The notes below the pieces were generated by a model. The model saw only the letters and a program-made list of their open reading frames with translations, was not told the DNA's origin and searched no databases. Both the position numbers and the translations under genes were made by a program. DNA of 50,833 nucleotides from IMG/VR virus record IMGVR_UViG_3300024264_000051, positions 1-50,833 of that record; one strand, given 5' to 3'. How positions within the stretch are numbered: position 1 is the stretch's first letter; each line of letters opens with the position of its first letter. The DNA comes from a virus. Shown here piece by piece: positions 1-50,833 of this stretch.

Positions 1-155
1 AAGGTATTCTGATCGCACCATAAAAGTAGGCAATACGTTGTAAAGTTGTTTCGATAGTGCAAGACACACCTCGCCCAGTAACCGAAATAGCGAAATCGGA
101 TATTTTATCATTTTCTATTCGTATTGCGCTATCTTCGTATTATCGTATTTGAATC
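1..155. promoter_or_regulatory. Noncoding leader before the small terminase gene
   Basis: No gene is seen here. The stretch holds short direct repeats: CGAAAT at 83-88 and 91-96, and CGTATT at 120-125, 136-141 and 144-149. It lies directly before the terminase small subunit gene, where lambda-type phages carry cos or pac recognition sequences, so these repeats are candidates for terminase binding. That role is inferred only from position. No clear -35/-10 pair or cos nick site could be recognised. Confidence 0.3.
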
Positions 156-713
156 ATGGCTCTCATTAGCAGATCCGAAGCGGCACGCGCCCTGGGCGTG
201 TCACCTGAAGCTGTCTACGCAGCAGTGAAAAGCGGAAGATTATCGGTCAAGAAAGACGCATATGGCAAGCCTGTTGTGGATAGCGAAACAATGCGAGAGG
301 AATGGGCTAGAAACACGCAAACAAGAATTGGCATTGGCCCTAAGGCTGCTGGGCCGGGTAAAGAAAAGAAGCCTTTACGCAGCCGTGAGGAGAGAATGGC
401 CTCTGGAGCAGAGCGGCCAAGGATCAGTAAGACCGAAGAGTCGATCCCTGACTATGACGAATCTCGCGCCCGAACTGAGCACTTAAAAGCAGAACTACTT
501 GAACTTGAGCGACAGCAAAAAGAAGGGCTCCTAGTCAAAGCAGAAGACATTGCGCTTGAATGGTCAGAAATTATCACTCGCGCAAGAACAAAGCTATTAG
601 GGATACCAACCAAGGCAAAACAGCGAATACCAGACTTAGATACAGACGCTATTGGTGTTTTAGATGATATTGTGCGCGAGGCACTAGAAGATTTGGCTGT
701 TGACAGCGAATAA
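156..713 (+). CDS. terS: Terminase small subunit (Nu1-like)
   Basis: DNA-recognition subunit of the packaging motor. Residues 5-27 form a winged-helix/MerR-like helix-turn-helix (SEAARALGVSPEAVYAAV), as at the N-terminus of lambda Nu1, and the 185 aa length matches that family. Residues 100-125 are charged and helical, suited to oligomerisation or contact with the large subunit. It is the first gene of the rightward morphogenesis operon and overlaps the next gene by 14 bp in another frame, as small/large terminase pairs commonly do. The ATG at 156 has no clear Shine-Dalgarno, but no better start exists. Function is firm from motif plus neighbour. Confidence 0.85.
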   Translation: MALISRSEAARALGVSPEAVYAAVKSGRLSVKKDAYGKPVVDSETMREEWARNTQTRIGIGPKAAGPGKEKKPLRSREERMASGAERPRISKTEESIPDYDESRARTEHLKAELLELERQQKEGLLVKAEDIALEWSEIITRARTKLLGIPTKAKQRIPDLDTDAIGVLDDIVREALEDLAVDSE

Positions 714-2559
714 CGTAGAAAAACTAAGAAAGTCAGCCGCTTTAGCGTTCAAACCGCCAAAGAAGATGACTTTAAGCGAGTGGGCGGACTCTTATGCGTA
801 TTTAAGCGCAGAATCAAGCGCAGAAGGGGGTAGATGGCACACGCTGCCTTATCAGAAAGGAATAATGGATGCGATTACGAATCCGAAGATCGAGCAGATC
901 AGTGTGATGAAAAGTGCCCGTGTCGGGTACAGCAAAATCCTTAATCACGTCGCGGCCTTCCATATTCACCAAGATCCGTGTCCGATCATGATCGTGCAGC
1001 CCACGATTGAGGATGCTCAGGGCTATTCCAAGGAAGAAATTGCGCCGATGTTGCGTGATACACCTTGTCTCAAGGGTGTAGTGAGCGAGGCCAAGTCAAA
1101 GGACGGAGCCAACACGATCCTACAGAAGCAATTCCCTGGCGGGAGCCTGAGCCTGGTAGGTGCCAACAGTCCGCGTGGGTTTAGGCGTGTGAGTAGGCGA
1201 GTGGTGCTATTTGATGAGGTTGACGGCTACCCACCCTCGGCTGGCACTGAAGGCGACCAGATCAAGCTTGGCATTAGGCGTACTGAGTATTACTGGAACA
1301 GGAAGATCGTGGCGGGGTCAACGCCAACCGTCAAAGACTTCAGCCGTGTAGAGCGAATGTTTCTGCAGGGTGATCAGAGGCGCTATTTCGTGCCATGCCC
1401 CGACTGCGGCCACATGCAGTACTTGAAATGGGCAAACATGAAGTGGCACGACAACGACCCCGATACAGCTAGTTACTGCTGCGAAAGCTGTGGCGTATGG
1501 ATCCCAGCAGCGAAGAAGCGTTGGATGGTTGAACGCGGTGAGTGGCGGCCCACCGCGCCTGGTAATGGTAAGCATGTTTCGTTTCATATTTGGGCGGCGT
1601 ATAGCTATAGCCCTAATGCGAGCTGGTCAACGCTTGTCGAGGAGTTTCTTGATGCGAAAAACGACGCAGAGCAGCTAAAGACATTCGTGAACACTGTTCT
1701 GGGCGAGACGTGGGAAGACGAATATGCGTCCAAGGTGGGCGCAGATGCTCTCAGCGAACGCTCAGCTGAGGAGAAGTACAAGCAGGGTGTAGTGCCCACG
1801 GAGACTTTGCTGTTGACTGTCGGTTGCGACACGCAGGATGATCGACTGTCGCTCAGTATTTGGGGATGGGGCCGCGAAGAGCAGGGGTGGTTGATCGACA
1901 GGGTGAAAATTTACGGCGATCCATCACGCAAGGAAGTGTGGAAGCAGTTGGATGAGATAGTGCAGACCCCTTACAAGTCGGAAGATGGTCGCGAGTTAAA
2001 GCCAATGGTGGTGGCGATTGACTCTGGTGGCCACCACACCAGCGAGGTTTACCAGTACGCGAGAGAGCGGCAGAGCTTGGGGGTGATTGCGATCAAGGGC
2101 ATGTCAACCAAAAACAAGCCGCCAATTGGCAAGGCAAGCAAGGTTGACCTGAATGCGCAGGGCAAGACCCTTAAGAAAGGCGCTCAGGTGTTCCCGGTGG
2201 GATCGGACACGATTAAGTCATTATTGTTCGGCAGGCTAAAGCACAACGATGTCGGGCCAGGGTATTTGCATTTTTATCCAACAGTCGATAAAGATTATTT
2301 CGAGGAATTGACCGCAGAAAAGCAGGTGCTCAGATTCAGGAATGGATTCCCTGAGCGATTTTGGGTCAAGAAGAGCAGTGCAAGAAACGAAGCGTTGGAC
2401 GAGCTTGTTTACGCTTACGCAGCATTAAATCGCGTGTATCAGATTAAAGATCGAAGGACGCTATGGGATCAGATGGAAAGATCACCTGAAGAACGAAAAG
2501 AGTCAAAACGTACAGCCTCGGCAGCGCGGACCCAGAAAAGTTTCGTTAATCAGTGGTAA
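700..2559 (+). CDS. terL: Terminase large subunit (GpA family ATPase-nuclease)
   Basis: Motor and endonuclease that packages DNA into the prohead. At 619 aa it is close to lambda gpA. A variant Walker A, KSARVGYSK, is at residues 71-79, Walker B VLFDEVD at about 168-175, and a CPDC/CESC cysteine set, typical of GpA proteins, at about 233-270. The C-terminal nuclease domain begins near residue 375 with VGCDTQDD. The listed start is a TTG overlapping the small subunit gene; it keeps the N-terminal LAFKPPKKMTLSEWAD segment, which resembles the start of GpA proteins. An in-frame ATG at 766 would remove it. Assignment is firm, the exact start less so. Confidence 0.95.
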   Translation: MTANNVEKLRKSAALAFKPPKKMTLSEWADSYAYLSAESSAEGGRWHTLPYQKGIMDAITNPKIEQISVMKSARVGYSKILNHVAAFHIHQDPCPIMIVQPTIEDAQGYSKEEIAPMLRDTPCLKGVVSEAKSKDGANTILQKQFPGGSLSLVGANSPRGFRRVSRRVVLFDEVDGYPPSAGTEGDQIKLGIRRTEYYWNRKIVAGSTPTVKDFSRVERMFLQGDQRRYFVPCPDCGHMQYLKWANMKWHDNDPDTASYCCESCGVWIPAAKKRWMVERGEWRPTAPGNGKHVSFHIWAAYSYSPNASWSTLVEEFLDAKNDAEQLKTFVNTVLGETWEDEYASKVGADALSERSAEEKYKQGVVPTETLLLTVGCDTQDDRLSLSIWGWGREEQGWLIDRVKIYGDPSRKEVWKQLDEIVQTPYKSEDGRELKPMVVAIDSGGHHTSEVYQYARERQSLGVIAIKGMSTKNKPPIGKASKVDLNAQGKTLKKGAQVFPVGSDTIKSLLFGRLKHNDVGPGYLHFYPTVDKDYFEELTAEKQVLRFRNGFPERFWVKKSSARNEALDELVYAYAALNRVYQIKDRRTLWDQMERSPEERKESKRTASAARTQKSFVNQW

Positions 2560-2594
2560 GAGTTAGACTGCTGAATATCAAGTGACTTTTATCG

Positions 2595-3182
2595 ATGGCG
2601 ATCCCTCCATCCATAACAAGCGGCGTGGATGCGGTATGGGTTGATGCCGAGACTGTTGACGTGTTTGGCGATGCTGTAACCAGCTCCACTCACTCTCTGG
2701 TCTATTACTTTCGCCTTAACACCAATGCGCAAGGTCTAACGGCTACAGCAGTTGCGTACAACAGCGGATGGAAGACCACATTGACGGCTGCTGCGACTGG
2801 TTCGGCAGATCCGAGCCCTAACTGGTTTTTTCAAGCTGTTCTCACGAAGATCGGTGATAGCACTGTTCAGGAATACAGCCGAGGGCAGATTGAAATTAAG
2901 CCATCGTTGGCTTATGCGGGTACACCTGGAGCTTTTGATGGCAGGACACAGGCCCAGCAGGACTTGGATGCAGTAAAAGCAGCTATCAGATCGATCGTCT
3001 CTGGCGGCGCTGTTTCTGAGTACAAGATCGGGAGTCGCAACCTAAAACGATATGATCTTTCAGAATTAATTGAACTTGAGTCAAGATTGAAGTCTATTGT
3101 GGCAAAGGAGAATAAAGCCAAATTAGTCGCTTCTGGCCTTGGCGATCCGCATAATCTCTACGTTCGATTTAACGGAAGCTGA
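2595..3182 (+). CDS. gpW-like head-tail joining protein with an extra N-terminal domain
   Basis: The C-terminal third (about residues 115-175: TQAQQDLDAVKAAIRSIVSGG, then YDLSELIELESRLKSIVAKE) has the helix-hairpin-helix pattern of the lambda gpW family, small proteins that finish the head and join the tail. The first 110 residues are beta-rich, with Ala/Thr/Ser-rich strands, and look like a separate immunoglobulin-like or decoration domain not present in the 68-residue lambda gpW. It sits exactly where gpW lies in lambda, between terminase and portal, and overlaps the portal gene by 1 bp (TGATG). The gpW part is well supported; the N-terminal role is unknown. Confidence 0.65.
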   Translation: MAIPPSITSGVDAVWVDAETVDVFGDAVTSSTHSLVYYFRLNTNAQGLTATAVAYNSGWKTTLTAAATGSADPSPNWFFQAVLTKIGDSTVQEYSRGQIEIKPSLAYAGTPGAFDGRTQAQQDLDAVKAAIRSIVSGGAVSEYKIGSRNLKRYDLSELIELESRLKSIVAKENKAKLVASGLGDPHNLYVRFNGS

Positions 3183-4666
3183 TGGGACTTCGTACACGAT
3201 TTTTAAGAACTCTGGGTCTGCAGCGCGTACCACGCGAGCAGCCTCGCCGTCGTCGTCGTAGTTATGCGGGTGCAATTGTCTCTCGCCTAACTAGCGACTG
3301 GATGAGCACTCGCGCTAGTGCTGACGCCGAAATTCGCAACAGCTTGAGCAAGCTGCGCGACCGTTCACGCGAGATGGTGCGGAACAATCCGTATGCAAAG
3401 CAGGCAAAGCGCACCACTCAGGTCAACGTCGTTGGCAGCGGGATCAAGCTTCAGTCTCAAGTGCAGCAGGTTCGAGGCCGGAAGCCTAGTGAAGCGATTA
3501 ATCGCCTCATTGAAGAGAAATGGCATTTATGGACCCGTGCCCAGTATTGCGATGTCGCTGGTCGGCATAGCTTCCACATGATGGAATGGCTGGCCACAGG
3601 AGCTTTGCCTGAATCAGGCGAAGCGTTATTCCGCATTATCCGTCGCCCGTTTGGTGGTAGCCGCGTCCCATTGGCGCTTGAGATGATCGAGTCTGATGTG
3701 CTCGACGAGGAATATCAAGGTCCAACACTCGCGAAGCTCAATGAGTGGAGGATGGGTGTTGAGATTAACGAGTGGGGTCGTCCTGTTCGTTATGCGTTTT
3801 TAACTCGTCATCCTGGTGACTACTGGTTTCAAAATGCACCGCAAAAAGGAGACAAGCACGTCTTTCTGCCTGCTGAAGACGTAATTCATCTGTTTATTCC
3901 AGAGCGTCCGCAACAACATCGCGGAGTGCCTTGGTTCCATTCAGTGATGGCTGATGCGCATCAGTTGCAAGGCTATGAAGAGGCCGCTGTGATCCGTGCT
4001 CGCGCTGGTGCTTCTGTGATGGGTTTTGTCACAAGCCCGGAGGGTGAGCTTGAAGGTGATGACGTTGAGACTGATCGCAGGATCAGCGAGTTCGAGCCTG
4101 GGATGTGGAAGTATCTGGAGCCTGGTCAGAACGTAAGCGTGCCAAACATCAGCTCGCCTGATCAACAGTACGAGATGTTCGTAAAGAATAAGGTCAGGCG
4201 TTTTGCGTCAGGTTTTGGCTGTTCTTACGAGACGCTGAGTCGGGATTTTAGTGAAACCAATTACAGCAGCAGCCGGTTGAGCTTGCTGGAAGATCGCGAG
4301 CATTGGAAGGTTATTCAGTCTTATTTGATTGAAAACTTCCATAATCGTGTGTTTCGTGAATGGCTTGACTTAGCTGTATTGGCTGGTGAGCTTCCGTTCG
4401 ATGATTACGATTCACGTCCCGAGCGTTATGACACTCCGCGATGGATGGCTCGCGGCTGGGATTGGGTTGATCCATTGAAGGAAGCAAAAGCTTATCGCCA
4501 GATGGAGCAGGCCGGTTACATGACCAAGGCACAGATCGTCGCGAAGCTTGGCGGAGACTTCTTCGACAACCTCACTGAGTTCTCTAGGGAACAGCAAGCA
4601 GCCGAAGAGCTTAATGTTGAACTTGATCGTGACATTATTGATGAGCTACCAGAGGAGGTTGAGTGA
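3182..4666 (+). CDS. Portal protein (lambda gpB family)
   Basis: Forms the dodecameric ring through which DNA enters and leaves the head. The 494 aa length fits the lambda portal family. Recognisable segments are the N-terminal DAEIRNSLSKLRDRSREMVRNNPYAKQA, the GEALFRII strand, HLFIPERPQQHRGVPWF (about residues 238-254, a strong lambda-portal signature), and FSETNYSSSR near 360. The first 30 residues are Arg-rich. It starts at the stop of the preceding gene and is followed, overlapping the stop codon, by the protease-capsid gene, with a GAGGAGG Shine-Dalgarno at its 3' end serving that gene. Confidence 0.93.
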   Translation: MGLRTRFLRTLGLQRVPREQPRRRRRSYAGAIVSRLTSDWMSTRASADAEIRNSLSKLRDRSREMVRNNPYAKQAKRTTQVNVVGSGIKLQSQVQQVRGRKPSEAINRLIEEKWHLWTRAQYCDVAGRHSFHMMEWLATGALPESGEALFRIIRRPFGGSRVPLALEMIESDVLDEEYQGPTLAKLNEWRMGVEINEWGRPVRYAFLTRHPGDYWFQNAPQKGDKHVFLPAEDVIHLFIPERPQQHRGVPWFHSVMADAHQLQGYEEAAVIRARAGASVMGFVTSPEGELEGDDVETDRRISEFEPGMWKYLEPGQNVSVPNISSPDQQYEMFVKNKVRRFASGFGCSYETLSRDFSETNYSSSRLSLLEDREHWKVIQSYLIENFHNRVFREWLDLAVLAGELPFDDYDSRPERYDTPRWMARGWDWVDPLKEAKAYRQMEQAGYMTKAQIVAKLGGDFFDNLTEFSREQQAAEELNVELDRDIIDELPEEVE

Positions 4667-7122
4667 TGCCTGCTATGCCAACTGAAGGTATGCGCGAAGA
4701 AGCGCAGCGTTATAGAGATTGGAAAGAGGATGGCCGCGATGGTGGTACTGAAGTTGCTGCTCGTCGTGCGAGTCAGATTCTTAGCGGCAACGAACTCAGC
4801 GACGACACGATTGTCGAGATGAGTGCATGGTTCGCTCGCCACGAAGTAGATAAAAAGGCTGAGGGGTTTAGTCCTGGTGAGGAGGGTTATCCTTCTCCAG
4901 GCCGTGTTGCCTGGGCTGCCTGGGGCGGTGACGCTGGCAAGGCTTTTTCTGATCGCACTGTTAAATCCATGGATCGCTCAATTGACGAAGAAACCAGAGC
5001 CGAACCTGACGGCTTGAAAGTTGGTGATTTCGTGCGCTGGGGATCGTCTGGTGGCAATGCTCAAGGCAAGATCACAAGAATTGTTCGCGACGGTCAGATT
5101 GACGTGCCCGACAGTGAGGTCGTCATCAATGGCGAAGAAGACAGTCCTGCAGCGTTAATTCAAATTTATCGCGAAGGTGGTGATGGCTGGGAACAAACTG
5201 ATGTTTATGTAGGGCATAGATTCAGTACACTGACAAAGATCGAAGCCTTACGCGCAATGGAACTTACGACGGAGGTGCCTGATGTTGTCGCAGAAGAGAG
5301 TTCTAAAAAAGAATTGTCTCGCGATCTTGAAGGTACAAAGTTCAAGCGTGTTGAAGCAACAAGTTTCAACATGGTTGACGAACGGAGCATGGAATTTCCA
5401 TTCAGCTCTGAATATCCCGTGGCTCGTTACTTTGGAAACGAAATCCTGAGCCACGGCATGGAGTCTGCGAATCTTTCGCGGCTCAACGATGGCGCACCGT
5501 TTCTTTATAACCATGACCCAGATCGCATGATCGGCGTTGTCGAACGTGCCTGGGTTGATAGTGAAAAGAAACGCGGTTACGCCAAGGTGCGCTTTTCGCG
5601 TAATAAATTCGCGCAAGAAGTGCTCCAAGACGTTCGCGATGGAATCCTTCGCGGCGTTTCCTTTGGCTACTCCATTGATAAAATGGAGGAGCGTGAAGAT
5701 GGCCTTGTAGCTACCAATTGGTCGCCTTACGAGGTCTCGTTAGCTGTTATCCCAGCTGACCCGACTGTTGGAGTTGGACGTTCTCTTGAGATCGACGATT
5801 CTGACGTAAATGTTGAGGTTGAGCGTTCTTTACAGGACGCCGACCCTGACACTGCGGCTTCGACCGCATCTCCCGTAAACACAGTGACTGAAGTCATGGA
5901 AAGCACCACTACTGATGTGGAGGTGATCCGGTCCGAGGCCGTAGAGGCCGAGCGTAACCGGATTGCATCCATCAACAAACTCGGCGAGCGTCACAACCTC
6001 TCCGATCTTGCACGCGAATTGATCTCTGGCGGCCAGTCCGTTGACGAGGCTCGCGCTGCTGTCCTCGAAAAAATCGGAACTCAACCAGTGGAACACAGCA
6101 TCACCGCCAACGACATCGGCCTCTCCGATAAGGAGACCCGTAGCTTCAGCTTCGTCAAAGCTCTGAACTATCTCTCTAACCAGGGTGATGCTCAGGCTCG
6201 TCGCGATGCAGCATTTGAAATTGAAGTTGGCGAGGCTGCTGCTAAGCAGTACGAGCGTTCTTCAAACGGCATCGTTATTCCTAACGAAGTCCTTCGTCGC
6301 GATTTGGTTGTAGGCACACCTACAGCTGGTGGTGACTTGGTTGACGACGTGCTTCTGGCTGGAAGCTTCATCGATCTGCTTCGTAACCGCTTGGCAATCG
6401 CTCAGGCTGGCGCAACGATGTTGACCGGCCTTCAGGGCAATGTGTCAATCCCTCGTCAGACCTCTGCTGCTACTGCTTACTGGGTTGGCGAGAACGCTTC
6501 CCCCACCGAATCTCAGCAGAGCATTGATCAGGTGAATATGACACCCAAAACCGTGGGTGCATTTGTTGATTACTCAAGGCGTCTTCTGCTTCAAAGCAGC
6601 ATCGACGTTGAAGGCATGGTTCGTAACGACCTTGCCCGCGTGATCGCACTGGAAATTGACCGCGCTGCTATCTACGGCACCGGCTCTTCCAACCAGCCTC
6701 AAGGCTTGACTAATGTGAGCGGTATTGGCTCCGAGACCCTTACGGGCACCGGCACCTTTACCGAGTACATCGCGATGGAGACCGACGTTGCTGCAGCTAA
6801 CGCTGATGCTGGCGCTCTTCGTTATATCGTCAACGCCACCACTCGCGGCGGCCTGAAGGGAACCAAGAAGGACGCTGGAAGCGGCGAGTTCGTCTTCGCT
6901 GACAACGAGATCAACGGTTATCCCGTGATCGTCTCCAACCAACTTGCTTCTAACGATGCACTGTTCGGCGACTTCTCCATGTTCATCATGGGCATGTGGT
7001 CTGGCTTGGATCTGACTGTTGATCCTTATGCTGGCGCTACTGCTGGCACCGTCCGCGTGATCGCTCTCCAGGATGTTGACTTTGCTGTTAAGCAGCCTGG
7101 TGCATTCTGCTTCGCTACCTGA
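4666..7122 (+). CDS. Prohead protease-major capsid protein fusion (HK97 fold)
   Basis: One 818 aa polyprotein with four parts. Residues 1-100 resemble a small domain often found before phage proteases. Residues about 116-192 (VGDFVRWGSSGGNAQGKI to VGHRFSTL) look like a small beta-barrel of the DUF2945/Tudor-like kind. Residues about 226-379 are an HK97-type U35 prohead protease, with likely catalytic His283 (LYNHDP) and Ser332 (RGVSFGYS). Residues about 534-818 are the HK97-fold capsid protein (IPNEVLRRD, then YWVGENASPTESQ and IYGTGSSNQPQGL). The segment between about 380 and 530 is charged and coiled and may act as scaffold (delta domain). Start chosen at the ATG overlapping the portal stop; a GTG lies one codon upstream. 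Self-cleavage is expected but not shown. Confidence 0.92.
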   Translation: MPAMPTEGMREEAQRYRDWKEDGRDGGTEVAARRASQILSGNELSDDTIVEMSAWFARHEVDKKAEGFSPGEEGYPSPGRVAWAAWGGDAGKAFSDRTVKSMDRSIDEETRAEPDGLKVGDFVRWGSSGGNAQGKITRIVRDGQIDVPDSEVVINGEEDSPAALIQIYREGGDGWEQTDVYVGHRFSTLTKIEALRAMELTTEVPDVVAEESSKKELSRDLEGTKFKRVEATSFNMVDERSMEFPFSSEYPVARYFGNEILSHGMESANLSRLNDGAPFLYNHDPDRMIGVVERAWVDSEKKRGYAKVRFSRNKFAQEVLQDVRDGILRGVSFGYSIDKMEEREDGLVATNWSPYEVSLAVIPADPTVGVGRSLEIDDSDVNVEVERSLQDADPDTAASTASPVNTVTEVMESTTTDVEVIRSEAVEAERNRIASINKLGERHNLSDLARELISGGQSVDEARAAVLEKIGTQPVEHSITANDIGLSDKETRSFSFVKALNYLSNQGDAQARRDAAFEIEVGEAAAKQYERSSNGIVIPNEVLRRDLVVGTPTAGGDLVDDVLLAGSFIDLLRNRLAIAQAGATMLTGLQGNVSIPRQTSAATAYWVGENASPTESQQSIDQVNMTPKTVGAFVDYSRRLLLQSSIDVEGMVRNDLARVIALEIDRAAIYGTGSSNQPQGLTNVSGIGSETLTGTGTFTEYIAMETDVAAANADAGALRYIVNATTRGGLKGTKKDAGSGEFVFADNEINGYPVIVSNQLASNDALFGDFSMFIMGMWSGLDLTVDPYAGATAGTVRVIALQDVDFAVKQPGAFCFAT

Positions 7123-7127
7123 TACTC

Positions 7128-7361
7128 ATGAGAGTTGAGATCATCCGCAATGTGATGATCAACGGGGAGTCTGTGAAAGCAGGCTCCTTTGTTGAAGTCG
7201 AGCAAGGCATTGCCACACTGCTGATTAACAGTGATAAGGCCAAGGTGGCTTCAGACCCTGAGCCTGCACCAGCTTGTCCTCCTAAACCTGCCACTACGAC
7301 CGCGCCGAAAGTAGTATCTACACGACGCGGACGTGTAAAACCTTCTTCTGGAGAGGACTAA
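7128..7361 (+). CDS. Small head-region protein of unknown function
   Basis: 77 aa, with a beta-type start (MRVEIIRNVMINGESVKAGSFVEVEQ) that resembles the short SH3-like proteins often found just after the capsid gene, then a Pro/Ala/Lys-rich tail. It lies 5 bp after the capsid gene and ends in a 1 bp overlap (TAATG) with the next gene, preceded by a GGAGAGG Shine-Dalgarno for that gene. A head-completion or decoration role is possible by position, but no motif proves it. Confidence 0.6.
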   Translation: MRVEIIRNVMINGESVKAGSFVEVEQGIATLLINSDKAKVASDPEPAPACPPKPATTTAPKVVSTRRGRVKPSSGED

Positions 7362-7732
7362 TGACCATTTTATCTGTCGGACTTGAAAAGCTCTCACATT
7401 TTGCGTTAGCTCCCACAGCTTCACGCACTTCTGCTCTTGACGGCACTGCTGTTGACTTGAATGACTATGAAGGTGACATTTGCGTAATTCTCGATGTAGA
7501 GAATGGCGGAACTTCAACTTTGGATGTCAAAATTCAGTCAGCTGACACCTCTGGTGGAACCTATTCTGACGTGACTAACGCTGCGTTTACGCAAGTAAGC
7601 ACAAGCGCAAGCAAGCAGACGTTGGTTTTTGATAAAGGAAGCGCCAAGCGTTACATCAAAGCTGTTTCAACAGTATCTACTTCAACTCACACCTATAGCG
7701 TCAATGCTTTTGGTGCTCTGAAGTACGCCTGA
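7361..7732 (+). CDS. Probable head decoration or structural protein
   Basis: 123 aa, Ser/Thr-rich and beta-rich without charged helices, with the pattern LDVENGGTSTLDVKIQSADTSGGTYSDV and a later RYIKAVSTVSTSTHTYSV. This resembles phage beta-sandwich proteins described as head or decoration proteins. It directly follows the capsid genes and is the last gene before an intrinsic terminator, so it could be produced at high level with the capsid. Function inferred from composition and place only. Confidence 0.6.
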   Translation: MTILSVGLEKLSHFALAPTASRTSALDGTAVDLNDYEGDICVILDVENGGTSTLDVKIQSADTSGGTYSDVTNAAFTQVSTSASKQTLVFDKGSAKRYIKAVSTVSTSTHTYSVNAFGALKYA

Positions 7733-7743
7733 TAGCTGTACGT

Positions 7744-7766
7744 GCCCGGTTCGTCCGGGCTTTTCT
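7744..7766 (+). terminator. Intrinsic terminator after the head module
   Basis: A 6 bp GC stem (GCCCGG at 7744-7749 with CCGGGC at 7755-7760) encloses a TTCGT loop and is followed by TTTTCTC. It lies between the head module and the next gene, whose ATG is at 7768, so it probably lowers rather than abolishes transcription into the tail genes. Confidence 0.8.
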
Positions 7767-7767
7767 C

Positions 7768-8052
7768 ATGGCATTTACAGAAGACTTAAGCGTTTTTTTG
7801 AGCAGTGCTGATTTTGCTGTTCCTGTTACGGCTGGCTCCACTACTGGGCTGGGGATCTTGGACATGCCAAGCGAAATCATTGCTGACGGAGTGGTGCTGA
7901 CGACTGACTATAAGTTGACGTGTGAGTCATCAAAGTTTGGGAGTTTGCTGCATAGCGATGCAGTGTCGGTTGATGGAGTCAACTACACTGTTAGAAGCGC
8001 GAACCTCATCGACGATGGGAAATTCGTCGAGTTAATGCTGATGAAGAATTGA
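7768..8052 (+). CDS. Hypothetical protein, head-tail connector region
   Basis: 94 aa, acidic at the N-terminus (MAFTEDLSVFLSSADFAVPV) with a central beta region (GILDMPSEIIADGVVLTTDYKLT). The motif STTGLGILDMP and the position before the tail terminator gene fit the small lambda FII-like or head-tail connector proteins, but I do not recognise a family. Its ATG comes directly after the terminator T-run, so no Shine-Dalgarno precedes it; translation may depend on read-through from upstream. Its stop overlaps the next ATG. Confidence 0.6.
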   Translation: MAFTEDLSVFLSSADFAVPVTAGSTTGLGILDMPSEIIADGVVLTTDYKLTCESSKFGSLLHSDAVSVDGVNYTVRSANLIDDGKFVELMLMKN

Positions 8053-8375
8053 TGACTGCTGAAATCGGCTACTTCGCAGACAATTCCAAGAACATTTATT
8101 CTTGGGATCCTCTCACTGCTGATGGCTCAACGCCTGCGGTAAAGCTTGCGGGTGTGAACTATGTTTTTGTTCATAAGATTGTTGGTGCAAATGTAACTGT
8201 CATTGACGAGGCGTCTTTAAATGGGACTGATTGGTTCGAGCTTGAGTCTCATTCTCACTCTGGTAGCGGTATTGATGCCCACTTTTATTCCAACAGTCCC
8301 GTCCTTTATGTCCGGTGTACTGCGAGCAATATAGGTAATGGCGAAGAGTTCCACGGTTCTGTGATGTGTGATTAA
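8052..8375 (+). CDS. Hypothetical beta-rich structural protein
   Basis: 107 aa, beyond recognition by motif. It shows alternating hydrophobic strands (NYVFVHKIVGANVTVIDEASLNG, then PVLYVRCTASNIGNG) typical of small phage structural proteins. Start set at the ATG that overlaps the preceding stop (TGATGA); a TTG lies one codon upstream. Its TAA overlaps the next start (TAATG). It lies in the head-tail joining segment. Confidence 0.6.
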   Translation: MTAEIGYFADNSKNIYSWDPLTADGSTPAVKLAGVNYVFVHKIVGANVTVIDEASLNGTDWFELESHSHSGSGIDAHFYSNSPVLYVRCTASNIGNGEEFHGSVMCD

Positions 8376-8803
8376 TGACTACTAGACGCGAGCAAATCTT
8401 GGCTCAAATTGCCACAACACTGGCCAGCACTGCTGGCGTTAGCGGGAGGGTGTATCGGTCGAGGGTTACAGCGGCTGCAAGGGCTGAGACTCCGATGATC
8501 GTGATTGAGCCAGTGAATGATGTTGCGCAGCAGCAGACTTCTTTGCCAAAGCTTGACTGGACAATGCGGGTGAGAGTCGTTGTGATTACTAGGTCAACAA
8601 CTCCCTATACAGATGCAGATTCGGTAATCGAATCGATGCACTCCAAACTTATGGCTGATTTAACTATTGGAGGTTATGCGATTGATGTGCAGCCCGTGCT
8701 AACAAGCTTTGAGTTTCTTGATGCAGACCAACCTGCTGGCGTGTTTTCTAATGAGTACGACGTTAAATACAGAACATCAGTAGCAGACCTTACCGTCTAC
8801 TAA
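8375..8803 (+). CDS. Probable tail terminator (gpU-like)
   Basis: 142 aa. The order is an N-terminal helix (RREQILAQIATTLAST), a VYRSRVTAAARAETPMIVIEP strand, WTMRVRVVVITRS, and a helix with VIESMHSKLMADL, which matches the alpha/beta layout of gpU-type tail terminators that cap the tail tube. The position directly before the tube protein agrees. A second, truncated protein with a similar layout is encoded at 24370-24738. No catalytic function is expected. Confidence 0.65.
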   Translation: MTTRREQILAQIATTLASTAGVSGRVYRSRVTAAARAETPMIVIEPVNDVAQQQTSLPKLDWTMRVRVVVITRSTTPYTDADSVIESMHSKLMADLTIGGYAIDVQPVLTSFEFLDADQPAGVFSNEYDVKYRTSVADLTVY

Positions 8804-8828
8804 GGTTTAAGCAGTTGCAAGGATTACG

Positions 8829-9065
8829 ATGAAAGACGAGTACAGCGGTCAAGGTGGGTCGTATCTTCTCGATCCAGAAACCGGAAAACGCACTCTGATC
8901 AAGCGAACACTTCCCGCCGACCCCCAACAAGAAAATGGCACCACTTCTTCTACGGAAACGACTGATTCTGATCGAAACAGAATCGAGTTACGGAGTAGAT
9001 CCAACTCCAACCGGAACCGACGCGGTTTTGGTGAGGGATCTGAACATCACCCCACAGCAGAGTGA
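8829..9065 (+). CDS. Small hypothetical protein overlapping the tail tube gene
   Basis: 78 aa. The first ~35 residues (GGSYLLDPETGKRTLIKRT) resemble a short Gly/Pro/Glu-type peptide often found between tail terminator and tube genes, and an AAGGA Shine-Dalgarno precedes the ATG. The second half (Asn/Arg/Ser-rich, from about 8935) is read inside the tail tube gene in another frame and looks like shadow sequence. Either a real small gene runs far into its neighbour, or an earlier stop was lost. Confidence 0.45.
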   Translation: MKDEYSGQGGSYLLDPETGKRTLIKRTLPADPQQENGTTSSTETTDSDRNRIELRSRSNSNRNRRGFGEGSEHHPTAE

Positions 9066-9873
9066 TGTTGTTAGTCGCGATCTGATTCGTCCCTACTTGG
9101 GAGCTTCTGAGCAGCTGTTGGCTAACACTCGCGTTGAATGTACGTTCAGTGTTGAGCTAGCAGGATCTGGTACTGCTGGCACCGCACCTCAGTACGGTAA
9201 AGCTCTGCAGGCTTGTGGCCTTTCTGAGACTGTTGCTGCTGGAGTTAGTGTCACTTACGCCCCGGTGAGTGCGGCTTTTAGTTCAGTCACCATTCACTAC
9301 AACGTCAATAATGTCCGCCATAAGGTGACTGGTGCTAGAGGGACTTTCACCCTGAACGGCTCGGTGGGCGAAATCCCTACGATTGACTTCACCTTCACTG
9401 GTATCTATAACGCTCCTGATGATTCAGCAGCGCCTAGCGTTACTTACGCGAATCAGGCGACACCGCTGATCTTCAAGAACGGCAACACAGACACCTTCTC
9501 CTTGCTTTCTTACTCTGGCTGTTTGCAGTCAGTGAGCATGGACATCGGGAACACAGTCGTGTATCGCGAGCTGATTGGTTGCACGAAGGAAGTGCTAATC
9601 ACTGATCGCAGCGCAAGCGGCAGCGTGAGTATCGAGATGGTTTCGATTGGCACGAAGGATTACTTCACTGCTGCATTGACTGATGACACGCTGGGTAACT
9701 TGACGTTCCAGCACGGCACCACGGCTGGGAACATCGTTGATTTTGCTAGCACCCGGATCGACATCGGGGACGTGAGTTATGGCGATCAAGACGGCATTGC
9801 GATGCTAAACATCCCATACACCGCGATTCCATCAACGGCAGGGAATGATGAGTTCAGCTTGGTGTACACTTGA
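8935..9873 (+). CDS. Major tail tube protein
   Basis: 312 aa. The start (LLLRKRLILIETESSYGVDPTPTGTDAVLVRDLNITP) and internal KVTGARGTFTLNG...EIPTIDFTFTG segments are typical of siphovirus tail tube proteins, and the beta-rich remainder fits the tube fold with an added C-terminal domain. It stacks in hexamers along the tape measure. It is followed by a strong terminator, fitting high expression. The ATG lies inside the preceding small ORF and has only a weak Shine-Dalgarno. Confidence 0.85.
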   Translation: MAPLLLRKRLILIETESSYGVDPTPTGTDAVLVRDLNITPQQSDVVSRDLIRPYLGASEQLLANTRVECTFSVELAGSGTAGTAPQYGKALQACGLSETVAAGVSVTYAPVSAAFSSVTIHYNVNNVRHKVTGARGTFTLNGSVGEIPTIDFTFTGIYNAPDDSAAPSVTYANQATPLIFKNGNTDTFSLLSYSGCLQSVSMDIGNTVVYRELIGCTKEVLITDRSASGSVSIEMVSIGTKDYFTAALTDDTLGNLTFQHGTTAGNIVDFASTRIDIGDVSYGDQDGIAMLNIPYTAIPSTAGNDEFSLVYT

Positions 9874-9894
9874 TCTGACGAGATGGGCTCCTGA

Positions 9895-9922
9895 GGCCGT
9901 GTTGGAGAGCACGGCCTTTTTT
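9895..9922 (+). terminator. Intrinsic terminator after the tail tube gene
   Basis: A perfect 7 bp stem (GGCCGTG at 9895-9901 with CACGGCC at 9910-9916), an 8 nt loop and six T residues. It separates the abundant tube protein from the chaperone and tape-measure genes. Confidence 0.9.
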
Positions 9923-9956
9923 ATTGCTGTAAGCTAATTGCAGTTAAATCTGCTCA

Positions 9957-10283
9957 ATGGCATTCGTTCGCAAAAAGGTCAAGACTTTTAAGTGGCCCGT
10001 GGAGGTTGAGGAGCCCGCTGATGGAGGCGTGTTTGACACCTCGACTTTTGATGCGGTGTTTAAGCGAGTGCCAAGGTCTGAGTTCCAAAAGCTTGCAGAC
10101 AAGGGCGACCTCGATTTGCTTAAAGCAGTGATGACTGGATGGGAAGGAATCGAGGACGAAGACGGAAAACCGTTGCCGTTTTCCCAGGCAGCAATGAAAG
10201 AATTTGCTGATGATCCTTATTGGATTCGCGGTGTCCTGAAGGCATATACGGAAACGTTTGAAGGCGCAAAACTGGGAAACTAA
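9957..10283 (+). CDS. Tail assembly chaperone, short form (gpG-like)
   Basis: 108 aa product read without frameshifting. It has the usual layout: a basic N-terminal strand (RKKVKTFKWPVEVEEP), FDAVFKRVPRSEF, and a C-terminal helical part ending LKAYTETFEGAKLGN. It lies between tube and tape measure, where lambda gpG sits. Its last two sense codons, GGA AAC, are part of a perfect -1 slippery heptamer immediately before the TAA. The short form should predominate; the long form is given separately. It would coat the tape measure during tail assembly. Confidence 0.85.
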   Translation: MAFVRKKVKTFKWPVEVEEPADGGVFDTSTFDAVFKRVPRSEFQKLADKGDLDLLKAVMTGWEGIEDEDGKPLPFSQAAMKEFADDPYWIRGVLKAYTETFEGAKLGN

Positions 10284-10627
10284 AAGATGCCGTCAAGTAT
10301 TGGGCAAATGGCGGCAAAAGAGTAGAGGACAAGAGTGCAGATGACGCTGCGGCATTTGGTTTGAAGCCGTTGCGTCAGACGGCTCCTAAAGAGGAGCATT
10401 TTGAGGTGTGGGAAGAAAACTGGGAAGCGTTGATGATGTTCCTGCGAATGCAAACGCAATGGACCGTCACGATGGGAGGCTACGTTGGATTGAAATATGA
10501 GGTTTTGCTAGGTGCGTCAGGACTGATGTCCCTTTATGATGTAGAGAATCCCCGTGAGATGCTGGAGAGCCTTCAAGTAATGGAAGCTGCTGCACTCTCT
10601 GAGCTGAACAAGAAAGATGCCAAGTAA
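9957..10627 (+). CDS. Tail assembly chaperone, -1 frameshift form (gpGT-like)
   Basis: A -1 slip at 10274-10280 joins the 108 aa short form to 115 further residues read from 10280, giving about 223 aa. The new frame begins LKDAVKYWANGGKRVEDKSA and continues into a DUF1799-like segment (EVWEENWEALMMFLRMQTQW), which itself lacks an ATG start (only a TTG at 10361). Conserved-looking residues run straight through the junction, strong evidence that the parts are one protein. Its 3' end overlaps the tape measure start by 11 bp. Lambda makes gpG and gpGT in the same way. Confidence 0.85.
10274..10280 (+). other. Programmed -1 ribosomal frameshift site, GGGAAAC
   Basis: The heptamer has the X XXY YYZ form and is in the right phase: zero-frame codons are GGA and AAC, followed at once by TAA. 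The downstream -1 frame is open to 10627. Lambda uses the related GGGAAAG at the same gene position. Confidence 0.85.
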
Positions 10628-13600
10628 GACTGTTCAACCAATAGCCATTGAGCTTAAAATTAAAGGTGGCGAAAAACTTGCGGCATTAAATAGATCATTC
10701 CGAGATTTATCGAAGCAGACAAAATTGTCTGATCGAGATATTACTCAGGCAACTCAAGATATTATTAAGTTTGCCCAAGAGGTCGGGAATAGCGAAGCGA
10801 CAATAAAAGGCCAGATCAAGGCGTTTGAAGGCTTGCGCGAACAGGCCGCTATGGGCGGCAAGGTTTATCGAGAGCTTGGTGTAAGCATCGGCAATCTTAA
10901 GTCAACCCTTAGAGGCTCTACTGATGAGCTAGAGCAGCAAAGGGCTGGATTTGTCAAAACAGGTAATGCTGCCAAGTCTTCTGCCGCTGATATTAAAGCC
11001 GTAATTTCGCAACTTGAAGTTTTAAAAGGGCAGGCCAGACCAGGGTCTTCAGCCTTTGCTCAAATTGCAAAAGATATTGATGCTTTGCAGGGTCGGTTAA
11101 AGGAAGTCAACATAGAAGTTAAAAAATTTAACGCTGGCTTTGAGACCGCTCAGCGCCCTGCGATGAATCTTGAAAAGATTCAGCGACAGATTGGTCGATT
11201 ATCTGAGGGAATGAAAACCCTTAATTTTACGAGCAATGAATACCTTCAAACCCAGACCAGAATTGCCTTGCTTGGTCAAGTCCAGAGTCGTTCGGTAGGG
11301 AGACAGCAGGTAAGGGCAAACGCCGAAATGTTCAGCAGTGCTGCCTTTCAAATTTTCGCGCAGGGACCAGCTGGAAAGCTTGGCCTGCCAAATACAGCAG
11401 CAGCTTTAAATCTTGAGATTTCTGAGCTTCAGACTCAATTAGCCAATACGACTCCAGGAGAGTCTTATAAAAGAATTACCCAAGAAATAGCTTCAAAGCA
11501 GGCAGACCTGAACAAAATACTTAACAGTACGGCTGACGCTTACGACAGGGTTGCGGCTGCTCAGTCTGCGTCAGCACGTAGAGCGCAGAAGATTGCAGAC
11601 TTACAAGAGTATGCGCGTGGTTCAGGTCTTGCCCCTGGCGCTGGAGGCTATCGGGATCCAGAAACTGGCGCAATAATTGCAAGAGGAAGAGGCAATATTG
11701 CAAGCAGAAGAGCTTATAGGCAAAGAGGGCAAGCATTCTTGGATTCGATAAACCAAGAAGCTCAAGGATTGCGGCAAACTTTAGCGTTGCCTGCTGCAGG
11801 TCAGACCACAGCTCCGGGTACTGGGCTAGAGAGAAGTGGCGGGGCGAGGTCTTATATCCCCGAATCCAGCAGAGGGTTCGCGCAAGAGTCATTCGCGCAG
11901 CTGCAGGGTCCGAGGCAGTATCTGCCTGTGCCTGCTTTACCCCCAGGATTTGCAGAGAAACTTAGACGGCGCAATATATCAGAAGCTGAATCGCTCAGGA
12001 AACTTAATGAAGAAAAGAGAGTTGCAAGGAGACTGGACCGAGAGTTGCGTGCAGGCGTTTCAAAAGCAAAAGCGGCGAACAATGGAAGCATCTCTGGCAT
12101 AAACAATCTCAGAGCGGCTTTAGAGAAACAACGAAACGAACTGCCTATCAATACAAAAAGATTCAAAGCTTTGACTCGACAGATTGAAATACTTGACAGG
12201 CAGTCGGAGAAAGCCAGCCGAAGGATGAGCCGCCGCAAGTTCTCCCCCGGCAAGGCCGCCCAGGTTGCTGGTGCAACAATCTCAGGCGGTATCTTTGGTG
12301 GCCCTGAAGGATTTCTCGGTGGCGCAATTGGTGGTGCGCTTGGTGGTGTTGGCGGGTCTTTTGCTGGTGCTGCACTTGGCGCTCAGGTTGGAGGCATTAG
12401 GCAAGAGATTGGTCGATATTCAGAAATGTCAGCTGAAATCGATAGGTTGCGGCTGGGGCTTGCTGGTGCAAGCAATGACTTTGGTGATTTTGTAAAAGCG
12501 AACATAGCCACCGAAAAGGCTTCTGAGCGACTTCTGATCCCGCTGAGGACCAGTTTCAAGATCATGACGCAGCTACGCGCTAACACGGTGGAGCTTGGCA
12601 TTTCTGTTGAGGATACAACAAAGATTTTCGAGGGCATTACCGCTTCTGTTTTCAAGACTGGAGGATCTTTGGCCGAGGTTGAAGGCGCGATGAGAGCGGT
12701 TATTCAAATCCTCTCGAAAGGCACGCCTCAAGCTGAAGAGTTGAGAGGTCAGCTAGGCGAAAGGCTTCCTGCTGCGATTCTTGATTTTGCAAAATTTACA
12801 AAAAGGACTCCTGACGAACTAGCAGACGCGCTCAAGAAAAGCCGAGTTACACTTGGTGAGTTTGTTGATTTTGCTAAAAATAAATTCGATGAAAATGGAC
12901 AATACCTTGACGGCATGGCCGATAATGCAGCGTATGCCGGATTACGCTACGAGAAGGCTCTTGAGCGAGTTCAGCTAACAACAGGACGAGCATTCCAGGC
13001 TGCTGGGTCAAACCTGCAAGACTTTGCTTCAAGATTTTTGAACGGCGTTGACAAGATAATAAATAAGGCATTGGAGCTTGGTCTGTTAGATAAGGGGCCA
13101 GCTTTTTTCGTTGAACAAGTTCTTAGCGAAGAGGTAACCAAAGCGGACCTAGAAACAGAGCTGCTACAAAAAGCGGCAAAACTGTCAGACTTAAGATCCA
13201 AGTTTCCGTTAGATGCAGCCTTTAAGATGGTTGGCGGATCCAAGCTAAAAGAAGAAGTTGACGCGATAGAGCAAGCCTTAAAAAACTTGGCACTTTTTGA
13301 CAAGCAAACAAAAGAACGAGCGGATCAGCTAGCAAAAGACGAAAAAGATGCTTTGGATAAGTCTCGCGGCCAATCGTTCCTAGATGCAATTGATCAAAAA
13401 GAATCTGCAATTGCCCAAGCTCGCATTCAGCTTGAAGAGCAGGCCGCGAACATAAGAAAACAAGCAATTGAGCAAGCAGGTCAAATTGAACAAGATTTTG
13501 CAAAGCAACGGCTTGACAGCGAAAGAGATATTCAGGACTTGAGGCGTCAGCTTTCTTACGCGGAAGAGGACATTGCCTTTGGCGCTGAAGAAGCTAGAGC

Positions 13601-15272
13601 GGTTGCGGGAGGGGCAGATCCTGAAGCTTTCCGTGTTCGCAAAGAAATTATCGAACTTGCTAGACAGCAGAAAGAGGACGAAATCTCGCTCGACCGTGAG
13701 ATTCTAGACGAAGAAACTGAAAGGGCGAAGGCTATTGAAACCTTCAAAGTAAACAACGCAAAAGCAATAAACAACGCTAATGAAAAATACGCAAAGCAAA
13801 TTGGCAAGATTCAACAAGATTACGCAAGAAATGTCGCAAAGATTGTAGAGGAAGGGACTGGCAGGGCAGGCAAGAGGCTGGAACTTTCGGCCAAGATTGC
13901 CGCTGAATTTATCAAGAGGGGCAAAGCCGAAGCTGCGCTTGGCGAGCTTGGTGTTTTCATTGACGAATTAGGAACTCCAAGAATGCTGCCGGGTGTTGAG
14001 CTTGACACTACCCAGTACAACGCAGTCATGGGTCAAAACCAGCTTTTCATAGAGGCTAACGATAAAATAAAAGAATTTAGCGAACAGCTTTCTGCTATAC
14101 CATCAGCGACTACTGTGGCGGCCCCCGCTATCAGCTCTATCGGAGTGAATATAGGCGACTTGACCGGAAGCCTGAACAGTAGTAAGGCCGCACTTGAGGC
14201 AACAAGGAGGCAAGTCCGAGGCTTAAGCAAAGACCTTTCCCAGGCAGAGCTGAATAAGAAAATCGGTGAAATATTTGCAGCGAAAGGGGAGCCAGTGTTT
14301 GCTCGGTTGAGACAAGCAAAAGACAATGCCGCATTGCAGAAACAAATCTTGCGCCTTAGAGAAGAGGGGTACTCTCAGGGCACTGCCACGGAACTGATCT
14401 CACAAGAAAACACTGCGGCAGATGCACTCCGCAACTTAGACGCTGCTCGCGATCAGGCTGCCAAGGAGGGGCTAGACGTGGCTCCATACAACAGCATTGC
14501 TGAAAGCATTAGAAATGCGGCTGAAGAGTCAAGAGCACTTACTCTTGCTTTTGAGAATATTTCAGTAGGAGACAAATTGCGTAATGAAGTCGTTGACTTG
14601 CGGGATGAGTTGAGAGATCTTGCCGATCCCGCCAACCAAATCACTGGCGCAGCAAACGCTATTGGCAGTGCTTTCTCGAAATCATTCACAGACGCAATTA
14701 CTGGTGCTACAAGTGCAAAAGAGGCATTAGCTGATTTCTTCAAGAGCGTCGGCAGCTATTTCTTGGATATGGCGGGGCAGATCATTGCAAAGATGGTGAC
14801 AATTGCAATTTTAAATTCTGTTGCTAAGTTGCTGCCAGGTCTTGGCGGATTCAATCTTGGGAGCACACCGTCAGGCGCGGGTGGTGGCGATATTTTTGCA
14901 GATATAGCTTCAAGAGGCGGTCTTCGGGCCAACGGCGGCCCAGTCAGCGCAAACACGCCCTACATCGTGGGCGAACGTGGGCCGGAGTTGATGGTTCCAT
15001 CCACCAGCGGCATGGTGTTATCTAACCGCAAGACCCGCGAACAGCTGGAAAGGCCGCAAGCTTTTGCTAGCACCCGCGAACAGCTAAACAAAATGACGAC
15101 ACAATCCCAACCGCTGGATATTCGCTATGAATCAACGGTCATAAATAACGTTGAGTACGTCACGGCGGAACAGCACCGTAAGGGGATGACGCAAGCAGCC
15201 GAACGTGGCCGAGCGATGACGCTGACGACGCTCCAGAATAGCCCTAGAACTCGCAGTAAGGTTGGCATCTGA
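10617..15272 (+). CDS. Tail tape measure protein
   Basis: 1551 aa, the largest gene; its length sets tail length. Residues 1-550 and about 880-1130 are long Gln/Glu/Lys/Ala-rich coiled coils. A Gly-rich hydrophobic stretch (GGIFGGPEGFLGGAIGGALG) is near 555-590. About 610-760 is a TMP-type domain with RGQLGERLP near 708. A second hydrophobic helix (FLDMAGQIIAKMVTIAILNSV) is near 1380-1405, and the C-terminus carries the common GERGPELMVPS motif near 1450. The hydrophobic segments may insert into the host membrane at DNA entry. It starts inside the end of the frameshifted chaperone gene. Confidence 0.95.
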   Translation: MPSKTVQPIAIELKIKGGEKLAALNRSFRDLSKQTKLSDRDITQATQDIIKFAQEVGNSEATIKGQIKAFEGLREQAAMGGKVYRELGVSIGNLKSTLRGSTDELEQQRAGFVKTGNAAKSSAADIKAVISQLEVLKGQARPGSSAFAQIAKDIDALQGRLKEVNIEVKKFNAGFETAQRPAMNLEKIQRQIGRLSEGMKTLNFTSNEYLQTQTRIALLGQVQSRSVGRQQVRANAEMFSSAAFQIFAQGPAGKLGLPNTAAALNLEISELQTQLANTTPGESYKRITQEIASKQADLNKILNSTADAYDRVAAAQSASARRAQKIADLQEYARGSGLAPGAGGYRDPETGAIIARGRGNIASRRAYRQRGQAFLDSINQEAQGLRQTLALPAAGQTTAPGTGLERSGGARSYIPESSRGFAQESFAQLQGPRQYLPVPALPPGFAEKLRRRNISEAESLRKLNEEKRVARRLDRELRAGVSKAKAANNGSISGINNLRAALEKQRNELPINTKRFKALTRQIEILDRQSEKASRRMSRRKFSPGKAAQVAGATISGGIFGGPEGFLGGAIGGALGGVGGSFAGAALGAQVGGIRQEIGRYSEMSAEIDRLRLGLAGASNDFGDFVKANIATEKASERLLIPLRTSFKIMTQLRANTVELGISVEDTTKIFEGITASVFKTGGSLAEVEGAMRAVIQILSKGTPQAEELRGQLGERLPAAILDFAKFTKRTPDELADALKKSRVTLGEFVDFAKNKFDENGQYLDGMADNAAYAGLRYEKALERVQLTTGRAFQAAGSNLQDFASRFLNGVDKIINKALELGLLDKGPAFFVEQVLSEEVTKADLETELLQKAAKLSDLRSKFPLDAAFKMVGGSKLKEEVDAIEQALKNLALFDKQTKERADQLAKDEKDALDKSRGQSFLDAIDQKESAIAQARIQLEEQAANIRKQAIEQAGQIEQDFAKQRLDSERDIQDLRRQLSYAEEDIAFGAEEARAVAGGADPEAFRVRKEIIELARQQKEDEISLDREILDEETERAKAIETFKVNNAKAINNANEKYAKQIGKIQQDYARNVAKIVEEGTGRAGKRLELSAKIAAEFIKRGKAEAALGELGVFIDELGTPRMLPGVELDTTQYNAVMGQNQLFIEANDKIKEFSEQLSAIPSATTVAAPAISSIGVNIGDLTGSLNSSKAALEATRRQVRGLSKDLSQAELNKKIGEIFAAKGEPVFARLRQAKDNAALQKQILRLREEGYSQGTATELISQENTAADALRNLDAARDQAAKEGLDVAPYNSIAESIRNAAEESRALTLAFENISVGDKLRNEVVDLRDELRDLADPANQITGAANAIGSAFSKSFTDAITGATSAKEALADFFKSVGSYFLDMAGQIIAKMVTIAILNSVAKLLPGLGGFNLGSTPSGAGGGDIFADIASRGGLRANGGPVSANTPYIVGERGPELMVPSTSGMVLSNRKTREQLERPQAFASTREQLNKMTTQSQPLDIRYESTVINNVEYVTAEQHRKGMTQAAERGRAMTLTTLQNSPRTRSKVGI

Positions 15273-15745
15273 TGAGCGCATACGCCTTTGTCAATTACGT
15301 CCGCTTCAAAACTCAGGATGATGAGTACACCGGCACGCCATACCAAAATTTCAGCGTCAACCAAACACGTACCTATAGCGGCGTGACTTATAATTTCGCG
15401 CCGTTTGCCGTTTCGTCTGGCGGCGGGGCTCGCGGCGGAGAACGCTCCAACGCGGCCCTAGTCGCTGGCACTGATGCGATCTCTGTGAATTTGTTCGCAG
15501 AGGCGGTGCAAAATCGTTACATCCTGGAAATCAAGACAGTCAGCCTCGACCCACTGACATTCGCAGACGAGGCGTTAATTTCAACCGAAATATGGCGCAT
15601 CGCGTCTTACGAAATGGACACAACAACGATAACAATGCGCCTGACATCGCCTCTTGATGCAGTAAAGGCTCAAATACCTCGACGAACTCTGAGCACAGAA
15701 TTGGTTGGAGCGTTACCAACCAGCGGCGCACTGGTTGTGGGCTGA
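15272..15745 (+). CDS. Minor tail protein (distal tail, gpL/DUF1833-like)
   Basis: 157 aa. The pattern VNLFAEAVQNRYILEIKTVSLDPL, then EIWRIASYEMDTTTITMRLTSPLDA and PRRTLST, matches the minor tail proteins found after the tape measure gene in lambda-like phages, which help form the distal tail or tip. Lambda gpL carries Fe-S cysteines in a C-terminal domain; no Cys is present here, so only the structural part is suggested. It overlaps both neighbours by 1 bp (TGATG). Confidence 0.7.
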   Translation: MSAYAFVNYVRFKTQDDEYTGTPYQNFSVNQTRTYSGVTYNFAPFAVSSGGGARGGERSNAALVAGTDAISVNLFAEAVQNRYILEIKTVSLDPLTFADEALISTEIWRIASYEMDTTTITMRLTSPLDAVKAQIPRRTLSTELVGALPTSGALVVG

Positions 15746-16113
15746 TGTGGCATCGTTGGATTGGGCTTCCCCATAAGTTTCGAGCGGATCCTAATGACGG
15801 TCAAGGGGCTGACTGCCTGATCATGACCTGGCACGTTTTAGACGCTGCAGGTGTTCCACACCCTACGTTGAGTGCGAGGTGGCTAGACATGGCAGAACGC
15901 GGTGATTACGAAACGCTGGCTACGCTGTATCAAGAAAGTACAATAGGCTTAGGCACGCCGGAAGAGTACGCAGTGACAATGTTTCGAGCGGCAGATCATA
16001 TCGGTATTGGCGTTGTTGCAGATGGGGGGCTTTTGCATGTGAACCGGCGAAAAGGCGTGCGCTGGATTCCGGTGGAGCGGTGTAGAAAAATGGAATACAG
16101 GAGGTTTAAATAA
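15745..16113 (+). CDS. Tail assembly NlpC/P60-like cysteine peptidase (gpK-like)
   Basis: 122 aa. It begins WHRWIGLPHKFRADPNDGQGADCLIM, with a candidate catalytic Cys in GADCL, and has a candidate His in DGGLLHVNRRKGVRWIP, the spacing and order expected of an NlpC/P60 fold. In lambda, gpK at this place has such a domain and helps tail assembly and possibly peptidoglycan entry. The protein is short and lacks the JAB half of gpK. The gene is coupled to both neighbours (TGATG, then TAATG with a GGAGG site). Confidence 0.75.
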   Translation: MWHRWIGLPHKFRADPNDGQGADCLIMTWHVLDAAGVPHPTLSARWLDMAERGDYETLATLYQESTIGLGTPEEYAVTMFRAADHIGIGVVADGGLLHVNRRKGVRWIPVERCRKMEYRRFK

Positions 16114-19100
16114 TGCTGCCATCTGATCGTTACATAGCTGAAATCCTTGGCCTTACAGAGGCGCAGTATCGGCACTTCCATATCGAGGCAAGGAAACGCG
16201 CAGCGGAGGGACCACAGCCAGCTGTAACTGCAGAAGTCGCAACAGTTCTTGCAATCGTCAACCTTGTAATTGGACTAGGTTCGCTTGCGGTTTCGTTACT
16301 GTTAAAACCTTCTGCACCAAAAGCGCCAGGAGAGCAAGGCCAACCAACTCAACGCCAAGAGGAAGGCAGCACAGTTTTACAAAACAGTCGGTTTGCACCA
16401 AGATATGGCTTCGATTCACAGCAAGACATTGCAGCGTTAGGCAGCATTATCCCGATTATTTATGCACGCAAAGAAACCATATCTGGCACAGCTTACGGCG
16501 GCCTTAGGATCAACACGCCAATGGTTTGGAATCAAATTCTGAGCTTAGGCGGCGGCCAGATGATACGCGGAGTATTTTTACTCGGTGAAGGCCCTATTAG
16601 CAGCGTTGACCCAAACAACTTTGCAATCGGTAGCAGTACGTTGCAGGGCTATATTTTTGACAGCAACGCTGCCACTGAAGCGGCATCACGGGTAACGCTT
16701 TATCTCAGCAAAGATGGAGGCCGAATTGCTGGAACTGACAGAATAGCGGGCCGGTCAAATGTTAAAGATGAGGGGAGTTCTGGCTACGACGGCATCTCTA
16801 TCAGCCCAGATGTATTTCGGGTGTACTGGAACGGAGCAGAAGAAACAGATTTTTGTTCGTCTAACCGGCCAAGTACACAGACTACTTTTGGTGTTTATGC
16901 ACCGATTGGTAACGACCTGATGTATAAGGTCAATCCTGTAATAAGTCCAGGCGTTCGCAGCCAAACAGGTCCAGGTGGCGGGGATGAAGTTACTGTTAAT
17001 TGCCCTGTAGACGCGCCAAAAATGAACAAACGGGACAAATATCGAGCCAATTTTTCAACATTTAGTGGCGTCAATCAAATAAATTCCACCACAGTGACAG
17101 GCTCTGGAACCCCGACTCCAGTTAGCGTTGGTGATACCGTCAGTTACAGGCTCCACAGCGGAAGTGACTGGGGAACGCTTTTCAACACCTACGGGGAATC
17201 TGATGATGACGCAGAGGCAAAAGACGTAGCATCTGCCGTCGCTTCGTTACAGAAGACTTGGGATGACCGCTTGGTAGTAGGCGAGCTATACAAGATTGGA
17301 ACGGCTTTATGTGTTTGCACGGGCCGCACTTCAGCGGAGTTCGTTTCACAAGCTGAGCTAGGCGGTAGTGGGGGGCAGTCTATTGTTGCTAGCTTCACTG
17401 TTGTCGAGCCTGGTTCTATTAAAAACTTCTCTGCATCATGGCTCGAAGATGCAGGCGGCGACTCAGGCGTGCGGGAAAAAGGCACGACAGGAGGACACTT
17501 GTTGCGCTACGCACGGGGGTCGGTGTCAACGTCCAGAGCATGTCAAGCCGTGGAAGTTGGCCTGAAGTCTACTCTTGGAATCAGAATAAATAATCTATGC
17601 AATTTTAGAGACACAAAAACCTATCAATACGCAGATACTCAATGGTGCCAAACTTATGAAAACAACCCCCCAGAAGATATTGTCAACAACTTTTACCAAA
17701 GTGGTGTCATTACAGCACCAGTGCAGCGATACTCGTTTTTCAAAATTAAGTATAGAGCGATTGGGGGCAGTAATTGGACGACGTTGGACAACGCCTACGG
17801 GGTCAGAAGTGAAACGCAGCAATCTGTTTTTAATTACATCCGCTTTGAGTTCAGCTCTGCCGAAGTACGCGAATTTATGTTTGAACCTCTTTCAGGGTTT
17901 GAGGTGCGGCAAGGCTACTACGGACCACCCGACAGCGTGTTATATGTACTTGATCCTAAAAAGGGTCGAGCTACCATCTCCGATGGCGGGATAAATGTTG
18001 TTTTTAATGGTGAAAGCGTTGCACGTAATACAAGCAACTTTGGCATTACTTTTGGCAACGCTAATCCCGCCTTAATTTCTAACTATGACTACGAAGAAGA
18101 CACGAACGGGGACGACCCTACTGTTATCCGAAATTACAACGGCTTGCCTCTCGTAGACGCCACTACTTACATCGACGATTATGGAAAATTAGCCGAAGCT
18201 TTCGTTTACTCAGAGATCAGCAGCAGTGCAGATTCTGGGCCTGAACATAGCATCGTTTATGTCAATGAAATCGTGCCGAATAGTACAGTTCTACTATCCG
18301 CACCGGCAACCCTGACGGCTGGCAGCACTGGTCCGATCACCGTCAGCGTCGCTGACGCTGCCTATTTGGCAGACGGCACCAGCATTGCGGGCGTACTGGG
18401 TACGGTTTATGGGACGTTAAGCCGTAGCGGCACTACCTATTCATTTGTGTCGAATCAAAGTTATGCAAGTGATGTTACTTTTGCGAATGGGACACGATTC
18501 ACAGCTGCGCCTTTGTATGACAATCTTGCGTTGGTCGGCATCAACATCCGTTCATCAGCTGAGTTTCAGCAATTCAGCCAGTTTTCTGCTTATGTCACCG
18601 GAGGCCGTGAATGCACCAGGCTTTTGGGTGGATCGGGTGCCACGCATCTTTTCCCAGACATTTTGTATGACTTGATGACGAACGAACGCTTTGGGGCGGG
18701 ATCATTGGTCAAAAGCTACATGATTGACACCACCGAGTTCGAGACTGCAGCTCAATGGTGCCAAGATCGCAAATACTTTTACGACGGCGCGGTTTCTGAG
18801 CCTGTCAACCTCAGGCAATGGGCAGCGGATTTAGCCGCCACGCATCTGCTGCAATTTGGCGAATCAAACAGTAAGTATTTCCTTCGCCCTGCGATTTCCT
18901 TTGCTCCTGTTCCAATTGCTGCGCTATTCACAGCAGGTAACATTGCCGCAGATTCATTCAAGCTTCAATATTTTGACCCAGAAGACCGCGATCCCATTCA
19001 GGTGAGCGCTCGCTACCGCGAAGAGCGCACCACTACAGACCCAACCAGCCCCGGACTATTTCCCGTGGTGCGTGAAGTTCTGGTGCGGGAAGTAAGCGCA

Positions 19101-19646
19101 TCAGCTACAGATCCAATCGAGCAGATTGACATGAGTTCTTACTGCACAAGCAGGGAACACGCAATCGATGCAGCAAAGTTTATTATCCGTATGCGTCGCA
19201 TACCTCAACATGTCATAAACTTCTCGACGACACACGAAGGAGTGATGTCTAACATTGCGCCCGGTGATTACATCAAGGTCGCAATAGACGAAACAGAATA
19301 TGACCAGTTTAATAATGGCGCAGTAACACCAGAAGGCGCGTTAGTAAGCACGAAAGCATTGGCGGATGGAACACACAACGTGGTCGCATGGGATGGAACG
19401 GAAGGAACGCCACCGGCTGACGCGACGTTGACGGTCAGCAATAGCGGAACGACTGCAACGCCAACAGGCGTGGTATTTACCGTGAAAATTGCAAGCACGC
19501 AAATGCGCGTTTATCAAATTGAACGAATTACGTCAGGAGACGATGGATTATTTACAATTGAAGCAATGCACATGCCTGTCAATAGCAGCGGTGTTTTAAA
19601 AGTCGCTGATGGCTTCGATACCGCTAGTAATTGGAGCATCACCTAG
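16113..19646 (+). CDS. Tail tip / central fibre protein (gpJ-like) with inserted adhesin-like domain
   Basis: 1177 aa. The N-terminus has a hydrophobic helix (VLAIVNLVIGLGSLAVSLLLKPSAP, about residues 47-71) as in gpI-type proteins, so it may be a gpI-gpJ fusion. PIIYARKETISG and GGGQMIRGVFLLGEGPI (about 110-160) and the later DLMTNERFGAG and WCQDRKYFYDG segments (about 850-895) are J-family hallmarks. Residues about 726-805 form a self-contained beta domain (VLLSAPATLTAGSTGPITVS onward) that recurs almost unchanged in the fibre gene at 21159. The protein should form the tail tip and contact the receptor. Confidence 0.88.
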   Translation: MLPSDRYIAEILGLTEAQYRHFHIEARKRAAEGPQPAVTAEVATVLAIVNLVIGLGSLAVSLLLKPSAPKAPGEQGQPTQRQEEGSTVLQNSRFAPRYGFDSQQDIAALGSIIPIIYARKETISGTAYGGLRINTPMVWNQILSLGGGQMIRGVFLLGEGPISSVDPNNFAIGSSTLQGYIFDSNAATEAASRVTLYLSKDGGRIAGTDRIAGRSNVKDEGSSGYDGISISPDVFRVYWNGAEETDFCSSNRPSTQTTFGVYAPIGNDLMYKVNPVISPGVRSQTGPGGGDEVTVNCPVDAPKMNKRDKYRANFSTFSGVNQINSTTVTGSGTPTPVSVGDTVSYRLHSGSDWGTLFNTYGESDDDAEAKDVASAVASLQKTWDDRLVVGELYKIGTALCVCTGRTSAEFVSQAELGGSGGQSIVASFTVVEPGSIKNFSASWLEDAGGDSGVREKGTTGGHLLRYARGSVSTSRACQAVEVGLKSTLGIRINNLCNFRDTKTYQYADTQWCQTYENNPPEDIVNNFYQSGVITAPVQRYSFFKIKYRAIGGSNWTTLDNAYGVRSETQQSVFNYIRFEFSSAEVREFMFEPLSGFEVRQGYYGPPDSVLYVLDPKKGRATISDGGINVVFNGESVARNTSNFGITFGNANPALISNYDYEEDTNGDDPTVIRNYNGLPLVDATTYIDDYGKLAEAFVYSEISSSADSGPEHSIVYVNEIVPNSTVLLSAPATLTAGSTGPITVSVADAAYLADGTSIAGVLGTVYGTLSRSGTTYSFVSNQSYASDVTFANGTRFTAAPLYDNLALVGINIRSSAEFQQFSQFSAYVTGGRECTRLLGGSGATHLFPDILYDLMTNERFGAGSLVKSYMIDTTEFETAAQWCQDRKYFYDGAVSEPVNLRQWAADLAATHLLQFGESNSKYFLRPAISFAPVPIAALFTAGNIAADSFKLQYFDPEDRDPIQVSARYREERTTTDPTSPGLFPVVREVLVREVSASATDPIEQIDMSSYCTSREHAIDAAKFIIRMRRIPQHVINFSTTHEGVMSNIAPGDYIKVAIDETEYDQFNNGAVTPEGALVSTKALADGTHNVVAWDGTEGTPPADATLTVSNSGTTATPTGVVFTVKIASTQMRVYQIERITSGDDGLFTIEAMHMPVNSSGVLKVADGFDTASNWSIT
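18288..18527 (+). repeat. Adhesin-like domain cassette, copy 1
   Basis: About 80 codons inside the tip protein that match 21471-21710 in the fibre gene, very closely at both protein and DNA level. GTTTATGGGACGTTAAGC and adjoining bases are identical in both, with mostly third-position changes elsewhere. This suggests recent copying or gene conversion. A diverged third copy lies at about 22470-22700. Confidence 0.85.
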
Positions 19647-19648
19647 TC

Positions 19649-20056
19649 ATGGCAACGACATTTCCCAGCATCACACCGACGAGACGTAGCTTTGTTGCGC
19701 CAACATGGCCGACCAGGACACAGGCATCACAGTCTGGTGTTATCACTCGCAGGTTGTGGGGCAGCAGACCCAGCCAAGCAAAACTCAGCCTGACGTTTGG
19801 AAATATCAATGACACCAACACAGCGGCAATCCTCAGCGCATACAACAGCGCAAGAGGTTCAGTCGATAGCCTGACGTTGCCGACGCCGATATTTGCTGGA
19901 GCAGATGCAACATTGCAAAGCTGGCTGAATGCCTCGGCTACAGGGGCCGGTTTGCTGTGGTCTTTTAGCGAAGGCACTTCGCCACAAGTTGAAAGCGTTG
20001 CTCCTGGTCGTTCCAATGTGACTGTTGAACTGACAGCAGAACTTAGAATGAGCTAA
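19649..20056 (+). CDS. Distal tail protein of unknown function
   Basis: 135 aa: MATTFPSITPTRRSFVAPTW, a central KLSLTFGNINDTNTAAILSAYNSARG and a beta-rich end with ELTAELRMS. Proteins of this form occur after the J gene in cyanobacterial siphophages, but I cannot name a function. Start set at the ATG 3 bp after the preceding stop; a TTG six codons upstream would overlap the tip gene. It is followed 12 bp later by the next gene. Confidence 0.65.
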   Translation: MATTFPSITPTRRSFVAPTWPTRTQASQSGVITRRLWGSRPSQAKLSLTFGNINDTNTAAILSAYNSARGSVDSLTLPTPIFAGADATLQSWLNASATGAGLLWSFSEGTSPQVESVAPGRSNVTVELTAELRMS

Positions 20057-20068
20057 CAGGAGTACAAA

Positions 20069-21112
20069 ATGGCAGTTCTCGGTACGTTTGGCCGCATTGT
20101 AATTAAGCGTTCTGCCCCTCAACCTGAGGTAATGGACTTTAGCGCAATAAATAAAGCGCAAAGAATGTACACATTGACTCAAGCAGGGTATAGAAACGGC
20201 GATCTTGTAGAGATTGCATCAACAACTAACTGGCCAAACGCATCACCATCAGATGTTGGGTTGGTTCCTGCTTATGTTGCGGACATCCCTTATGAATGGC
20301 GCAACAACTTGGAAATGGTTGATTACACCGAGCCATACCCAGCGGCGCTGGGGAGCACTCCATATAAAAATCAACTTTATATTAGCGTTGATCAACTTAA
20401 CAACGTTGCATTTTATCGCAACCGAAATTCAGCGTTGCGAAATATAAAGACAGACCGCGAAAGTCTCGACGCAATTCAGCCCAGCGACACGCTTGAATTT
20501 CGCCTTGTGAATGATTGGCGGGTTGAATGTGGCCTTGAAAGTTGGAACCTAAGCTTTGACGCGCAAGTGCTGGATACCACTGGTCTCGGAGATAAATTCT
20601 TTGATGGCGTCAAGTCAACCATTAAGGGCGGCGGAACATTTGATTTCATAGTTGAACGTGAAACAATCGACCCGGAAAACAGCACTATTATCAGTCTTCC
20701 TAATTATCAGAATGCCGTTCTTTGGACAGGTTCAACCGATGTAACGACGCTGGTTGACGCAAGCATCACAGACAACCCTAGTTCTACCGGCAATTACAGC
20801 AACGCAAGTGTTACAGGAGTGGAGCCAGCGCCTAGGCAATATGCGTTGATGGCACGATCAGGCACAAGCAACTTGATGAGGCTTTTGCTTGCAACTCAAG
20901 ATCAGGCAGAGGCGGATGCAGAGTTTTGGATGATCTCTGAGGAAGCAACGCGATTAAGCGGGGCAAGTGGTGTGAAAGAGCCTGGTGATTTGTTTTACCG
21001 AGCAAAAATCATCATCACATCAAATGTGATTAGTACGGCTGTCGCTGACATTATCACGGGATCGGCTGCATTCGTGACCGTGCGTGAGATTGAGTTACTC
21101 GAAGGACTGTGA
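20069..21112 (+). CDS. Tail structural protein of unknown function
   Basis: 347 aa with a clear AGGAG Shine-Dalgarno before the ATG. The middle (VECGLESWNLSFDAQVLDTTGLGD...GGGTFDFIVERE) has the look of a tail-tube type beta domain, and IPYEWRNNLEMVDYTEPYP near residue 75 is an unusual aromatic segment. The C-terminus again reads like a tube-type ending (RAKIIITSNVISTAVADI). It may be a second tube-like or collar protein in the tail tip. Function is not established; position among tip and fibre genes is the main evidence. Confidence 0.65.
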   Translation: MAVLGTFGRIVIKRSAPQPEVMDFSAINKAQRMYTLTQAGYRNGDLVEIASTTNWPNASPSDVGLVPAYVADIPYEWRNNLEMVDYTEPYPAALGSTPYKNQLYISVDQLNNVAFYRNRNSALRNIKTDRESLDAIQPSDTLEFRLVNDWRVECGLESWNLSFDAQVLDTTGLGDKFFDGVKSTIKGGGTFDFIVERETIDPENSTIISLPNYQNAVLWTGSTDVTTLVDASITDNPSSTGNYSNASVTGVEPAPRQYALMARSGTSNLMRLLLATQDQAEADAEFWMISEEATRLSGASGVKEPGDLFYRAKIIITSNVISTAVADIITGSAAFVTVREIELLEGL

Positions 21113-21158
21113 CGCTTATGATAAAGGCATTAAACGGCAGCGACTGGAGTAAAGACCG

Positions 21159-23561
21159 ATGACCGACATTATTATCCATAAGCACTCGATCACCGCGAAC
21201 GACGTACCAACGGCCTCTGAGGTTGGCCTCGGTGAGCTGGCGATTCAAGCGGCTGACGGCCACATCTATCTAAAGAGGACTGATGGTGCTGTCATCCGTG
21301 TGACGATGCTCCCTGGTGGTGGAGATCAGCAGGTTCTGTATAAGACAGGTTCCGGCGACTACGCGCTTGGCTGGGGCACGATTAGCAGCACGCTGATGGG
21401 CGGAACCTTGTGGAACGAGGTGGTCGCGGAGGTGCAACGTGTGTTTGAGCTGGTTGAAGGCACTGCATCAGTGCTGCTGTCTGCACCGGCAACTCTTACT
21501 GCTGGTAGCACCGGCCCGATCACCGTCAGCGTCGCTGACGCCAACTACCTGGCAGACGGCACCAGTATTACTGGCGTACTTGGTACCGTTTATGGGACGT
21601 TAAGCCGTAGCGGCACCACATATTCATTTGTATCGAATCAAAGTTATACAAGTAATGTTACTTTTGCGACTGGAACACGATTTGCAGCTGCATTCCTGAA
21701 TGATACTTTCAATCCGCTTCGGATCGGAAGTGCTCAGGTTGAAGACGATAACAGCTACGCGGAAAGCGGCTACGTCTATGCGATGCTCGACGCTGCAGGC
21801 CGCTTGGCCTGGGGCGTGAAGGCGGATGGCTCGCTTGAGATCAACAGGGTTGGCCTGGACAGCGCGGACACGAAGCTGCTCAACATTCTGCAGGGCGGGG
21901 CAAACAGCGGAGAACCCGTTTACGCGGATCGCTATGCCCATGTCGTAGTAGACGAGAACGACCGACTGGCTTATGGCGTGCGCAAAGATGGGAGCGTTGA
22001 GTTTGGTAAAACGATTAAAGGCAGCGTTGCATTTACTGAAGCGATTGAAACTGTCACCGAAGAACATATTTCCGGCGGCGACTTTGGTTATCTCTCTGTC
22101 CAACTCGATACTCAAGACAGGATCAGCGAAGCCACGTTGCCAAGCGGCAGCAAGTTCTTTCCAAAGTGCGAAATTGACCAAGCAACAATTAAGACGCTCA
22201 ACGTTGAAACCATCAACAATCAGCAGCAAATCGAACCCCTGACTGTTGATGACGCCGCGTCGGTCATCGTTGAGTGGGGCGACTCGATGACCGAAGACAT
22301 GCCTGCTGACATCTTGCAGGCCAAGCTAGAGGCACTGTCTGGGCGGCCCAGAATTGTGCTAAATAGAGGAGCCGGTGGGCAAAAACGTGACCAGGTAATG
22401 GGGCGGCAAGGCACCAAAGACGTTGCGGTAGCTATTTTTGGAGGCACAATTCCGGCATCGACCTCGATCGATGCCTCTGTTTCGGTGAGTCAAGGCTCTA
22501 CAGGGCCGATTTCTTTAACTCTTGCCGATGCTAACTATTTGGCATTAGGCACAAGTCAGTATGCTGCACTCGCTGACTACAGAGGAGAACTGAGTAGAAG
22601 CGCACAAGGAAGCTATTCGTTTATTTTCAAGAATCCAGCCAGCCAAACGACATTGTTTCAAGCTGGTACCGGCCTTGCGCTTGCTGTAGAAGCGACAGCT
22701 TCGCCTGATGTTATTTCTCACATCAATTATGACATCTTTTGTCACCTTGCGGGAGTGGAAGGTGTTCTAGATCAAACAGTTTCGGCTAACAAAATTTTTC
22801 TGCGGCTTGAGCATGGTCCGGCTGTTGCTGTTGCAAATGGAACTATTGCCGTTGTTAATCCGTCTAAAACAGTTAAAGGTTCAAAAATGTTTTTGAACAA
22901 CGGCACTACCATCATCCTTCCCAGTATTAACTCCAGCTACGCAGAAAGTGTTACAGAAGATAGCGCTGGCAACATTGTTGGGACGCCGGAGCTTGACGAC
23001 ACCTTGAAAATGATTGCAAAGGTTCGCAATCCTTTTGACAGATGCTTGATTCTTTCAATCAGGAACGGGCGTCAAGCGGCTAAGCCTAGCTCTTTGTATG
23101 ATCAAGACCAAACAAGGATTCGCATTCTAAGGGAAGCGTTTGGAAATCGTTTTTATGATTTGCGCTTCGAAGTAATCAAAGAAGCAAAGCAGTGGTTCCA
23201 GACTAACTACCCCACTCAATACGCGCAAACATGGTTTAAGACCTACATCGACATCGGTTCCGGTACGTCATTCCCGGCTTCACCGCGTGATGGCGACATT
23301 TTCACTCGCACCGACGAAGGGCAGCGGTACATCTACGACGCAACCGCTATTTCACCAGAATGGCTTCCCACAACGGAGAACGCAAAAGCTAGCGTGAACC
23401 AGACTGACTTCACAGGAGGAATCAACGGATCAGATTGGGACGTTCAAACAGGTGACACAGTGCCCAGGGCTTTGCGGCGTGACGACATTCACGCCAACAG
23501 CTACGGCAAGGAGCTGATCTGCGAGCTGCTCGCCGCTAAACTTCATTCATTGGGTTGGTAA
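21159..23561 (+). CDS. Tail fibre with SGNH/GDSL-type esterase domain
   Basis: 800 aa. Residues 1-100 resemble phage fibre shaft starts (AADGHIYLKRTDGAVIRV). Residues about 105-184 hold adhesin-like domain copy 2. RLAWGVKADGSLEI (215-228) and RLAYGVRKDGSVEF (269-282) are paired shaft repeats. An SGNH hydrolase is suggested by block I WGDS (373-376), block II NRGAGGQ (402-408), a possible block III Asn in SIRNGR (about 636) and block V DDIH (775-778). Adhesin-like copy 3 (about 432-515) sits between blocks II and III. Such esterases can deacetylate surface polysaccharide. Another insert, FPASPRDGDIFTRTDEGQRYIYDA (split: 705-728), is a common fibre motif. Confidence 0.8.
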   Translation: MTDIIIHKHSITANDVPTASEVGLGELAIQAADGHIYLKRTDGAVIRVTMLPGGGDQQVLYKTGSGDYALGWGTISSTLMGGTLWNEVVAEVQRVFELVEGTASVLLSAPATLTAGSTGPITVSVADANYLADGTSITGVLGTVYGTLSRSGTTYSFVSNQSYTSNVTFATGTRFAAAFLNDTFNPLRIGSAQVEDDNSYAESGYVYAMLDAAGRLAWGVKADGSLEINRVGLDSADTKLLNILQGGANSGEPVYADRYAHVVVDENDRLAYGVRKDGSVEFGKTIKGSVAFTEAIETVTEEHISGGDFGYLSVQLDTQDRISEATLPSGSKFFPKCEIDQATIKTLNVETINNQQQIEPLTVDDAASVIVEWGDSMTEDMPADILQAKLEALSGRPRIVLNRGAGGQKRDQVMGRQGTKDVAVAIFGGTIPASTSIDASVSVSQGSTGPISLTLADANYLALGTSQYAALADYRGELSRSAQGSYSFIFKNPASQTTLFQAGTGLALAVEATASPDVISHINYDIFCHLAGVEGVLDQTVSANKIFLRLEHGPAVAVANGTIAVVNPSKTVKGSKMFLNNGTTIILPSINSSYAESVTEDSAGNIVGTPELDDTLKMIAKVRNPFDRCLILSIRNGRQAAKPSSLYDQDQTRIRILREAFGNRFYDLRFEVIKEAKQWFQTNYPTQYAQTWFKTYIDIGSGTSFPASPRDGDIFTRTDEGQRYIYDATAISPEWLPTTENAKASVNQTDFTGGINGSDWDVQTGDTVPRALRRDDIHANSYGKELICELLAAKLHSLGW
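21471..21710 (+). repeat. Adhesin-like domain cassette, copy 2
   Basis: About 80 codons near the N-terminus of the fibre, the near-identical partner of 18288-18527. The two proteins differ completely outside this domain, so the domain behaves as a portable module. Confidence 0.85.
22470..22700 (+). repeat. Adhesin-like domain, diverged copy 3
   Basis: Protein-level match to copies 1 and 2: SQGSTGPISLTLADANYLAL, GELSRSAQGSYSFIF and ATASP correspond to GSTGPITVSVADANYLAD, GTLSRSGTTYSFV and the domain end. DNA similarity is low, so it is older. It interrupts the putative esterase between blocks II and III. Confidence 0.65.
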
Positions 23562-23563
23562 CC

Positions 23564-24370
23564 ATGACACTCGTCACTCGGCTGGCTTCAGCCTTCACGG
23601 ATATAACGCTTCCCGCGCTGCGCAAAGATATTGTGCTGCCTACGACGGCAACTACAGGTGCCGGTGACCGCATACTTTATGATTTTAAGAATGTCGGAAC
23701 ATGGCCATCACAAGTAGCGGCAATTAACGTAGGTGATGAGCTATTCAACCTAGGCGACACTGCAGTCGTTGATAAAGTTTCAGCAACTTTTGCCGCATCG
23801 TACGATCCTGCAGCTGGTGCTGTAACAACAGCAAGCTTTCCTTTAGCCAACACTGGAATTGAGCTAGAAAATGCTCACGATGATATATTTAACGATACCA
23901 CGCATAATTTCTTGTTCATTGCTTGGATTAAGCCAAATAACAGCGCGTACCGCAAGCACACACAAAAAGGCTCAGGAGATTCTACCTCTACCACCAAAAC
24001 CATAGATCTCTGGACATTTAATGGTTTTCCTCGAATTCAGTTGGCAGGATCTGACAACAGATTTTCAACTGGTAACGATTTCTTTTTCGCTAGCCGTACC
24101 GACACTATTACCCAAGTTGCGGCTGCAATCGTGAAAGAATCTGGATCGTGGGTCGGCTATCGCTATCAAGACGGCAGCCCCTACGGCTCCTCTCTTGCCT
24201 TGAGCGCCGGAACTAGCGCTAGCGCAATTTTCCCGCTCGCTAATCACAATATGGAAATTGTCAATGGCCCGACTTATAGAGTTTATGTGGAAGACTTGAC
24301 TGTCTCAAATCGCTCTCACTCTGCTGTAGTCGCCACCGACTACGCACGAGGCAACGGTCGATTTAGCTGA
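23564..24370 (+). CDS. Lectin-like (concanavalin/LamG-type) tail protein
   Basis: 268 aa. The middle reads as a jelly-roll: FSLANTGIELENAHDDIFNDTTHNFLFIAWIKP-like strands, WTFNGFPRIQL, then VAAAIVKESGSWVGYRYQDG and the final YRVYVEDLTVSNRS. This fits a carbohydrate-binding laminin-G/lectin fold used for host attachment. Start set at the ATG just after the fibre stop; an in-frame TTG is three codons upstream. Its last eight residues, ARGNGRFS, recur at the end of the remnant at 24690-25133, which marks a duplication. Confidence 0.65.
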   Translation: MTLVTRLASAFTDITLPALRKDIVLPTTATTGAGDRILYDFKNVGTWPSQVAAINVGDELFNLGDTAVVDKVSATFAASYDPAAGAVTTASFPLANTGIELENAHDDIFNDTTHNFLFIAWIKPNNSAYRKHTQKGSGDSTSTTKTIDLWTFNGFPRIQLAGSDNRFSTGNDFFFASRTDTITQVAAAIVKESGSWVGYRYQDGSPYGSSLALSAGTSASAIFPLANHNMEIVNGPTYRVYVEDLTVSNRSHSAVVATDYARGNGRFS

Positions 24371-24738
24371 TGCACCCACGCCAGCAGCTACGCCACGCGA
24401 TCCGTGACCATCTGGCGGCGACGCTGCCTGATGGTGGTCACTGGACGCCAGCGGAGGATCGTGTTTATACCCAGCGCACAATCGATCTGGAGCCCGACGA
24501 GCTGCCGCTGATCCTGGTCACCGCCCGCGAGGAGGATGTGGAGCCGGTCAACACCAGTGATTGGGATGGCGGCGACCGTCGCACGTTGCCGATTCAAATC
24601 GAGTGCCTGGCTGTGGCCTTGGACGATGTAGACGACCGCCTTGACGCGCTGTGCATGGGCGTAGAGCAGGCGATGGGCGGGATCAAACAGGAGCCTTTGC
24701 AAATTTCCGCACAAGCGGTTCGAGCAACAACTATGTAA
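24370..24738 (+). CDS. Truncated tail terminator-like protein
   Basis: 122 aa: RQQLRHAIRDHLAATLPDG, VYTQRTIDLEPDELPLILVTAREEDVEP, RRTLPIQIECLAVALDDVDDRLDALCMGVEQAMGG. This is the start and middle of a gpU/HK97 gp10-like tail terminator. The expected last beta segment is missing; from about 24690 the DNA belongs to a lectin remnant in another frame, and the ORF ends after the unrelated ISAQAVRATTM. The second terminator-like gene at 8375-8803 is intact, so this one may be vestigial. It overlaps the lectin gene by 1 bp. Confidence 0.6.
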   Translation: MHPRQQLRHAIRDHLAATLPDGGHWTPAEDRVYTQRTIDLEPDELPLILVTAREEDVEPVNTSDWDGGDRRTLPIQIECLAVALDDVDDRLDALCMGVEQAMGGIKQEPLQISAQAVRATTM

Positions 24739-25133
24739 CAAACGCACAAACAGTCCTCGCCAGCCCGTCAACCGCAACAATTTATCGTATTGGCTACAGC
24801 TGGTATTGGGATGCTTCAGCGTCCTTGTGGCGGGAAAAATGGTTGATTGATGATGGAACAGTCGGTACAAAAACCATTGCAGAATGGAGTCAGCAGGACC
24901 ACGGCATTGACCTTGGCCAAGGTGCAGCCACCAACGGCTCAGCCTTGGGTCTGCGCACACCGTGGGCAGTGATGGGTTTCGGCGGCGATCCATTTAGCTC
25001 ATCTGAAATTGGATGGTGGGGCAGCGATCATAAGCTTTATCGCATCTATATCGAAGACAACACTCGTTCTGGTCGCACTCCTGAGCAAGTGTGGGCCGCC
25101 GATTGGGCACGCGGCAACGGTCGATTCAGCTGA
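24690..25133 (+). pseudogene. 3' remnant of a lectin-like tail gene
   Basis: From about 24690 the other frame reads as a lectin-like domain (ATIYRIGYSWYWDASASLWREKW, later KLYRIYIEDNTRSGR) ending ADWARGNGRFS, similar to the end of the protein at 23564-24370. It has no start of its own; the longest ORF begins at 24651 inside the terminator-like gene in a nonsense frame. The 5' half is therefore lost at the junction near 24690-24705. It may still be translated by re-initiation, which I cannot tell. Confidence 0.6.
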
Positions 25134-25137
25134 CGGA

Positions 25138-25266
25138 ATGGATAGTCGCACGCTTAAAAGCTGGGAGGCCATCAAAAAGGCCCTTGAGGAGGCTGGCAAG
25201 ACCGACTGCATGTTTTATCGCCGTGCAGTCACGATTTTGTCTGGCAGGCCGGATCCGCTAAAGTAA
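25138..25266 (+). CDS. Small hypothetical protein
   Basis: 42 aa, helical: TLKSWEAIKKALEEAGKTDC, then FYRRAVTILSGRPDPLK. The pattern of an amphipathic helix followed by a short aromatic segment and a Gly-Pro-Asp-Pro end looks like a real small phage protein. The ATG lies 4 bp after the lectin remnant, at the start of the lysis region. Confidence 0.5.
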   Translation: MDSRTLKSWEAIKKALEEAGKTDCMFYRRAVTILSGRPDPLK

Positions 25267-25288
25267 CGAAGAAGGAAGCGCGTCAGCC

Positions 25289-25567
25289 GTGGTTGAGATC
25301 TTTGCCCCGCTGGCGGCAGCGTTTTTAGCGATTTTTGGGGATCGGGCTCTAAGCCGCCAAAACCGGAGGCAAGACAGCGCTCAACGGTCTCGTGATGAGT
25401 TACGCGAAACGATGATCGCGCTTGCCAAACTCACTGGGGCGGTGGAGCAAATTGGCAGCGCGTTGCAAGAGCTTCATTTAGACATGAAAGCCGATCGATC
25501 TGCTATCTACAAACTGCTGAATGAACAAGGCAACCGCATTACAGCCCTAGAAGCCAAAGAGGGTTAA
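25289..25567 (+). CDS. Membrane-anchored coiled-coil protein, possible lysis accessory
   Basis: 92 aa with a GTG start. Residues 3-17 (EIFAPLAAAFLAIFG) are a short hydrophobic segment; the rest is an amphipathic coiled coil (RDELRETMIALAKLTGAVEQIGSALQELHLDMK). One N-terminal membrane segment plus a coiled coil just before a holin-sized peptide and the endolysin fits a holin or spanin-type role. No family is recognised, so this is inference from topology and position. Confidence 0.6.
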   Translation: MVEIFAPLAAAFLAIFGDRALSRQNRRQDSAQRSRDELRETMIALAKLTGAVEQIGSALQELHLDMKADRSAIYKLLNEQGNRITALEAKEG

Positions 25568-25594
25568 ACTAAGACCAGAATAGAACTTGGTTTA

Positions 25595-25744
25595 ATGAAC
25601 GTTGAAGAGATCTTGTCGCATCCTGCTTTCTGGATCGTAGTCGCAGCAGCTTCTGAGCTGATCGGCATGAGTAAGCTCAAGGATAACTCAGTGGTGCAAC
25701 TTCTGTTCAGCGTTCTGCGTTCTTTGAAAGCAAAAAAGGACTGA
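25595..25744 (+). CDS. Small membrane peptide, holin candidate
   Basis: 49 aa: MNVEEILSHPAFWIVVAAAS, then ELIGMSKLKDNSVVQLLFSV and a basic LRSLKAKKD end. The central FWIVVAAASELIGM is hydrophobic and could cross or lie on the membrane, and the basic tail fits the inner face. Short single-segment peptides of this kind occur beside cyanophage endolysins. Holin function is not shown. Confidence 0.6.
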   Translation: MNVEEILSHPAFWIVVAAASELIGMSKLKDNSVVQLLFSVLRSLKAKKD

Positions 25745-25764
25745 TCCCCGCAGATGGGAGGTGG

Positions 25765-25959
25765 TTGTTTGGATTCTCAACGCGATCACCTCTTGAAGGG
25801 TTAAAGCGCGAAACTCAACGTCGCAAGTTCGAGGTGACGCTTAAACCTCGGATCGATGCTGAAGTCGAACGCTGGCATGAATCACAGCCGCCAGTGATGC
25901 CACCACACAAGGTCGACGACCTACACATAGAATCACCTTGGAGCAATGACCAACAGTAA
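25765..25959 (+). CDS. Small hypothetical protein before the endolysin
   Basis: 64 aa from a TTG start that has a strong GGGAGG site 5 bp upstream. It is charged and without a membrane segment: MFGFSTRSPLEGLKRETQRRKF, then RIDAEVERWHESQPPVMPPHK. It ends 14 bp inside the endolysin gene, which suggests translational coupling. Function unknown. Confidence 0.5.
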   Translation: MFGFSTRSPLEGLKRETQRRKFEVTLKPRIDAEVERWHESQPPVMPPHKVDDLHIESPWSNDQQ

Positions 25960-27016
25960 GGCAATCTCACTCGAACAGCTTTTCAGGTATTACAAAGGGC
26001 TACCGCATCAGGCTGCAGCAATTCAAGAGCTAGAGGCGGATCTAAGCAAAAATGGCTATGAAATCGCGATGCGTCGTAATCGGGGATGGTTTGCGACATG
26101 GAGCCAATCAGGCAAACAGCGCAACTATCAGGCCGCGATTGCGCTGGTGAAGTCTTTTGAAGGCTTCCATCACGATGCGTACTTATGCCCCGCTGAGGTG
26201 TGGTCAATTGGGTGGGGGAATACGACAAAGGCTGATGGCTCACCTGTCGTTCCTGGTGATCGGATCAGCCAGGAGGATGGGGATGTGCTTTTGCAAAAAA
26301 CGATCAATGATATTGCCGTGAAGTTGGCCGGATCTATTCCCTACTGGTCAGCAATGAAGGAGCATCAGCAATCGGCGCTGATCTCGTTTGGATACAACCT
26401 GGGGAGCTATTTCTACGGGCAACCAGGATTTGAAACGATCAGCCGTTGCTTGCGCGAGCGGACTTATAAAAGCGTCCCTGGCGCGCTGCTGCTCTACTGC
26501 AATCCGGGCACTACGTTTGAAGCTGGCCTTAGGCGTCGAAGGCAAGCCGAGGGCCAGTTATGGGCTGGTGAACAAGCTGCAGCGCCAGAACCTGCAATGA
26601 TCCGGCCTGAGTCACCGTTCAGCACCCGTCTAACGCCACATATCACGCTCGGTGAATTTGCGCTTGGTCAAGAGGCGAGACGCTTTCAGCATCAGTATCA
26701 AGTAGACATGGCAGCCGAGCTGGCGGCGTTTTTGGAGCGTGTCCGCGTCAAGTTTGGCGGCTGGCCGATCATGATCACGTCTGGCTACAGGCCACCAGCC
26801 ATAAACAGATCGGTTGGCGGTGCTAGCGGGTCAGAGCACCTGTACTCGGCACCGGGAGTGGGTGCTGTGGATTTTTGTGTGCAAGGCGCTGATATTTATG
26901 CGGTACAAGAATGGTGTGACCAAAACTGGCCGCATAGTTTAGGATATGGGGCCAATAAAGGATTCGTGCATCTCGGTATGCGAGAAGGCGGTCCAAGAAT
27001 ACGCTGGGACTACTAG
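25946..27016 (+). CDS. Two-domain endolysin: GH24 muramidase plus M15 peptidase
   Basis: 356 aa. Residues 1-58 form a small N-terminal segment of unknown role. Residues about 62-208 are a T4-type lysozyme, with the likely catalytic Glu72 in SFEGF, D78, and SIGWGNTT, cutting peptidoglycan glycan strands. Residues about 220-356 resemble D-Ala-D-Ala carboxypeptidase/M15_3, with SGYRPPAINRSVGG, SEHLYSAPGVGAVDF and the final GFVHLGMR holding the zinc His/Asp/His. The His-to-Asp spacing is longer than in the classic SxHxxGxAxD motif; related longer loops occur in cyanobacterial M15 enzymes. No signal peptide, so it should need a holin. Confidence 0.9.
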   Translation: MTNSKAISLEQLFRYYKGLPHQAAAIQELEADLSKNGYEIAMRRNRGWFATWSQSGKQRNYQAAIALVKSFEGFHHDAYLCPAEVWSIGWGNTTKADGSPVVPGDRISQEDGDVLLQKTINDIAVKLAGSIPYWSAMKEHQQSALISFGYNLGSYFYGQPGFETISRCLRERTYKSVPGALLLYCNPGTTFEAGLRRRRQAEGQLWAGEQAAAPEPAMIRPESPFSTRLTPHITLGEFALGQEARRFQHQYQVDMAAELAAFLERVRVKFGGWPIMITSGYRPPAINRSVGGASGSEHLYSAPGVGAVDFCVQGADIYAVQEWCDQNWPHSLGYGANKGFVHLGMREGGPRIRWDY

Positions 27017-27018
27017 AA

Positions 27019-27537
27019 ATGACTGTGCTTTGCGACTGGGAAATAAAAAGCCTCTGCTCCGGCGGAGCAATGGAAGACTGGTCTGAAGATCTAATCAACC
27101 CGGCCTCGCTTGACGTAAGACTGGGCAGTGGGCTGATGATTGAAGTCGCTGGGCAAAAAGACCTGCTCCATGTTGACATCTCGAACAGAACTGAAAAAAA
27201 CCCTTATCGATTAACCCCCGGAGAGTTCTGTCTTGCTGAGACGCATGAAACGTTTAAAAAAATACCTGATCACATTTGTGCTCAGTTTGCATTGAAGTCA
27301 AGTAGGGCTAGGGAGGGATATACCCACGCGCTGAGCGGGTGGATCGATCCAGGGTACTGCAACAGCAAACTAACTCTTGAGCTTACAAACGTAAGGCGTC
27401 ATTGCGACCTTCCGCTATACCCTGGCCTAAAAATAGGGCAGATAATCTTTATGAGGATGAGCGAAGTCCCTATGAACAGTTACTCGAAGACGGGTCGCTA
27501 TAACGGCGATTCGACGGTTCAAGGCAGCAAAGGTTAA
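27019..27537 (+). CDS. dCTP deaminase / dUTPase family protein
   Basis: 172 aa. It turns dCTP to dUTP (or dUTP to dUMP) for thymidylate synthesis. The family core is visible: NPASLDVRLGSGL, the ALKSSRAREGYTH strand, GWIDPGYCNSKLTLELTN with the Glu of LEL, and PLYPGLKIGQIIF. The C-terminal SKTGRYNGDSTVQGSKG matches the flexible dCTP deaminase end. Paired with ThyX and dNMP kinase elsewhere in the genome it completes a dTTP route. It follows the endolysin with a 2 bp gap. Confidence 0.85.
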   Translation: MTVLCDWEIKSLCSGGAMEDWSEDLINPASLDVRLGSGLMIEVAGQKDLLHVDISNRTEKNPYRLTPGEFCLAETHETFKKIPDHICAQFALKSSRAREGYTHALSGWIDPGYCNSKLTLELTNVRRHCDLPLYPGLKIGQIIFMRMSEVPMNSYSKTGRYNGDSTVQGSKG

Positions 27538-27581
27538 AGCAGCCCCCTTGGCTAGCATTAGCAAGCCTGATAACGGCATGA

Positions 27582-28214
27582 GTGACGGCTGATTTCAGGC
27601 AATGCAGGAGGAGCAGTCTGTGCCGAGAGTATTTGCCTACCTTGGAGATGACGCATGGCAAAAGCGGCTGGGTCTGCGATCCGCAGAAATGCCCAAAGCG
27701 AGTGCCGGAAAATAGCACTTCTTATCAAGTCGAAAAACGCTACCTAACAACTGCGACAATTATGTTTCTGACCTCAGCAAAGGAAGATCAGGAACCTGAA
27801 GAGTTTAGTGAGATATTTGCATCACGATTAGAGGAGCTAACAGAGGAAATAGTAAGTTTTGAAATGGAAGTAGTGCCTTTAAGCGGCGGATTTATTGGCC
27901 ATGAAATAATAGGATCAGAGCTTGTACCAAAGAAAACAAGCAAGCACAGGTTCAGGCGTCAAATACTTGATGAATGGGACAATAGATGTGCTTACTGCGG
28001 CCAACCCGGAGACACCTTGGATCACATCCTTGCTAGATCGAAAGGTGGCAGTATGAGCGTTGTAAACAATCTTTTGTGTTGCTGTAGGTTTTGCAACGGA
28101 TCAAAAAGTGACAAGGCAGTATGGGAGTGGTTTAGGGCACAGCCTTTCTGGAGCCAAGAGCGTGAAGATCTCATCAATTATTGGATGGAGCATGGAACTT
28201 TGGATCAGCCATAG
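27582..28214 (+). CDS. HNH endonuclease
   Basis: 210 aa from a GTG; the true start may be the ATG at 27648 or 27762, because the segment before residue 60 is of doubtful character. Residues about 137-178 hold the HNH module: CAYCG, DHILARSKGG, NNLLCCCRFCNGSKSD, with four zinc-type cysteines and the DH catalytic pair, then a conserved-looking WEWFRAQPFWSQERE. Free-standing HNH genes of this sort are frequent in cyanophages and may be homing or packaging-linked. It is the last rightward gene here and overlaps the 3' end of the opposing gene by 41 bp. Confidence 0.85.
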   Translation: MTADFRQCRRSSLCREYLPTLEMTHGKSGWVCDPQKCPKRVPENSTSYQVEKRYLTTATIMFLTSAKEDQEPEEFSEIFASRLEELTEEIVSFEMEVVPLSGGFIGHEIIGSELVPKKTSKHRFRRQILDEWDNRCAYCGQPGDTLDHILARSKGGSMSVVNNLLCCCRFCNGSKSDKAVWEWFRAQPFWSQEREDLINYWMEHGTLDQP

Positions 28215-28452
28215 GAAGTATCATGTGATACAAATAAGTCTTTGCACGCCAAAAATCATCTGAATATCTGCAAATAGCTCCACCAGGACTGCAAGCCCTG
28301 TAGTAAACGCCTTGGGTGTCGTCATTCAATATTTCAATGTAAAAACCATTGCCGAAATCTATCGCCCAGCTAGGGATATCAGTCGTTGATCCAAAAGGCC
28401 GAGCATTGGCTGGCAAACCTTCCGCCACTTGATTTCCCCTCGGCAAAACCAA
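28174..28452 (-). CDS. Hypothetical protein, last gene of the leftward operon
   Basis: 92 aa. The section IPSWAIDFGNGFYIEILNDDTQGVYYRACSPGG has a natural look, and YYRACS and the DDFWRAKTYLYHMI end suggest a real small domain. The first 24 residues overlap the previous gene in another frame, so the true start is unclear; no good ATG lies near that gene's stop. It overlaps the converging HNH gene at its 3' end. Function unknown. Confidence 0.45.
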   Translation of the reverse strand: MVLPRGNQVAEGLPANARPFGSTTDIPSWAIDFGNGFYIEILNDDTQGVYYRACSPGGAICRYSDDFWRAKTYLYHMILPMADPKFHAPSNN

Positions 28453-28687
28453 GACTGCATTCTGATTGTACTAACTTCCAATGCAGGCACTGCCAGCAAT
28501 ACGGCTTCGGACTAGCAACTGCACGCAAATCAGCATAAAGTTGTTCGCCCTGCAATATTGCGCTTTCGATATTAGTTGCGTTTAAAGCTATCTCAAAAGT
28601 GTCGGATTTAGTGGTAATGGTTGCAGTCCATTCTCCGCTTTTGTCGGAAATGTTTAATTTCCCAGAATGAGAGCGATGACTTGTCAT
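28379..28687 (-). CDS. Hypothetical protein with Cys-type C-terminus
   Basis: 102 aa. Beta-rich start (GEWTATITTKSDTFEIALNATNIESAILQGEQLY) followed by a Cys/His/Trp segment (YCWQCLHWKLVQSECSLGF, then FASQCSAFW) whose cysteines could bind a metal. Small proteins with this CxxC-W-C-LGF pattern occur in cyanobacteria and their phages; function unknown. The start overlaps the previous stop (ATGA). Confidence 0.6.
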   Translation of the reverse strand: MTSHRSHSGKLNISDKSGEWTATITTKSDTFEIALNATNIESAILQGEQLYADLRAVASPKPYCWQCLHWKLVQSECSLGFAEGKSSGGRFASQCSAFWIND

Positions 28688-28857
28688 TTAAAACGATCAA
28701 GGGAAAAATCTTTAAGCTCTTGCGCTGACGCCCGTGCGTCTGACTCAGTTTGCTCTGGATTGCCCCAATAGACAACCTTCCCATCAAAATACCAAGGCTT
28801 GAAGTATGAATCCACCCCGTGTGCAGTTAGTTTTATGCCTGTTTCGTGAATGTTCAT
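28684..28857 (-). CDS. Small hypothetical protein
   Basis: 57 aa: MNIHETGIKLTAHGVDSYFK, PWYFDGKVVYWGNPEQTESD and a charged helical end. Balanced composition and an ATGA overlap with the next gene support translation. No family recognised. Confidence 0.55.
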   Translation of the reverse strand: MNIHETGIKLTAHGVDSYFKPWYFDGKVVYWGNPEQTESDARASAQELKDFSLDRFK

Positions 28858-28861
28858 GTGT

Positions 28862-28975
28862 TGTGGTAGAATTTCGTTTCAAGCAAATTCGTAGGAATCA
28901 GCTTGTCCTGAGGTGTAGGGGGATCACCTGAACCAAGCCATGCAGGCGCGAGAGCCGGTGGCATCCCCCCCCTAA
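28862..28975 (+). ncRNA. Possible small structured RNA with promoter
   Basis: A 120 bp gap between two leftward genes carries, on the plus strand, an extended -10 like TGGTAGAAT (28864-28872) and then strong structure. AGGTG (28911-28915) pairs with CACCT (28925-28929) across a G-rich loop, and that loop (GGGGGAT, 28918-28924) can instead pair with ATCCCCC (28963-28969). GGC/GCC and CCTG/CAGG helices lie between. These are alternative or pseudoknot folds. No T-run follows, so a plain terminator is unlikely. Purely a fold prediction by eye; on the minus strand it would be part of the operon leader. Confidence 0.35.
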
Positions 28976-28976
28976 T

Positions 28977-29273
28977 TCAGTCGTGATTCAAAATCAGGTC
29001 TTCCTCCAAAGACTTCAGTTCCATGGCGGCGCATACTCTCATTTGGTCGTGCTCGGATGATGAGTTGAAGCCATCCCAGCGCACAGCAAGATATTTGCGC
29101 TGATGGCCGTCTTTTCTGGTCTTGGTCCTAAGCTCTGTTACCGTACCAACCCGCGACGAATAGCGGCGCTGATTCTCTGGCTTAACAGCAATACCAAGGT
29201 GAATGCGAGGCTTTTCAGCAACTCGATCACCAACGGCGAACTTGAATGGTGTGCGGCGTGATTCTTTTGTCAT
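28977..29273 (-). CDS. Hypothetical protein, SH3/KOW-like
   Basis: 98 aa: FAVGDRVAEKPR, then SRVGTVTELRTKTRKDGHQRKYLAVRWDGF. The GDRV-x-GTV-x-RW pattern is that of small SH3-like barrels that bind nucleic acid or protein, often found in cyanobacterial and phage proteins. It ends EHDQMRVCAAMELKSLEEDL. Overlaps ThyX by 4 bp (ATGA). Function unknown. Confidence 0.6.
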   Translation of the reverse strand: MTKESRRTPFKFAVGDRVAEKPRIHLGIAVKPENQRRYSSRVGTVTELRTKTRKDGHQRKYLAVRWDGFNSSSEHDQMRVCAAMELKSLEEDLILNHD

Positions 29274-29995
29274 GGTGCCAAACGGGCCTTGCCCCAGCGA
29301 TTTTTTGTGTACCAGTTATGGACTGAGGGAATCCACTGCTCAAAGTGAGGCATCATCATCTGACACATCTGATGAATTTCTATCTGTGCATCGGCCTTGC
29401 CCCGCAGGTCAAGGAAGTGCATGAGAGAGCGCAGATTGAACGTAACGACAAAATGCTGGCGGTAGTCAAACGGCAATACTCCCCTTGCGTGTTCTTCTGA
29501 TATACCAGCATCAAGAGCCTCTTTGTAGCGTCGAGCCGAGTCCTCGCAATGCTGAAGATCCTTTGCCCTTAAACGCTCGTCGTATGTGTACTTCTTGCCT
29601 TGGCGGTTGGTGTAATCACCAATAGGCCGCAGATAAAAAGCTTCCTCTACATCAACAACTCCTTCAGCTACAGCAGCAATTCGCTTGCCGGTATAGCGCA
29701 TTGACTGGACATCCCAGCTAGTGCCAACCCTATGCGTCCGAGCTTGTTGAATCACCGAGTGAGGGAAATAACCCACGGCAAATGTAATACTGGCGTGCTC
29801 CAAGGGGCCATAATGGCCGCGACCTCCCAGAAGCAAGTGCTTTACTATTCGATCTTCTGCGTTTGGTTCGCTAAGTGGTTCATCATGAAAAACCCAGCCC
29901 TCTGAATAATCCTGGTGCATTGCCTGCCAGCAAAGAGTAGCTGGATCCATGGTCTGGCTTAAAACGCCAACCTGGAAACGAGGATCAATTTGCAT
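29270..29995 (-). CDS. thyX: Flavin-dependent thymidylate synthase
   Basis: 241 aa. Makes dTMP from dUMP with FAD, NADPH and methylene-tetrahydrofolate. Visible motifs: LLLGGRGHYGPLEHASITF near residues 55-72, and the signature RTHRVGTSWDVQSMRY at about 86-101, in place of the usual RHRxxSxNExSxRY; the RTHR form is found in cyanobacterial and cyanophage ThyX. The C-terminal NLRSLMHFLDLRGKADAQ is the conserved dUMP/FAD segment. Start set at the ATG at 29995 rather than a TTG two codons earlier. It lies in the leftward operon. Confidence 0.95.
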   Translation of the reverse strand: MQIDPRFQVGVLSQTMDPATLCWQAMHQDYSEGWVFHDEPLSEPNAEDRIVKHLLLGGRGHYGPLEHASITFAVGYFPHSVIQQARTHRVGTSWDVQSMRYTGKRIAAVAEGVVDVEEAFYLRPIGDYTNRQGKKYTYDERLRAKDLQHCEDSARRYKEALDAGISEEHARGVLPFDYRQHFVVTFNLRSLMHFLDLRGKADAQIEIHQMCQMMMPHFEQWIPSVHNWYTKNRWGKARLAP

Positions 29996-30152
29996 CTTCA
30001 AGCTCCATTACTAATTCTTTCAGTTCTTCGTCGTCCATTGAATCTACAGCCGACAAGAAGCCAGCTATTACGGATCGCACAAGACGTTTGGGGCTGAACA
30101 ACCCAAGCAAAACCATTTGGAAGCGAGTGTAAATGCCAAATTTAATTTTCAT
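29985..30152 (-). CDS. Small hypothetical protein
   Basis: 55 aa: a basic, hydrophobic N-terminal half (FQMVLLGLFSPKRLVRSVIAG) and an acidic helical end (DSMDDEELKELVMELEDAN). The split charge fits a small peripheral membrane or adaptor peptide. It overlaps ThyX by 11 bp and the preceding gene by 4 bp. Function unknown. Confidence 0.5.
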   Translation of the reverse strand: MKIKFGIYTRFQMVLLGLFSPKRLVRSVIAGFLSAVDSMDDEELKELVMELEDAN

Positions 30153-30313
30153 TGGTCATGCATCTCCAGTACATGTTGAATGCCGCGAATGTAGCCATCC
30201 CAGTAACGGGAATCGCCTTGACGGCATTGAAGGCTTTTTTCGTAATTGTTATAGCCGTCAATCAAAAGACCTTTGACTGACTCAATACTGACTTCGAGTG
30301 GCTTTTCATTCAT
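30149..30313 (-). CDS. Small hypothetical protein
   Basis: 54 aa: MNEKPLEVSIESVKGLLIDG, YNNYEKSLQCRQGDSRYWDG, YIRGIQHVLEMHDQ. The YWDGYIRGIQHVLEM helix looks conserved in type. Start chosen at the ATG overlapping the previous stop; 21 upstream codons also stay open but lie in the previous gene. Function unknown. Confidence 0.55.
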   Translation of the reverse strand: MNEKPLEVSIESVKGLLIDGYNNYEKSLQCRQGDSRYWDGYIRGIQHVLEMHDQ

Positions 30314-30695
30314 TGGATTCTGATCGCGCAATTGCCGAGGCTTCAGCTTGGATTTTTTTGAGTGCAGCAGGCCCAAGTTCTTCTAAAAGAATGCGAAGGA
30401 AATGATCTTGGTACAGTTTGTCATAACTTTTCGGAAGCGGTTTGTTCATCGCTTCAATCTTGGCTGCAAATTGCGTCGAGATCCTTAGCTTTTTTTTGGC
30501 CCGATAGTACCATTCAGTGTCGGGCTCATAGCCATGCTTCTCTTCAAAGCTTGAAACCTCCGCCAAAGAGGCCGTGATCTCATTAATACAGTCAATAAGC
30601 TCATGGTAAAGCTTGCGAAGCTCATTCGTTCCGAGATGTGGAAGCTCGGTAGAGAGAATCGATCTGTCTAGCGAAATGCTGTTGTAAATTGCCAT
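30306..30695 (-). CDS. Hypothetical helical protein
   Basis: 129 aa, almost wholly helical: LRKLYHELIDCINEITASLAEVSSFEEKHG, then EWYYRAKKKLRISTQFAAKIEAMNK and QDHFLRILLEELGP. The heptads suggest a coiled-coil dimer. Its ATG lies directly after the T-run of a strong terminator hairpin and has no Shine-Dalgarno, so its expression probably depends on read-through or on RNA structure. Function unknown. Confidence 0.65.
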   Translation of the reverse strand: MAIYNSISLDRSILSTELPHLGTNELRKLYHELIDCINEITASLAEVSSFEEKHGYEPDTEWYYRAKKKLRISTQFAAKIEAMNKPLPKSYDKLYQDHFLRILLEELGPAALKKIQAEASAIARSESNE

Positions 30696-30726
30696 TTTAA
30701 AATAAGGGGCAGAGTGACTCTGCCCC
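30694..30726 (-). terminator. Intrinsic terminator in the leftward operon
   Basis: Perfect 9 bp stem (GGGGCAGAG at 30706-30714 with CTCTGCCCC at 30718-30726), 3 nt loop, and on the minus strand TTATTTT after the stem. It follows the SSB-like gene and touches the start codon of the next gene, so it should separate high early expression upstream from low expression downstream. Confidence 0.85.
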
Positions 30727-30735
30727 GATAAGGGT

Positions 30736-31104
30736 TTAGAAGAAGTCGTCTAAAACGTTGCCGTCAGTGGCCTTAGCCACAGACTGGGCAGCGTCATTGA
30801 CAGCGCCTTCGGCGTTTTTCTCATACTTGTAATGAGGCTTAAAGCTCAGACTGATGTAAGTCTTGCCGCTCGATGATTGCTTCTTCCAGCCGCTAATAGC
30901 AAGAGGAATTTCATTGCGTTCACCAATAGGCTTGCCTTGCATGATGTACTCCGCCAAAGCGTAAGCTTGATCAGCAGGAATATTAACTACCCCATCAACG
31001 GTAGGGTAGTTTTTAGAGGGATCGTACTTGTCCTTCATTCGAGCTTTCAAGTCCTCAGCGGTCTGAGGGAACAAAGCCCCGTTTACTGAAAATGAATCGG
31101 TCAT
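30736..31104 (-). CDS. Probable single-stranded-DNA-binding protein
   Basis: 122 aa. An OB-type core is suggested by EIPLAISGWKKQSSSGKTYISLSFKPHYKYE, with alternating strands and Trp/Tyr/Phe residues, followed by a flexible linker and an acidic end with terminal aromatics, NVLDDFF. Such a tail is the partner-binding tip of bacterial SSB and T7 gp2.5. The gene lies with RecE-like and helicase genes and is followed by a terminator, both fitting an abundant replication protein. No SSB signature beyond these is seen, so this is inference. Confidence 0.55.
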   Translation of the reverse strand: MTDSFSVNGALFPQTAEDLKARMKDKYDPSKNYPTVDGVVNIPADQAYALAEYIMQGKPIGERNEIPLAISGWKKQSSSGKTYISLSFKPHYKYEKNAEGAVNDAAQSVAKATDGNVLDDFF

Positions 31105-31376
31105 GATTTTGTTTTGCAGATGATGTAGCAGCCGTTTTTGGCTGGCTCGGACTGAACTGAATACTTGTACTGATCAGATTCCTTGGTCATGCGACCGGCA
31201 ATCTGAGCGATGGTGCCTGCTTTGTAGCCTTCGTTAAGCTCTTCGCAGTAATAAAGAACGAAGAGACTTGTTTCGGGCGTTAATGCAGCAATTTTTTCTC
31301 GCAATGGGCTTGTTTTACTGGGTCGGCTTGTGCGTGCTGGAATGTCAGCAGCATTGACAACCTTAATGGAAGACAT
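31101..31376 (-). CDS. Hypothetical protein
   Basis: 91 aa: basic, disordered-looking start (ADIPARTSRPSKTSPLREKIAAL) and a compact end (TIAQIAGRMTKESDQYKYSVQ, then CYIICKTKS) that could form a small winged helix. Overlaps the SSB-like gene by 4 bp (ATGA), so probably co-regulated with it. Function unknown. Confidence 0.55.
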   Translation of the reverse strand: MSSIKVVNAADIPARTSRPSKTSPLREKIAALTPETSLFVLYYCEELNEGYKAGTIAQIAGRMTKESDQYKYSVQSEPAKNGCYIICKTKS

Positions 31377-31403
31377 AAAAGGTCTGGGCTTGCAAGAAAT
31401 ACT

Positions 31404-31961
31404 TTAACTCATGGTTTGGATTTTAGCAATAAGCTGATTGTACTCCTCCTCCGAAAGATCATTCGACGCCCTGAGTTCAAGAATGCGCTGACGAATCGAA
31501 TCAAGCTGTGACGAGTCGGCCTCATCAATTTTTTTTATTGCAGGCTTGAATACACCTGTAGGGTGCAGCTTCTGCACGATTTTACGTCGCTTTGGTGGCG
31601 TCCACTCACAGCTGATCTCTTCGTCAATCTCAGGACTGCCATAAACGCGGATGCAAGGTTCGTCCTTGCGGAGCGGGTAGGGCATGACCTGATTGGTCGC
31701 ATAGAAAGTTACGCGCCGTCCAGGCCACAACGCCACATCGTTACCCAAAAGCTTGATCAATGGAATGGCATTGATTTTGGCCAAGGTCAGTTCAGGGTTA
31801 ATTTCCTGAAACGACATGATCGTTTGAAGCTTGGGCTCCTGATCATCAAAGGCCACCTCAGCTGTACGAACGCCTTTGACTGTCAGAGTCATGCGCCCGG
31901 AAGCCGGGAACATGAAAGCTTTTAGCCAAGGCTCATTCATTAGATCACCTACAAATTCCAT
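31404..31961 (-). CDS. Hypothetical recombination-region protein
   Basis: 185 aa. Beta-rich core: RMTLTVKGVRTAEVAFDDQEPKLQTIMSFQE, then LLGNDVALWPGRRVTFYATN and EPCIRVYGSPEI, ending in a charged helical tail (QLDSIRQRILELRASNDLSEEEY). The placement directly after the RecE-like exonuclease, with TGATG coupling, is where many phages have an annealase or exonuclease helper. No RecT, Erf or Beta motif is visible, so I do not name one. Start at the ATG one codon below the reported TTG. Confidence 0.65.
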   Translation of the reverse strand: MEFVGDLMNEPWLKAFMFPASGRMTLTVKGVRTAEVAFDDQEPKLQTIMSFQEINPELTLAKINAIPLIKLLGNDVALWPGRRVTFYATNQVMPYPLRKDEPCIRVYGSPEIDEEISCEWTPPKRRKIVQKLHPTGVFKPAIKKIDEADSSQLDSIRQRILELRASNDLSEEEYNQLIAKIQTMS

Positions 31962-32791
31962 CAAACTCCCTCCAATAAATCAGCAACATCTGTGTCATTG
32001 GCTGGATCGTCAACTTGGAACCAGCGTGGAGCTTCCATCGTATTAATGCCCCACGATGGCCACTCGTTAGTTCCGCGACAAGCCTTGATGCCTTCAATCG
32101 CATCGTCACGACGCTGACGGCCAACCTCCAGCAGCTCATCGCTGATGATATTCACCGAGTAGTTGAACGGATACACCCACTCGTAAGCCAGCAACACGAT
32201 CTGCTTTGGATAAGCGCCGTGACGGTCGAGGAACCCCTCAGCATAGTGTGCGCATTGAATGTCATAGGCCAACGCAAATGACTGCCTTGCGAAATCGCGT
32301 GGGTTCGCACTGCGAGCTTTCTTCAGATCCACAAGCAAGCCGTCTTCTGGTTGCTCTAAATCCGGCAGGTAACGGCACTCAACATCGTTATCAGCGTCAT
32401 GCCAGAAATGAGGCACCTGACCCGAACCCTGCAAAAACTCAGAGGCAATTGGATCGTTTTTGAGCTTGAACACAATCGACAGGGCAGTGTGGTGCCACTC
32501 CTCAGTGATCAGATCTGCGCACTTGGAGCGGGCAAGTTCTTGAGCCTCGGCCCAGATTTCTTTGCCTGCTTTTGTGCGACGGTCAGCTCTTGGGGCAACG
32601 ACATATTTACGGCTGAATTTTTCGGGCTCTGTGATCAAACAGTCAACCAATGAGCCCTGGCGCATTGCGTCAGATGGCACCATCGGCATACGGTCTGGAT
32701 CTTCATAAGCAGCCCAATAGTCAACTGCTGTGCCGCAAGCGTATTTCTTAAGCTTGCTAGCTGATAATGCGGGATGATCGTGATAATTCAT
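31961..32791 (-). CDS. RecE-like exonuclease (PD-(D/E)XK superfamily)
   Basis: 276 aa. Likely digests one strand of double-stranded DNA 5' to 3' for recombination. The start NYHDHPALSASKLKKYACGTAVDYWA matches the RecE/exonuclease VIII C-terminal domain (SxS); MRQGSLVDCLITEPE carries the conserved GxxxH/D region; the catalytic part is about residues 138-165 (VECRYLPDLEQPEDGLLVDLKKARSANP, with D and DLK). QCAHYAEGFLDRHG is the QxxxY motif IV. Coupled to genes on both sides in the leftward replication/recombination operon. Confidence 0.85.
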   Translation of the reverse strand: MNYHDHPALSASKLKKYACGTAVDYWAAYEDPDRMPMVPSDAMRQGSLVDCLITEPEKFSRKYVVAPRADRRTKAGKEIWAEAQELARSKCADLITEEWHHTALSIVFKLKNDPIASEFLQGSGQVPHFWHDADNDVECRYLPDLEQPEDGLLVDLKKARSANPRDFARQSFALAYDIQCAHYAEGFLDRHGAYPKQIVLLAYEWVYPFNYSVNIISDELLEVGRQRRDDAIEGIKACRGTNEWPSWGINTMEAPRWFQVDDPANDTDVADLLEGV

Positions 32792-33003
32792 TGGTTTGGT
32801 AATTCAAGTTCCATTTCAATCCAGTAATGGCGCATTTCGCCATCACCAACCAGTAGCCGTGCATCTTCAATCAGATCTTCATCAGTGCCGCCGGGATAGC
32901 CGATCACGCACCAGCTACCGTCTCCGGCGGATGCGGCTAAGGCTCGTGCCTTGACCGGTCCGAACCGCTTGGGCTCCCATACAGGCACAGCTTTGCTTGT
33001 CAT
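32788..33003 (-). CDS. Hypothetical protein
   Basis: 71 aa: VPVWEPKRFGPVKARALAAS, AGDGSWCVIGYPGGTDEDLI, then RHYWIEMELELPNQ. The Gly-rich GSWCVIGYPGG turn and the Trp residues suggest a small folded domain. It is the first gene after a likely leftward promoter (33026-33061) and overlaps the RecE-like gene by 4 bp. Function unknown. Confidence 0.55.
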   Translation of the reverse strand: MTSKAVPVWEPKRFGPVKARALAASAGDGSWCVIGYPGGTDEDLIEDARLLVGDGEMRHYWIEMELELPNQ

Positions 33004-33025
33004 TCAAAAACGCAACGATGTTTGC

Positions 33026-33061
33026 AAGGCAAATAGTACCACTGTTTCGACTACTCCGCAA
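33026..33061 (-). promoter_or_regulatory. Leftward sigma70-type promoter
   Basis: On the minus strand, TTGCGG (33056-33061) is followed after 17 bp by TACTAT (33033-33038), which also has an extended TGG element. It lies at the border between the exonuclease gene and the RecE-containing group. The downstream TTGCAAAC recurs after the promoter at 43826-43853. Confidence 0.6.
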
Positions 33062-33734
33062 TGGAAACGGAGAAGCCCAGTGCCGCAGCTTCATGTTCTG
33101 TCATCTTCTTCGCCCACATCTTCGGAACCAGATCATTCCAAGTAAAACCAGCGTCTTTGCAGTGCTGACGCTGTTCGTACCCCAAATTACTGACGTAGAC
33201 ATGCCTTGGCAGCAAGGCATTCTCAATCAGCTGCTCTAGCTGGGGCTCACGCTTCATGACCTCTGCCAAATAGATGCAATCTGTGAGAGCACGGTGAGCG
33301 TTCCAAACCGGCACCCCGTAGTCGACGCACAGCGAGATTACGGACGGGCGGCTGCGCTTGCTGCTCAGTGGCCACTGAATATCGTCCATCGTGCAGATCC
33401 ACCGTAGAGGCATCGACGGGAGTGAGCCTTTCCCTCCAAACCATTGCTGGTCAAAGGCCGCATTGTGAGCCACTGCGTAATCTGCTTCCGCGACCATCGC
33501 CCAGAATGATGCCGCCATTGGAGACGTGAGATCCGGCGCTCTCATGGTCAGTGACGGTTGGATGCGATTTACAAACTCAGCTTCGTTTGTCAATGTCGGC
33601 AGCAAGAACGACACCTGGCAGATAACAGATCGCAACTCAACATCAAACAGCACAGCCCCCAGTTCAATCACCGTGCTGTCGGCTGGAGTCAATCCAGTCG
33701 TTTCCGTATCGATGATCAATAGTTTCATGCTCAT
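33051..33734 (-). CDS. DnaQ-like 3'-5' exonuclease (DEDDh)
   Basis: 227 aa. Motifs: Exo I IIDTETTG (D9, E11), Exo II in VAHNAAFDQQWF, and Exo III HRALTDCIYLAEV with the DEDDh His. This is the proofreading-exonuclease fold; in a phage without its own polymerase it may edit for the host enzyme or degrade DNA. The C-terminal ~45 residues (YEQRQHCKDAGFTWNDLVPKMWAKKM) form an extra module resembling the small domain seen after some DnaQ-like proteins. The RecE-group promoter overlaps its last codons. Confidence 0.85.
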   Translation of the reverse strand: MSMKLLIIDTETTGLTPADSTVIELGAVLFDVELRSVICQVSFLLPTLTNEAEFVNRIQPSLTMRAPDLTSPMAASFWAMVAEADYAVAHNAAFDQQWFGGKGSLPSMPLRWICTMDDIQWPLSSKRSRPSVISLCVDYGVPVWNAHRALTDCIYLAEVMKREPQLEQLIENALLPRHVYVSNLGYEQRQHCKDAGFTWNDLVPKMWAKKMTEHEAAALGFSVSIAE

Positions 33735-33816
33735 GAGGATTCAATCTCCAGTGATAAATTTCAAGTAATCGTTTGTCTGATTCTGCAATCAGACGCTTAG
33801 CCTCAGCATTAGTCAT
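33664..33816 (-). CDS. Small hypothetical protein overlapping the exonuclease start
   Basis: 50 aa: TNAEAKRLIAESDKRLLEIY, HWRLNPHEHETIDHRYGNDW. The first 27 residues look like an authentic amphipathic helix; the rest overlaps the exonuclease gene in another frame. The start overlaps the previous stop (TGATGA). A real short gene is likely, but the overlap makes it uncertain. Confidence 0.4.
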   Translation of the reverse strand: MTNAEAKRLIAESDKRLLEIYHWRLNPHEHETIDHRYGNDWIDSSRQHGD

Positions 33817-34013
33817 CAACAATGCACAGAGAAGGCAAAGCCTTCCTGAAATTTGACAACTGATTCAGGAACCAAGATCCGATAGCTATCGCGATTGCGA
33901 TGGATCTTGGATGCCTTGTGTATTGCCTGCTCCTCAGATCGAGCCAATACCTCGACATACTGTCGATCCTGGCCCGGAGATTCACAGGCCACGCAAAAAT
34001 AAAGACTGTTCAT
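33816..34013 (-). CDS. Small hypothetical protein
   Basis: 65 aa: MNSLYFCVACESPGQDRQYV, EVLARSEEQAIHKASKIHRN, then RILVPESVVKFQEGFAFSV. A short alpha/beta peptide of the kind often seen in cyanophages. Start taken as the ATG overlapping the previous stop (TGATG). Function unknown. Confidence 0.5.
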   Translation of the reverse strand: MNSLYFCVACESPGQDRQYVEVLARSEEQAIHKASKIHRNRDSYRILVPESVVKFQEGFAFSVHC

Positions 34014-34114
34014 CAATCCTCTGATTTTGATTCTTTTGCCTTGGCTTTTTGTTTCGCAATTCGCATCGCTTTGGCGTACTGCTCTTTCAGGTATCGAATG
34101 AATGCTGGTGTCAC
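34013..34114 (-). CDS. Very small basic peptide
   Basis: 33 aa from GTG: TPAFIRYLKEQYAKAMRIAK followed by a Lys/Ala/Glu-rich end. It is coupled by overlap at both ends (GTGA and TGATG), and has an AGGAGGACAA-type site upstream. Support is only this coupling and the helical character. Confidence 0.35.
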   Translation of the reverse strand: MTPAFIRYLKEQYAKAMRIAKQKAKAKESKSED

Positions 34115-34182
34115 GAAAAGTTGTCCTCCTGTGGGCGCATTGCTTTTTTTAAGTCTTCAAAAAGATTGTCATAATCAATCAT
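34111..34182 (-). CDS. Very small peptide ending in a repeated motif
   Basis: 23 aa: MIDYDNLFEDLKKAMRPQED, ending NFS. The end AMRPQED recurs as AMRPQEN in the 55 aa protein at 34700-34867, and the DNA behind it contains the AGGAG site of the next gene. Thus the repeat joins a peptide end to a ribosome binding site. Confidence 0.35.
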   Translation of the reverse strand: MIDYDNLFEDLKKAMRPQEDNFS

Positions 34183-34315
34183 CATCTTCATCCTTCAGTT
34201 CCATAATGTATTCTACAAGTGTGCGGATGCTCACGTCTTTGCTATCTCCTGATGTGAAAACTTGATCCCACCATTCAGATATAACAAAGTAAAGTTGTCC
34301 TTCTTTTTCAGTCAT
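34175..34315 (-). CDS. Small acidic hypothetical protein
   Basis: 46 aa: MTEKEGQLYFVISEWWDQVF, TSGDSKDVSIRTLVEYIMEL, ending KDEDDD. The WW pair and acidic end resemble early cyanophage small proteins. It overlaps its upstream and downstream neighbours by a few bases. Function unknown. Confidence 0.5.
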   Translation of the reverse strand: MTEKEGQLYFVISEWWDQVFTSGDSKDVSIRTLVEYIMELKDEDDD

Positions 34316-34703
34316 TGTTGTCCTTCTCTATTTGCGAATTGCGAATGGACTCAATCTCTTCATCACGTTCCTTCCATTCCTTAAACTTTTCATGAAGGTC
34401 TTCATCCATAGTCAGTTCATACTCTTTACAGACCTTACGTTGCTCTTCTTCACGGACAAACTCATTAAACACCAGTGACATAGCACCAGAGCGAATAGCT
34501 GCGGGGGTTATACCTACACACAGCATGAACTTCTCAAAGAGTTTGAAATACTGTTTGGCATTAAGATCTTGTGCAGGTGCTGTGATCAGGAAATGCTCTT
34601 CAGGGAGAATGTCATCAGCACCAAGGTGAGATGCAAACCCACGAGTATAATCATGAGTGTAGGTAGCATCAAATTTGAATGTCAGTTCAGCGTTGTAAGT
34701 CAT
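34308..34703 (-). CDS. Hypothetical protein of T4-like cyanophage type
   Basis: 131 aa: TYNAELTFKFDATYTHDYTRGFASHLGADDILPEEHFLITAPAQDL, a helical middle (QYFKLFEKFMLCVGITPAAIRSGAM) and a very acidic/Lys-rich tail. Proteins with this start occur in T4-like marine cyanophages as I remember them; this is memory, not a search. Base composition of 34.0-34.9 kb is more AT-rich than the structural genes, which fits transfer. Function unknown. Confidence 0.6.
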   Translation of the reverse strand: MTYNAELTFKFDATYTHDYTRGFASHLGADDILPEEHFLITAPAQDLNAKQYFKLFEKFMLCVGITPAAIRSGAMSLVFNEFVREEEQRKVCKEYELTMDEDLHEKFKEWKERDEEIESIRNSQIEKDNND

Positions 34704-34867
34704 GAGTTGTTCTCCTGTGGGCGCATTGCTTGATTGAAATCAGCAGCACACCCAACTGGGAAGGGGCCTGGATCACCTGCTCGCCCACATGAGCTTGCGC
34801 GGATTCTCGATAAACGCATGTTATCAGGATTCTCGATGATCTCGTCAGTCAGTGGGTGTTCAGTCAT
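34700..34867 (-). CDS. Small hypothetical protein (MTEHPLTDE type)
   Basis: 55 aa: begins MTEHPLTDEIIENPDNMRLS, a start known to me from small cyanophage proteins, and ends FNQAMRPQENNS, matching the end of the peptide at 34111-34182. The middle (RASSCGRAGDPGPFPVGC) is low in structure. Probably a shortened or fused member of that small-protein family. Coupled to both neighbours. Confidence 0.5.
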   Translation of the reverse strand: MTEHPLTDEIIENPDNMRLSRIRASSCGRAGDPGPFPVGCAADFNQAMRPQENNS

Positions 34868-35142
34868 CAGTTGTCCTGATGTAGTTGATTAAATACTTCA
34901 ATTAGTTCCTGATCTCCAGACTCCTGGATTAAACGCTCAAGTTTTTCTTGGGGAGTTTCAACGGACTCCCAACTTCTGCCATTGATTTTGCCAAGGACTT
35001 TTCCGTTGACATTGCCACGGACATGACCATAGACATCACCAGAGACATCACCCCAAACAGTCAGCACCTTCCAGTAACCGTCGGGTGCTTTCATGAAGCT
35101 GACAAGTTCAAGCGCTTGCTCAAGTGTGATTTGTTCAGCCAT
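34867..35142 (-). CDS. Protein with tetrapeptide GxVx beta-helix repeat
   Basis: 91 aa. Residues about 25-56 hold an exact four-residue repeat, GDVSGDVYGHVRGNVNGKVL and on, with Gly and Val at fixed places: the pattern of a narrow beta-roll or bactofilin-like helix. Flanks are helical (EQALELVSFMKAPDGYWKVL; EKLERLIQESGDQELIEVFN). Similar repeat proteins with longer arrays are common in cyanophages. It may vary in repeat number. Function unknown. Confidence 0.6.
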   Translation of the reverse strand: MAEQITLEQALELVSFMKAPDGYWKVLTVWGDVSGDVYGHVRGNVNGKVLGKINGRSWESVETPQEKLERLIQESGDQELIEVFNQLHQDN

Positions 35143-35857
35143 TGGTCTCCTGTTGTTGTTGTTGTTGGGTGATTGGCGCTTCCTTGATTAGCTTTAAAAG
35201 CAGGTCGCGCTGACGACGGCGAACGGCAAACTTGACCGCAACCCAGTCAGCAGGATTGGCAGCAGCACTGTTAGCGCTGGAGGCCCATTCAGCAGCCATG
35301 GCGGCCTCGGCTGCAGCCCAGTCAGCGGCACTGGCAGCAGCAGCCCTGGCTGCCCATTCAGCAGCCCTGGCAGCAGCCCTGGCAGCAGCCCAGTCGGCAG
35401 TCAATTCAGCAGCCCTGGCAGCAGCCCTGGCAGCAGCTTCAGCAGCCCTGGCGTCTTCTTCGGACCACTTTTTACCGTCCGCCAGTAGGCCCATCCCGTC
35501 GATGACACGGTTGATGACTGCTTGAAGATCTGGCGTTACTGGTGGCAGCGAACGCAGCTCCGCAGCAAGGAATTGCCACACGACGCGGCTGAGATCTTTG
35601 CCATCAGACTCAACAGCACGAGGGAATGCTGCAAAAAACAGAGGGGCCTCGTCTGGAGTTAGCCCTTCAAAGATTGATTCCGCGATGCGAGACACCGCTA
35701 AAGGGATGCCGTACTCCCTTTCAAGGAACTCAGGTGCATTCAGTCCTCTAGCTAAACAGCCAATGAAGCAGGTAGCGTAGCTTCCCTGCACAACCCGATC
35801 GGCTTCAACGTGACGCTGAACCTCGGTCTGTAACTTATGGAAATTCTTGGTGAGCAT
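35135..35857 (-). CDS. Protein with Ala-rich Trp/Arg heptad array
   Basis: 241 aa from the ATG that follows an AGGAGGACATCTG site; an upstream extension of 24 codons is judged spurious. Residues 1-130 form an ordered alpha domain (FLEREYGIPLAVSRIAESIFEGL, FFAAFPRAVESDG). Residues about 135-215 are an array of Ala with Trp, Arg and Glu (AARAAARAAELTADWAAARA...), coded by near-repeats of GCAGCCCTGGCA in the plus strand, then a basic helix and a poly-Gln end. The array should form one long helix or a solenoid. Function unknown. Confidence 0.6.
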   Translation of the reverse strand: MLTKNFHKLQTEVQRHVEADRVVQGSYATCFIGCLARGLNAPEFLEREYGIPLAVSRIAESIFEGLTPDEAPLFFAAFPRAVESDGKDLSRVVWQFLAAELRSLPPVTPDLQAVINRVIDGMGLLADGKKWSEEDARAAEAAARAAARAAELTADWAAARAAARAAEWAARAAAASAADWAAAEAAMAAEWASSANSAAANPADWVAVKFAVRRRQRDLLLKLIKEAPITQQQQQQETNG

Positions 35858-35982
35858 CAGATGTCCTCCTGTTGTTCTTGTTGATAGATGTGCAAATCTC
35901 CAATCAACGTGTGTATTTCTAAAAGCCAAGCTGTTTTTACTGCGGATTTTCCTGAGCCGCCGAGGTGGATGAGTGCAAACAT
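35857..35982 (-). CDS. Small hypothetical protein
   Basis: 41 aa: MFALIHLGGSGKSAVKTAWL, LEIHTLIGDLHIYQQEQQED. The GGSGKS run looks like a P-loop but the protein is too short to be an ATPase, so it is probably coincidence. Stop overlaps the next start (TGATG), and its last codons form that gene's ribosome binding site. Confidence 0.4.
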   Translation of the reverse strand: MFALIHLGGSGKSAVKTAWLLEIHTLIGDLHIYQQEQQEDI

Positions 35983-36022
35983 TTGGTTGATTAGTTAGGT
36001 GAACAGTAATGCGGGACTAAGG

Positions 36023-36292
36023 TCAACGAGTCTCCATTTTTTTGTAGGCAATGGCTAATAATTCGTTTACAGAGTAAGATTCGATATTACGAAAAAGTTC
36101 TAAGCCTTCATTGAACGAGATAGCTTTAGCTGACTCTGCCTCTATGCAGAGCGTGACACGCTCTTGGACGGGATCTAGCTGTACCTCTAGTTGACTTAAA
36201 TAGTAATTCTCTACAAGGTAAAAGCTATCATTGAAGCGAACAGCCATTCGCTCGCCGTCCGCGAAAACTGTAGGACTATTACCTAGAGACAT
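36023..36292 (-). CDS. Hypothetical protein
   Basis: 89 aa with a beta-rich core (ERMAVRFNDSFYLVENYYLSQLEVQLDP, RVTLCIEAESAKAISF) and a helical end (SYSVNELLAIAYKKME). It overlaps the preceding gene by 14 bp. No family recognised. Confidence 0.55.
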   Translation of the reverse strand: MSLGNSPTVFADGERMAVRFNDSFYLVENYYLSQLEVQLDPVQERVTLCIEAESAKAISFNEGLELFRNIESYSVNELLAIAYKKMETR

Positions 36293-36527
36293 GACCTTCG
36301 CTCAACATAAGGATTTCTGACTGGTCATGCGTAAGCAAATCCGCTAATTCTGTTTTGGCTCTTTCTAGCATAATTTCAAGCCGTTTGATTTCAAGCAATC
36401 TATCTTTGATGACGCTCTTTGCTTTGTCGTATTCGTCAACTTCAAGCTCTGCCATTGCCTTGTTAAGCAATGCGGTGCTTTCATTGGACAACTGCAGATT
36501 AGAAAAAGTGGTTTTAAGTGTGCTCAT
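36279..36527 (-). CDS. Hypothetical coiled-coil protein
   Basis: 82 aa, helical throughout: ESTALLNKAMAELEVDEYDKAKSVIKDRLLEIKRLEIMLERAKTELADLL, shown here in parts as a single heptad pattern. Likely a coiled-coil dimer. It overlaps the next gene. Function unknown. Confidence 0.55.
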   Translation of the reverse strand: MSTLKTTFSNLQLSNESTALLNKAMAELEVDEYDKAKSVIKDRLLEIKRLEIMLERAKTELADLLTHDQSEILMLSEGHVSR

Positions 36528-36539
36528 GAAGATTCAGGG

Positions 36540-36656
36540 TTAGTTGGTAACTGTAAGATTGGGTGCGGCTCTTATGGGCCGCTGGATAAAGTTGAATAGT
36601 GGCAACGAGGTCGAACGCAAATCCAAAGGGAAGTCAAAAGCGATTGCGTTGTCCAT
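36540..36656 (-). CDS. Possible small peptide after the VRR-NUC gene
   Basis: 38 aa: MDNAIAFDFPLDLRSTSLPL, FNFIQRPIRAAPNLTVTN. The ATG overlaps the previous stop (TAATG). On the plus strand the region also holds a 7 bp hairpin (GCGGCTC at 36565-36571 with GGGCCGC at 36576-36582, TTAT loop) that has no T-run and could act on expression of the next gene. Confidence 0.35.
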   Translation of the reverse strand: MDNAIAFDFPLDLRSTSLPLFNFIQRPIRAAPNLTVTN

Positions 36657-37009
36657 TAGCTTAGCAGTATAAACCTCGCTTCGTCAACCGATCTAGCAAC
36701 TCCTGCTATTCCGCCTGCGTTTCGGATGTGCTCAATAAATGCCTTCTGCTGTTCAGTGGCCCTGCCTTTGGCGGTCTTGACTTCCACGGCTGCAAAGACC
36801 GGCACCTCCGTCCCCACCATCTCGGGTGTGATCGTGACCTTCCGGTAGCCAATTAAGTCCGACCCGCCAGGGCTGCCAACACCAAACTGGACATATCTGC
36901 CAGTCCTTGGATCCGGTAAACTCCCACTGTTATTTCTCCACAGCCTTACCGGGCCGCGACTGCACGCCAGTCGTATTTGCTGCTGAATCTCGGTTTCATT
37001 TACTGCCAC
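36656..37009 (-). CDS. VRR-NUC domain nuclease
   Basis: 117 aa, the stand-alone VRR-NUC size. Motifs of the PD-(D/E)XK fold: NETEIQQQIRLACSRG with the first Glu, FGVGSPGGSDLIGYR with the catalytic Asp, VFAAVEVKTAKGRATEQQKAFIEH with the ExK pair and the Q. Such nucleases cut Holliday junctions or other branched DNA in replication/repair; phage copies often sit beside SF2 helicases, as here. It overlaps the helicase gene by 14 bp. Confidence 0.85.
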   Translation of the reverse strand: MAVNETEIQQQIRLACSRGPVRLWRNNSGSLPDPRTGRYVQFGVGSPGGSDLIGYRKVTITPEMVGTEVPVFAAVEVKTAKGRATEQQKAFIEHIRNAGGIAGVARSVDEARFILLS

Positions 37010-38357
37010 GAGATGAATAAATCTTACGAGCCCAAGCTACAGGGTACTTGTAGCCTCGACTTTTACCAAGCGCAGTCAGCTCATCAAGCGTTCTTGCCTT
37101 ACCTTGATCGATTCTTTTCTGCTTCTTCTGCGTCTTTTCAACTTCTAACTCTTGCAATGTGCCAGCAACTGTCTTCAGCTCTCTTCGCTCGACAACAAAC
37201 CTATGTCCACATTCTTCGCACTCGCTTGCCTGTGAGCTCATTGCAGCAAAGCACTTAGGGCAAACCTTTACAGAGGTACATTTCTCCCGCTTGGCTTTCT
37301 GCTCGCCGTCAAGTGTCCATTCTCGATGCTCAAGATGGTGGCCAAGCCTAAGAGTGTTGCCTACATGATCCAAAATCACAGCACGATCTTTCCCTGGGGA
37401 AACTCGCAAACATCTGCCGATCATTTGAAGGTGAAGCCCGACACTGGACGTAGGTCTGAGCAGTATGCAGCCTCCGACGCTGGGAACGTCAACGCCTTCG
37501 CCAATCAATGCACAGCTAGTTAGAACCTTGATCTCGCCGCGCCCCAAGGATGCAAGAAGGCTCCGGCGACGATTCACATCCATCTTCCCGTCAATGCTTG
37601 CAGCAGTAACTCCATTGGCTTGGAACAATCCAGCGACAGCCTGAGAGTGAGCAACACTACAGCAAAACGCAATAGCTGTCTGGCCATTTAGATGCTGGCG
37701 GTAATGCGTCAGGCAGTCACCCATGGCCTGCCCCTCCTGCAGCAATCCCTCGGCTTGCTTCATATCGAAATCACCCATTCTTTTCTTTAGCCCACTTGTC
37801 TGGATACCGGGAGGGGCGAGCACCTTGGCTTGAGACAGGAAGCCATTTTTAGTAAGCCACTGAGCACTCGGGCCAACGACCATTGATTCGTAGTGTTCAC
37901 CTAGTCCGCGACCGTCAAGCCTGATTGGAGTCGCGGTAACGCCGATAAGCCTTGCGCTGTCAAAATGCTCGACGACTTTTGCCCAAGTCCCAGCAGTGGT
38001 GTGATGAGCTTCGTCTACGATCAAAAGCTGGAAAAAATCCTTGGGTAACTGGTGCAATCTGCGAGCCAGCGTTTGAACGCTCGCAATCTGCACTGAATGA
38101 CTAAGGTCCATACTTCGACCGGCGGCGATTAGCCCATGACGGACTGGCATTGAACGGCTGGCCTGATCAAGCAACTCTGCGCGGTGTACAAGAACGCAAA
38201 CTCGATTCCCTTTCTTAGAAGCAGATTCGGCTATATGGCTAAAGCAAACTGTCTTCCCTCCGCCAGTAGGTAAGACAATTAAAACTTTTTTCCGCCCAAG
38301 CTGAAGCTGAAATCTAGTGTCATCGATAAGTTGCTGCTGATAAGGTCGTAATTTCAT
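36996..38357 (-). CDS. SF2 DEAD/DEAH-box helicase with zinc ribbon
   Basis: 453 aa. Q-motif-like RPYQQQLIDD at residues 4-13, Walker A LPTGGGKT at 29-36, DEAH at 115-118, GVTATPIR after it, and motif VI QMIGRCLRVSPGKDRAVILDH near 330-350. A C-terminal CPKC...CEEC zinc ribbon follows near 370-390. This is the phage type often paired with VRR-NUC, and could unwind or reanneal branched DNA and assist recombination. It ends 4 bp from the next upstream gene's stop. Confidence 0.9.
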   Translation of the reverse strand: MKLRPYQQQLIDDTRFQLQLGRKKVLIVLPTGGGKTVCFSHIAESASKKGNRVCVLVHRAELLDQASRSMPVRHGLIAAGRSMDLSHSVQIASVQTLARRLHQLPKDFFQLLIVDEAHHTTAGTWAKVVEHFDSARLIGVTATPIRLDGRGLGEHYESMVVGPSAQWLTKNGFLSQAKVLAPPGIQTSGLKKRMGDFDMKQAEGLLQEGQAMGDCLTHYRQHLNGQTAIAFCCSVAHSQAVAGLFQANGVTAASIDGKMDVNRRRSLLASLGRGEIKVLTSCALIGEGVDVPSVGGCILLRPTSSVGLHLQMIGRCLRVSPGKDRAVILDHVGNTLRLGHHLEHREWTLDGEQKAKREKCTSVKVCPKCFAAMSSQASECEECGHRFVVERRELKTVAGTLQELEVEKTQKKQKRIDQGKARTLDELTALGKSRGYKYPVAWARKIYSSRGSK

Positions 38358-38360
38358 AGA

Positions 38361-39845
38361 TCAAACAAGAGCGTAAACAGCATTGCTAGCTCTAGTCAGA
38401 GCTACATAAAGAAGAGAGTTTCTAAAATCAGACCTGCAATGCTCAATGTCACGATGCAAGAAAACCTTCTCAAACGTACTGCCTTGAGAGTTGTGAACTG
38501 TCATCACGGAGTCAGAGTAAATGGCAGGCAGGCATTCTTTCATCTGCTGAATTTGAGTCCAAAGTTCGTGATCTTTGTCGATATGACCGTCTTTTTCTAA
38601 TCTACTTATCTTGCCTCTGAGGCTACTGACTTGCTCCCTGAACTTGGGCTCTGCAGCAAAGGTTGGACAAACTAAATGATGACGATAGCCTTGATCAGTC
38701 ATAACAACAAGACGCTGAACATCGCAATAAATGTGCTCTTCAAAAGTCCTTTCTATCTTTAGTTTTGGAGTCACATAATCAAAAGGTCCAAGCACAAACA
38801 AAAGATCTGTTTCTATCTCGCAGCTCTCAACAGTGGCAGAAGTGCAAGAGTGAATCACACTGTTTGAATTAGATATATGGCTAGGCCCAGGGTTTATCGT
38901 CCTTGTGTACTTTGGGAATATAATTCTTTCGCCTTGAATCCAGCTAAAGGCCGCTTCTTTACCGTAAATCTTACGTCTTACAAACTTAGTCAAGTCTTTA
39001 CAGCTGCTATTCATAAAACACAAAACTTTCGCGTTGGCTGGATTCTTGCGTATCGCCTCAAGTAAGTTCTTTTTCCATTCAAGTTCATCTTGGCAAGTTT
39101 TGATACTAGATCCGCCGCTAATGCCATCCGATCCCGCTAAAGTGTTGTCGCCTTTAAAGTTGTTTCTTATACTTGTAGCAATTTCAAATATCTTGCCGTC
39201 ATGCCTTAGAACCTCTGTAAGACGCAAATTGAACTCATTGTTTGTAAACTGATCGCACATATGCGGGGAATATTCCAATTCTCCTAAATAAGTCTCTCCG
39301 TCATCTGCTTTCTTCTTTTTACTAATCGGCGGCAGCTGATAAGGGTCGCCTGTATAGATAACAATAATTTCTTGACCTCGAATTTCGCTGGCGTGTTGGC
39401 AAACTTGGTCAATAAAGTCAGCGTACTTTGGGCTAACCATAGAAGACTCATCAACAACTACAACCTTTAACGATGGATTCAATTTCCCGGCTTTTCTTTG
39501 AATATCATCAACATCAGGATCGCTGAACTTCTCCTCATCTCTGACTCTTTTGCTCGACGAGCCTACAAAGCTATGAATAGTGGTCACTCCGCCAGGACGC
39601 TGCATCCGCCTGGAAAGCTTCACTCTAATTTCTCTTGCTGCCTTATGGGTTGGAGCGATAAAAACTACAGCTTCTTCCCCCCACAAGTTCATGATTTCCT
39701 CTGACAGGAACGACAGAGTAAACGTCTTTCCAGAGCCCGCTGGCCCCATTAGAGACATCGATTTGGCGGAGCCGTCAGCAATTACTGAGATAATTTCCTG
39801 AACGATACGGTACTGGTCCGGGGTGGGTTTTAGCTTTTTTGTCAT
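38361..39845 (-). CDS. SF1B helicase (RecD/Dda-like)
   Basis: 494 aa from the ATG at 39845; an upstream in-frame ATG at 39881 would extend it through the operator region. Walker A GPAGSGKT at 34-41, Walker B VVVDESSM near 130, QLPPISK motif, and C-terminal MTVHNSQGSTFEKVF with LLYVALTRASNAVYAL (UvrD_C_2). The combination is that of Dda and RecD-type 5'-3' helicases that remodel forks or start replication. It is the first gene of the leftward operon. Confidence 0.9.
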   Translation of the reverse strand: MTKKLKPTPDQYRIVQEIISVIADGSAKSMSLMGPAGSGKTFTLSFLSEEIMNLWGEEAVVFIAPTHKAAREIRVKLSRRMQRPGGVTTIHSFVGSSSKRVRDEEKFSDPDVDDIQRKAGKLNPSLKVVVVDESSMVSPKYADFIDQVCQHASEIRGQEIIVIYTGDPYQLPPISKKKKADDGETYLGELEYSPHMCDQFTNNEFNLRLTEVLRHDGKIFEIATSIRNNFKGDNTLAGSDGISGGSSIKTCQDELEWKKNLLEAIRKNPANAKVLCFMNSSCKDLTKFVRRKIYGKEAAFSWIQGERIIFPKYTRTINPGPSHISNSNSVIHSCTSATVESCEIETDLLFVLGPFDYVTPKLKIERTFEEHIYCDVQRLVVMTDQGYRHHLVCPTFAAEPKFREQVSSLRGKISRLEKDGHIDKDHELWTQIQQMKECLPAIYSDSVMTVHNSQGSTFEKVFLHRDIEHCRSDFRNSLLYVALTRASNAVYALV

Positions 39846-39846
39846 C

Positions 39847-39865
39847 GCTGGACATTCATGCCAGC
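39847..39865. promoter_or_regulatory. Candidate operator between divergent genes
   Basis: An inverted repeat, GCTGG (39847-39851) and CCAGC (39861-39865), lies in the 30 bp between the helicase ATG and the regulator ATG. The adjacent RHH protein is the natural candidate to bind it. Too short to be sure. Confidence 0.35.
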
Positions 39866-39875
39866 ACAGACTACC

Positions 39876-40046
39876 ATGCAAAAGCCATGCGTCAACCTAG
39901 TGAAACCCAAGCGCAGGACTATAACCGTTGACATGCCTCAATGGATGATCGAGCAGCTTGACGAGTCAGCTCTTGCAAAAACAATGTCAAGATCTGCATT
40001 CCTTAGGCAGCTCATCATCGAAAATACAAAAACTCAAAAGCCCTGA
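39876..40046 (+). CDS. Ribbon-helix-helix DNA-binding regulator
   Basis: 56 aa from the ATG at 39876 (another ATG is at 39858). KRRTITVDMPQWMIEQLDESALAKTMSRSAFLRQLI is the full CopG/Arc pattern: a beta strand that enters the major groove, then two helices, with MSRSAFLR at the helix junction. It should act as a dimer repressor. Between divergent operons and ahead of the primase, it may control the switch of the replication genes. Its stop is 1 bp from the primase ATG. Confidence 0.75.
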   Translation: MQKPCVNLVKPKRRTITVDMPQWMIEQLDESALAKTMSRSAFLRQLIIENTKTQKP

Positions 40047-40047
40047 A

Positions 40048-42555
40048 ATGCAAAAAATCAACGACATCGCCCGTGGTCATTGGCCATTCATCTTGTCTCG
40101 TCTTGCTGGACTCTCGAAATCCGAGCTTTCTGACAAGCATGGTCCCTGTCCGCTTTGCGGTGGAAAGGACCGTTATCGATTCGACGACGAGGACGAACGA
40201 GGCACATGGTTCTGCAATCAATGTGGAGGCAAGGAGCAGCAAGGCGGAGGAGGAACCGGGATGGACCTTCTACTTAGGAAGAACAACTGGACGTTCAAGT
40301 ACGCAGTCACTCAGATCAAGTCCGTTCTTGGCGTCGCAGAATCCAGCGGCATCCCAGCCCCTCCGACCAGAGGCGCGGAGTCTGTCTACAAGTACAGCGA
40401 AAATTTTTATGTATGCCGCTTCCCTGGCAAAAAAATTCGACCTCTTTATTTCGACGGATCCTCCTGGAAAAACAACTCTCATCCAGTTCCAAGGCCAATA
40501 TTTAATCGCAGGCAACTTGAACTGCTCCCGTCCAACCCCGTTTTGATAACTGAAGGAGAGAAAACAGCTGTAGCTGCTGAAAGGCTACTGCCCTCGTATG
40601 TCTCAATAACTTGGTCTTCAGGTTGCAACTCAATAAACAAGAACGATTGGTCGCCAATAAAAGGCAAATCAATCACTTTATGGCCTGATGCAGACGATGC
40701 CGGTCGTCAAGCAATGGCAAAACTTGCTCCAATTCTTTTGAAGAATGGAGCTAAGGAAGTTTTTATTGTAACGCCACCCCAAAACGCACCCAAGGGCTGG
40801 GATTTAGCTGATGCACTTTGGTCGTCAGAGGAGGCGCTTGACTATCTTCAGAAGAATTTAAGCGATCCGATAACCGCCCCAGAAAAACCAGAGCCCCAGT
40901 TGCTGGATGAAATTTCGTCTCCAGAATCGCTGCCTGATGTTGATGAATATTTTGCCTGTTTAGGATTTAAAGAAGGAAGCTACTTTTATCAGCCATTTGC
41001 CACTGGTGAAGTTATGGCATTAACTAGAAGCCAACATACCGGGACTCATCTTTGCGCAATAGCACCGCTTGCTTATTGGGAAAATCTTTATCCAAGCAGG
41101 GCTGGAGTCAATTGGGTTTCGGCTGCTTCGTCTTTATACAGGCGTCATGAAAAGAAGGGTGATTTTAATCCCTCAAAACTAAGAGGCAGAGGCGCATGGT
41201 GGGACAACAATCGTTCAGTTCTTCATCTTGGCAATCGCATAGTTGTTAATGGAGAAACAAGATCCAGCAATAGACAGATCGAAGATTCTAGTTTTTATTA
41301 TCAACGCTTAGCACCCAAGAAAGGGCCGAACTTAAATAATCCATTGTCGAAGGAAGAATGCGCACTGATTCTTGAAATCGCGAACTCTTTCCTGTGGGAT
41401 AAAAAGGGATCAGGCACGATCTTGGCCGGGTGGATAGCTCTAGCTCCTTTTTGCGGAATCCTTAATTGGCGTCCACATATCTGGCTCACAGCAGGCTCAG
41501 GCTCGGGGAAAAGCACAGTTTTGGAGGAATTCGTAAACCCTTTACTTGCTGACATGAGAGAGTTTGTTCAGGGCAACACCTCTGAAGCAGGAATCCGCCA
41601 GCGGCTGAAATGTGACGCCTTCCCGGTGCTATTTGACGAATCGGAGGCTAACGAAAAGTCTGATCAGATTCGCATTCAGCAAATACTAAGCCTTGCCCGT
41701 GTTTCTTCATTTGAAACTGACGCAACCATCGTAAAAGGCTCCGCAGATGGATCAATGCAAGATTTCAAGATCAGATCCATGTTTTTCTTTTGCTCCATAT
41801 CTCCGTCTCTTAAGCAAAACGCAGACAGGTCAAGATTTGCACTGTTGACTTTGAAAAAGAAAGAAGATGTTCTATTTAGCAAGGAAGAACGAGATAAGCA
41901 CTGGGTTCGCTTGAAATCAAAGTTGCAAGCAATCTCCCCTGAGCTAGGCATGAGACTTCAAGGCAGAGTCTTTAGTCTCATCCCGGTATTAAAGGAATCC
42001 ATAAGTGTGTTTTGCCAAGTCACTTCAAAATATTTAGATGGCAATAGACGTAGCGGTGATCAATACGGCACACTCCTTGCTGGTGCTTGGATTCTTGGCA
42101 ATGACCGCCCTCCAACGCCTGACGAGGCGTTGACGATTGTCAAGCAAGCACAAGTGGAGAAATTCTGCACTGAAAGCGAAAGAACTGATGAGCGTGGATG
42201 TCTGGATCGAATCATGCAGTATCAAATTCGGGTCGAAGGAGAAGGAACAGTTCTTACTAGGACCATCGGGGAACTCACTCAGCTTGCTGCAGGTAGGGCT
42301 ATTGAGCGACTTGTTCTCCAGTCCACAGCGGAGAACACTCTTGGTCGTAACGGGATCAAGGTCAAGGGCGACCTTGTGCTCTTTGCTAATTCCTCAAACT
42401 CGATCTCCTCGATTCTTAGGGATACGCCTTGGGCCAATTGCTGGTCGAGCCAGCTGTCGAGACTTCCTGGAGCATCCAAGACATCGAACTCTGAAAGTTT
42501 CAAGGGTTTTGCGTCAAATTCCAGGGCTGTTTGCGTTCCACTTCACTCGTTTTGA
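40048..42555 (+). CDS. Primase-helicase with Zn ribbon, TOPRIM and DUF927-type ATPase
   Basis: 835 aa from the ATG just after the regulator's stop; 30 upstream open codons overlap that gene. A zinc ribbon CPLCGGKDRYRF...CNQCG is at about 34-67. A TOPRIM-like part has LITEGEK near 166 and WPDADDAG near 212. After a linker, the C-terminal ATPase has Walker A AGSGSGKST near 482-490 and VLFDESEA near 527. Replicative primases of this P4-alpha type start DNA synthesis at iteron origins, and an iteron-like region follows directly. Likely the phage initiator. Confidence 0.85.
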   Translation: MQKINDIARGHWPFILSRLAGLSKSELSDKHGPCPLCGGKDRYRFDDEDERGTWFCNQCGGKEQQGGGGTGMDLLLRKNNWTFKYAVTQIKSVLGVAESSGIPAPPTRGAESVYKYSENFYVCRFPGKKIRPLYFDGSSWKNNSHPVPRPIFNRRQLELLPSNPVLITEGEKTAVAAERLLPSYVSITWSSGCNSINKNDWSPIKGKSITLWPDADDAGRQAMAKLAPILLKNGAKEVFIVTPPQNAPKGWDLADALWSSEEALDYLQKNLSDPITAPEKPEPQLLDEISSPESLPDVDEYFACLGFKEGSYFYQPFATGEVMALTRSQHTGTHLCAIAPLAYWENLYPSRAGVNWVSAASSLYRRHEKKGDFNPSKLRGRGAWWDNNRSVLHLGNRIVVNGETRSSNRQIEDSSFYYQRLAPKKGPNLNNPLSKEECALILEIANSFLWDKKGSGTILAGWIALAPFCGILNWRPHIWLTAGSGSGKSTVLEEFVNPLLADMREFVQGNTSEAGIRQRLKCDAFPVLFDESEANEKSDQIRIQQILSLARVSSFETDATIVKGSADGSMQDFKIRSMFFFCSISPSLKQNADRSRFALLTLKKKEDVLFSKEERDKHWVRLKSKLQAISPELGMRLQGRVFSLIPVLKESISVFCQVTSKYLDGNRRSGDQYGTLLAGAWILGNDRPPTPDEALTIVKQAQVEKFCTESERTDERGCLDRIMQYQIRVEGEGTVLTRTIGELTQLAAGRAIERLVLQSTAENTLGRNGIKVKGDLVLFANSSNSISSILRDTPWANCWSSQLSRLPGASKTSNSESFKGFASNSRAVCVPLHSF

Positions 42556-42843
42556 TAAAACCGTGAGAAATCGCGAGAAATCGTGACCCGTCAAAACCCA
42601 GTGATAGCAGCAGGTTTGGGCGATTTCTCACGGAATCACGGAATCACGGTGAAAAAGGACACCCCCCTATAGACAACATGAATAGAAAAGTCAAAGCCCC
42701 CTATATATATATATCTATATTTATATATATAGTGAGTAAGGGGTGAGAAACACTGCGCCGCAAGGGTTTTGGTCCTCACGGTTGACCGTGAGAAACCGTG
42801 AGAAACGTGAGAAAGTGAGCAGATCCATTGCGCTGGAGCGGTT
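42556..42843. other. Origin-like region: iterons plus AT-rich stretch
   Basis: No gene here. The motif CCGTGAGAAA or its parts recurs: 42561-42570, TCGCGAGAAA (42571-42580), inverted TTTCTCACGG (42624-42633), two AATCACGG (42634-42649), GGTGAGAAA (42742-42750), and tandem copies at 42786-42795, 42796-42805 and 42806-42814. A perfect dyad CTCACGGT/ACCGTGAG lies at 42775-42792. Between them is an about 30 bp pure A/T run (42702-42731, alternating TA). Iterons flanking an AT-rich DUE next to a primase gene is the layout of a replication origin. Confidence 0.7.
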
Positions 42844-42891
42844 TTGGGCGTGAGAAGTGTCCTCTTGCGGCCTTTTAGCTACCCTTATCCC

Positions 42892-43650
42892 ATGCCAATT
42901 ACCTTCGACGCTGAGGAGATAACCGGCAAGCTGGATGCCATCAGGCTCACCCAGCTTCCATTTGCTGCCTCAAGAGCAGCTAACCAGCTCGGCTGGGAGC
43001 TGAAGAACAACGCTTGGCCTGCTTTTGCTAGGAGAGCTTTCAATCTGCGCGAAGGTACCCCTGTGCCGTTTACGACTGGCGGGGGAGGCGTTGTTGGTGG
43101 ACTTCTTTACAAGCACAACACTGGCGAGGCTGCAGTCAAGATCAGCCTTGACCGCCCTGCGCCGAAGGGCCAGGATCCTGCTCGCTATTTGTCCCCTGGC
43201 GAGACTGGCGGACAGATTTATAAAACTCGCTTTTCACGAGCATTGAGCTTCAAGGGGATAATGCCATCACAGTTCCAATACGCAGCGCCCCTGGTACTTA
43301 GCAGTGGTTTTGAAGGACAGGTAAATAACAAGCGAATCAATGCTGGCTATTACAAAACTGTTTTGACAAGACTCGAAGGAGATTCAGCGAAAGGCAGCAA
43401 AGGAAGCAAGTTCGCTGGCTACAGGTTTTTCTCCGTACCTGATGCGCGTAAGCCGAGCAGGGCTGGTCAACACCTAAAACCAGGCATTTACAGAGCAAAA
43501 GGCCGTGGCGAGCTGCAGCAGTTATTCAGCTACCTCGATCAGATGCCTTCGGTTCCCTCGTTATGGAGCTTTGAGGAGTTTGCAGAACGTGAATCACTGC
43601 CCATACTGGAGCGCATACTTCCGCAGTTCATCGAGGAGGCTTTGAAGTGA
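42892..43650 (+). CDS. Phage structural-type protein outside the virion module
   Basis: 252 aa from the ATG at 42892. The start MPITFDAEEITGKLDAIRLT, LPFAASRAANQLGWELKNNAWPAF and TPVPFTTGGG is like the tail-completion/neck proteins with the FxxxxPTPFT element, seen in head-tail modules. Later GQIYKTRFSRALSFKGIMPSQFQ and a helical C-terminus. It sits after the origin, far from other structural genes, so it may have moved or serve another role. Moderately sure it is a real gene, not of the role. Confidence 0.6.
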   Translation: MPITFDAEEITGKLDAIRLTQLPFAASRAANQLGWELKNNAWPAFARRAFNLREGTPVPFTTGGGGVVGGLLYKHNTGEAAVKISLDRPAPKGQDPARYLSPGETGGQIYKTRFSRALSFKGIMPSQFQYAAPLVLSSGFEGQVNNKRINAGYYKTVLTRLEGDSAKGSKGSKFAGYRFFSVPDARKPSRAGQHLKPGIYRAKGRGELQQLFSYLDQMPSVPSLWSFEEFAERESLPILERILPQFIEEALK

Positions 43651-43829
43651 TTGATCCGTGCCAGCAGAGCGAGTTTTTTATGGAGCGGCTCAGGAGGCAG
43701 TCACAGGGGATGAGCCGGGAAGAATTGCTGGTCGTGGTCGATACGTTGAGCCGTTTGTATTGCACCACAAAGGCTGGAGCCAACTGGCTGGCGAAGGAAG
43801 CTGCGAGGAATTTGTCGTCAGGTTGTTGA
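43647..43829 (+). CDS. NblA-like small protein (tentative)
   Basis: 60 aa from a GTG overlapping the previous stop, with a GAGGAGG site. QQSEFFMERLRRQSQGMSREELLVVVDTLSRLY aligns with the cyanobacterial phycobilisome-degradation peptide NblA, which has QQF/E...RxQxxxxSRE(D/E)LxxLxxxxxRxxM at the same spacing and is also about 60 aa of helix. Some cyanophages carry nblA. The second half (TTKAGANWLAKEAARNL) agrees less. If right, it would target phycobilisomes for breakdown. A coincidental helical peptide is possible. Confidence 0.45.
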   Translation: MIDPCQQSEFFMERLRRQSQGMSREELLVVVDTLSRLYCTTKAGANWLAKEAARNLSSGC

Positions 43830-43853
43830 CACAGTGCGTTTTAGGGTTATATT
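43826..43853 (+). promoter_or_regulatory. Sigma70 promoter upstream of the ligase operon
   Basis: TTGACA (43826-43831) is separated by 16 bp from TATATT (43848-43853). It lies at the end of the preceding gene, about 30 bp before the ligase ATG. The following TTGCAAAC is shared with the promoter at 33026-33061. Confidence 0.8.
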
Positions 43854-43880
43854 GCCGTTGCAAACAAAAATGCGTTTACC

Positions 43881-44630
43881 ATGCCATCCATTGCTTCGCT
43901 AAGAAAACAGTTCAAACAAGCCGATGACGCTTACAGGTCCGGTAACGCACTCATGAGTGACCAAGACTTTGACCAACTTGCCGCTGATCTCAGAGCGGTT
44001 GCGCCATTTGCTCCTGAGCTGATGCTGCCCGGAGGCGGATCGGCACTTTTGAGCTTAAATAATGGCGATAGGGAGGAGCTAGGCCACTGGATCTCCATGA
44101 GCGGCGCTCACGAGCCTCTGTGCGTGTCGGAAAAGGTTGATGGGTGTGCAATTGCCATCCGCTACGTTTTAGGCCGCTTAGAAGCTGCCTGGACGCGATC
44201 TGGTGCTGACGCCACTGCTTTAGTTGCTCGTGTTGCTCCAAAAAAACTCTCGCAGCCTCTTTCTGTTGAAGTTCGCGGCGAGTTGTACGACTCGGTGACT
44301 GGCAAGCAAAGCGTTCCTGCTCAAGCTCTTCGCAAGCCAAATCACACTGGCGACGGACTGGGTTTTATCGCCTATACGCTTGTGGATGCTGATGGAGATG
44401 AGTTCTTGACGCTTGAGCGTTTAGCTGCTCTTGGACTCGACACTGTGTCAGCCGTTTGTTGCACTACCGTCGCTGACGTGATCGTTTGTCATCGCCAGTG
44501 GAAAGCTGGTTGTTTCGGTCGGTCGGAGCTGCCCACCGATGGCATCGTTATCAGGATTGCGGACCACGCCGTACAGCAAGCGTTGGGCTGTAACAGCAAG
44601 GCTCCCAACTATGCTTTCGCTATGAAGTGA
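43881..44630 (+). CDS. Minimal NAD+-dependent DNA ligase (adenylation domain only)
   Basis: 249 aa. Residues 7-45 (LRKQFKQADDAYRSGNALMSDQDFDQLAADL) match the Ia NAD-binding domain unique to bacterial ligases. KVDG at 85-88 gives the AMP-accepting Lys85; EAAWTRSGAD, RGE at 132-134, LPTDGIVIRI near 222 and the closing NYAFAMK are the nucleotidyltransferase motifs. The ORF stops just where the OB-fold would begin; the OB, zinc, HhH and BRCT parts are absent, and no later ORF encodes them. It may seal nicks with a partner, or the protein is a fragment. Coupled to the next gene (TGATG). Confidence 0.8.
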   Translation: MPSIASLRKQFKQADDAYRSGNALMSDQDFDQLAADLRAVAPFAPELMLPGGGSALLSLNNGDREELGHWISMSGAHEPLCVSEKVDGCAIAIRYVLGRLEAAWTRSGADATALVARVAPKKLSQPLSVEVRGELYDSVTGKQSVPAQALRKPNHTGDGLGFIAYTLVDADGDEFLTLERLAALGLDTVSAVCCTTVADVIVCHRQWKAGCFGRSELPTDGIVIRIADHAVQQALGCNSKAPNYAFAMK

Positions 44631-44887
44631 TGGGTTCAGTTATGCACTGGTACACCAGATTCTGGGAGCGATTTGCAATCGGTATCCTCGTTAGATCCAG
44701 CAACATCTCGATGCTTGCGTTCAAGGACCGAGGGCTTGATAAGGTGATCATGGCTGGCTCAATTGACGATCCAGTCGCAATGGCTTTCATCGATGCCAAC
44801 ACCCCGGACGATGAGAACTACACAGATCCCGACTCATTGATGTTGGAACGCTTATTTCATGCTCCAGATGGGAGGAAACCAAACTAA
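44630..44887 (+). CDS. Hypothetical protein
   Basis: 85 aa from the ATG at the ligase stop. MHWYTRFWERFAIGILVRSS, then DKVIMAGSIDDPVAMAFIDA and an acidic end. The mixed alpha/beta character resembles a small regulatory or dNTP-binding domain, but I recognise none. It does not look like the missing OB-fold of the ligase. Confidence 0.55.
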   Translation: MGSVMHWYTRFWERFAIGILVRSSNISMLAFKDRGLDKVIMAGSIDDPVAMAFIDANTPDDENYTDPDSLMLERLFHAPDGRKPN

Positions 44888-44892
44888 AAAAC

Positions 44893-45093
44893 ATGCAAAC
44901 AGTTCACCTCAAAAAATCCAATGACTTCGCAATCTTTATCGAAAACCCCGGAGGAAGCTGGTTTGAAATCTCAGGACAAGGGCGAGTTGCACTCACCCCA
45001 GGCCGATATGTCGAGCGGCTTGAGGCTGAAAAAAAGATTGAAAGACTTCGGTCAATGGGTTACAAGCGACAGCGACTGGCCTGTGATTCGTGA
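44893..45093 (+). CDS. Small hypothetical protein
   Basis: 66 aa: MQTVHLKKSNDFAIFIENPG, GSWFEISGQGRVALTPGRYV, then a basic helix ERLEAEKKIERLRSMGYKRQ. Compact beta start with a Gly-rich turn and helical end look genuine. It overlaps the following membrane protein by 86 bp in another frame. Function unknown. Confidence 0.55.
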   Translation: MQTVHLKKSNDFAIFIENPGGSWFEISGQGRVALTPGRYVERLEAEKKIERLRSMGYKRQRLACDS

Positions 45094-45223
45094 GATTGCT
45101 GGCACCATCAGTTGCATGGCTGTAATCTCTTACGTCTCTGGCTACACGGTCGGGACTTGGTTTCACAAAGCTAAAAATGAACTAATCAACAAAGTCAATG
45201 ACACGATTAATTGGACTGTATAG
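45008..45223 (+). CDS. Small membrane protein overlapping its neighbour
   Basis: 71 aa. A basic N-terminus (SSGLRLKKRLKDFGQW) is followed by one transmembrane segment (IREIAGTISCMAVISYVSGYTVG) and a basic tail. Longer in-frame sequence upstream to 44921 is open but reads as shadow. It overlaps both neighbours. The role is unknown; the topology suits a membrane-targeting or lysis-modifying peptide. Confidence 0.5.
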   Translation: MSSGLRLKKRLKDFGQWVTSDSDWPVIREIAGTISCMAVISYVSGYTVGTWFHKAKNELINKVNDTINWTV

Positions 45224-45728
45224 CCATGCTCCCGGCTCAGGGAAGAGCACTGTTGCAAACATGCTCTGGAACTACAAAAAATTGTCTTTTGCTGATCCAT
45301 TGCGGAAGTTCTCTGCACAGATCCTTTCGTCTCTCGGGTACAACGGTCTTGCCTGCTTAAGGGACAAGAAGGAAGAAAAGATCGCTGAGCTTGGCGTTTC
45401 GCCTCGCCAGATGATGCAAACGCTTGGGACTGAGTGGGGCCGGTCTTGCATCCATCCTGATCTTTGGATCATGGTTGCCGCAGGGACCGTGGAGGAGCAG
45501 CTAAAGCGTGGGCGGAATGTTGTGATCGACGACGTGCGGTTCCCAAATGAGGCGAAGATGATCCGCAAGTTTGGGGGTGAGCTTTGGTTAATAGACCGGC
45601 CCCGTGTCGTTTACGAGGGAGGTCATTCAAGCGAAGGCGCTTTAATAGATGTTTTGCCTGATGAGGTGGTTCATAACAGCGGAAGCCTGGGGCACCTCCG
45701 GGAAGTAGTTACTGGCCTTCTCGAATGA
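45198..45728 (+). CDS. Deoxynucleoside monophosphate kinase
   Basis: 176 aa. Walker A APGSGKST at residues 11-18, SFADPLRKF after it, QTLGTEWGR near 75, and NVVIDDVRFPNEA near 105-118 are the T4 gp1-type dNMP kinase motifs; it converts dNMPs to dNDPs. Works with ThyX and dCTP deaminase to feed dTTP synthesis. It starts inside the previous gene and ends in the next ATG. Confidence 0.85.
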   Translation: MTRLIGLYSHAPGSGKSTVANMLWNYKKLSFADPLRKFSAQILSSLGYNGLACLRDKKEEKIAELGVSPRQMMQTLGTEWGRSCIHPDLWIMVAAGTVEEQLKRGRNVVIDDVRFPNEAKMIRKFGGELWLIDRPRVVYEGGHSSEGALIDVLPDEVVHNSGSLGHLREVVTGLLE

Positions 45729-45799
45729 CACTCACTATTAATTTCCTCGTATCTGGTTTTTGCTTATGGCTCGCCTTGGTCGCATTATTCCTTTTCTAA
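45725..45799 (+). CDS. Tiny membrane peptide
   Basis: 24 aa: MTLTINFLVSGFCLWLALVA, LFLF. Entirely hydrophobic and overlapping the previous stop (ATGA). Size and composition fit a membrane peptide; the only other support is context. Confidence 0.35.
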   Translation: MTLTINFLVSGFCLWLALVALFLF

Positions 45800-45829
45800 T
45801 TGTCACTCTTTTTGTTTCTATTGCTTTAC

Positions 45830-46045
45830 ATGAACATGCCCTTATTTTTCCTGCTGGCACTGGTGACGGTGCCGCCTATCCAGCGAGTCGGTGAGACTTG
45901 CCCGCTGGGGTACTACCCAAGCGGTGGTTATTGCGTTGTTTCTCCTGGAGCTGTTGAGGTTCGGGATACGCTGCCAAACCCGGCTCTTGATGCCTGCCCT
46001 GTTGGCTGGTATCGGGCCAAGGGATATTGCCTGAGGACTCGCTAG
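45830..46045 (+). CDS. Secreted Cys-rich protein with CPxGxYxxxGYC repeat
   Basis: 71 aa from the ATG at 45830; an in-frame TTG at 45800 would add more hydrophobic sequence. Residues 3-14 (MPLFFLLALVTV) are a short signal peptide. Two repeats follow: CPLGYYPSGGYC and CPVGWYRAKGYC, each with a Cys pair for likely disulfides. Small CPxGYYxSGxYC proteins are found in cyanobacteria and their phages. Probably exported; role unknown. Confidence 0.6.
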   Translation: MNMPLFFLLALVTVPPIQRVGETCPLGYYPSGGYCVVSPGAVEVRDTLPNPALDACPVGWYRAKGYCLRTR

Positions 46046-46054
46046 ATTCAAGCC

Positions 46055-46222
46055 ATGACAGGATTCAAATCAAAAGTTGCTGCAGCAGCGCATGAGCAGT
46101 ACATGCGGAGTGTTTACCTCGATGTTTTGTATGAGCTAGACAAGCGCGACGACCCTGACCATGAGTTCAGGGGTTGCTACACGGGTTTATGGGAAATGTA
46201 CGGAGAGAAGCATGAGCGTTGA
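46055..46222 (+). CDS. Small hypothetical protein
   Basis: 55 aa: MTGFKSKVAAAAHEQYMRSV, YLDVLYELDKRDDPDHEFRG, then CYTGLWEMYGEKHER. It overlaps the next gene by 11 bp. A mostly helical small phage peptide of unknown role. Confidence 0.5.
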   Translation: MTGFKSKVAAAAHEQYMRSVYLDVLYELDKRDDPDHEFRGCYTGLWEMYGEKHER

Positions 46223-46430
46223 GATCGCCAACACCTCTGATGGTCTCGGCTTGAACGTTCGTGTTTGTGAGGATGGAATTTGCAAAACCGGGTTCACGTC
46301 ATCGATCCACCTCGTCGAAAAGAAAGCCAACGAACTTAGGGCTGCTATCCGAAAGCAAGCGGCTGAGGCATTCAAAGAGATCAGCCAACTCGAAGCTGAT
46401 GTGATGACCCACGACGATCTGCTCACATGA
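46212..46430 (+). CDS. Small protein with QLEAD helix, before the methyltransferase
   Basis: 72 aa from the ATG at 46212; the longer upstream frame is shadow. Beta start (VEIANTSDGLGLNVRVCEDG) then a helix ending RKQAAEAFKEISQLEADVM. That helix matches HYKQAADTFAEIQQLEADAM, the peptide placed right after the methyltransferase. Its stop overlaps the methyltransferase start (ATGA). Confidence 0.55.
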   Translation: MSVEIANTSDGLGLNVRVCEDGICKTGFTSSIHLVEKKANELRAAIRKQAAEAFKEISQLEADVMTHDDLLT

Positions 46431-47947
46431 TCGATCTAAAGCTTGGCGATTGCCTAGAGGTTCTCGCCACGATGGAAGATAACAGTGTTGACAGCATCGT
46501 TACTGATCCGCCTTACGGAATTGCCTTCATGCAATCCAAGTGGGACTACGGCGTGCCGAGCGTTGACATCTGGAAGCAATGCCTACGGGTGTTGAAGCCT
46601 GGTGGTCACCTGCTTGCCTTTGCTGGCACTCGCACGCAACACCGCATGGCAGTGAACATCGAAGACGCAGGCTTCGAGATCAGGGACATGATCGCTTGGC
46701 TATATGGAAGCGGATTTCCGAAATCTCACAACATCAACAAGGCGCTCGGCGATTCCGTATGCCTATGTAGGGGTAGTGCGCTACCATACACCCATGAAAA
46801 AGAAGTATCCCGAGAACCGCAGACCGAACGTGCAGTGTGTGCTGTGCGAAACGCCGATGTATCGCAAGCCATGGATTCTGGCGAAAGGCGAGGGCAAATA
46901 CTGCAGCAGAGCTTGCAGGAACAAAGCTCATCCGCCTTCAACAAAGCCGCCAGTGATGAAGGGCTCAGCCAATCCAGCTTGGAAAGGCGGAGTGACTCAG
47001 TTCAAGAAAAAGGGCAACTACACGGGCGTGATTTACGTCAGGGCACCCGAGTGGGCGAAGCCGATGGCGCGAAAGGACGGCTATGTGATGCAACACCGTC
47101 TAGTGATGGCGGAGATGTGCGGCTACCTGTTGACCAGAACGGAAGTGGTCAATCACAAGGACCACAATCCCAGCAACAACGATCCATCGAACTTGGAGCT
47201 TTACCCAACGAACGGGGATCACAAGCGGGGAGAGGTCGGCAGATTTGTGGAAAGTGTGGCAAACCGATGGTGCCCGAAGGTTTAGGCACTGCGCTCAAGC
47301 CTGCCCTAGAGCCGATTACCGTTGCTCGTAAGCCATTCAAGGGCACCGTTGCCAATAACGTGCTAGAGCACGGCACAGGCGCCATCAATATCGACGGTTG
47401 CAGGGTGGGGACAGATGAAAGCCTTGGCAGACCGTATGGAGGTGGAAATGCTATTTACGGCAAATACAACATGGAAAAAGGCACGAGAACTGGCGACGGA
47501 CTGACTGGTCGATGGCCGGCTAATTTGATCCACGACGGCAGCGATGAAGTCACTGAGCTGTTTCCGCAAGCAGTTAGCGGAGGTGCAATTACCGGCGAAG
47601 AACCAAGCAGTAAAACAAAAGGAATATTGGGTGAATTTTCAGGTCGAGCACCTTTCGTTACTTACAACGACTCTGGCAGCGCTGCTCGCTTTTTCTATTG
47701 CCCGAAATGCTCCAAGAAAGATCGAGACGATGGCAACACCCATCCCACTGTCAAACCCACTGACCTGATGGCTTATCTCTGCCGCTTGGTCACACCACCA
47801 GAAGGCGTTGTGCTTGATCCGTTTATGGGTTCAGGCAGCACAGGCAAAGCCGCCGCCCGTGAGGGGTTTAGCTTTATCGGTATTGAGCGTGAGGATGAGT
47901 ATCACGCAATCGCAATGGATCGCATTATGAAGGAGATGACAGCATGA
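46427..47947 (+). CDS. DNA methyltransferase ORF interrupted by a nested HNH gene
   Basis: 506 codons. Permuted N6-adenine/N4-cytosine type: motif IV TDPPYG at residues 26-31, LKPGGHLLAFAGTRT, then the C-terminal THPTVKP, LDPFMGSGSTG motif I near 461-475. The middle, about residues 105-285, is Gln/Ser/Arg-rich shadow over an HNH gene in the other frame; conserved sequence resumes at GTALKPALEPITVARKP. The frame stays open through the insert, so either a long linker is translated or the enzyme is split. If active it would modify phage DNA against restriction or control replication. Confidence 0.75.
   Translation: MIDLKLGDCLEVLATMEDNSVDSIVTDPPYGIAFMQSKWDYGVPSVDIWKQCLRVLKPGGHLLAFAGTRTQHRMAVNIEDAGFEIRDMIAWLYGSGFPKSHNINKALGDSVCLCRGSALPYTHEKEVSREPQTERAVCAVRNADVSQAMDSGERRGQILQQSLQEQSSSAFNKAASDEGLSQSSLERRSDSVQEKGQLHGRDLRQGTRVGEADGAKGRLCDATPSSDGGDVRLPVDQNGSGQSQGPQSQQQRSIELGALPNERGSQAGRGRQICGKCGKPMVPEGLGTALKPALEPITVARKPFKGTVANNVLEHGTGAINIDGCRVGTDESLGRPYGGGNAIYGKYNMEKGTRTGDGLTGRWPANLIHDGSDEVTELFPQAVSGGAITGEEPSSKTKGILGEFSGRAPFVTYNDSGSAARFFYCPKCSKKDRDDGNTHPTVKPTDLMAYLCRLVTPPEGVVLDPFMGSGSTGKAAAREGFSFIGIEREDEYHAIAMDRIMKEMTA
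46794..47285 (+). CDS. HNH homing-type endonuclease nested in the methyltransferase gene
   Basis: 163 aa in the +1 frame relative to the methyltransferase. A zinc module, CVLC...CSRAC (residues about 14-42), precedes the HNH_3-type core VNHKDHNPSNNDPSNLEL (about 116-133) and a basic GDHKRGEVGRF end. MKGSANPAWKGGV is the linker typical of phage HNH proteins. It has no intron-like flanking RNA: it begins about 60 bp after, and ends 3 bp before, recognisable methyltransferase sequence. Likely a selfish insertion in a conserved gene. The ATG lacks an obvious Shine-Dalgarno. Confidence 0.75.
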   Translation: MKKKYPENRRPNVQCVLCETPMYRKPWILAKGEGKYCSRACRNKAHPPSTKPPVMKGSANPAWKGGVTQFKKKGNYTGVIYVRAPEWAKPMARKDGYVMQHRLVMAEMCGYLLTRTEVVNHKDHNPSNNDPSNLELYPTNGDHKRGEVGRFVESVANRWCPKV

Positions 47948-48036
47948 CAGCTGATCATTACAAGCAGGCGGCTGACACATTTGCCGAGATACAACAGCTG
48001 GAGGCTGATGCGATGGGCGTGCCCAGACCGCGATGA
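47944..48036 (+). CDS. Tiny peptide with QLEAD helix, after the methyltransferase
   Basis: 30 aa: MTADHYKQAADTFAEIQQLE, ADAMGVPRPR. It overlaps the methyltransferase stop and the next start (ATGA each). The helix repeats that of the 72 aa protein on the other side of the methyltransferase, suggesting a duplicated small module. Confidence 0.4.
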   Translation: MTADHYKQAADTFAEIQQLEADAMGVPRPR

Positions 48037-48260
48037 GCGTACAGACCGAGCAGCAGCGTCTCGAAATGCCTGCTCATCCTCTGCCTGCCTTAGAGCGCAA
48101 CCAAGACGTGAAGATTTACATGAGCGCAGGCTGGGCTAAAGGCAAGGTCATTCGTTCGGATTTGGACAGCTGCACCGTTTGGCTGCCTCAACTCCAAAAA
48201 ACCGTCCGTGTCAGCGATGCTCGCAACATCCTCCTTCTTTCGTCGATGCAGGATTGCTAG
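48033..48260 (+). CDS. Hypothetical SH3-like protein
   Basis: 75 aa: LERNQDVKIYMSAGWAKGKVIRSDLDSCTVWLPQLQKTVRVSD. The sequence of short strands with a central GWAKGKV turn resembles small SH3-like or DUF-type barrels. Coupled to the previous peptide by overlap. Function unknown. Confidence 0.55.
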   Translation: MSVQTEQQRLEMPAHPLPALERNQDVKIYMSAGWAKGKVIRSDLDSCTVWLPQLQKTVRVSDARNILLLSSMQDC

Positions 48261-48280
48261 CCAAAATGCGTTTAAGGGTG

Positions 48281-48333
48281 TATGATCAATTCGTCGGCGG
48301 GTTTCGTCGGCGTTTCTTTTTCTCTATCTAACC
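48281..48333 (+). promoter_or_regulatory. Promoter-like element and GTCGGC twin-repeat leader
   Basis: TATGAT (48281-48286) preceded by GCGTTTAAGGGTG, similar to the region before the ligase promoter's -10, is followed by two GTCGGC copies and CGTTTCTTTTTCTCTATCTA. The GTCGGC pair and CTATCTA run recur before the gene at 49347. No good -35 is seen. Confidence 0.45.
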
Positions 48334-48612
48334 GTGAATTACTGGCACCCTTACAAGCTAAGACGCCCTATGCGCGAAATAGCTGCTTCCTACCCCAAGA
48401 CCTACCAGAAGGTAGGCGCTGCTATCGCGGATCTAGGCTACGACATTTCAAATACAAGCAATTACAGCTTTAGCTCTGATGAGTTGCAAAACATGTTTCT
48501 TGCAATGCTTGCTGCAATGCCACCACACGTTAAGCCTTACCGCTCTATGGGAGACGAGACTACTTGGGGCAACTGCGATTGGACCTGCCTCTTCCAAGAT
48601 CTTTTTAAATGA
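48334..48612 (+). CDS. Hypothetical protein
   Basis: 92 aa from a GTG; an ATG at 48370 is an alternative. REIAASYPKTYQKVGAAIADLGYDISNTSNYSFSSDELQNMFLAM suggests an alpha/beta mixed fold, followed by a Trp/Cys-rich end (WGNCDWTCLFQDLF). Overlaps the next gene by 4 bp. Function unknown. Confidence 0.55.
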   Translation: MNYWHPYKLRRPMREIAASYPKTYQKVGAAIADLGYDISNTSNYSFSSDELQNMFLAMLAAMPPHVKPYRSMGDETTWGNCDWTCLFQDLFK

Positions 48613-48812
48613 ATTATTCAAACCCCGAATTTGTAGCAGCATGTACCTCGTTGAGAAAAGGGTTTGTGAGGAAAGCGAATTTGGCGAGGGAAGTCTTTGC
48701 CTCGTTGGTTGATGACTACCCCTTTTTTCTCGACGATGAAATAGATGAGGATGAGCTAGAGCGACTGGACGTTGAAGCTTCTATTCCATCAGCAGCAGAA
48801 CGCAACTCTTAG
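48609..48812 (+). CDS. Small acidic hypothetical protein
   Basis: 67 aa: MNYSNPEFVAACTSLRKGFV, RKANLAREVFASLVDDYPFF, then a strongly acidic LDDEIDEDELERLDVEAS. Small acidic phage proteins can mimic DNA or bind host enzymes; no evidence beyond composition. It is followed by the first pair of GACTTGCAAG repeats. Confidence 0.5.
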   Translation: MNYSNPEFVAACTSLRKGFVRKANLAREVFASLVDDYPFFLDDEIDEDELERLDVEASIPSAAERNS

Positions 48813-48814
48813 GT

Positions 48815-48875
48815 GACTTGCAAGCATCCGGTTTTTTAGGGGGCATGGGACTTGCAAGGGGCCGGTTTTCTTTAT
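48815..48875 (+). repeat. Paired GACTTGCAAG...CCGGTTTT elements, pair 1
   Basis: Copy A (48815-48837) reads GACTTGCAAGCATCCGGTTT followed by TTT. Copy B (48848-48875) reads GGACTTGCAAGGGGCCGGTT followed by TTCTTTATG. Both contain the palindrome CTTGCAAG and end in a T-run. The same pair follows the clamp gene. They look like tandem termination or processing signals specific to this phage. Confidence 0.65.
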
Positions 48876-49310
48876 GTTTTCACACACACAAAAATACACA
48901 CGGTTATAGGCAGGTCTATGGCGTTGCAGGTAGTATAAAAAATATTTCCTGAGCTATTCGCACAAGTTCAAGAAAAAAACGCTCTTGCGAGCACTTCTCA
49001 ATAAGCAAATAAAGTCACTAAATATCATAATCCTAACTCGATGCGAGTTAGCATCAGATAACGATTACTAAATCGCATTTAATGTTTTGCTATTAACAAA
49101 ACTGTTGAAAACTATCTATAGGCGACTCTGCGAGTTTTCTATAGATAGGATTGTTTGAGTCAATAGCGCCTACGGTTTAGGGCAGGAAGCGCTATTGCCT
49201 CTCATTCTCATCAAGCGTACAGCTGGATTCTCAACTGCGCAACTTATTGCGAATGTTTAGTTTTGCTAACAGTACGTTGCATTGCGCTGAAAACTGTTAT
49301 TGTTCTTGTG
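48876..49310 (+). other. 435 bp noncoding region rich in perfect inverted repeats
   Basis: No gene. Perfect inverted repeats: GCTC/GAGC at 48981-48992; CTAACTCG/CGAGTTAG at 49033-49051 with a 3 nt loop; CTATCTATAG/CTATAGATAG at 49112-49121 and 49139-49148, enclosing a nested ACTC/GAGT; CAATAGCGC/GCGCTATTG at 49161-49169 and 49189-49197. A possible -10 TATAAA lies near 48939. Such a set can be a structured leader, cruciform DNA or a second origin. Which is not decided by the sequence. Confidence 0.6.
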
Positions 49311-49346
49311 TCGGCAAATTCGTCGGCGTTTATTTTTCTATCTATT
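49311..49346 (+). repeat. GTCGGC twin-repeat leader, copy 2
   Basis: Two GTCGGC copies (about 49312-49317 and 49322-49327), then CGTTTATTTTTCTATCTA, lead directly to the ATG at 49347. The parallel element at about 48292-48326 precedes another small gene. The shared order suggests a common expression or translation signal. Confidence 0.6.
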
Positions 49347-49502
49347 ATGAAAACCACTAGGCAGTTCATCGCTTTGATGCCCGATAGGCGTTATGAATGG
49401 TATTGCACTGCTGACTCTTTAGTCGATGCTTACGATCAACTTAAGCGCAATGCAGTTAAATCAACTGGCGTCCCCTCCTATTGTTGGCATCTTTCAAGAT
49501 GA
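49347..49502 (+). CDS. Small hypothetical protein
   Basis: 51 aa: MKTTRQFIALMPDRRYEWYC, TADSLVDAYDQLKRNAVKST, then GVPSYCWHLSR. Start set at the ATG after the GTCGGC leader; the upstream frame is noncoding. Overlaps the next ATG. Function unknown. Confidence 0.5.
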   Translation: MKTTRQFIALMPDRRYEWYCTADSLVDAYDQLKRNAVKSTGVPSYCWHLSR

Positions 49503-49672
49503 CGCTAATCATCTGCACGCAATCTGGCATAGTATTGGAGTCTCAAAACTGTAAACTTGTCGATGATTGTTCGCTTTCGGAAAAGCAACTAGAACCATTA
49601 TGGTTTGGATCCGATTCTGAAATTATTCAACTTGCTTCATTCCACGGTAAACCTATCAATTCAATCAAATGA
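49499..49672 (+). CDS. Small hypothetical protein
   Basis: 57 aa: MTLIICTQSGIVLESQNCKL, VDDCSLSEKQLEPLWFGSDS, then EIIQLASFHGKPINSIK. Coupled to both neighbours by ATGA overlaps, so probably made with the clamp-like protein. Function unknown. Confidence 0.5.
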   Translation: MTLIICTQSGIVLESQNCKLVDDCSLSEKQLEPLWFGSDSEIIQLASFHGKPINSIK

Positions 49673-50370
49673 CTTTTTCTCCTGCTACTGAAATGCCTAA
49701 AATCTTAGAAGAACTTGACCGCTCAATTTTCACGAAAGACCCAGTGATTGCATTAGTTCCAGCTCAAATTTTGTGGGCGGCAGCACAATTTGCAAGCACT
49801 GATGAATGCAAAGAATTGCTTACAACAATTTGCATTAATGCTAAAGTTCTTGATTCTGGTTCTTATTTAGAAATTGCAAGCACTGATGGCCACAGACTAT
49901 TCAGAGCAGTCATTCCGTATTCAGAACATTTTTTCGCTTATTCTGACTTGATAGATAAAGAAAAAGGGTTTAAGGTTTTCGCAAAACCGCTAAAAAAAGC
50001 TGTGAGTTATGCTCGGTATGCAATAATTAGAAAATCGGGACAAGTCGAATTTATGGGCGGGAGAAAATCAACTACTGATTTACTTTGTTCTATTAATGCT
50101 AGCGCGAGAGAATGGCAGGATGGGACTTATCCAAACTATAATCAATTAATGCCAGAAAGGTTTGGCATTAACACTGAAAAACCAATAGCTTTTAACGCTG
50201 GCTACTTGTCAGATTTCTGTAAGGTGGTTAGCAAATTGTCACCTAACGGCACTGTAAAAATGCAGCGTAACTCGGACAATACTCCAGCTGTTTTTGATTG
50301 CGATTATTGTTTGATTGATGAAACTAGCATCAAACTTGAATGCTTGATCATGCCGGTATTGATAAGGTAA
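49669..50370 (+). CDS. Sliding-clamp-like protein (DnaN-related), shortened
   Basis: 233 aa against about 370 for bacterial beta clamps. Matching elements: LEIASTDGHRLFRA near 68-80 (beta clamp VATDGHRLA), YPNYNQLMPERF near 148 (FPDYxxVIP), FNAGYLSDFCKVV near 172 (NxxYLxDxL), and the end LECLIMPVLIR (YxxMPMRL). The order and spacing fit the last two clamp domains, so one domain may be missing. It could tether host polymerase to phage DNA or compete with the host clamp. A remote fold match is possible, so moderate confidence. Confidence 0.6.
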   Translation: MTFSPATEMPKILEELDRSIFTKDPVIALVPAQILWAAAQFASTDECKELLTTICINAKVLDSGSYLEIASTDGHRLFRAVIPYSEHFFAYSDLIDKEKGFKVFAKPLKKAVSYARYAIIRKSGQVEFMGGRKSTTDLLCSINASAREWQDGTYPNYNQLMPERFGINTEKPIAFNAGYLSDFCKVVSKLSPNGTVKMQRNSDNTPAVFDCDYCLIDETSIKLECLIMPVLIR

Positions 50371-50436
50371 GGACTTGCAAGGGGCCGGTTTTTTATAGGA
50401 CTTGCAAGGGGTCGGTTTTCTTTATGTATTCTCACA
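50371..50436 (+). repeat. Paired GGACTTGCAAGGGG elements, pair 2
   Basis: Copy C at 50371-50396 (GGACTTGCAAGGGGCCGGTT, then TTTTAT) and copy D at 50398-50436 (GGACTTGCAAGGGGTCGGTT, then TTCTTTATGTATTCTCACAC). They repeat the pair after 48812 in sequence and order, right after the clamp gene stop. Confidence 0.75.
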
Positions 50437-50467
50437 CCGTCTAACACAAATGTGTCAGGCGGTTTTT
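50437..50467 (+). terminator. Intrinsic terminator after the clamp-like gene
   Basis: CCGTCTAACACA pairs with TGTGTCAGGCGG (one A-C mismatch, one T-G) around an AA centre, followed by TTTTT. It ends the last rightward operon. Confidence 0.8.
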
Positions 50468-50530
50468 AAGCGCTAAAAAAAAAATAAAAAAAATAAATTA
50501 AGCCGGTGATTTTTGGGGGGTGTATTTTTC
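50468..50530. other. AT-rich spacer before tandem arrays
   Basis: Poly-A/T tracts (AAAAAAAAAATAAAAAAAAT-like) precede a G-run (TTTTTGGGGGGTG). No gene. With the arrays that follow it could be an origin or packaging zone. Confidence 0.4.
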
Positions 50531-50706
50531 CTATAGTACTAATGAACTATAGTACTAATGAACTATAGTACTAATGAACTATAGTACTAATGAACTATAG
50601 TACTAATGAACTATAGTGCTAATGAACTATAGTACTAGTGAACTATAGTACTAGTGAACCCTAGTACTAATGAACCCTAGTACTAATGAACCCTAGTACT
50701 AATGAA
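50531..50706 (+). repeat. Tandem array A: eleven 16 bp repeats
   Basis: Eleven head-to-tail copies of CTATAGTACTAATGAA with no spacers. Copies 1-5 are identical; copy 6 has TGCT; copies 7-8 have TAGTGAA; copies 9-11 start CCCTAG. Variants cluster in blocks, as expected from slippage or unequal crossing over. Each unit contains TATAGT and the palindrome TAGTACTA. Confidence 0.95.
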
Positions 50707-50833
50707 TCACCGCCCCGGTGGGTTAGTGATGTTCACCGCCCCGGTGGGTTAGTGATGTTCACCGCCCCGGTGGGTTAGTGATGTTCACCGCCCCGGTGGG
50801 TTAGTGATGTTCACCGCCCCGGTGGGTTAGTGA
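50707..50833 (+). repeat. Tandem array B: 26 bp repeats running to the window end
   Basis: Four complete and one partial (23 bp) head-to-tail copies with a 26 bp period, identical throughout. Each begins TCACCGCCCCGGTGGG and continues TTAGTGATGT; CACCG/CGGTG forms a short hairpin. The array is cut by the end of the window, so its true length is unknown. Confidence 0.95.

Follow-up and report, generated by a model that had tools for sequence, protein, structure and literature searches.

The locus

The window, i.e., the whole stretch of 50,833 nucleotides that was analysed, carries a tailed-phage gene set (terminase, portal, major head/protease, primase, NAD ligase, dNMP kinase, RusA). In addition, a DNA methyltransferase (MTase) gene is present, within which an HNH endonuclease gene is nested out of frame. 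The following features are referred to below:

46427..47947, + strand: host gene, beta-class N6/N4 DNA methyltransferase, 506 aa (ORF, Pfam, AF2 model)
46733..47278, + strand: insert, 182 residues in the MTase frame, replacing the variable linker between FPKSHN and GLGTALKP (alignment to intact MTases, linkers of empty MTases, pLDDT)
46760..46768, + strand: 5' end of the insert, with CxC in the MTase frame (residues C112 and C114), which would form the first half of a clamp
46776..46796, + strand: GTGCGCTACCATACACCCATG, a stretch conserved in nucleotides at the HNH start; host frame ALPYTH, HNH frame VRYHTPM (nucleotide comparison)
46794..47285, + strand: HNH_3 endonuclease, nested in the +1 frame of the MTase; 163 aa with the ATG as start, 169 aa with the in-frame GTG at 46776 (ORF, Pfam)
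47246..47257, + strand: 3' end of the insert, with CxxC in the MTase frame (residues C274 and C277), which shares its DNA with the HNH tail GRFVESVANR and would form the second half of the clamp

The coordinates of both genes and the +1 frame of the HNH had been given correctly in a preliminary description of this DNA. All 506 codons of the MTase ORF, including those of the insert, are free of stops. DPPYG is located close to the N-terminal end and FMGSGS close to the C-terminal end, the catalytic motifs being intact in both halves, and PF01555 matched the protein in two pieces with 110 bits (cut-off 26.7; E 2e-31). With DPPY preceding FxGxG and a profile score above the cut-off, the protein has the characters of a beta-class N6/N4 MTase. 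In the AF2 model both halves together matched CcrM (6pbd, E 1e-8) and other beta-class enzymes, and residues 117–269 had pLDDT values of < 50, i.e., the insert was mostly predicted to be disordered; the model is weak (mean pLDDT 57, 21 sequences) and contains no direct zinc geometry.

The HNH frame is open from 46704 to 47285. PF13392 (HNH_3) matched the nested protein with 34 bits (curated cut-off 24.8; E 2.3e-8), and the layout consists of an N-terminal zinc finger and a C-terminal HNH core. The fold showed a weak match to the HNH homing endonuclease I-HmuI; a sequence search against the PDB gave no match. A programmed frameshift, yielding an MTase-HNH fusion, was considered and appears unlikely: in several relatives (L018, L136) the open HNH frame starts directly in front of the start codon.

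At positions 46776–46796, the sequence GCGCTACCATACNNCCATG at the HNH start is common to the diverged clamp-type elements L015, L121, L129 and L172, and in part to L118, L142, L148 and L159; it is preceded by a G-rich run. This stretch is possibly an initiation or recognition signal. No clear Shine-Dalgarno sequence or ribosome-binding site was found at the HNH start.

Boundaries of the insert

Alignment to intact MTases, as had been suggested, mapped the insertion to residues 103–284: the variable interval begins at residue 103 (after FPKSHN, nt 46733) and ends with residue 284 (nt 47278), followed by G285 of GLGTALKP. The stop codon TAG of the HNH (47283–47285) lies within the MTase codons L286-G287. 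The insert is almost wholly HNH coding sequence. Flanks of about 60 bp before and 3 bp after the HNH gene had been assumed; this has to be corrected, since the insert is without unrelated flanking sequence and spans the region from FPKS to GTALKP, which is a variable linker in empty MTases.

Applejack and Bircsak represent an occupied and an empty site, respectively. Their DNA is about 97% identical up to FPKS and 89% identical from GTALKP onward, with homology breaking exactly at FPKS and GTALKP; the former contains an element, the latter an ordinary linker with an in-frame segment which, by eye, resembles a helix-turn-helix. A recurrent in-frame insertion of this type (HTH also by eye) was present in the same linker of the uninterrupted MTases L040, L043, L046, L056, L079, L085 and L004, and some intact MTases (L034, L081) possess almost no linker between FPKS and GTALKP. 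The region thus tolerates almost anything in frame, HTH-like segments included.

Since phage group I introns commonly carry HNH homing endonucleases, a self-splicing group I or II intron with an HNH ORF, across which the exon frame reads through by accident, was taken into account. Searches with Rfam detected no RNA core of such an intron in this region of the window, even at E 5, and none in L015, L018, L020, L112 and L008 or in the controls. The predominance of HNH coding sequence in the insert also speaks against it, and an intron would need no open host frame, whereas that frame is open in every nested homologue (see below). An intron is therefore extremely unlikely.

Homologues and their carriers

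When viral contigs were scanned with only the HNH protein, 12 loci emerged; in 12/12 the HNH occupied the +1 frame of an MTase of this family, and the host frame was open. For a wider scan, a profile of six HNHs was used against viral and bacterial genome contigs, and 74 distinct homologues were obtained, many on contigs which are fragments; as loci were found via HNH motifs, one HNH family was sampled well and others poorly. Nested homologues numbered 69, two were located between the halves of a split MTase (L160 and L161, with an HNH of the window's family between two ORFs), and three were freestanding. The relative frame and the MTase family were the same in 69/69 nested homologues, and none had a stop in the host frame. 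HNH identity exceeded 85% in only three pairs; the homologues are thus not copies of one sequence. Besides an Escherichia phage, the carriers of nested copies include contigs assigned to Bacteroidota, Myxococcota, Kiritimatiellota, Acidobacteriota and others. In many pairs the element was more alike than the host gene. A second HNH type, that of Escherichia phage BUCT618 (L008), uses the other frame for nesting, and there too the host frame was open in 11/11 distinct loci.

The splitting of the MTase gene in two by related HNHs is new as far as the literature searched shows. In L083 (2992–4907) the C-terminal half of a related MTase consists of two ORFs, split by a different HNH.

The same middle segment without HNH similarity had been named as evidence that would speak against a nested gene; it was found only in L104 (2646–3791), a mini-element comparable to a mini-intein. 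Most of its HNH, which is of a different type, was deleted in frame, while CDC...CSWC and the MTase frame were kept. As a deletion derivative, L104 supports a functional host frame.

Maintenance of the host frame

HNH genes were recoded synonymously 2000 times, using the codon usage of the host gene or their own, and stops in the MTase frame were counted. For the window, where no such stop exists, a mean of 10.7 was expected with host usage (P(0) < 0.0005) and of 7.1 with own usage (P(0) 0.001). In the 79 nested elements tested, the expected means were 8.3 (host usage) and 6.1 (own usage) and the observed number was 0 in all, the probabilities of single elements not being multipliable as if independent, because the elements are related by descent. 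The third, unused frame contained 9.2 stops (7.3 expected).

Split and freestanding copies served as controls. Their host-frame stops, observed versus expected, were 23/22.6 in L139, 17/17.8 in L160, 29/23.2 in L161 and 2/2.9 in L192; L187, with 65% GC, had 1 (4.5 expected). The AT-rich copies L139, L160 and L161 (17–29 stops) belong to the same tree as the nested copies, and nested sisters of the control copies at about 40% GC had 0 stops versus 9–11 expected. These neutral counts indicate that the open host frame is a property of nesting and not of the HNH sequence. A frame open by chance can be ruled out from synonymous recoding and the controls; the open frame reported in the preliminary description is thus real and beyond chance.

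In the insert core, 73% of HNH residues were conserved versus 43% of host-frame residues at comparable distance (70–85% HNH identity). The host frame of the core, judged from these sequences, seems to be kept stop-free and to drift otherwise.

Two readings had originally been left side by side. According to one, the HNH inactivated the MTase, and its open frame is a passing accident. A disordered insert of 180 residues could indeed impair function, and splitting of the gene into two ORFs by related HNHs does occur (L160, L161; with another HNH, L083). However, the recoding test gave P of about 0.001 for the window alone, the 69 diverged nested homologues are all without host-frame stops, unlike the freestanding and split copies, the catalytic motifs are intact in both halves, and cysteines of the host frame are conserved (see below). 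A broken MTase is consequently a decidedly unlikely explanation. The other reading, a homing gene which invaded without an intron while the host frame was kept open, is supported, since dozens of diverged nested homologues are stop-free and the freestanding and split ones are not.

Cysteine motifs at the ends of the insert

A CxC near the 5' end together with a CxxC before the GTALKP region was found in 35 of 51 non-intein elements (classified by eye), the window among them; the 3' motif was mostly CxxCGKP or CxxCGLP. Across the elements, the 3' CxxC overlaps the HNH tail GR(F/I)(V/A)xG(A/V)ANR. When elements with an HNH tail like GRxVxxxANR were chosen blind to cysteine, both host codons specified Cys in 27 of 29, the two exceptions being an intein-type element and a spurious match further down. 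HNH V is paired with TGT and HNH A with TGC; the exchange of these HNH residues is therefore silent in the MTase Cys. The DNA pattern CxxCG.P..P.G.GTALKP, which holds no HNH information, retrieved 18 viral loci, and 18/18 had a nested +1 HNH. This conservation of the CxC/CxxC ends at the codon level, against the HNH frame, appears to be new as far as the literature searched shows.

That the motifs are a native feature of the MTase was considered and rejected: uninterrupted MTases have other linkers, L011 has the same CxC/CxxC motifs at another MTase site, and all loci with the 3' pattern contain a nested HNH. CxC...CxxC is also common to the unrelated HNH type of Molly, StellaBean, Applejack and Briton15. 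From the conservation of the cysteines, the motifs probably form a zinc clamp which closes the disordered loop. About one in three non-intein inserts, most of them from a low-GC HNH clade, lacks one or both motifs; a clamp would thus not be essential.

Endonuclease genes hidden in inteins

An intein at YG^C...TGN^SGFPKS contains the HNH out of frame in 18 homologues; this site neighbours that of the window and is the same as the intein site of actinophage FreddyB. The assignment as inteins is based on alignment and a PDB profile search, in which the host-frame profile of the HNH-carrying inteins matched the AceL NrdHF intein 6zgq (E 1.6e-6); Pfam and NCBIfam intein models gave no match to these hosts. 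Blocks A, B, F and G and homology to inteins were recognized in L020, L021, L141, L154, L165, L188 and others. No report of an out-of-frame endonuclease in an intein was found in the literature searched, which does not prove its absence elsewhere; within that scope, the occurrence of this HNH family out of frame in 18 inteins is new.

The occurrence in true inteins might suggest that the insert of the window, read in the MTase frame, is itself an unrecognized protein-splicing element. In contrast to L020 and L188, it has neither the first Cys/Ser, the block B His and the C-terminal Asn followed by S/T/C nor the other intein blocks; its 3' junction, PEG-LGTALKP, lacks N^S/T/C, and the core of the insert shows no conservation when read in the host frame. 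Protein splicing in the window is hence very unlikely.

Carriers of the three types (intein, clamp, split) are interleaved in the HNH tree, which requires 10 carrier changes; for inteins, at least two are implied by well-supported branches. The HNH module has thus changed carriers.

Comparison with known systems

One known case of genes in pieces is mobE in nrdA of Aeromonas phage Aeh1, an intron-less homing endonuclease in a host coding sequence. The window resembles it in having an intron-less homing endonuclease within a gene whose product may remain functional, but the host gene consists of two ORFs in Aeh1 and of one ORF in the window. L160 and L161 show the split form as in Aeh1, with the HNH family of the window.

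The maintenance of two frames had been regarded as unusual, which is partly superseded by the publication in 2025 of the same arrangement. The ShiLan domain is an out-of-frame HNH in a mycobacteriophage DNA methylase with a stop-free host frame and is neither intron nor intein (Arsenault, Gosselin, Gogarten 2025, PMC11855218; Gosselin et al. 2023, PMC9957025). It shares with the window element the methylase family, the alternate-frame HNH, the stop-free host frame, the lack of a detectable intron or intein, and a patchy distribution suggesting homing. The differences concern the site (FPKSHN...GLGTALKP in the window; ALKPxxEPxVVARKP in ShiLan and in the ShiLan-type L006 and L007), the HNH frame (+1 versus +2, the third frame), the start (ATG at 46794 or GTG at 46776 versus GTG 18 bp in), the end (TAG versus TAA(C)) and the HNH itself, with only about 32–34% identity over the core. 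In addition, window-type elements have CxC/CxxC ends and hosts far beyond Mycobacterium. With its different site, frame, start and HNH, the window element does not strictly qualify as a ShiLan domain. In the MTase of Mantra (L006, 970–3294), a LAGLIDADG-like segment is present in frame together with a ShiLan-type HNH out of frame.

A published proposal explains HNH translation by leaderless initiation in Mycobacterium. Such an explanation cannot be general, because nested copies are present in an Escherichia phage and in contigs assigned to Bacteroidota, Myxococcota and other groups.

The out-of-frame HNH of Applejack has also been published (PMC12613952). The elements of Applejack, Molly, StellaBean and Briton15 have the site, the +1 frame and the CxC...CxxC in the MTase frame in common with the window, but their HNH is of an unrelated subtype (HVHHLIPFRFGG... 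type). The actinophage methylase intein (Dorothy_75 type; FreddyB, L009) has the exact site and the C-terminal block of the inteins with hidden HNH. It carries its own in-frame endonuclease region (PMC9957025), whereas in the hidden-HNH inteins the HNH occupies the same slot out of frame; the window itself has no intein. Nested out-of-frame HNHs as a kind are thus already published; the window type is far more widespread and a separate variety.

Interpretation

The element in the window is very probably an unspliced homing element without a splicing apparatus, with both frames translated. Its inner part would be a homing endonuclease of the HNH type that is read in the +1 frame from a separate start codon and presumably cuts uninterrupted MTase genes at or near the linker; repair would then copy the element in, replacing the linker. 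The CxC and CxxC at the loop ends probably bind one zinc ion and could so hold the two MTase halves together; it is proposed that the MTase stays usable, and presumably active, in this way.

A more far-reaching interpretation, about as likely as not, is a distinct class of mobile elements, namely a two-layer homing cassette: an outer split zinc knuckle would close the unspliced loop, and an inner out-of-frame endonuclease would be exchangeable between carriers. In inteins, protein splicing would take the place of the clamp, and beside split genes no carrier would be needed.

To spare the gene that they invade, homing endonucleases are generally considered dependent on an intron, an intein or an intergenic site. 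The window element instead preserves an open host frame through dual coding, and the ends of the loop probably form a zinc clamp. The family statistics, the freestanding, split and HNH-deleted controls and the HNHs within inteins turn a mycobacteriophage curiosity into a testable general strategy for invading coding sequences. The element also ranks among the cleaner natural examples of gene overlap in which selection can be measured in both frames.

Minor observations

The small ORFs flanking the MTase (46161–46430 and 47945–48037) end and begin, respectively, with the similar peptides KQAAEAFKEISQLEADVM and KQAADTFAEIQQLEADAM, which looks as if the MTase gene had entered a duplicated gene or a position next to one; the two stretches are not linked by any DNA repeat of ≥ 18 nt.

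A comparison with phage records revealed no close DNA relative for the MTase-bearing half of the window, except for a patch of 0.3 kb (280–350 nt, at about 34352–34709) with 82–86% identity to the Synechococcus myophages S-RIM50, S-PM2 and S-M1. This similarity could be a hint of a cyanobacterial host or of a recent exchange.
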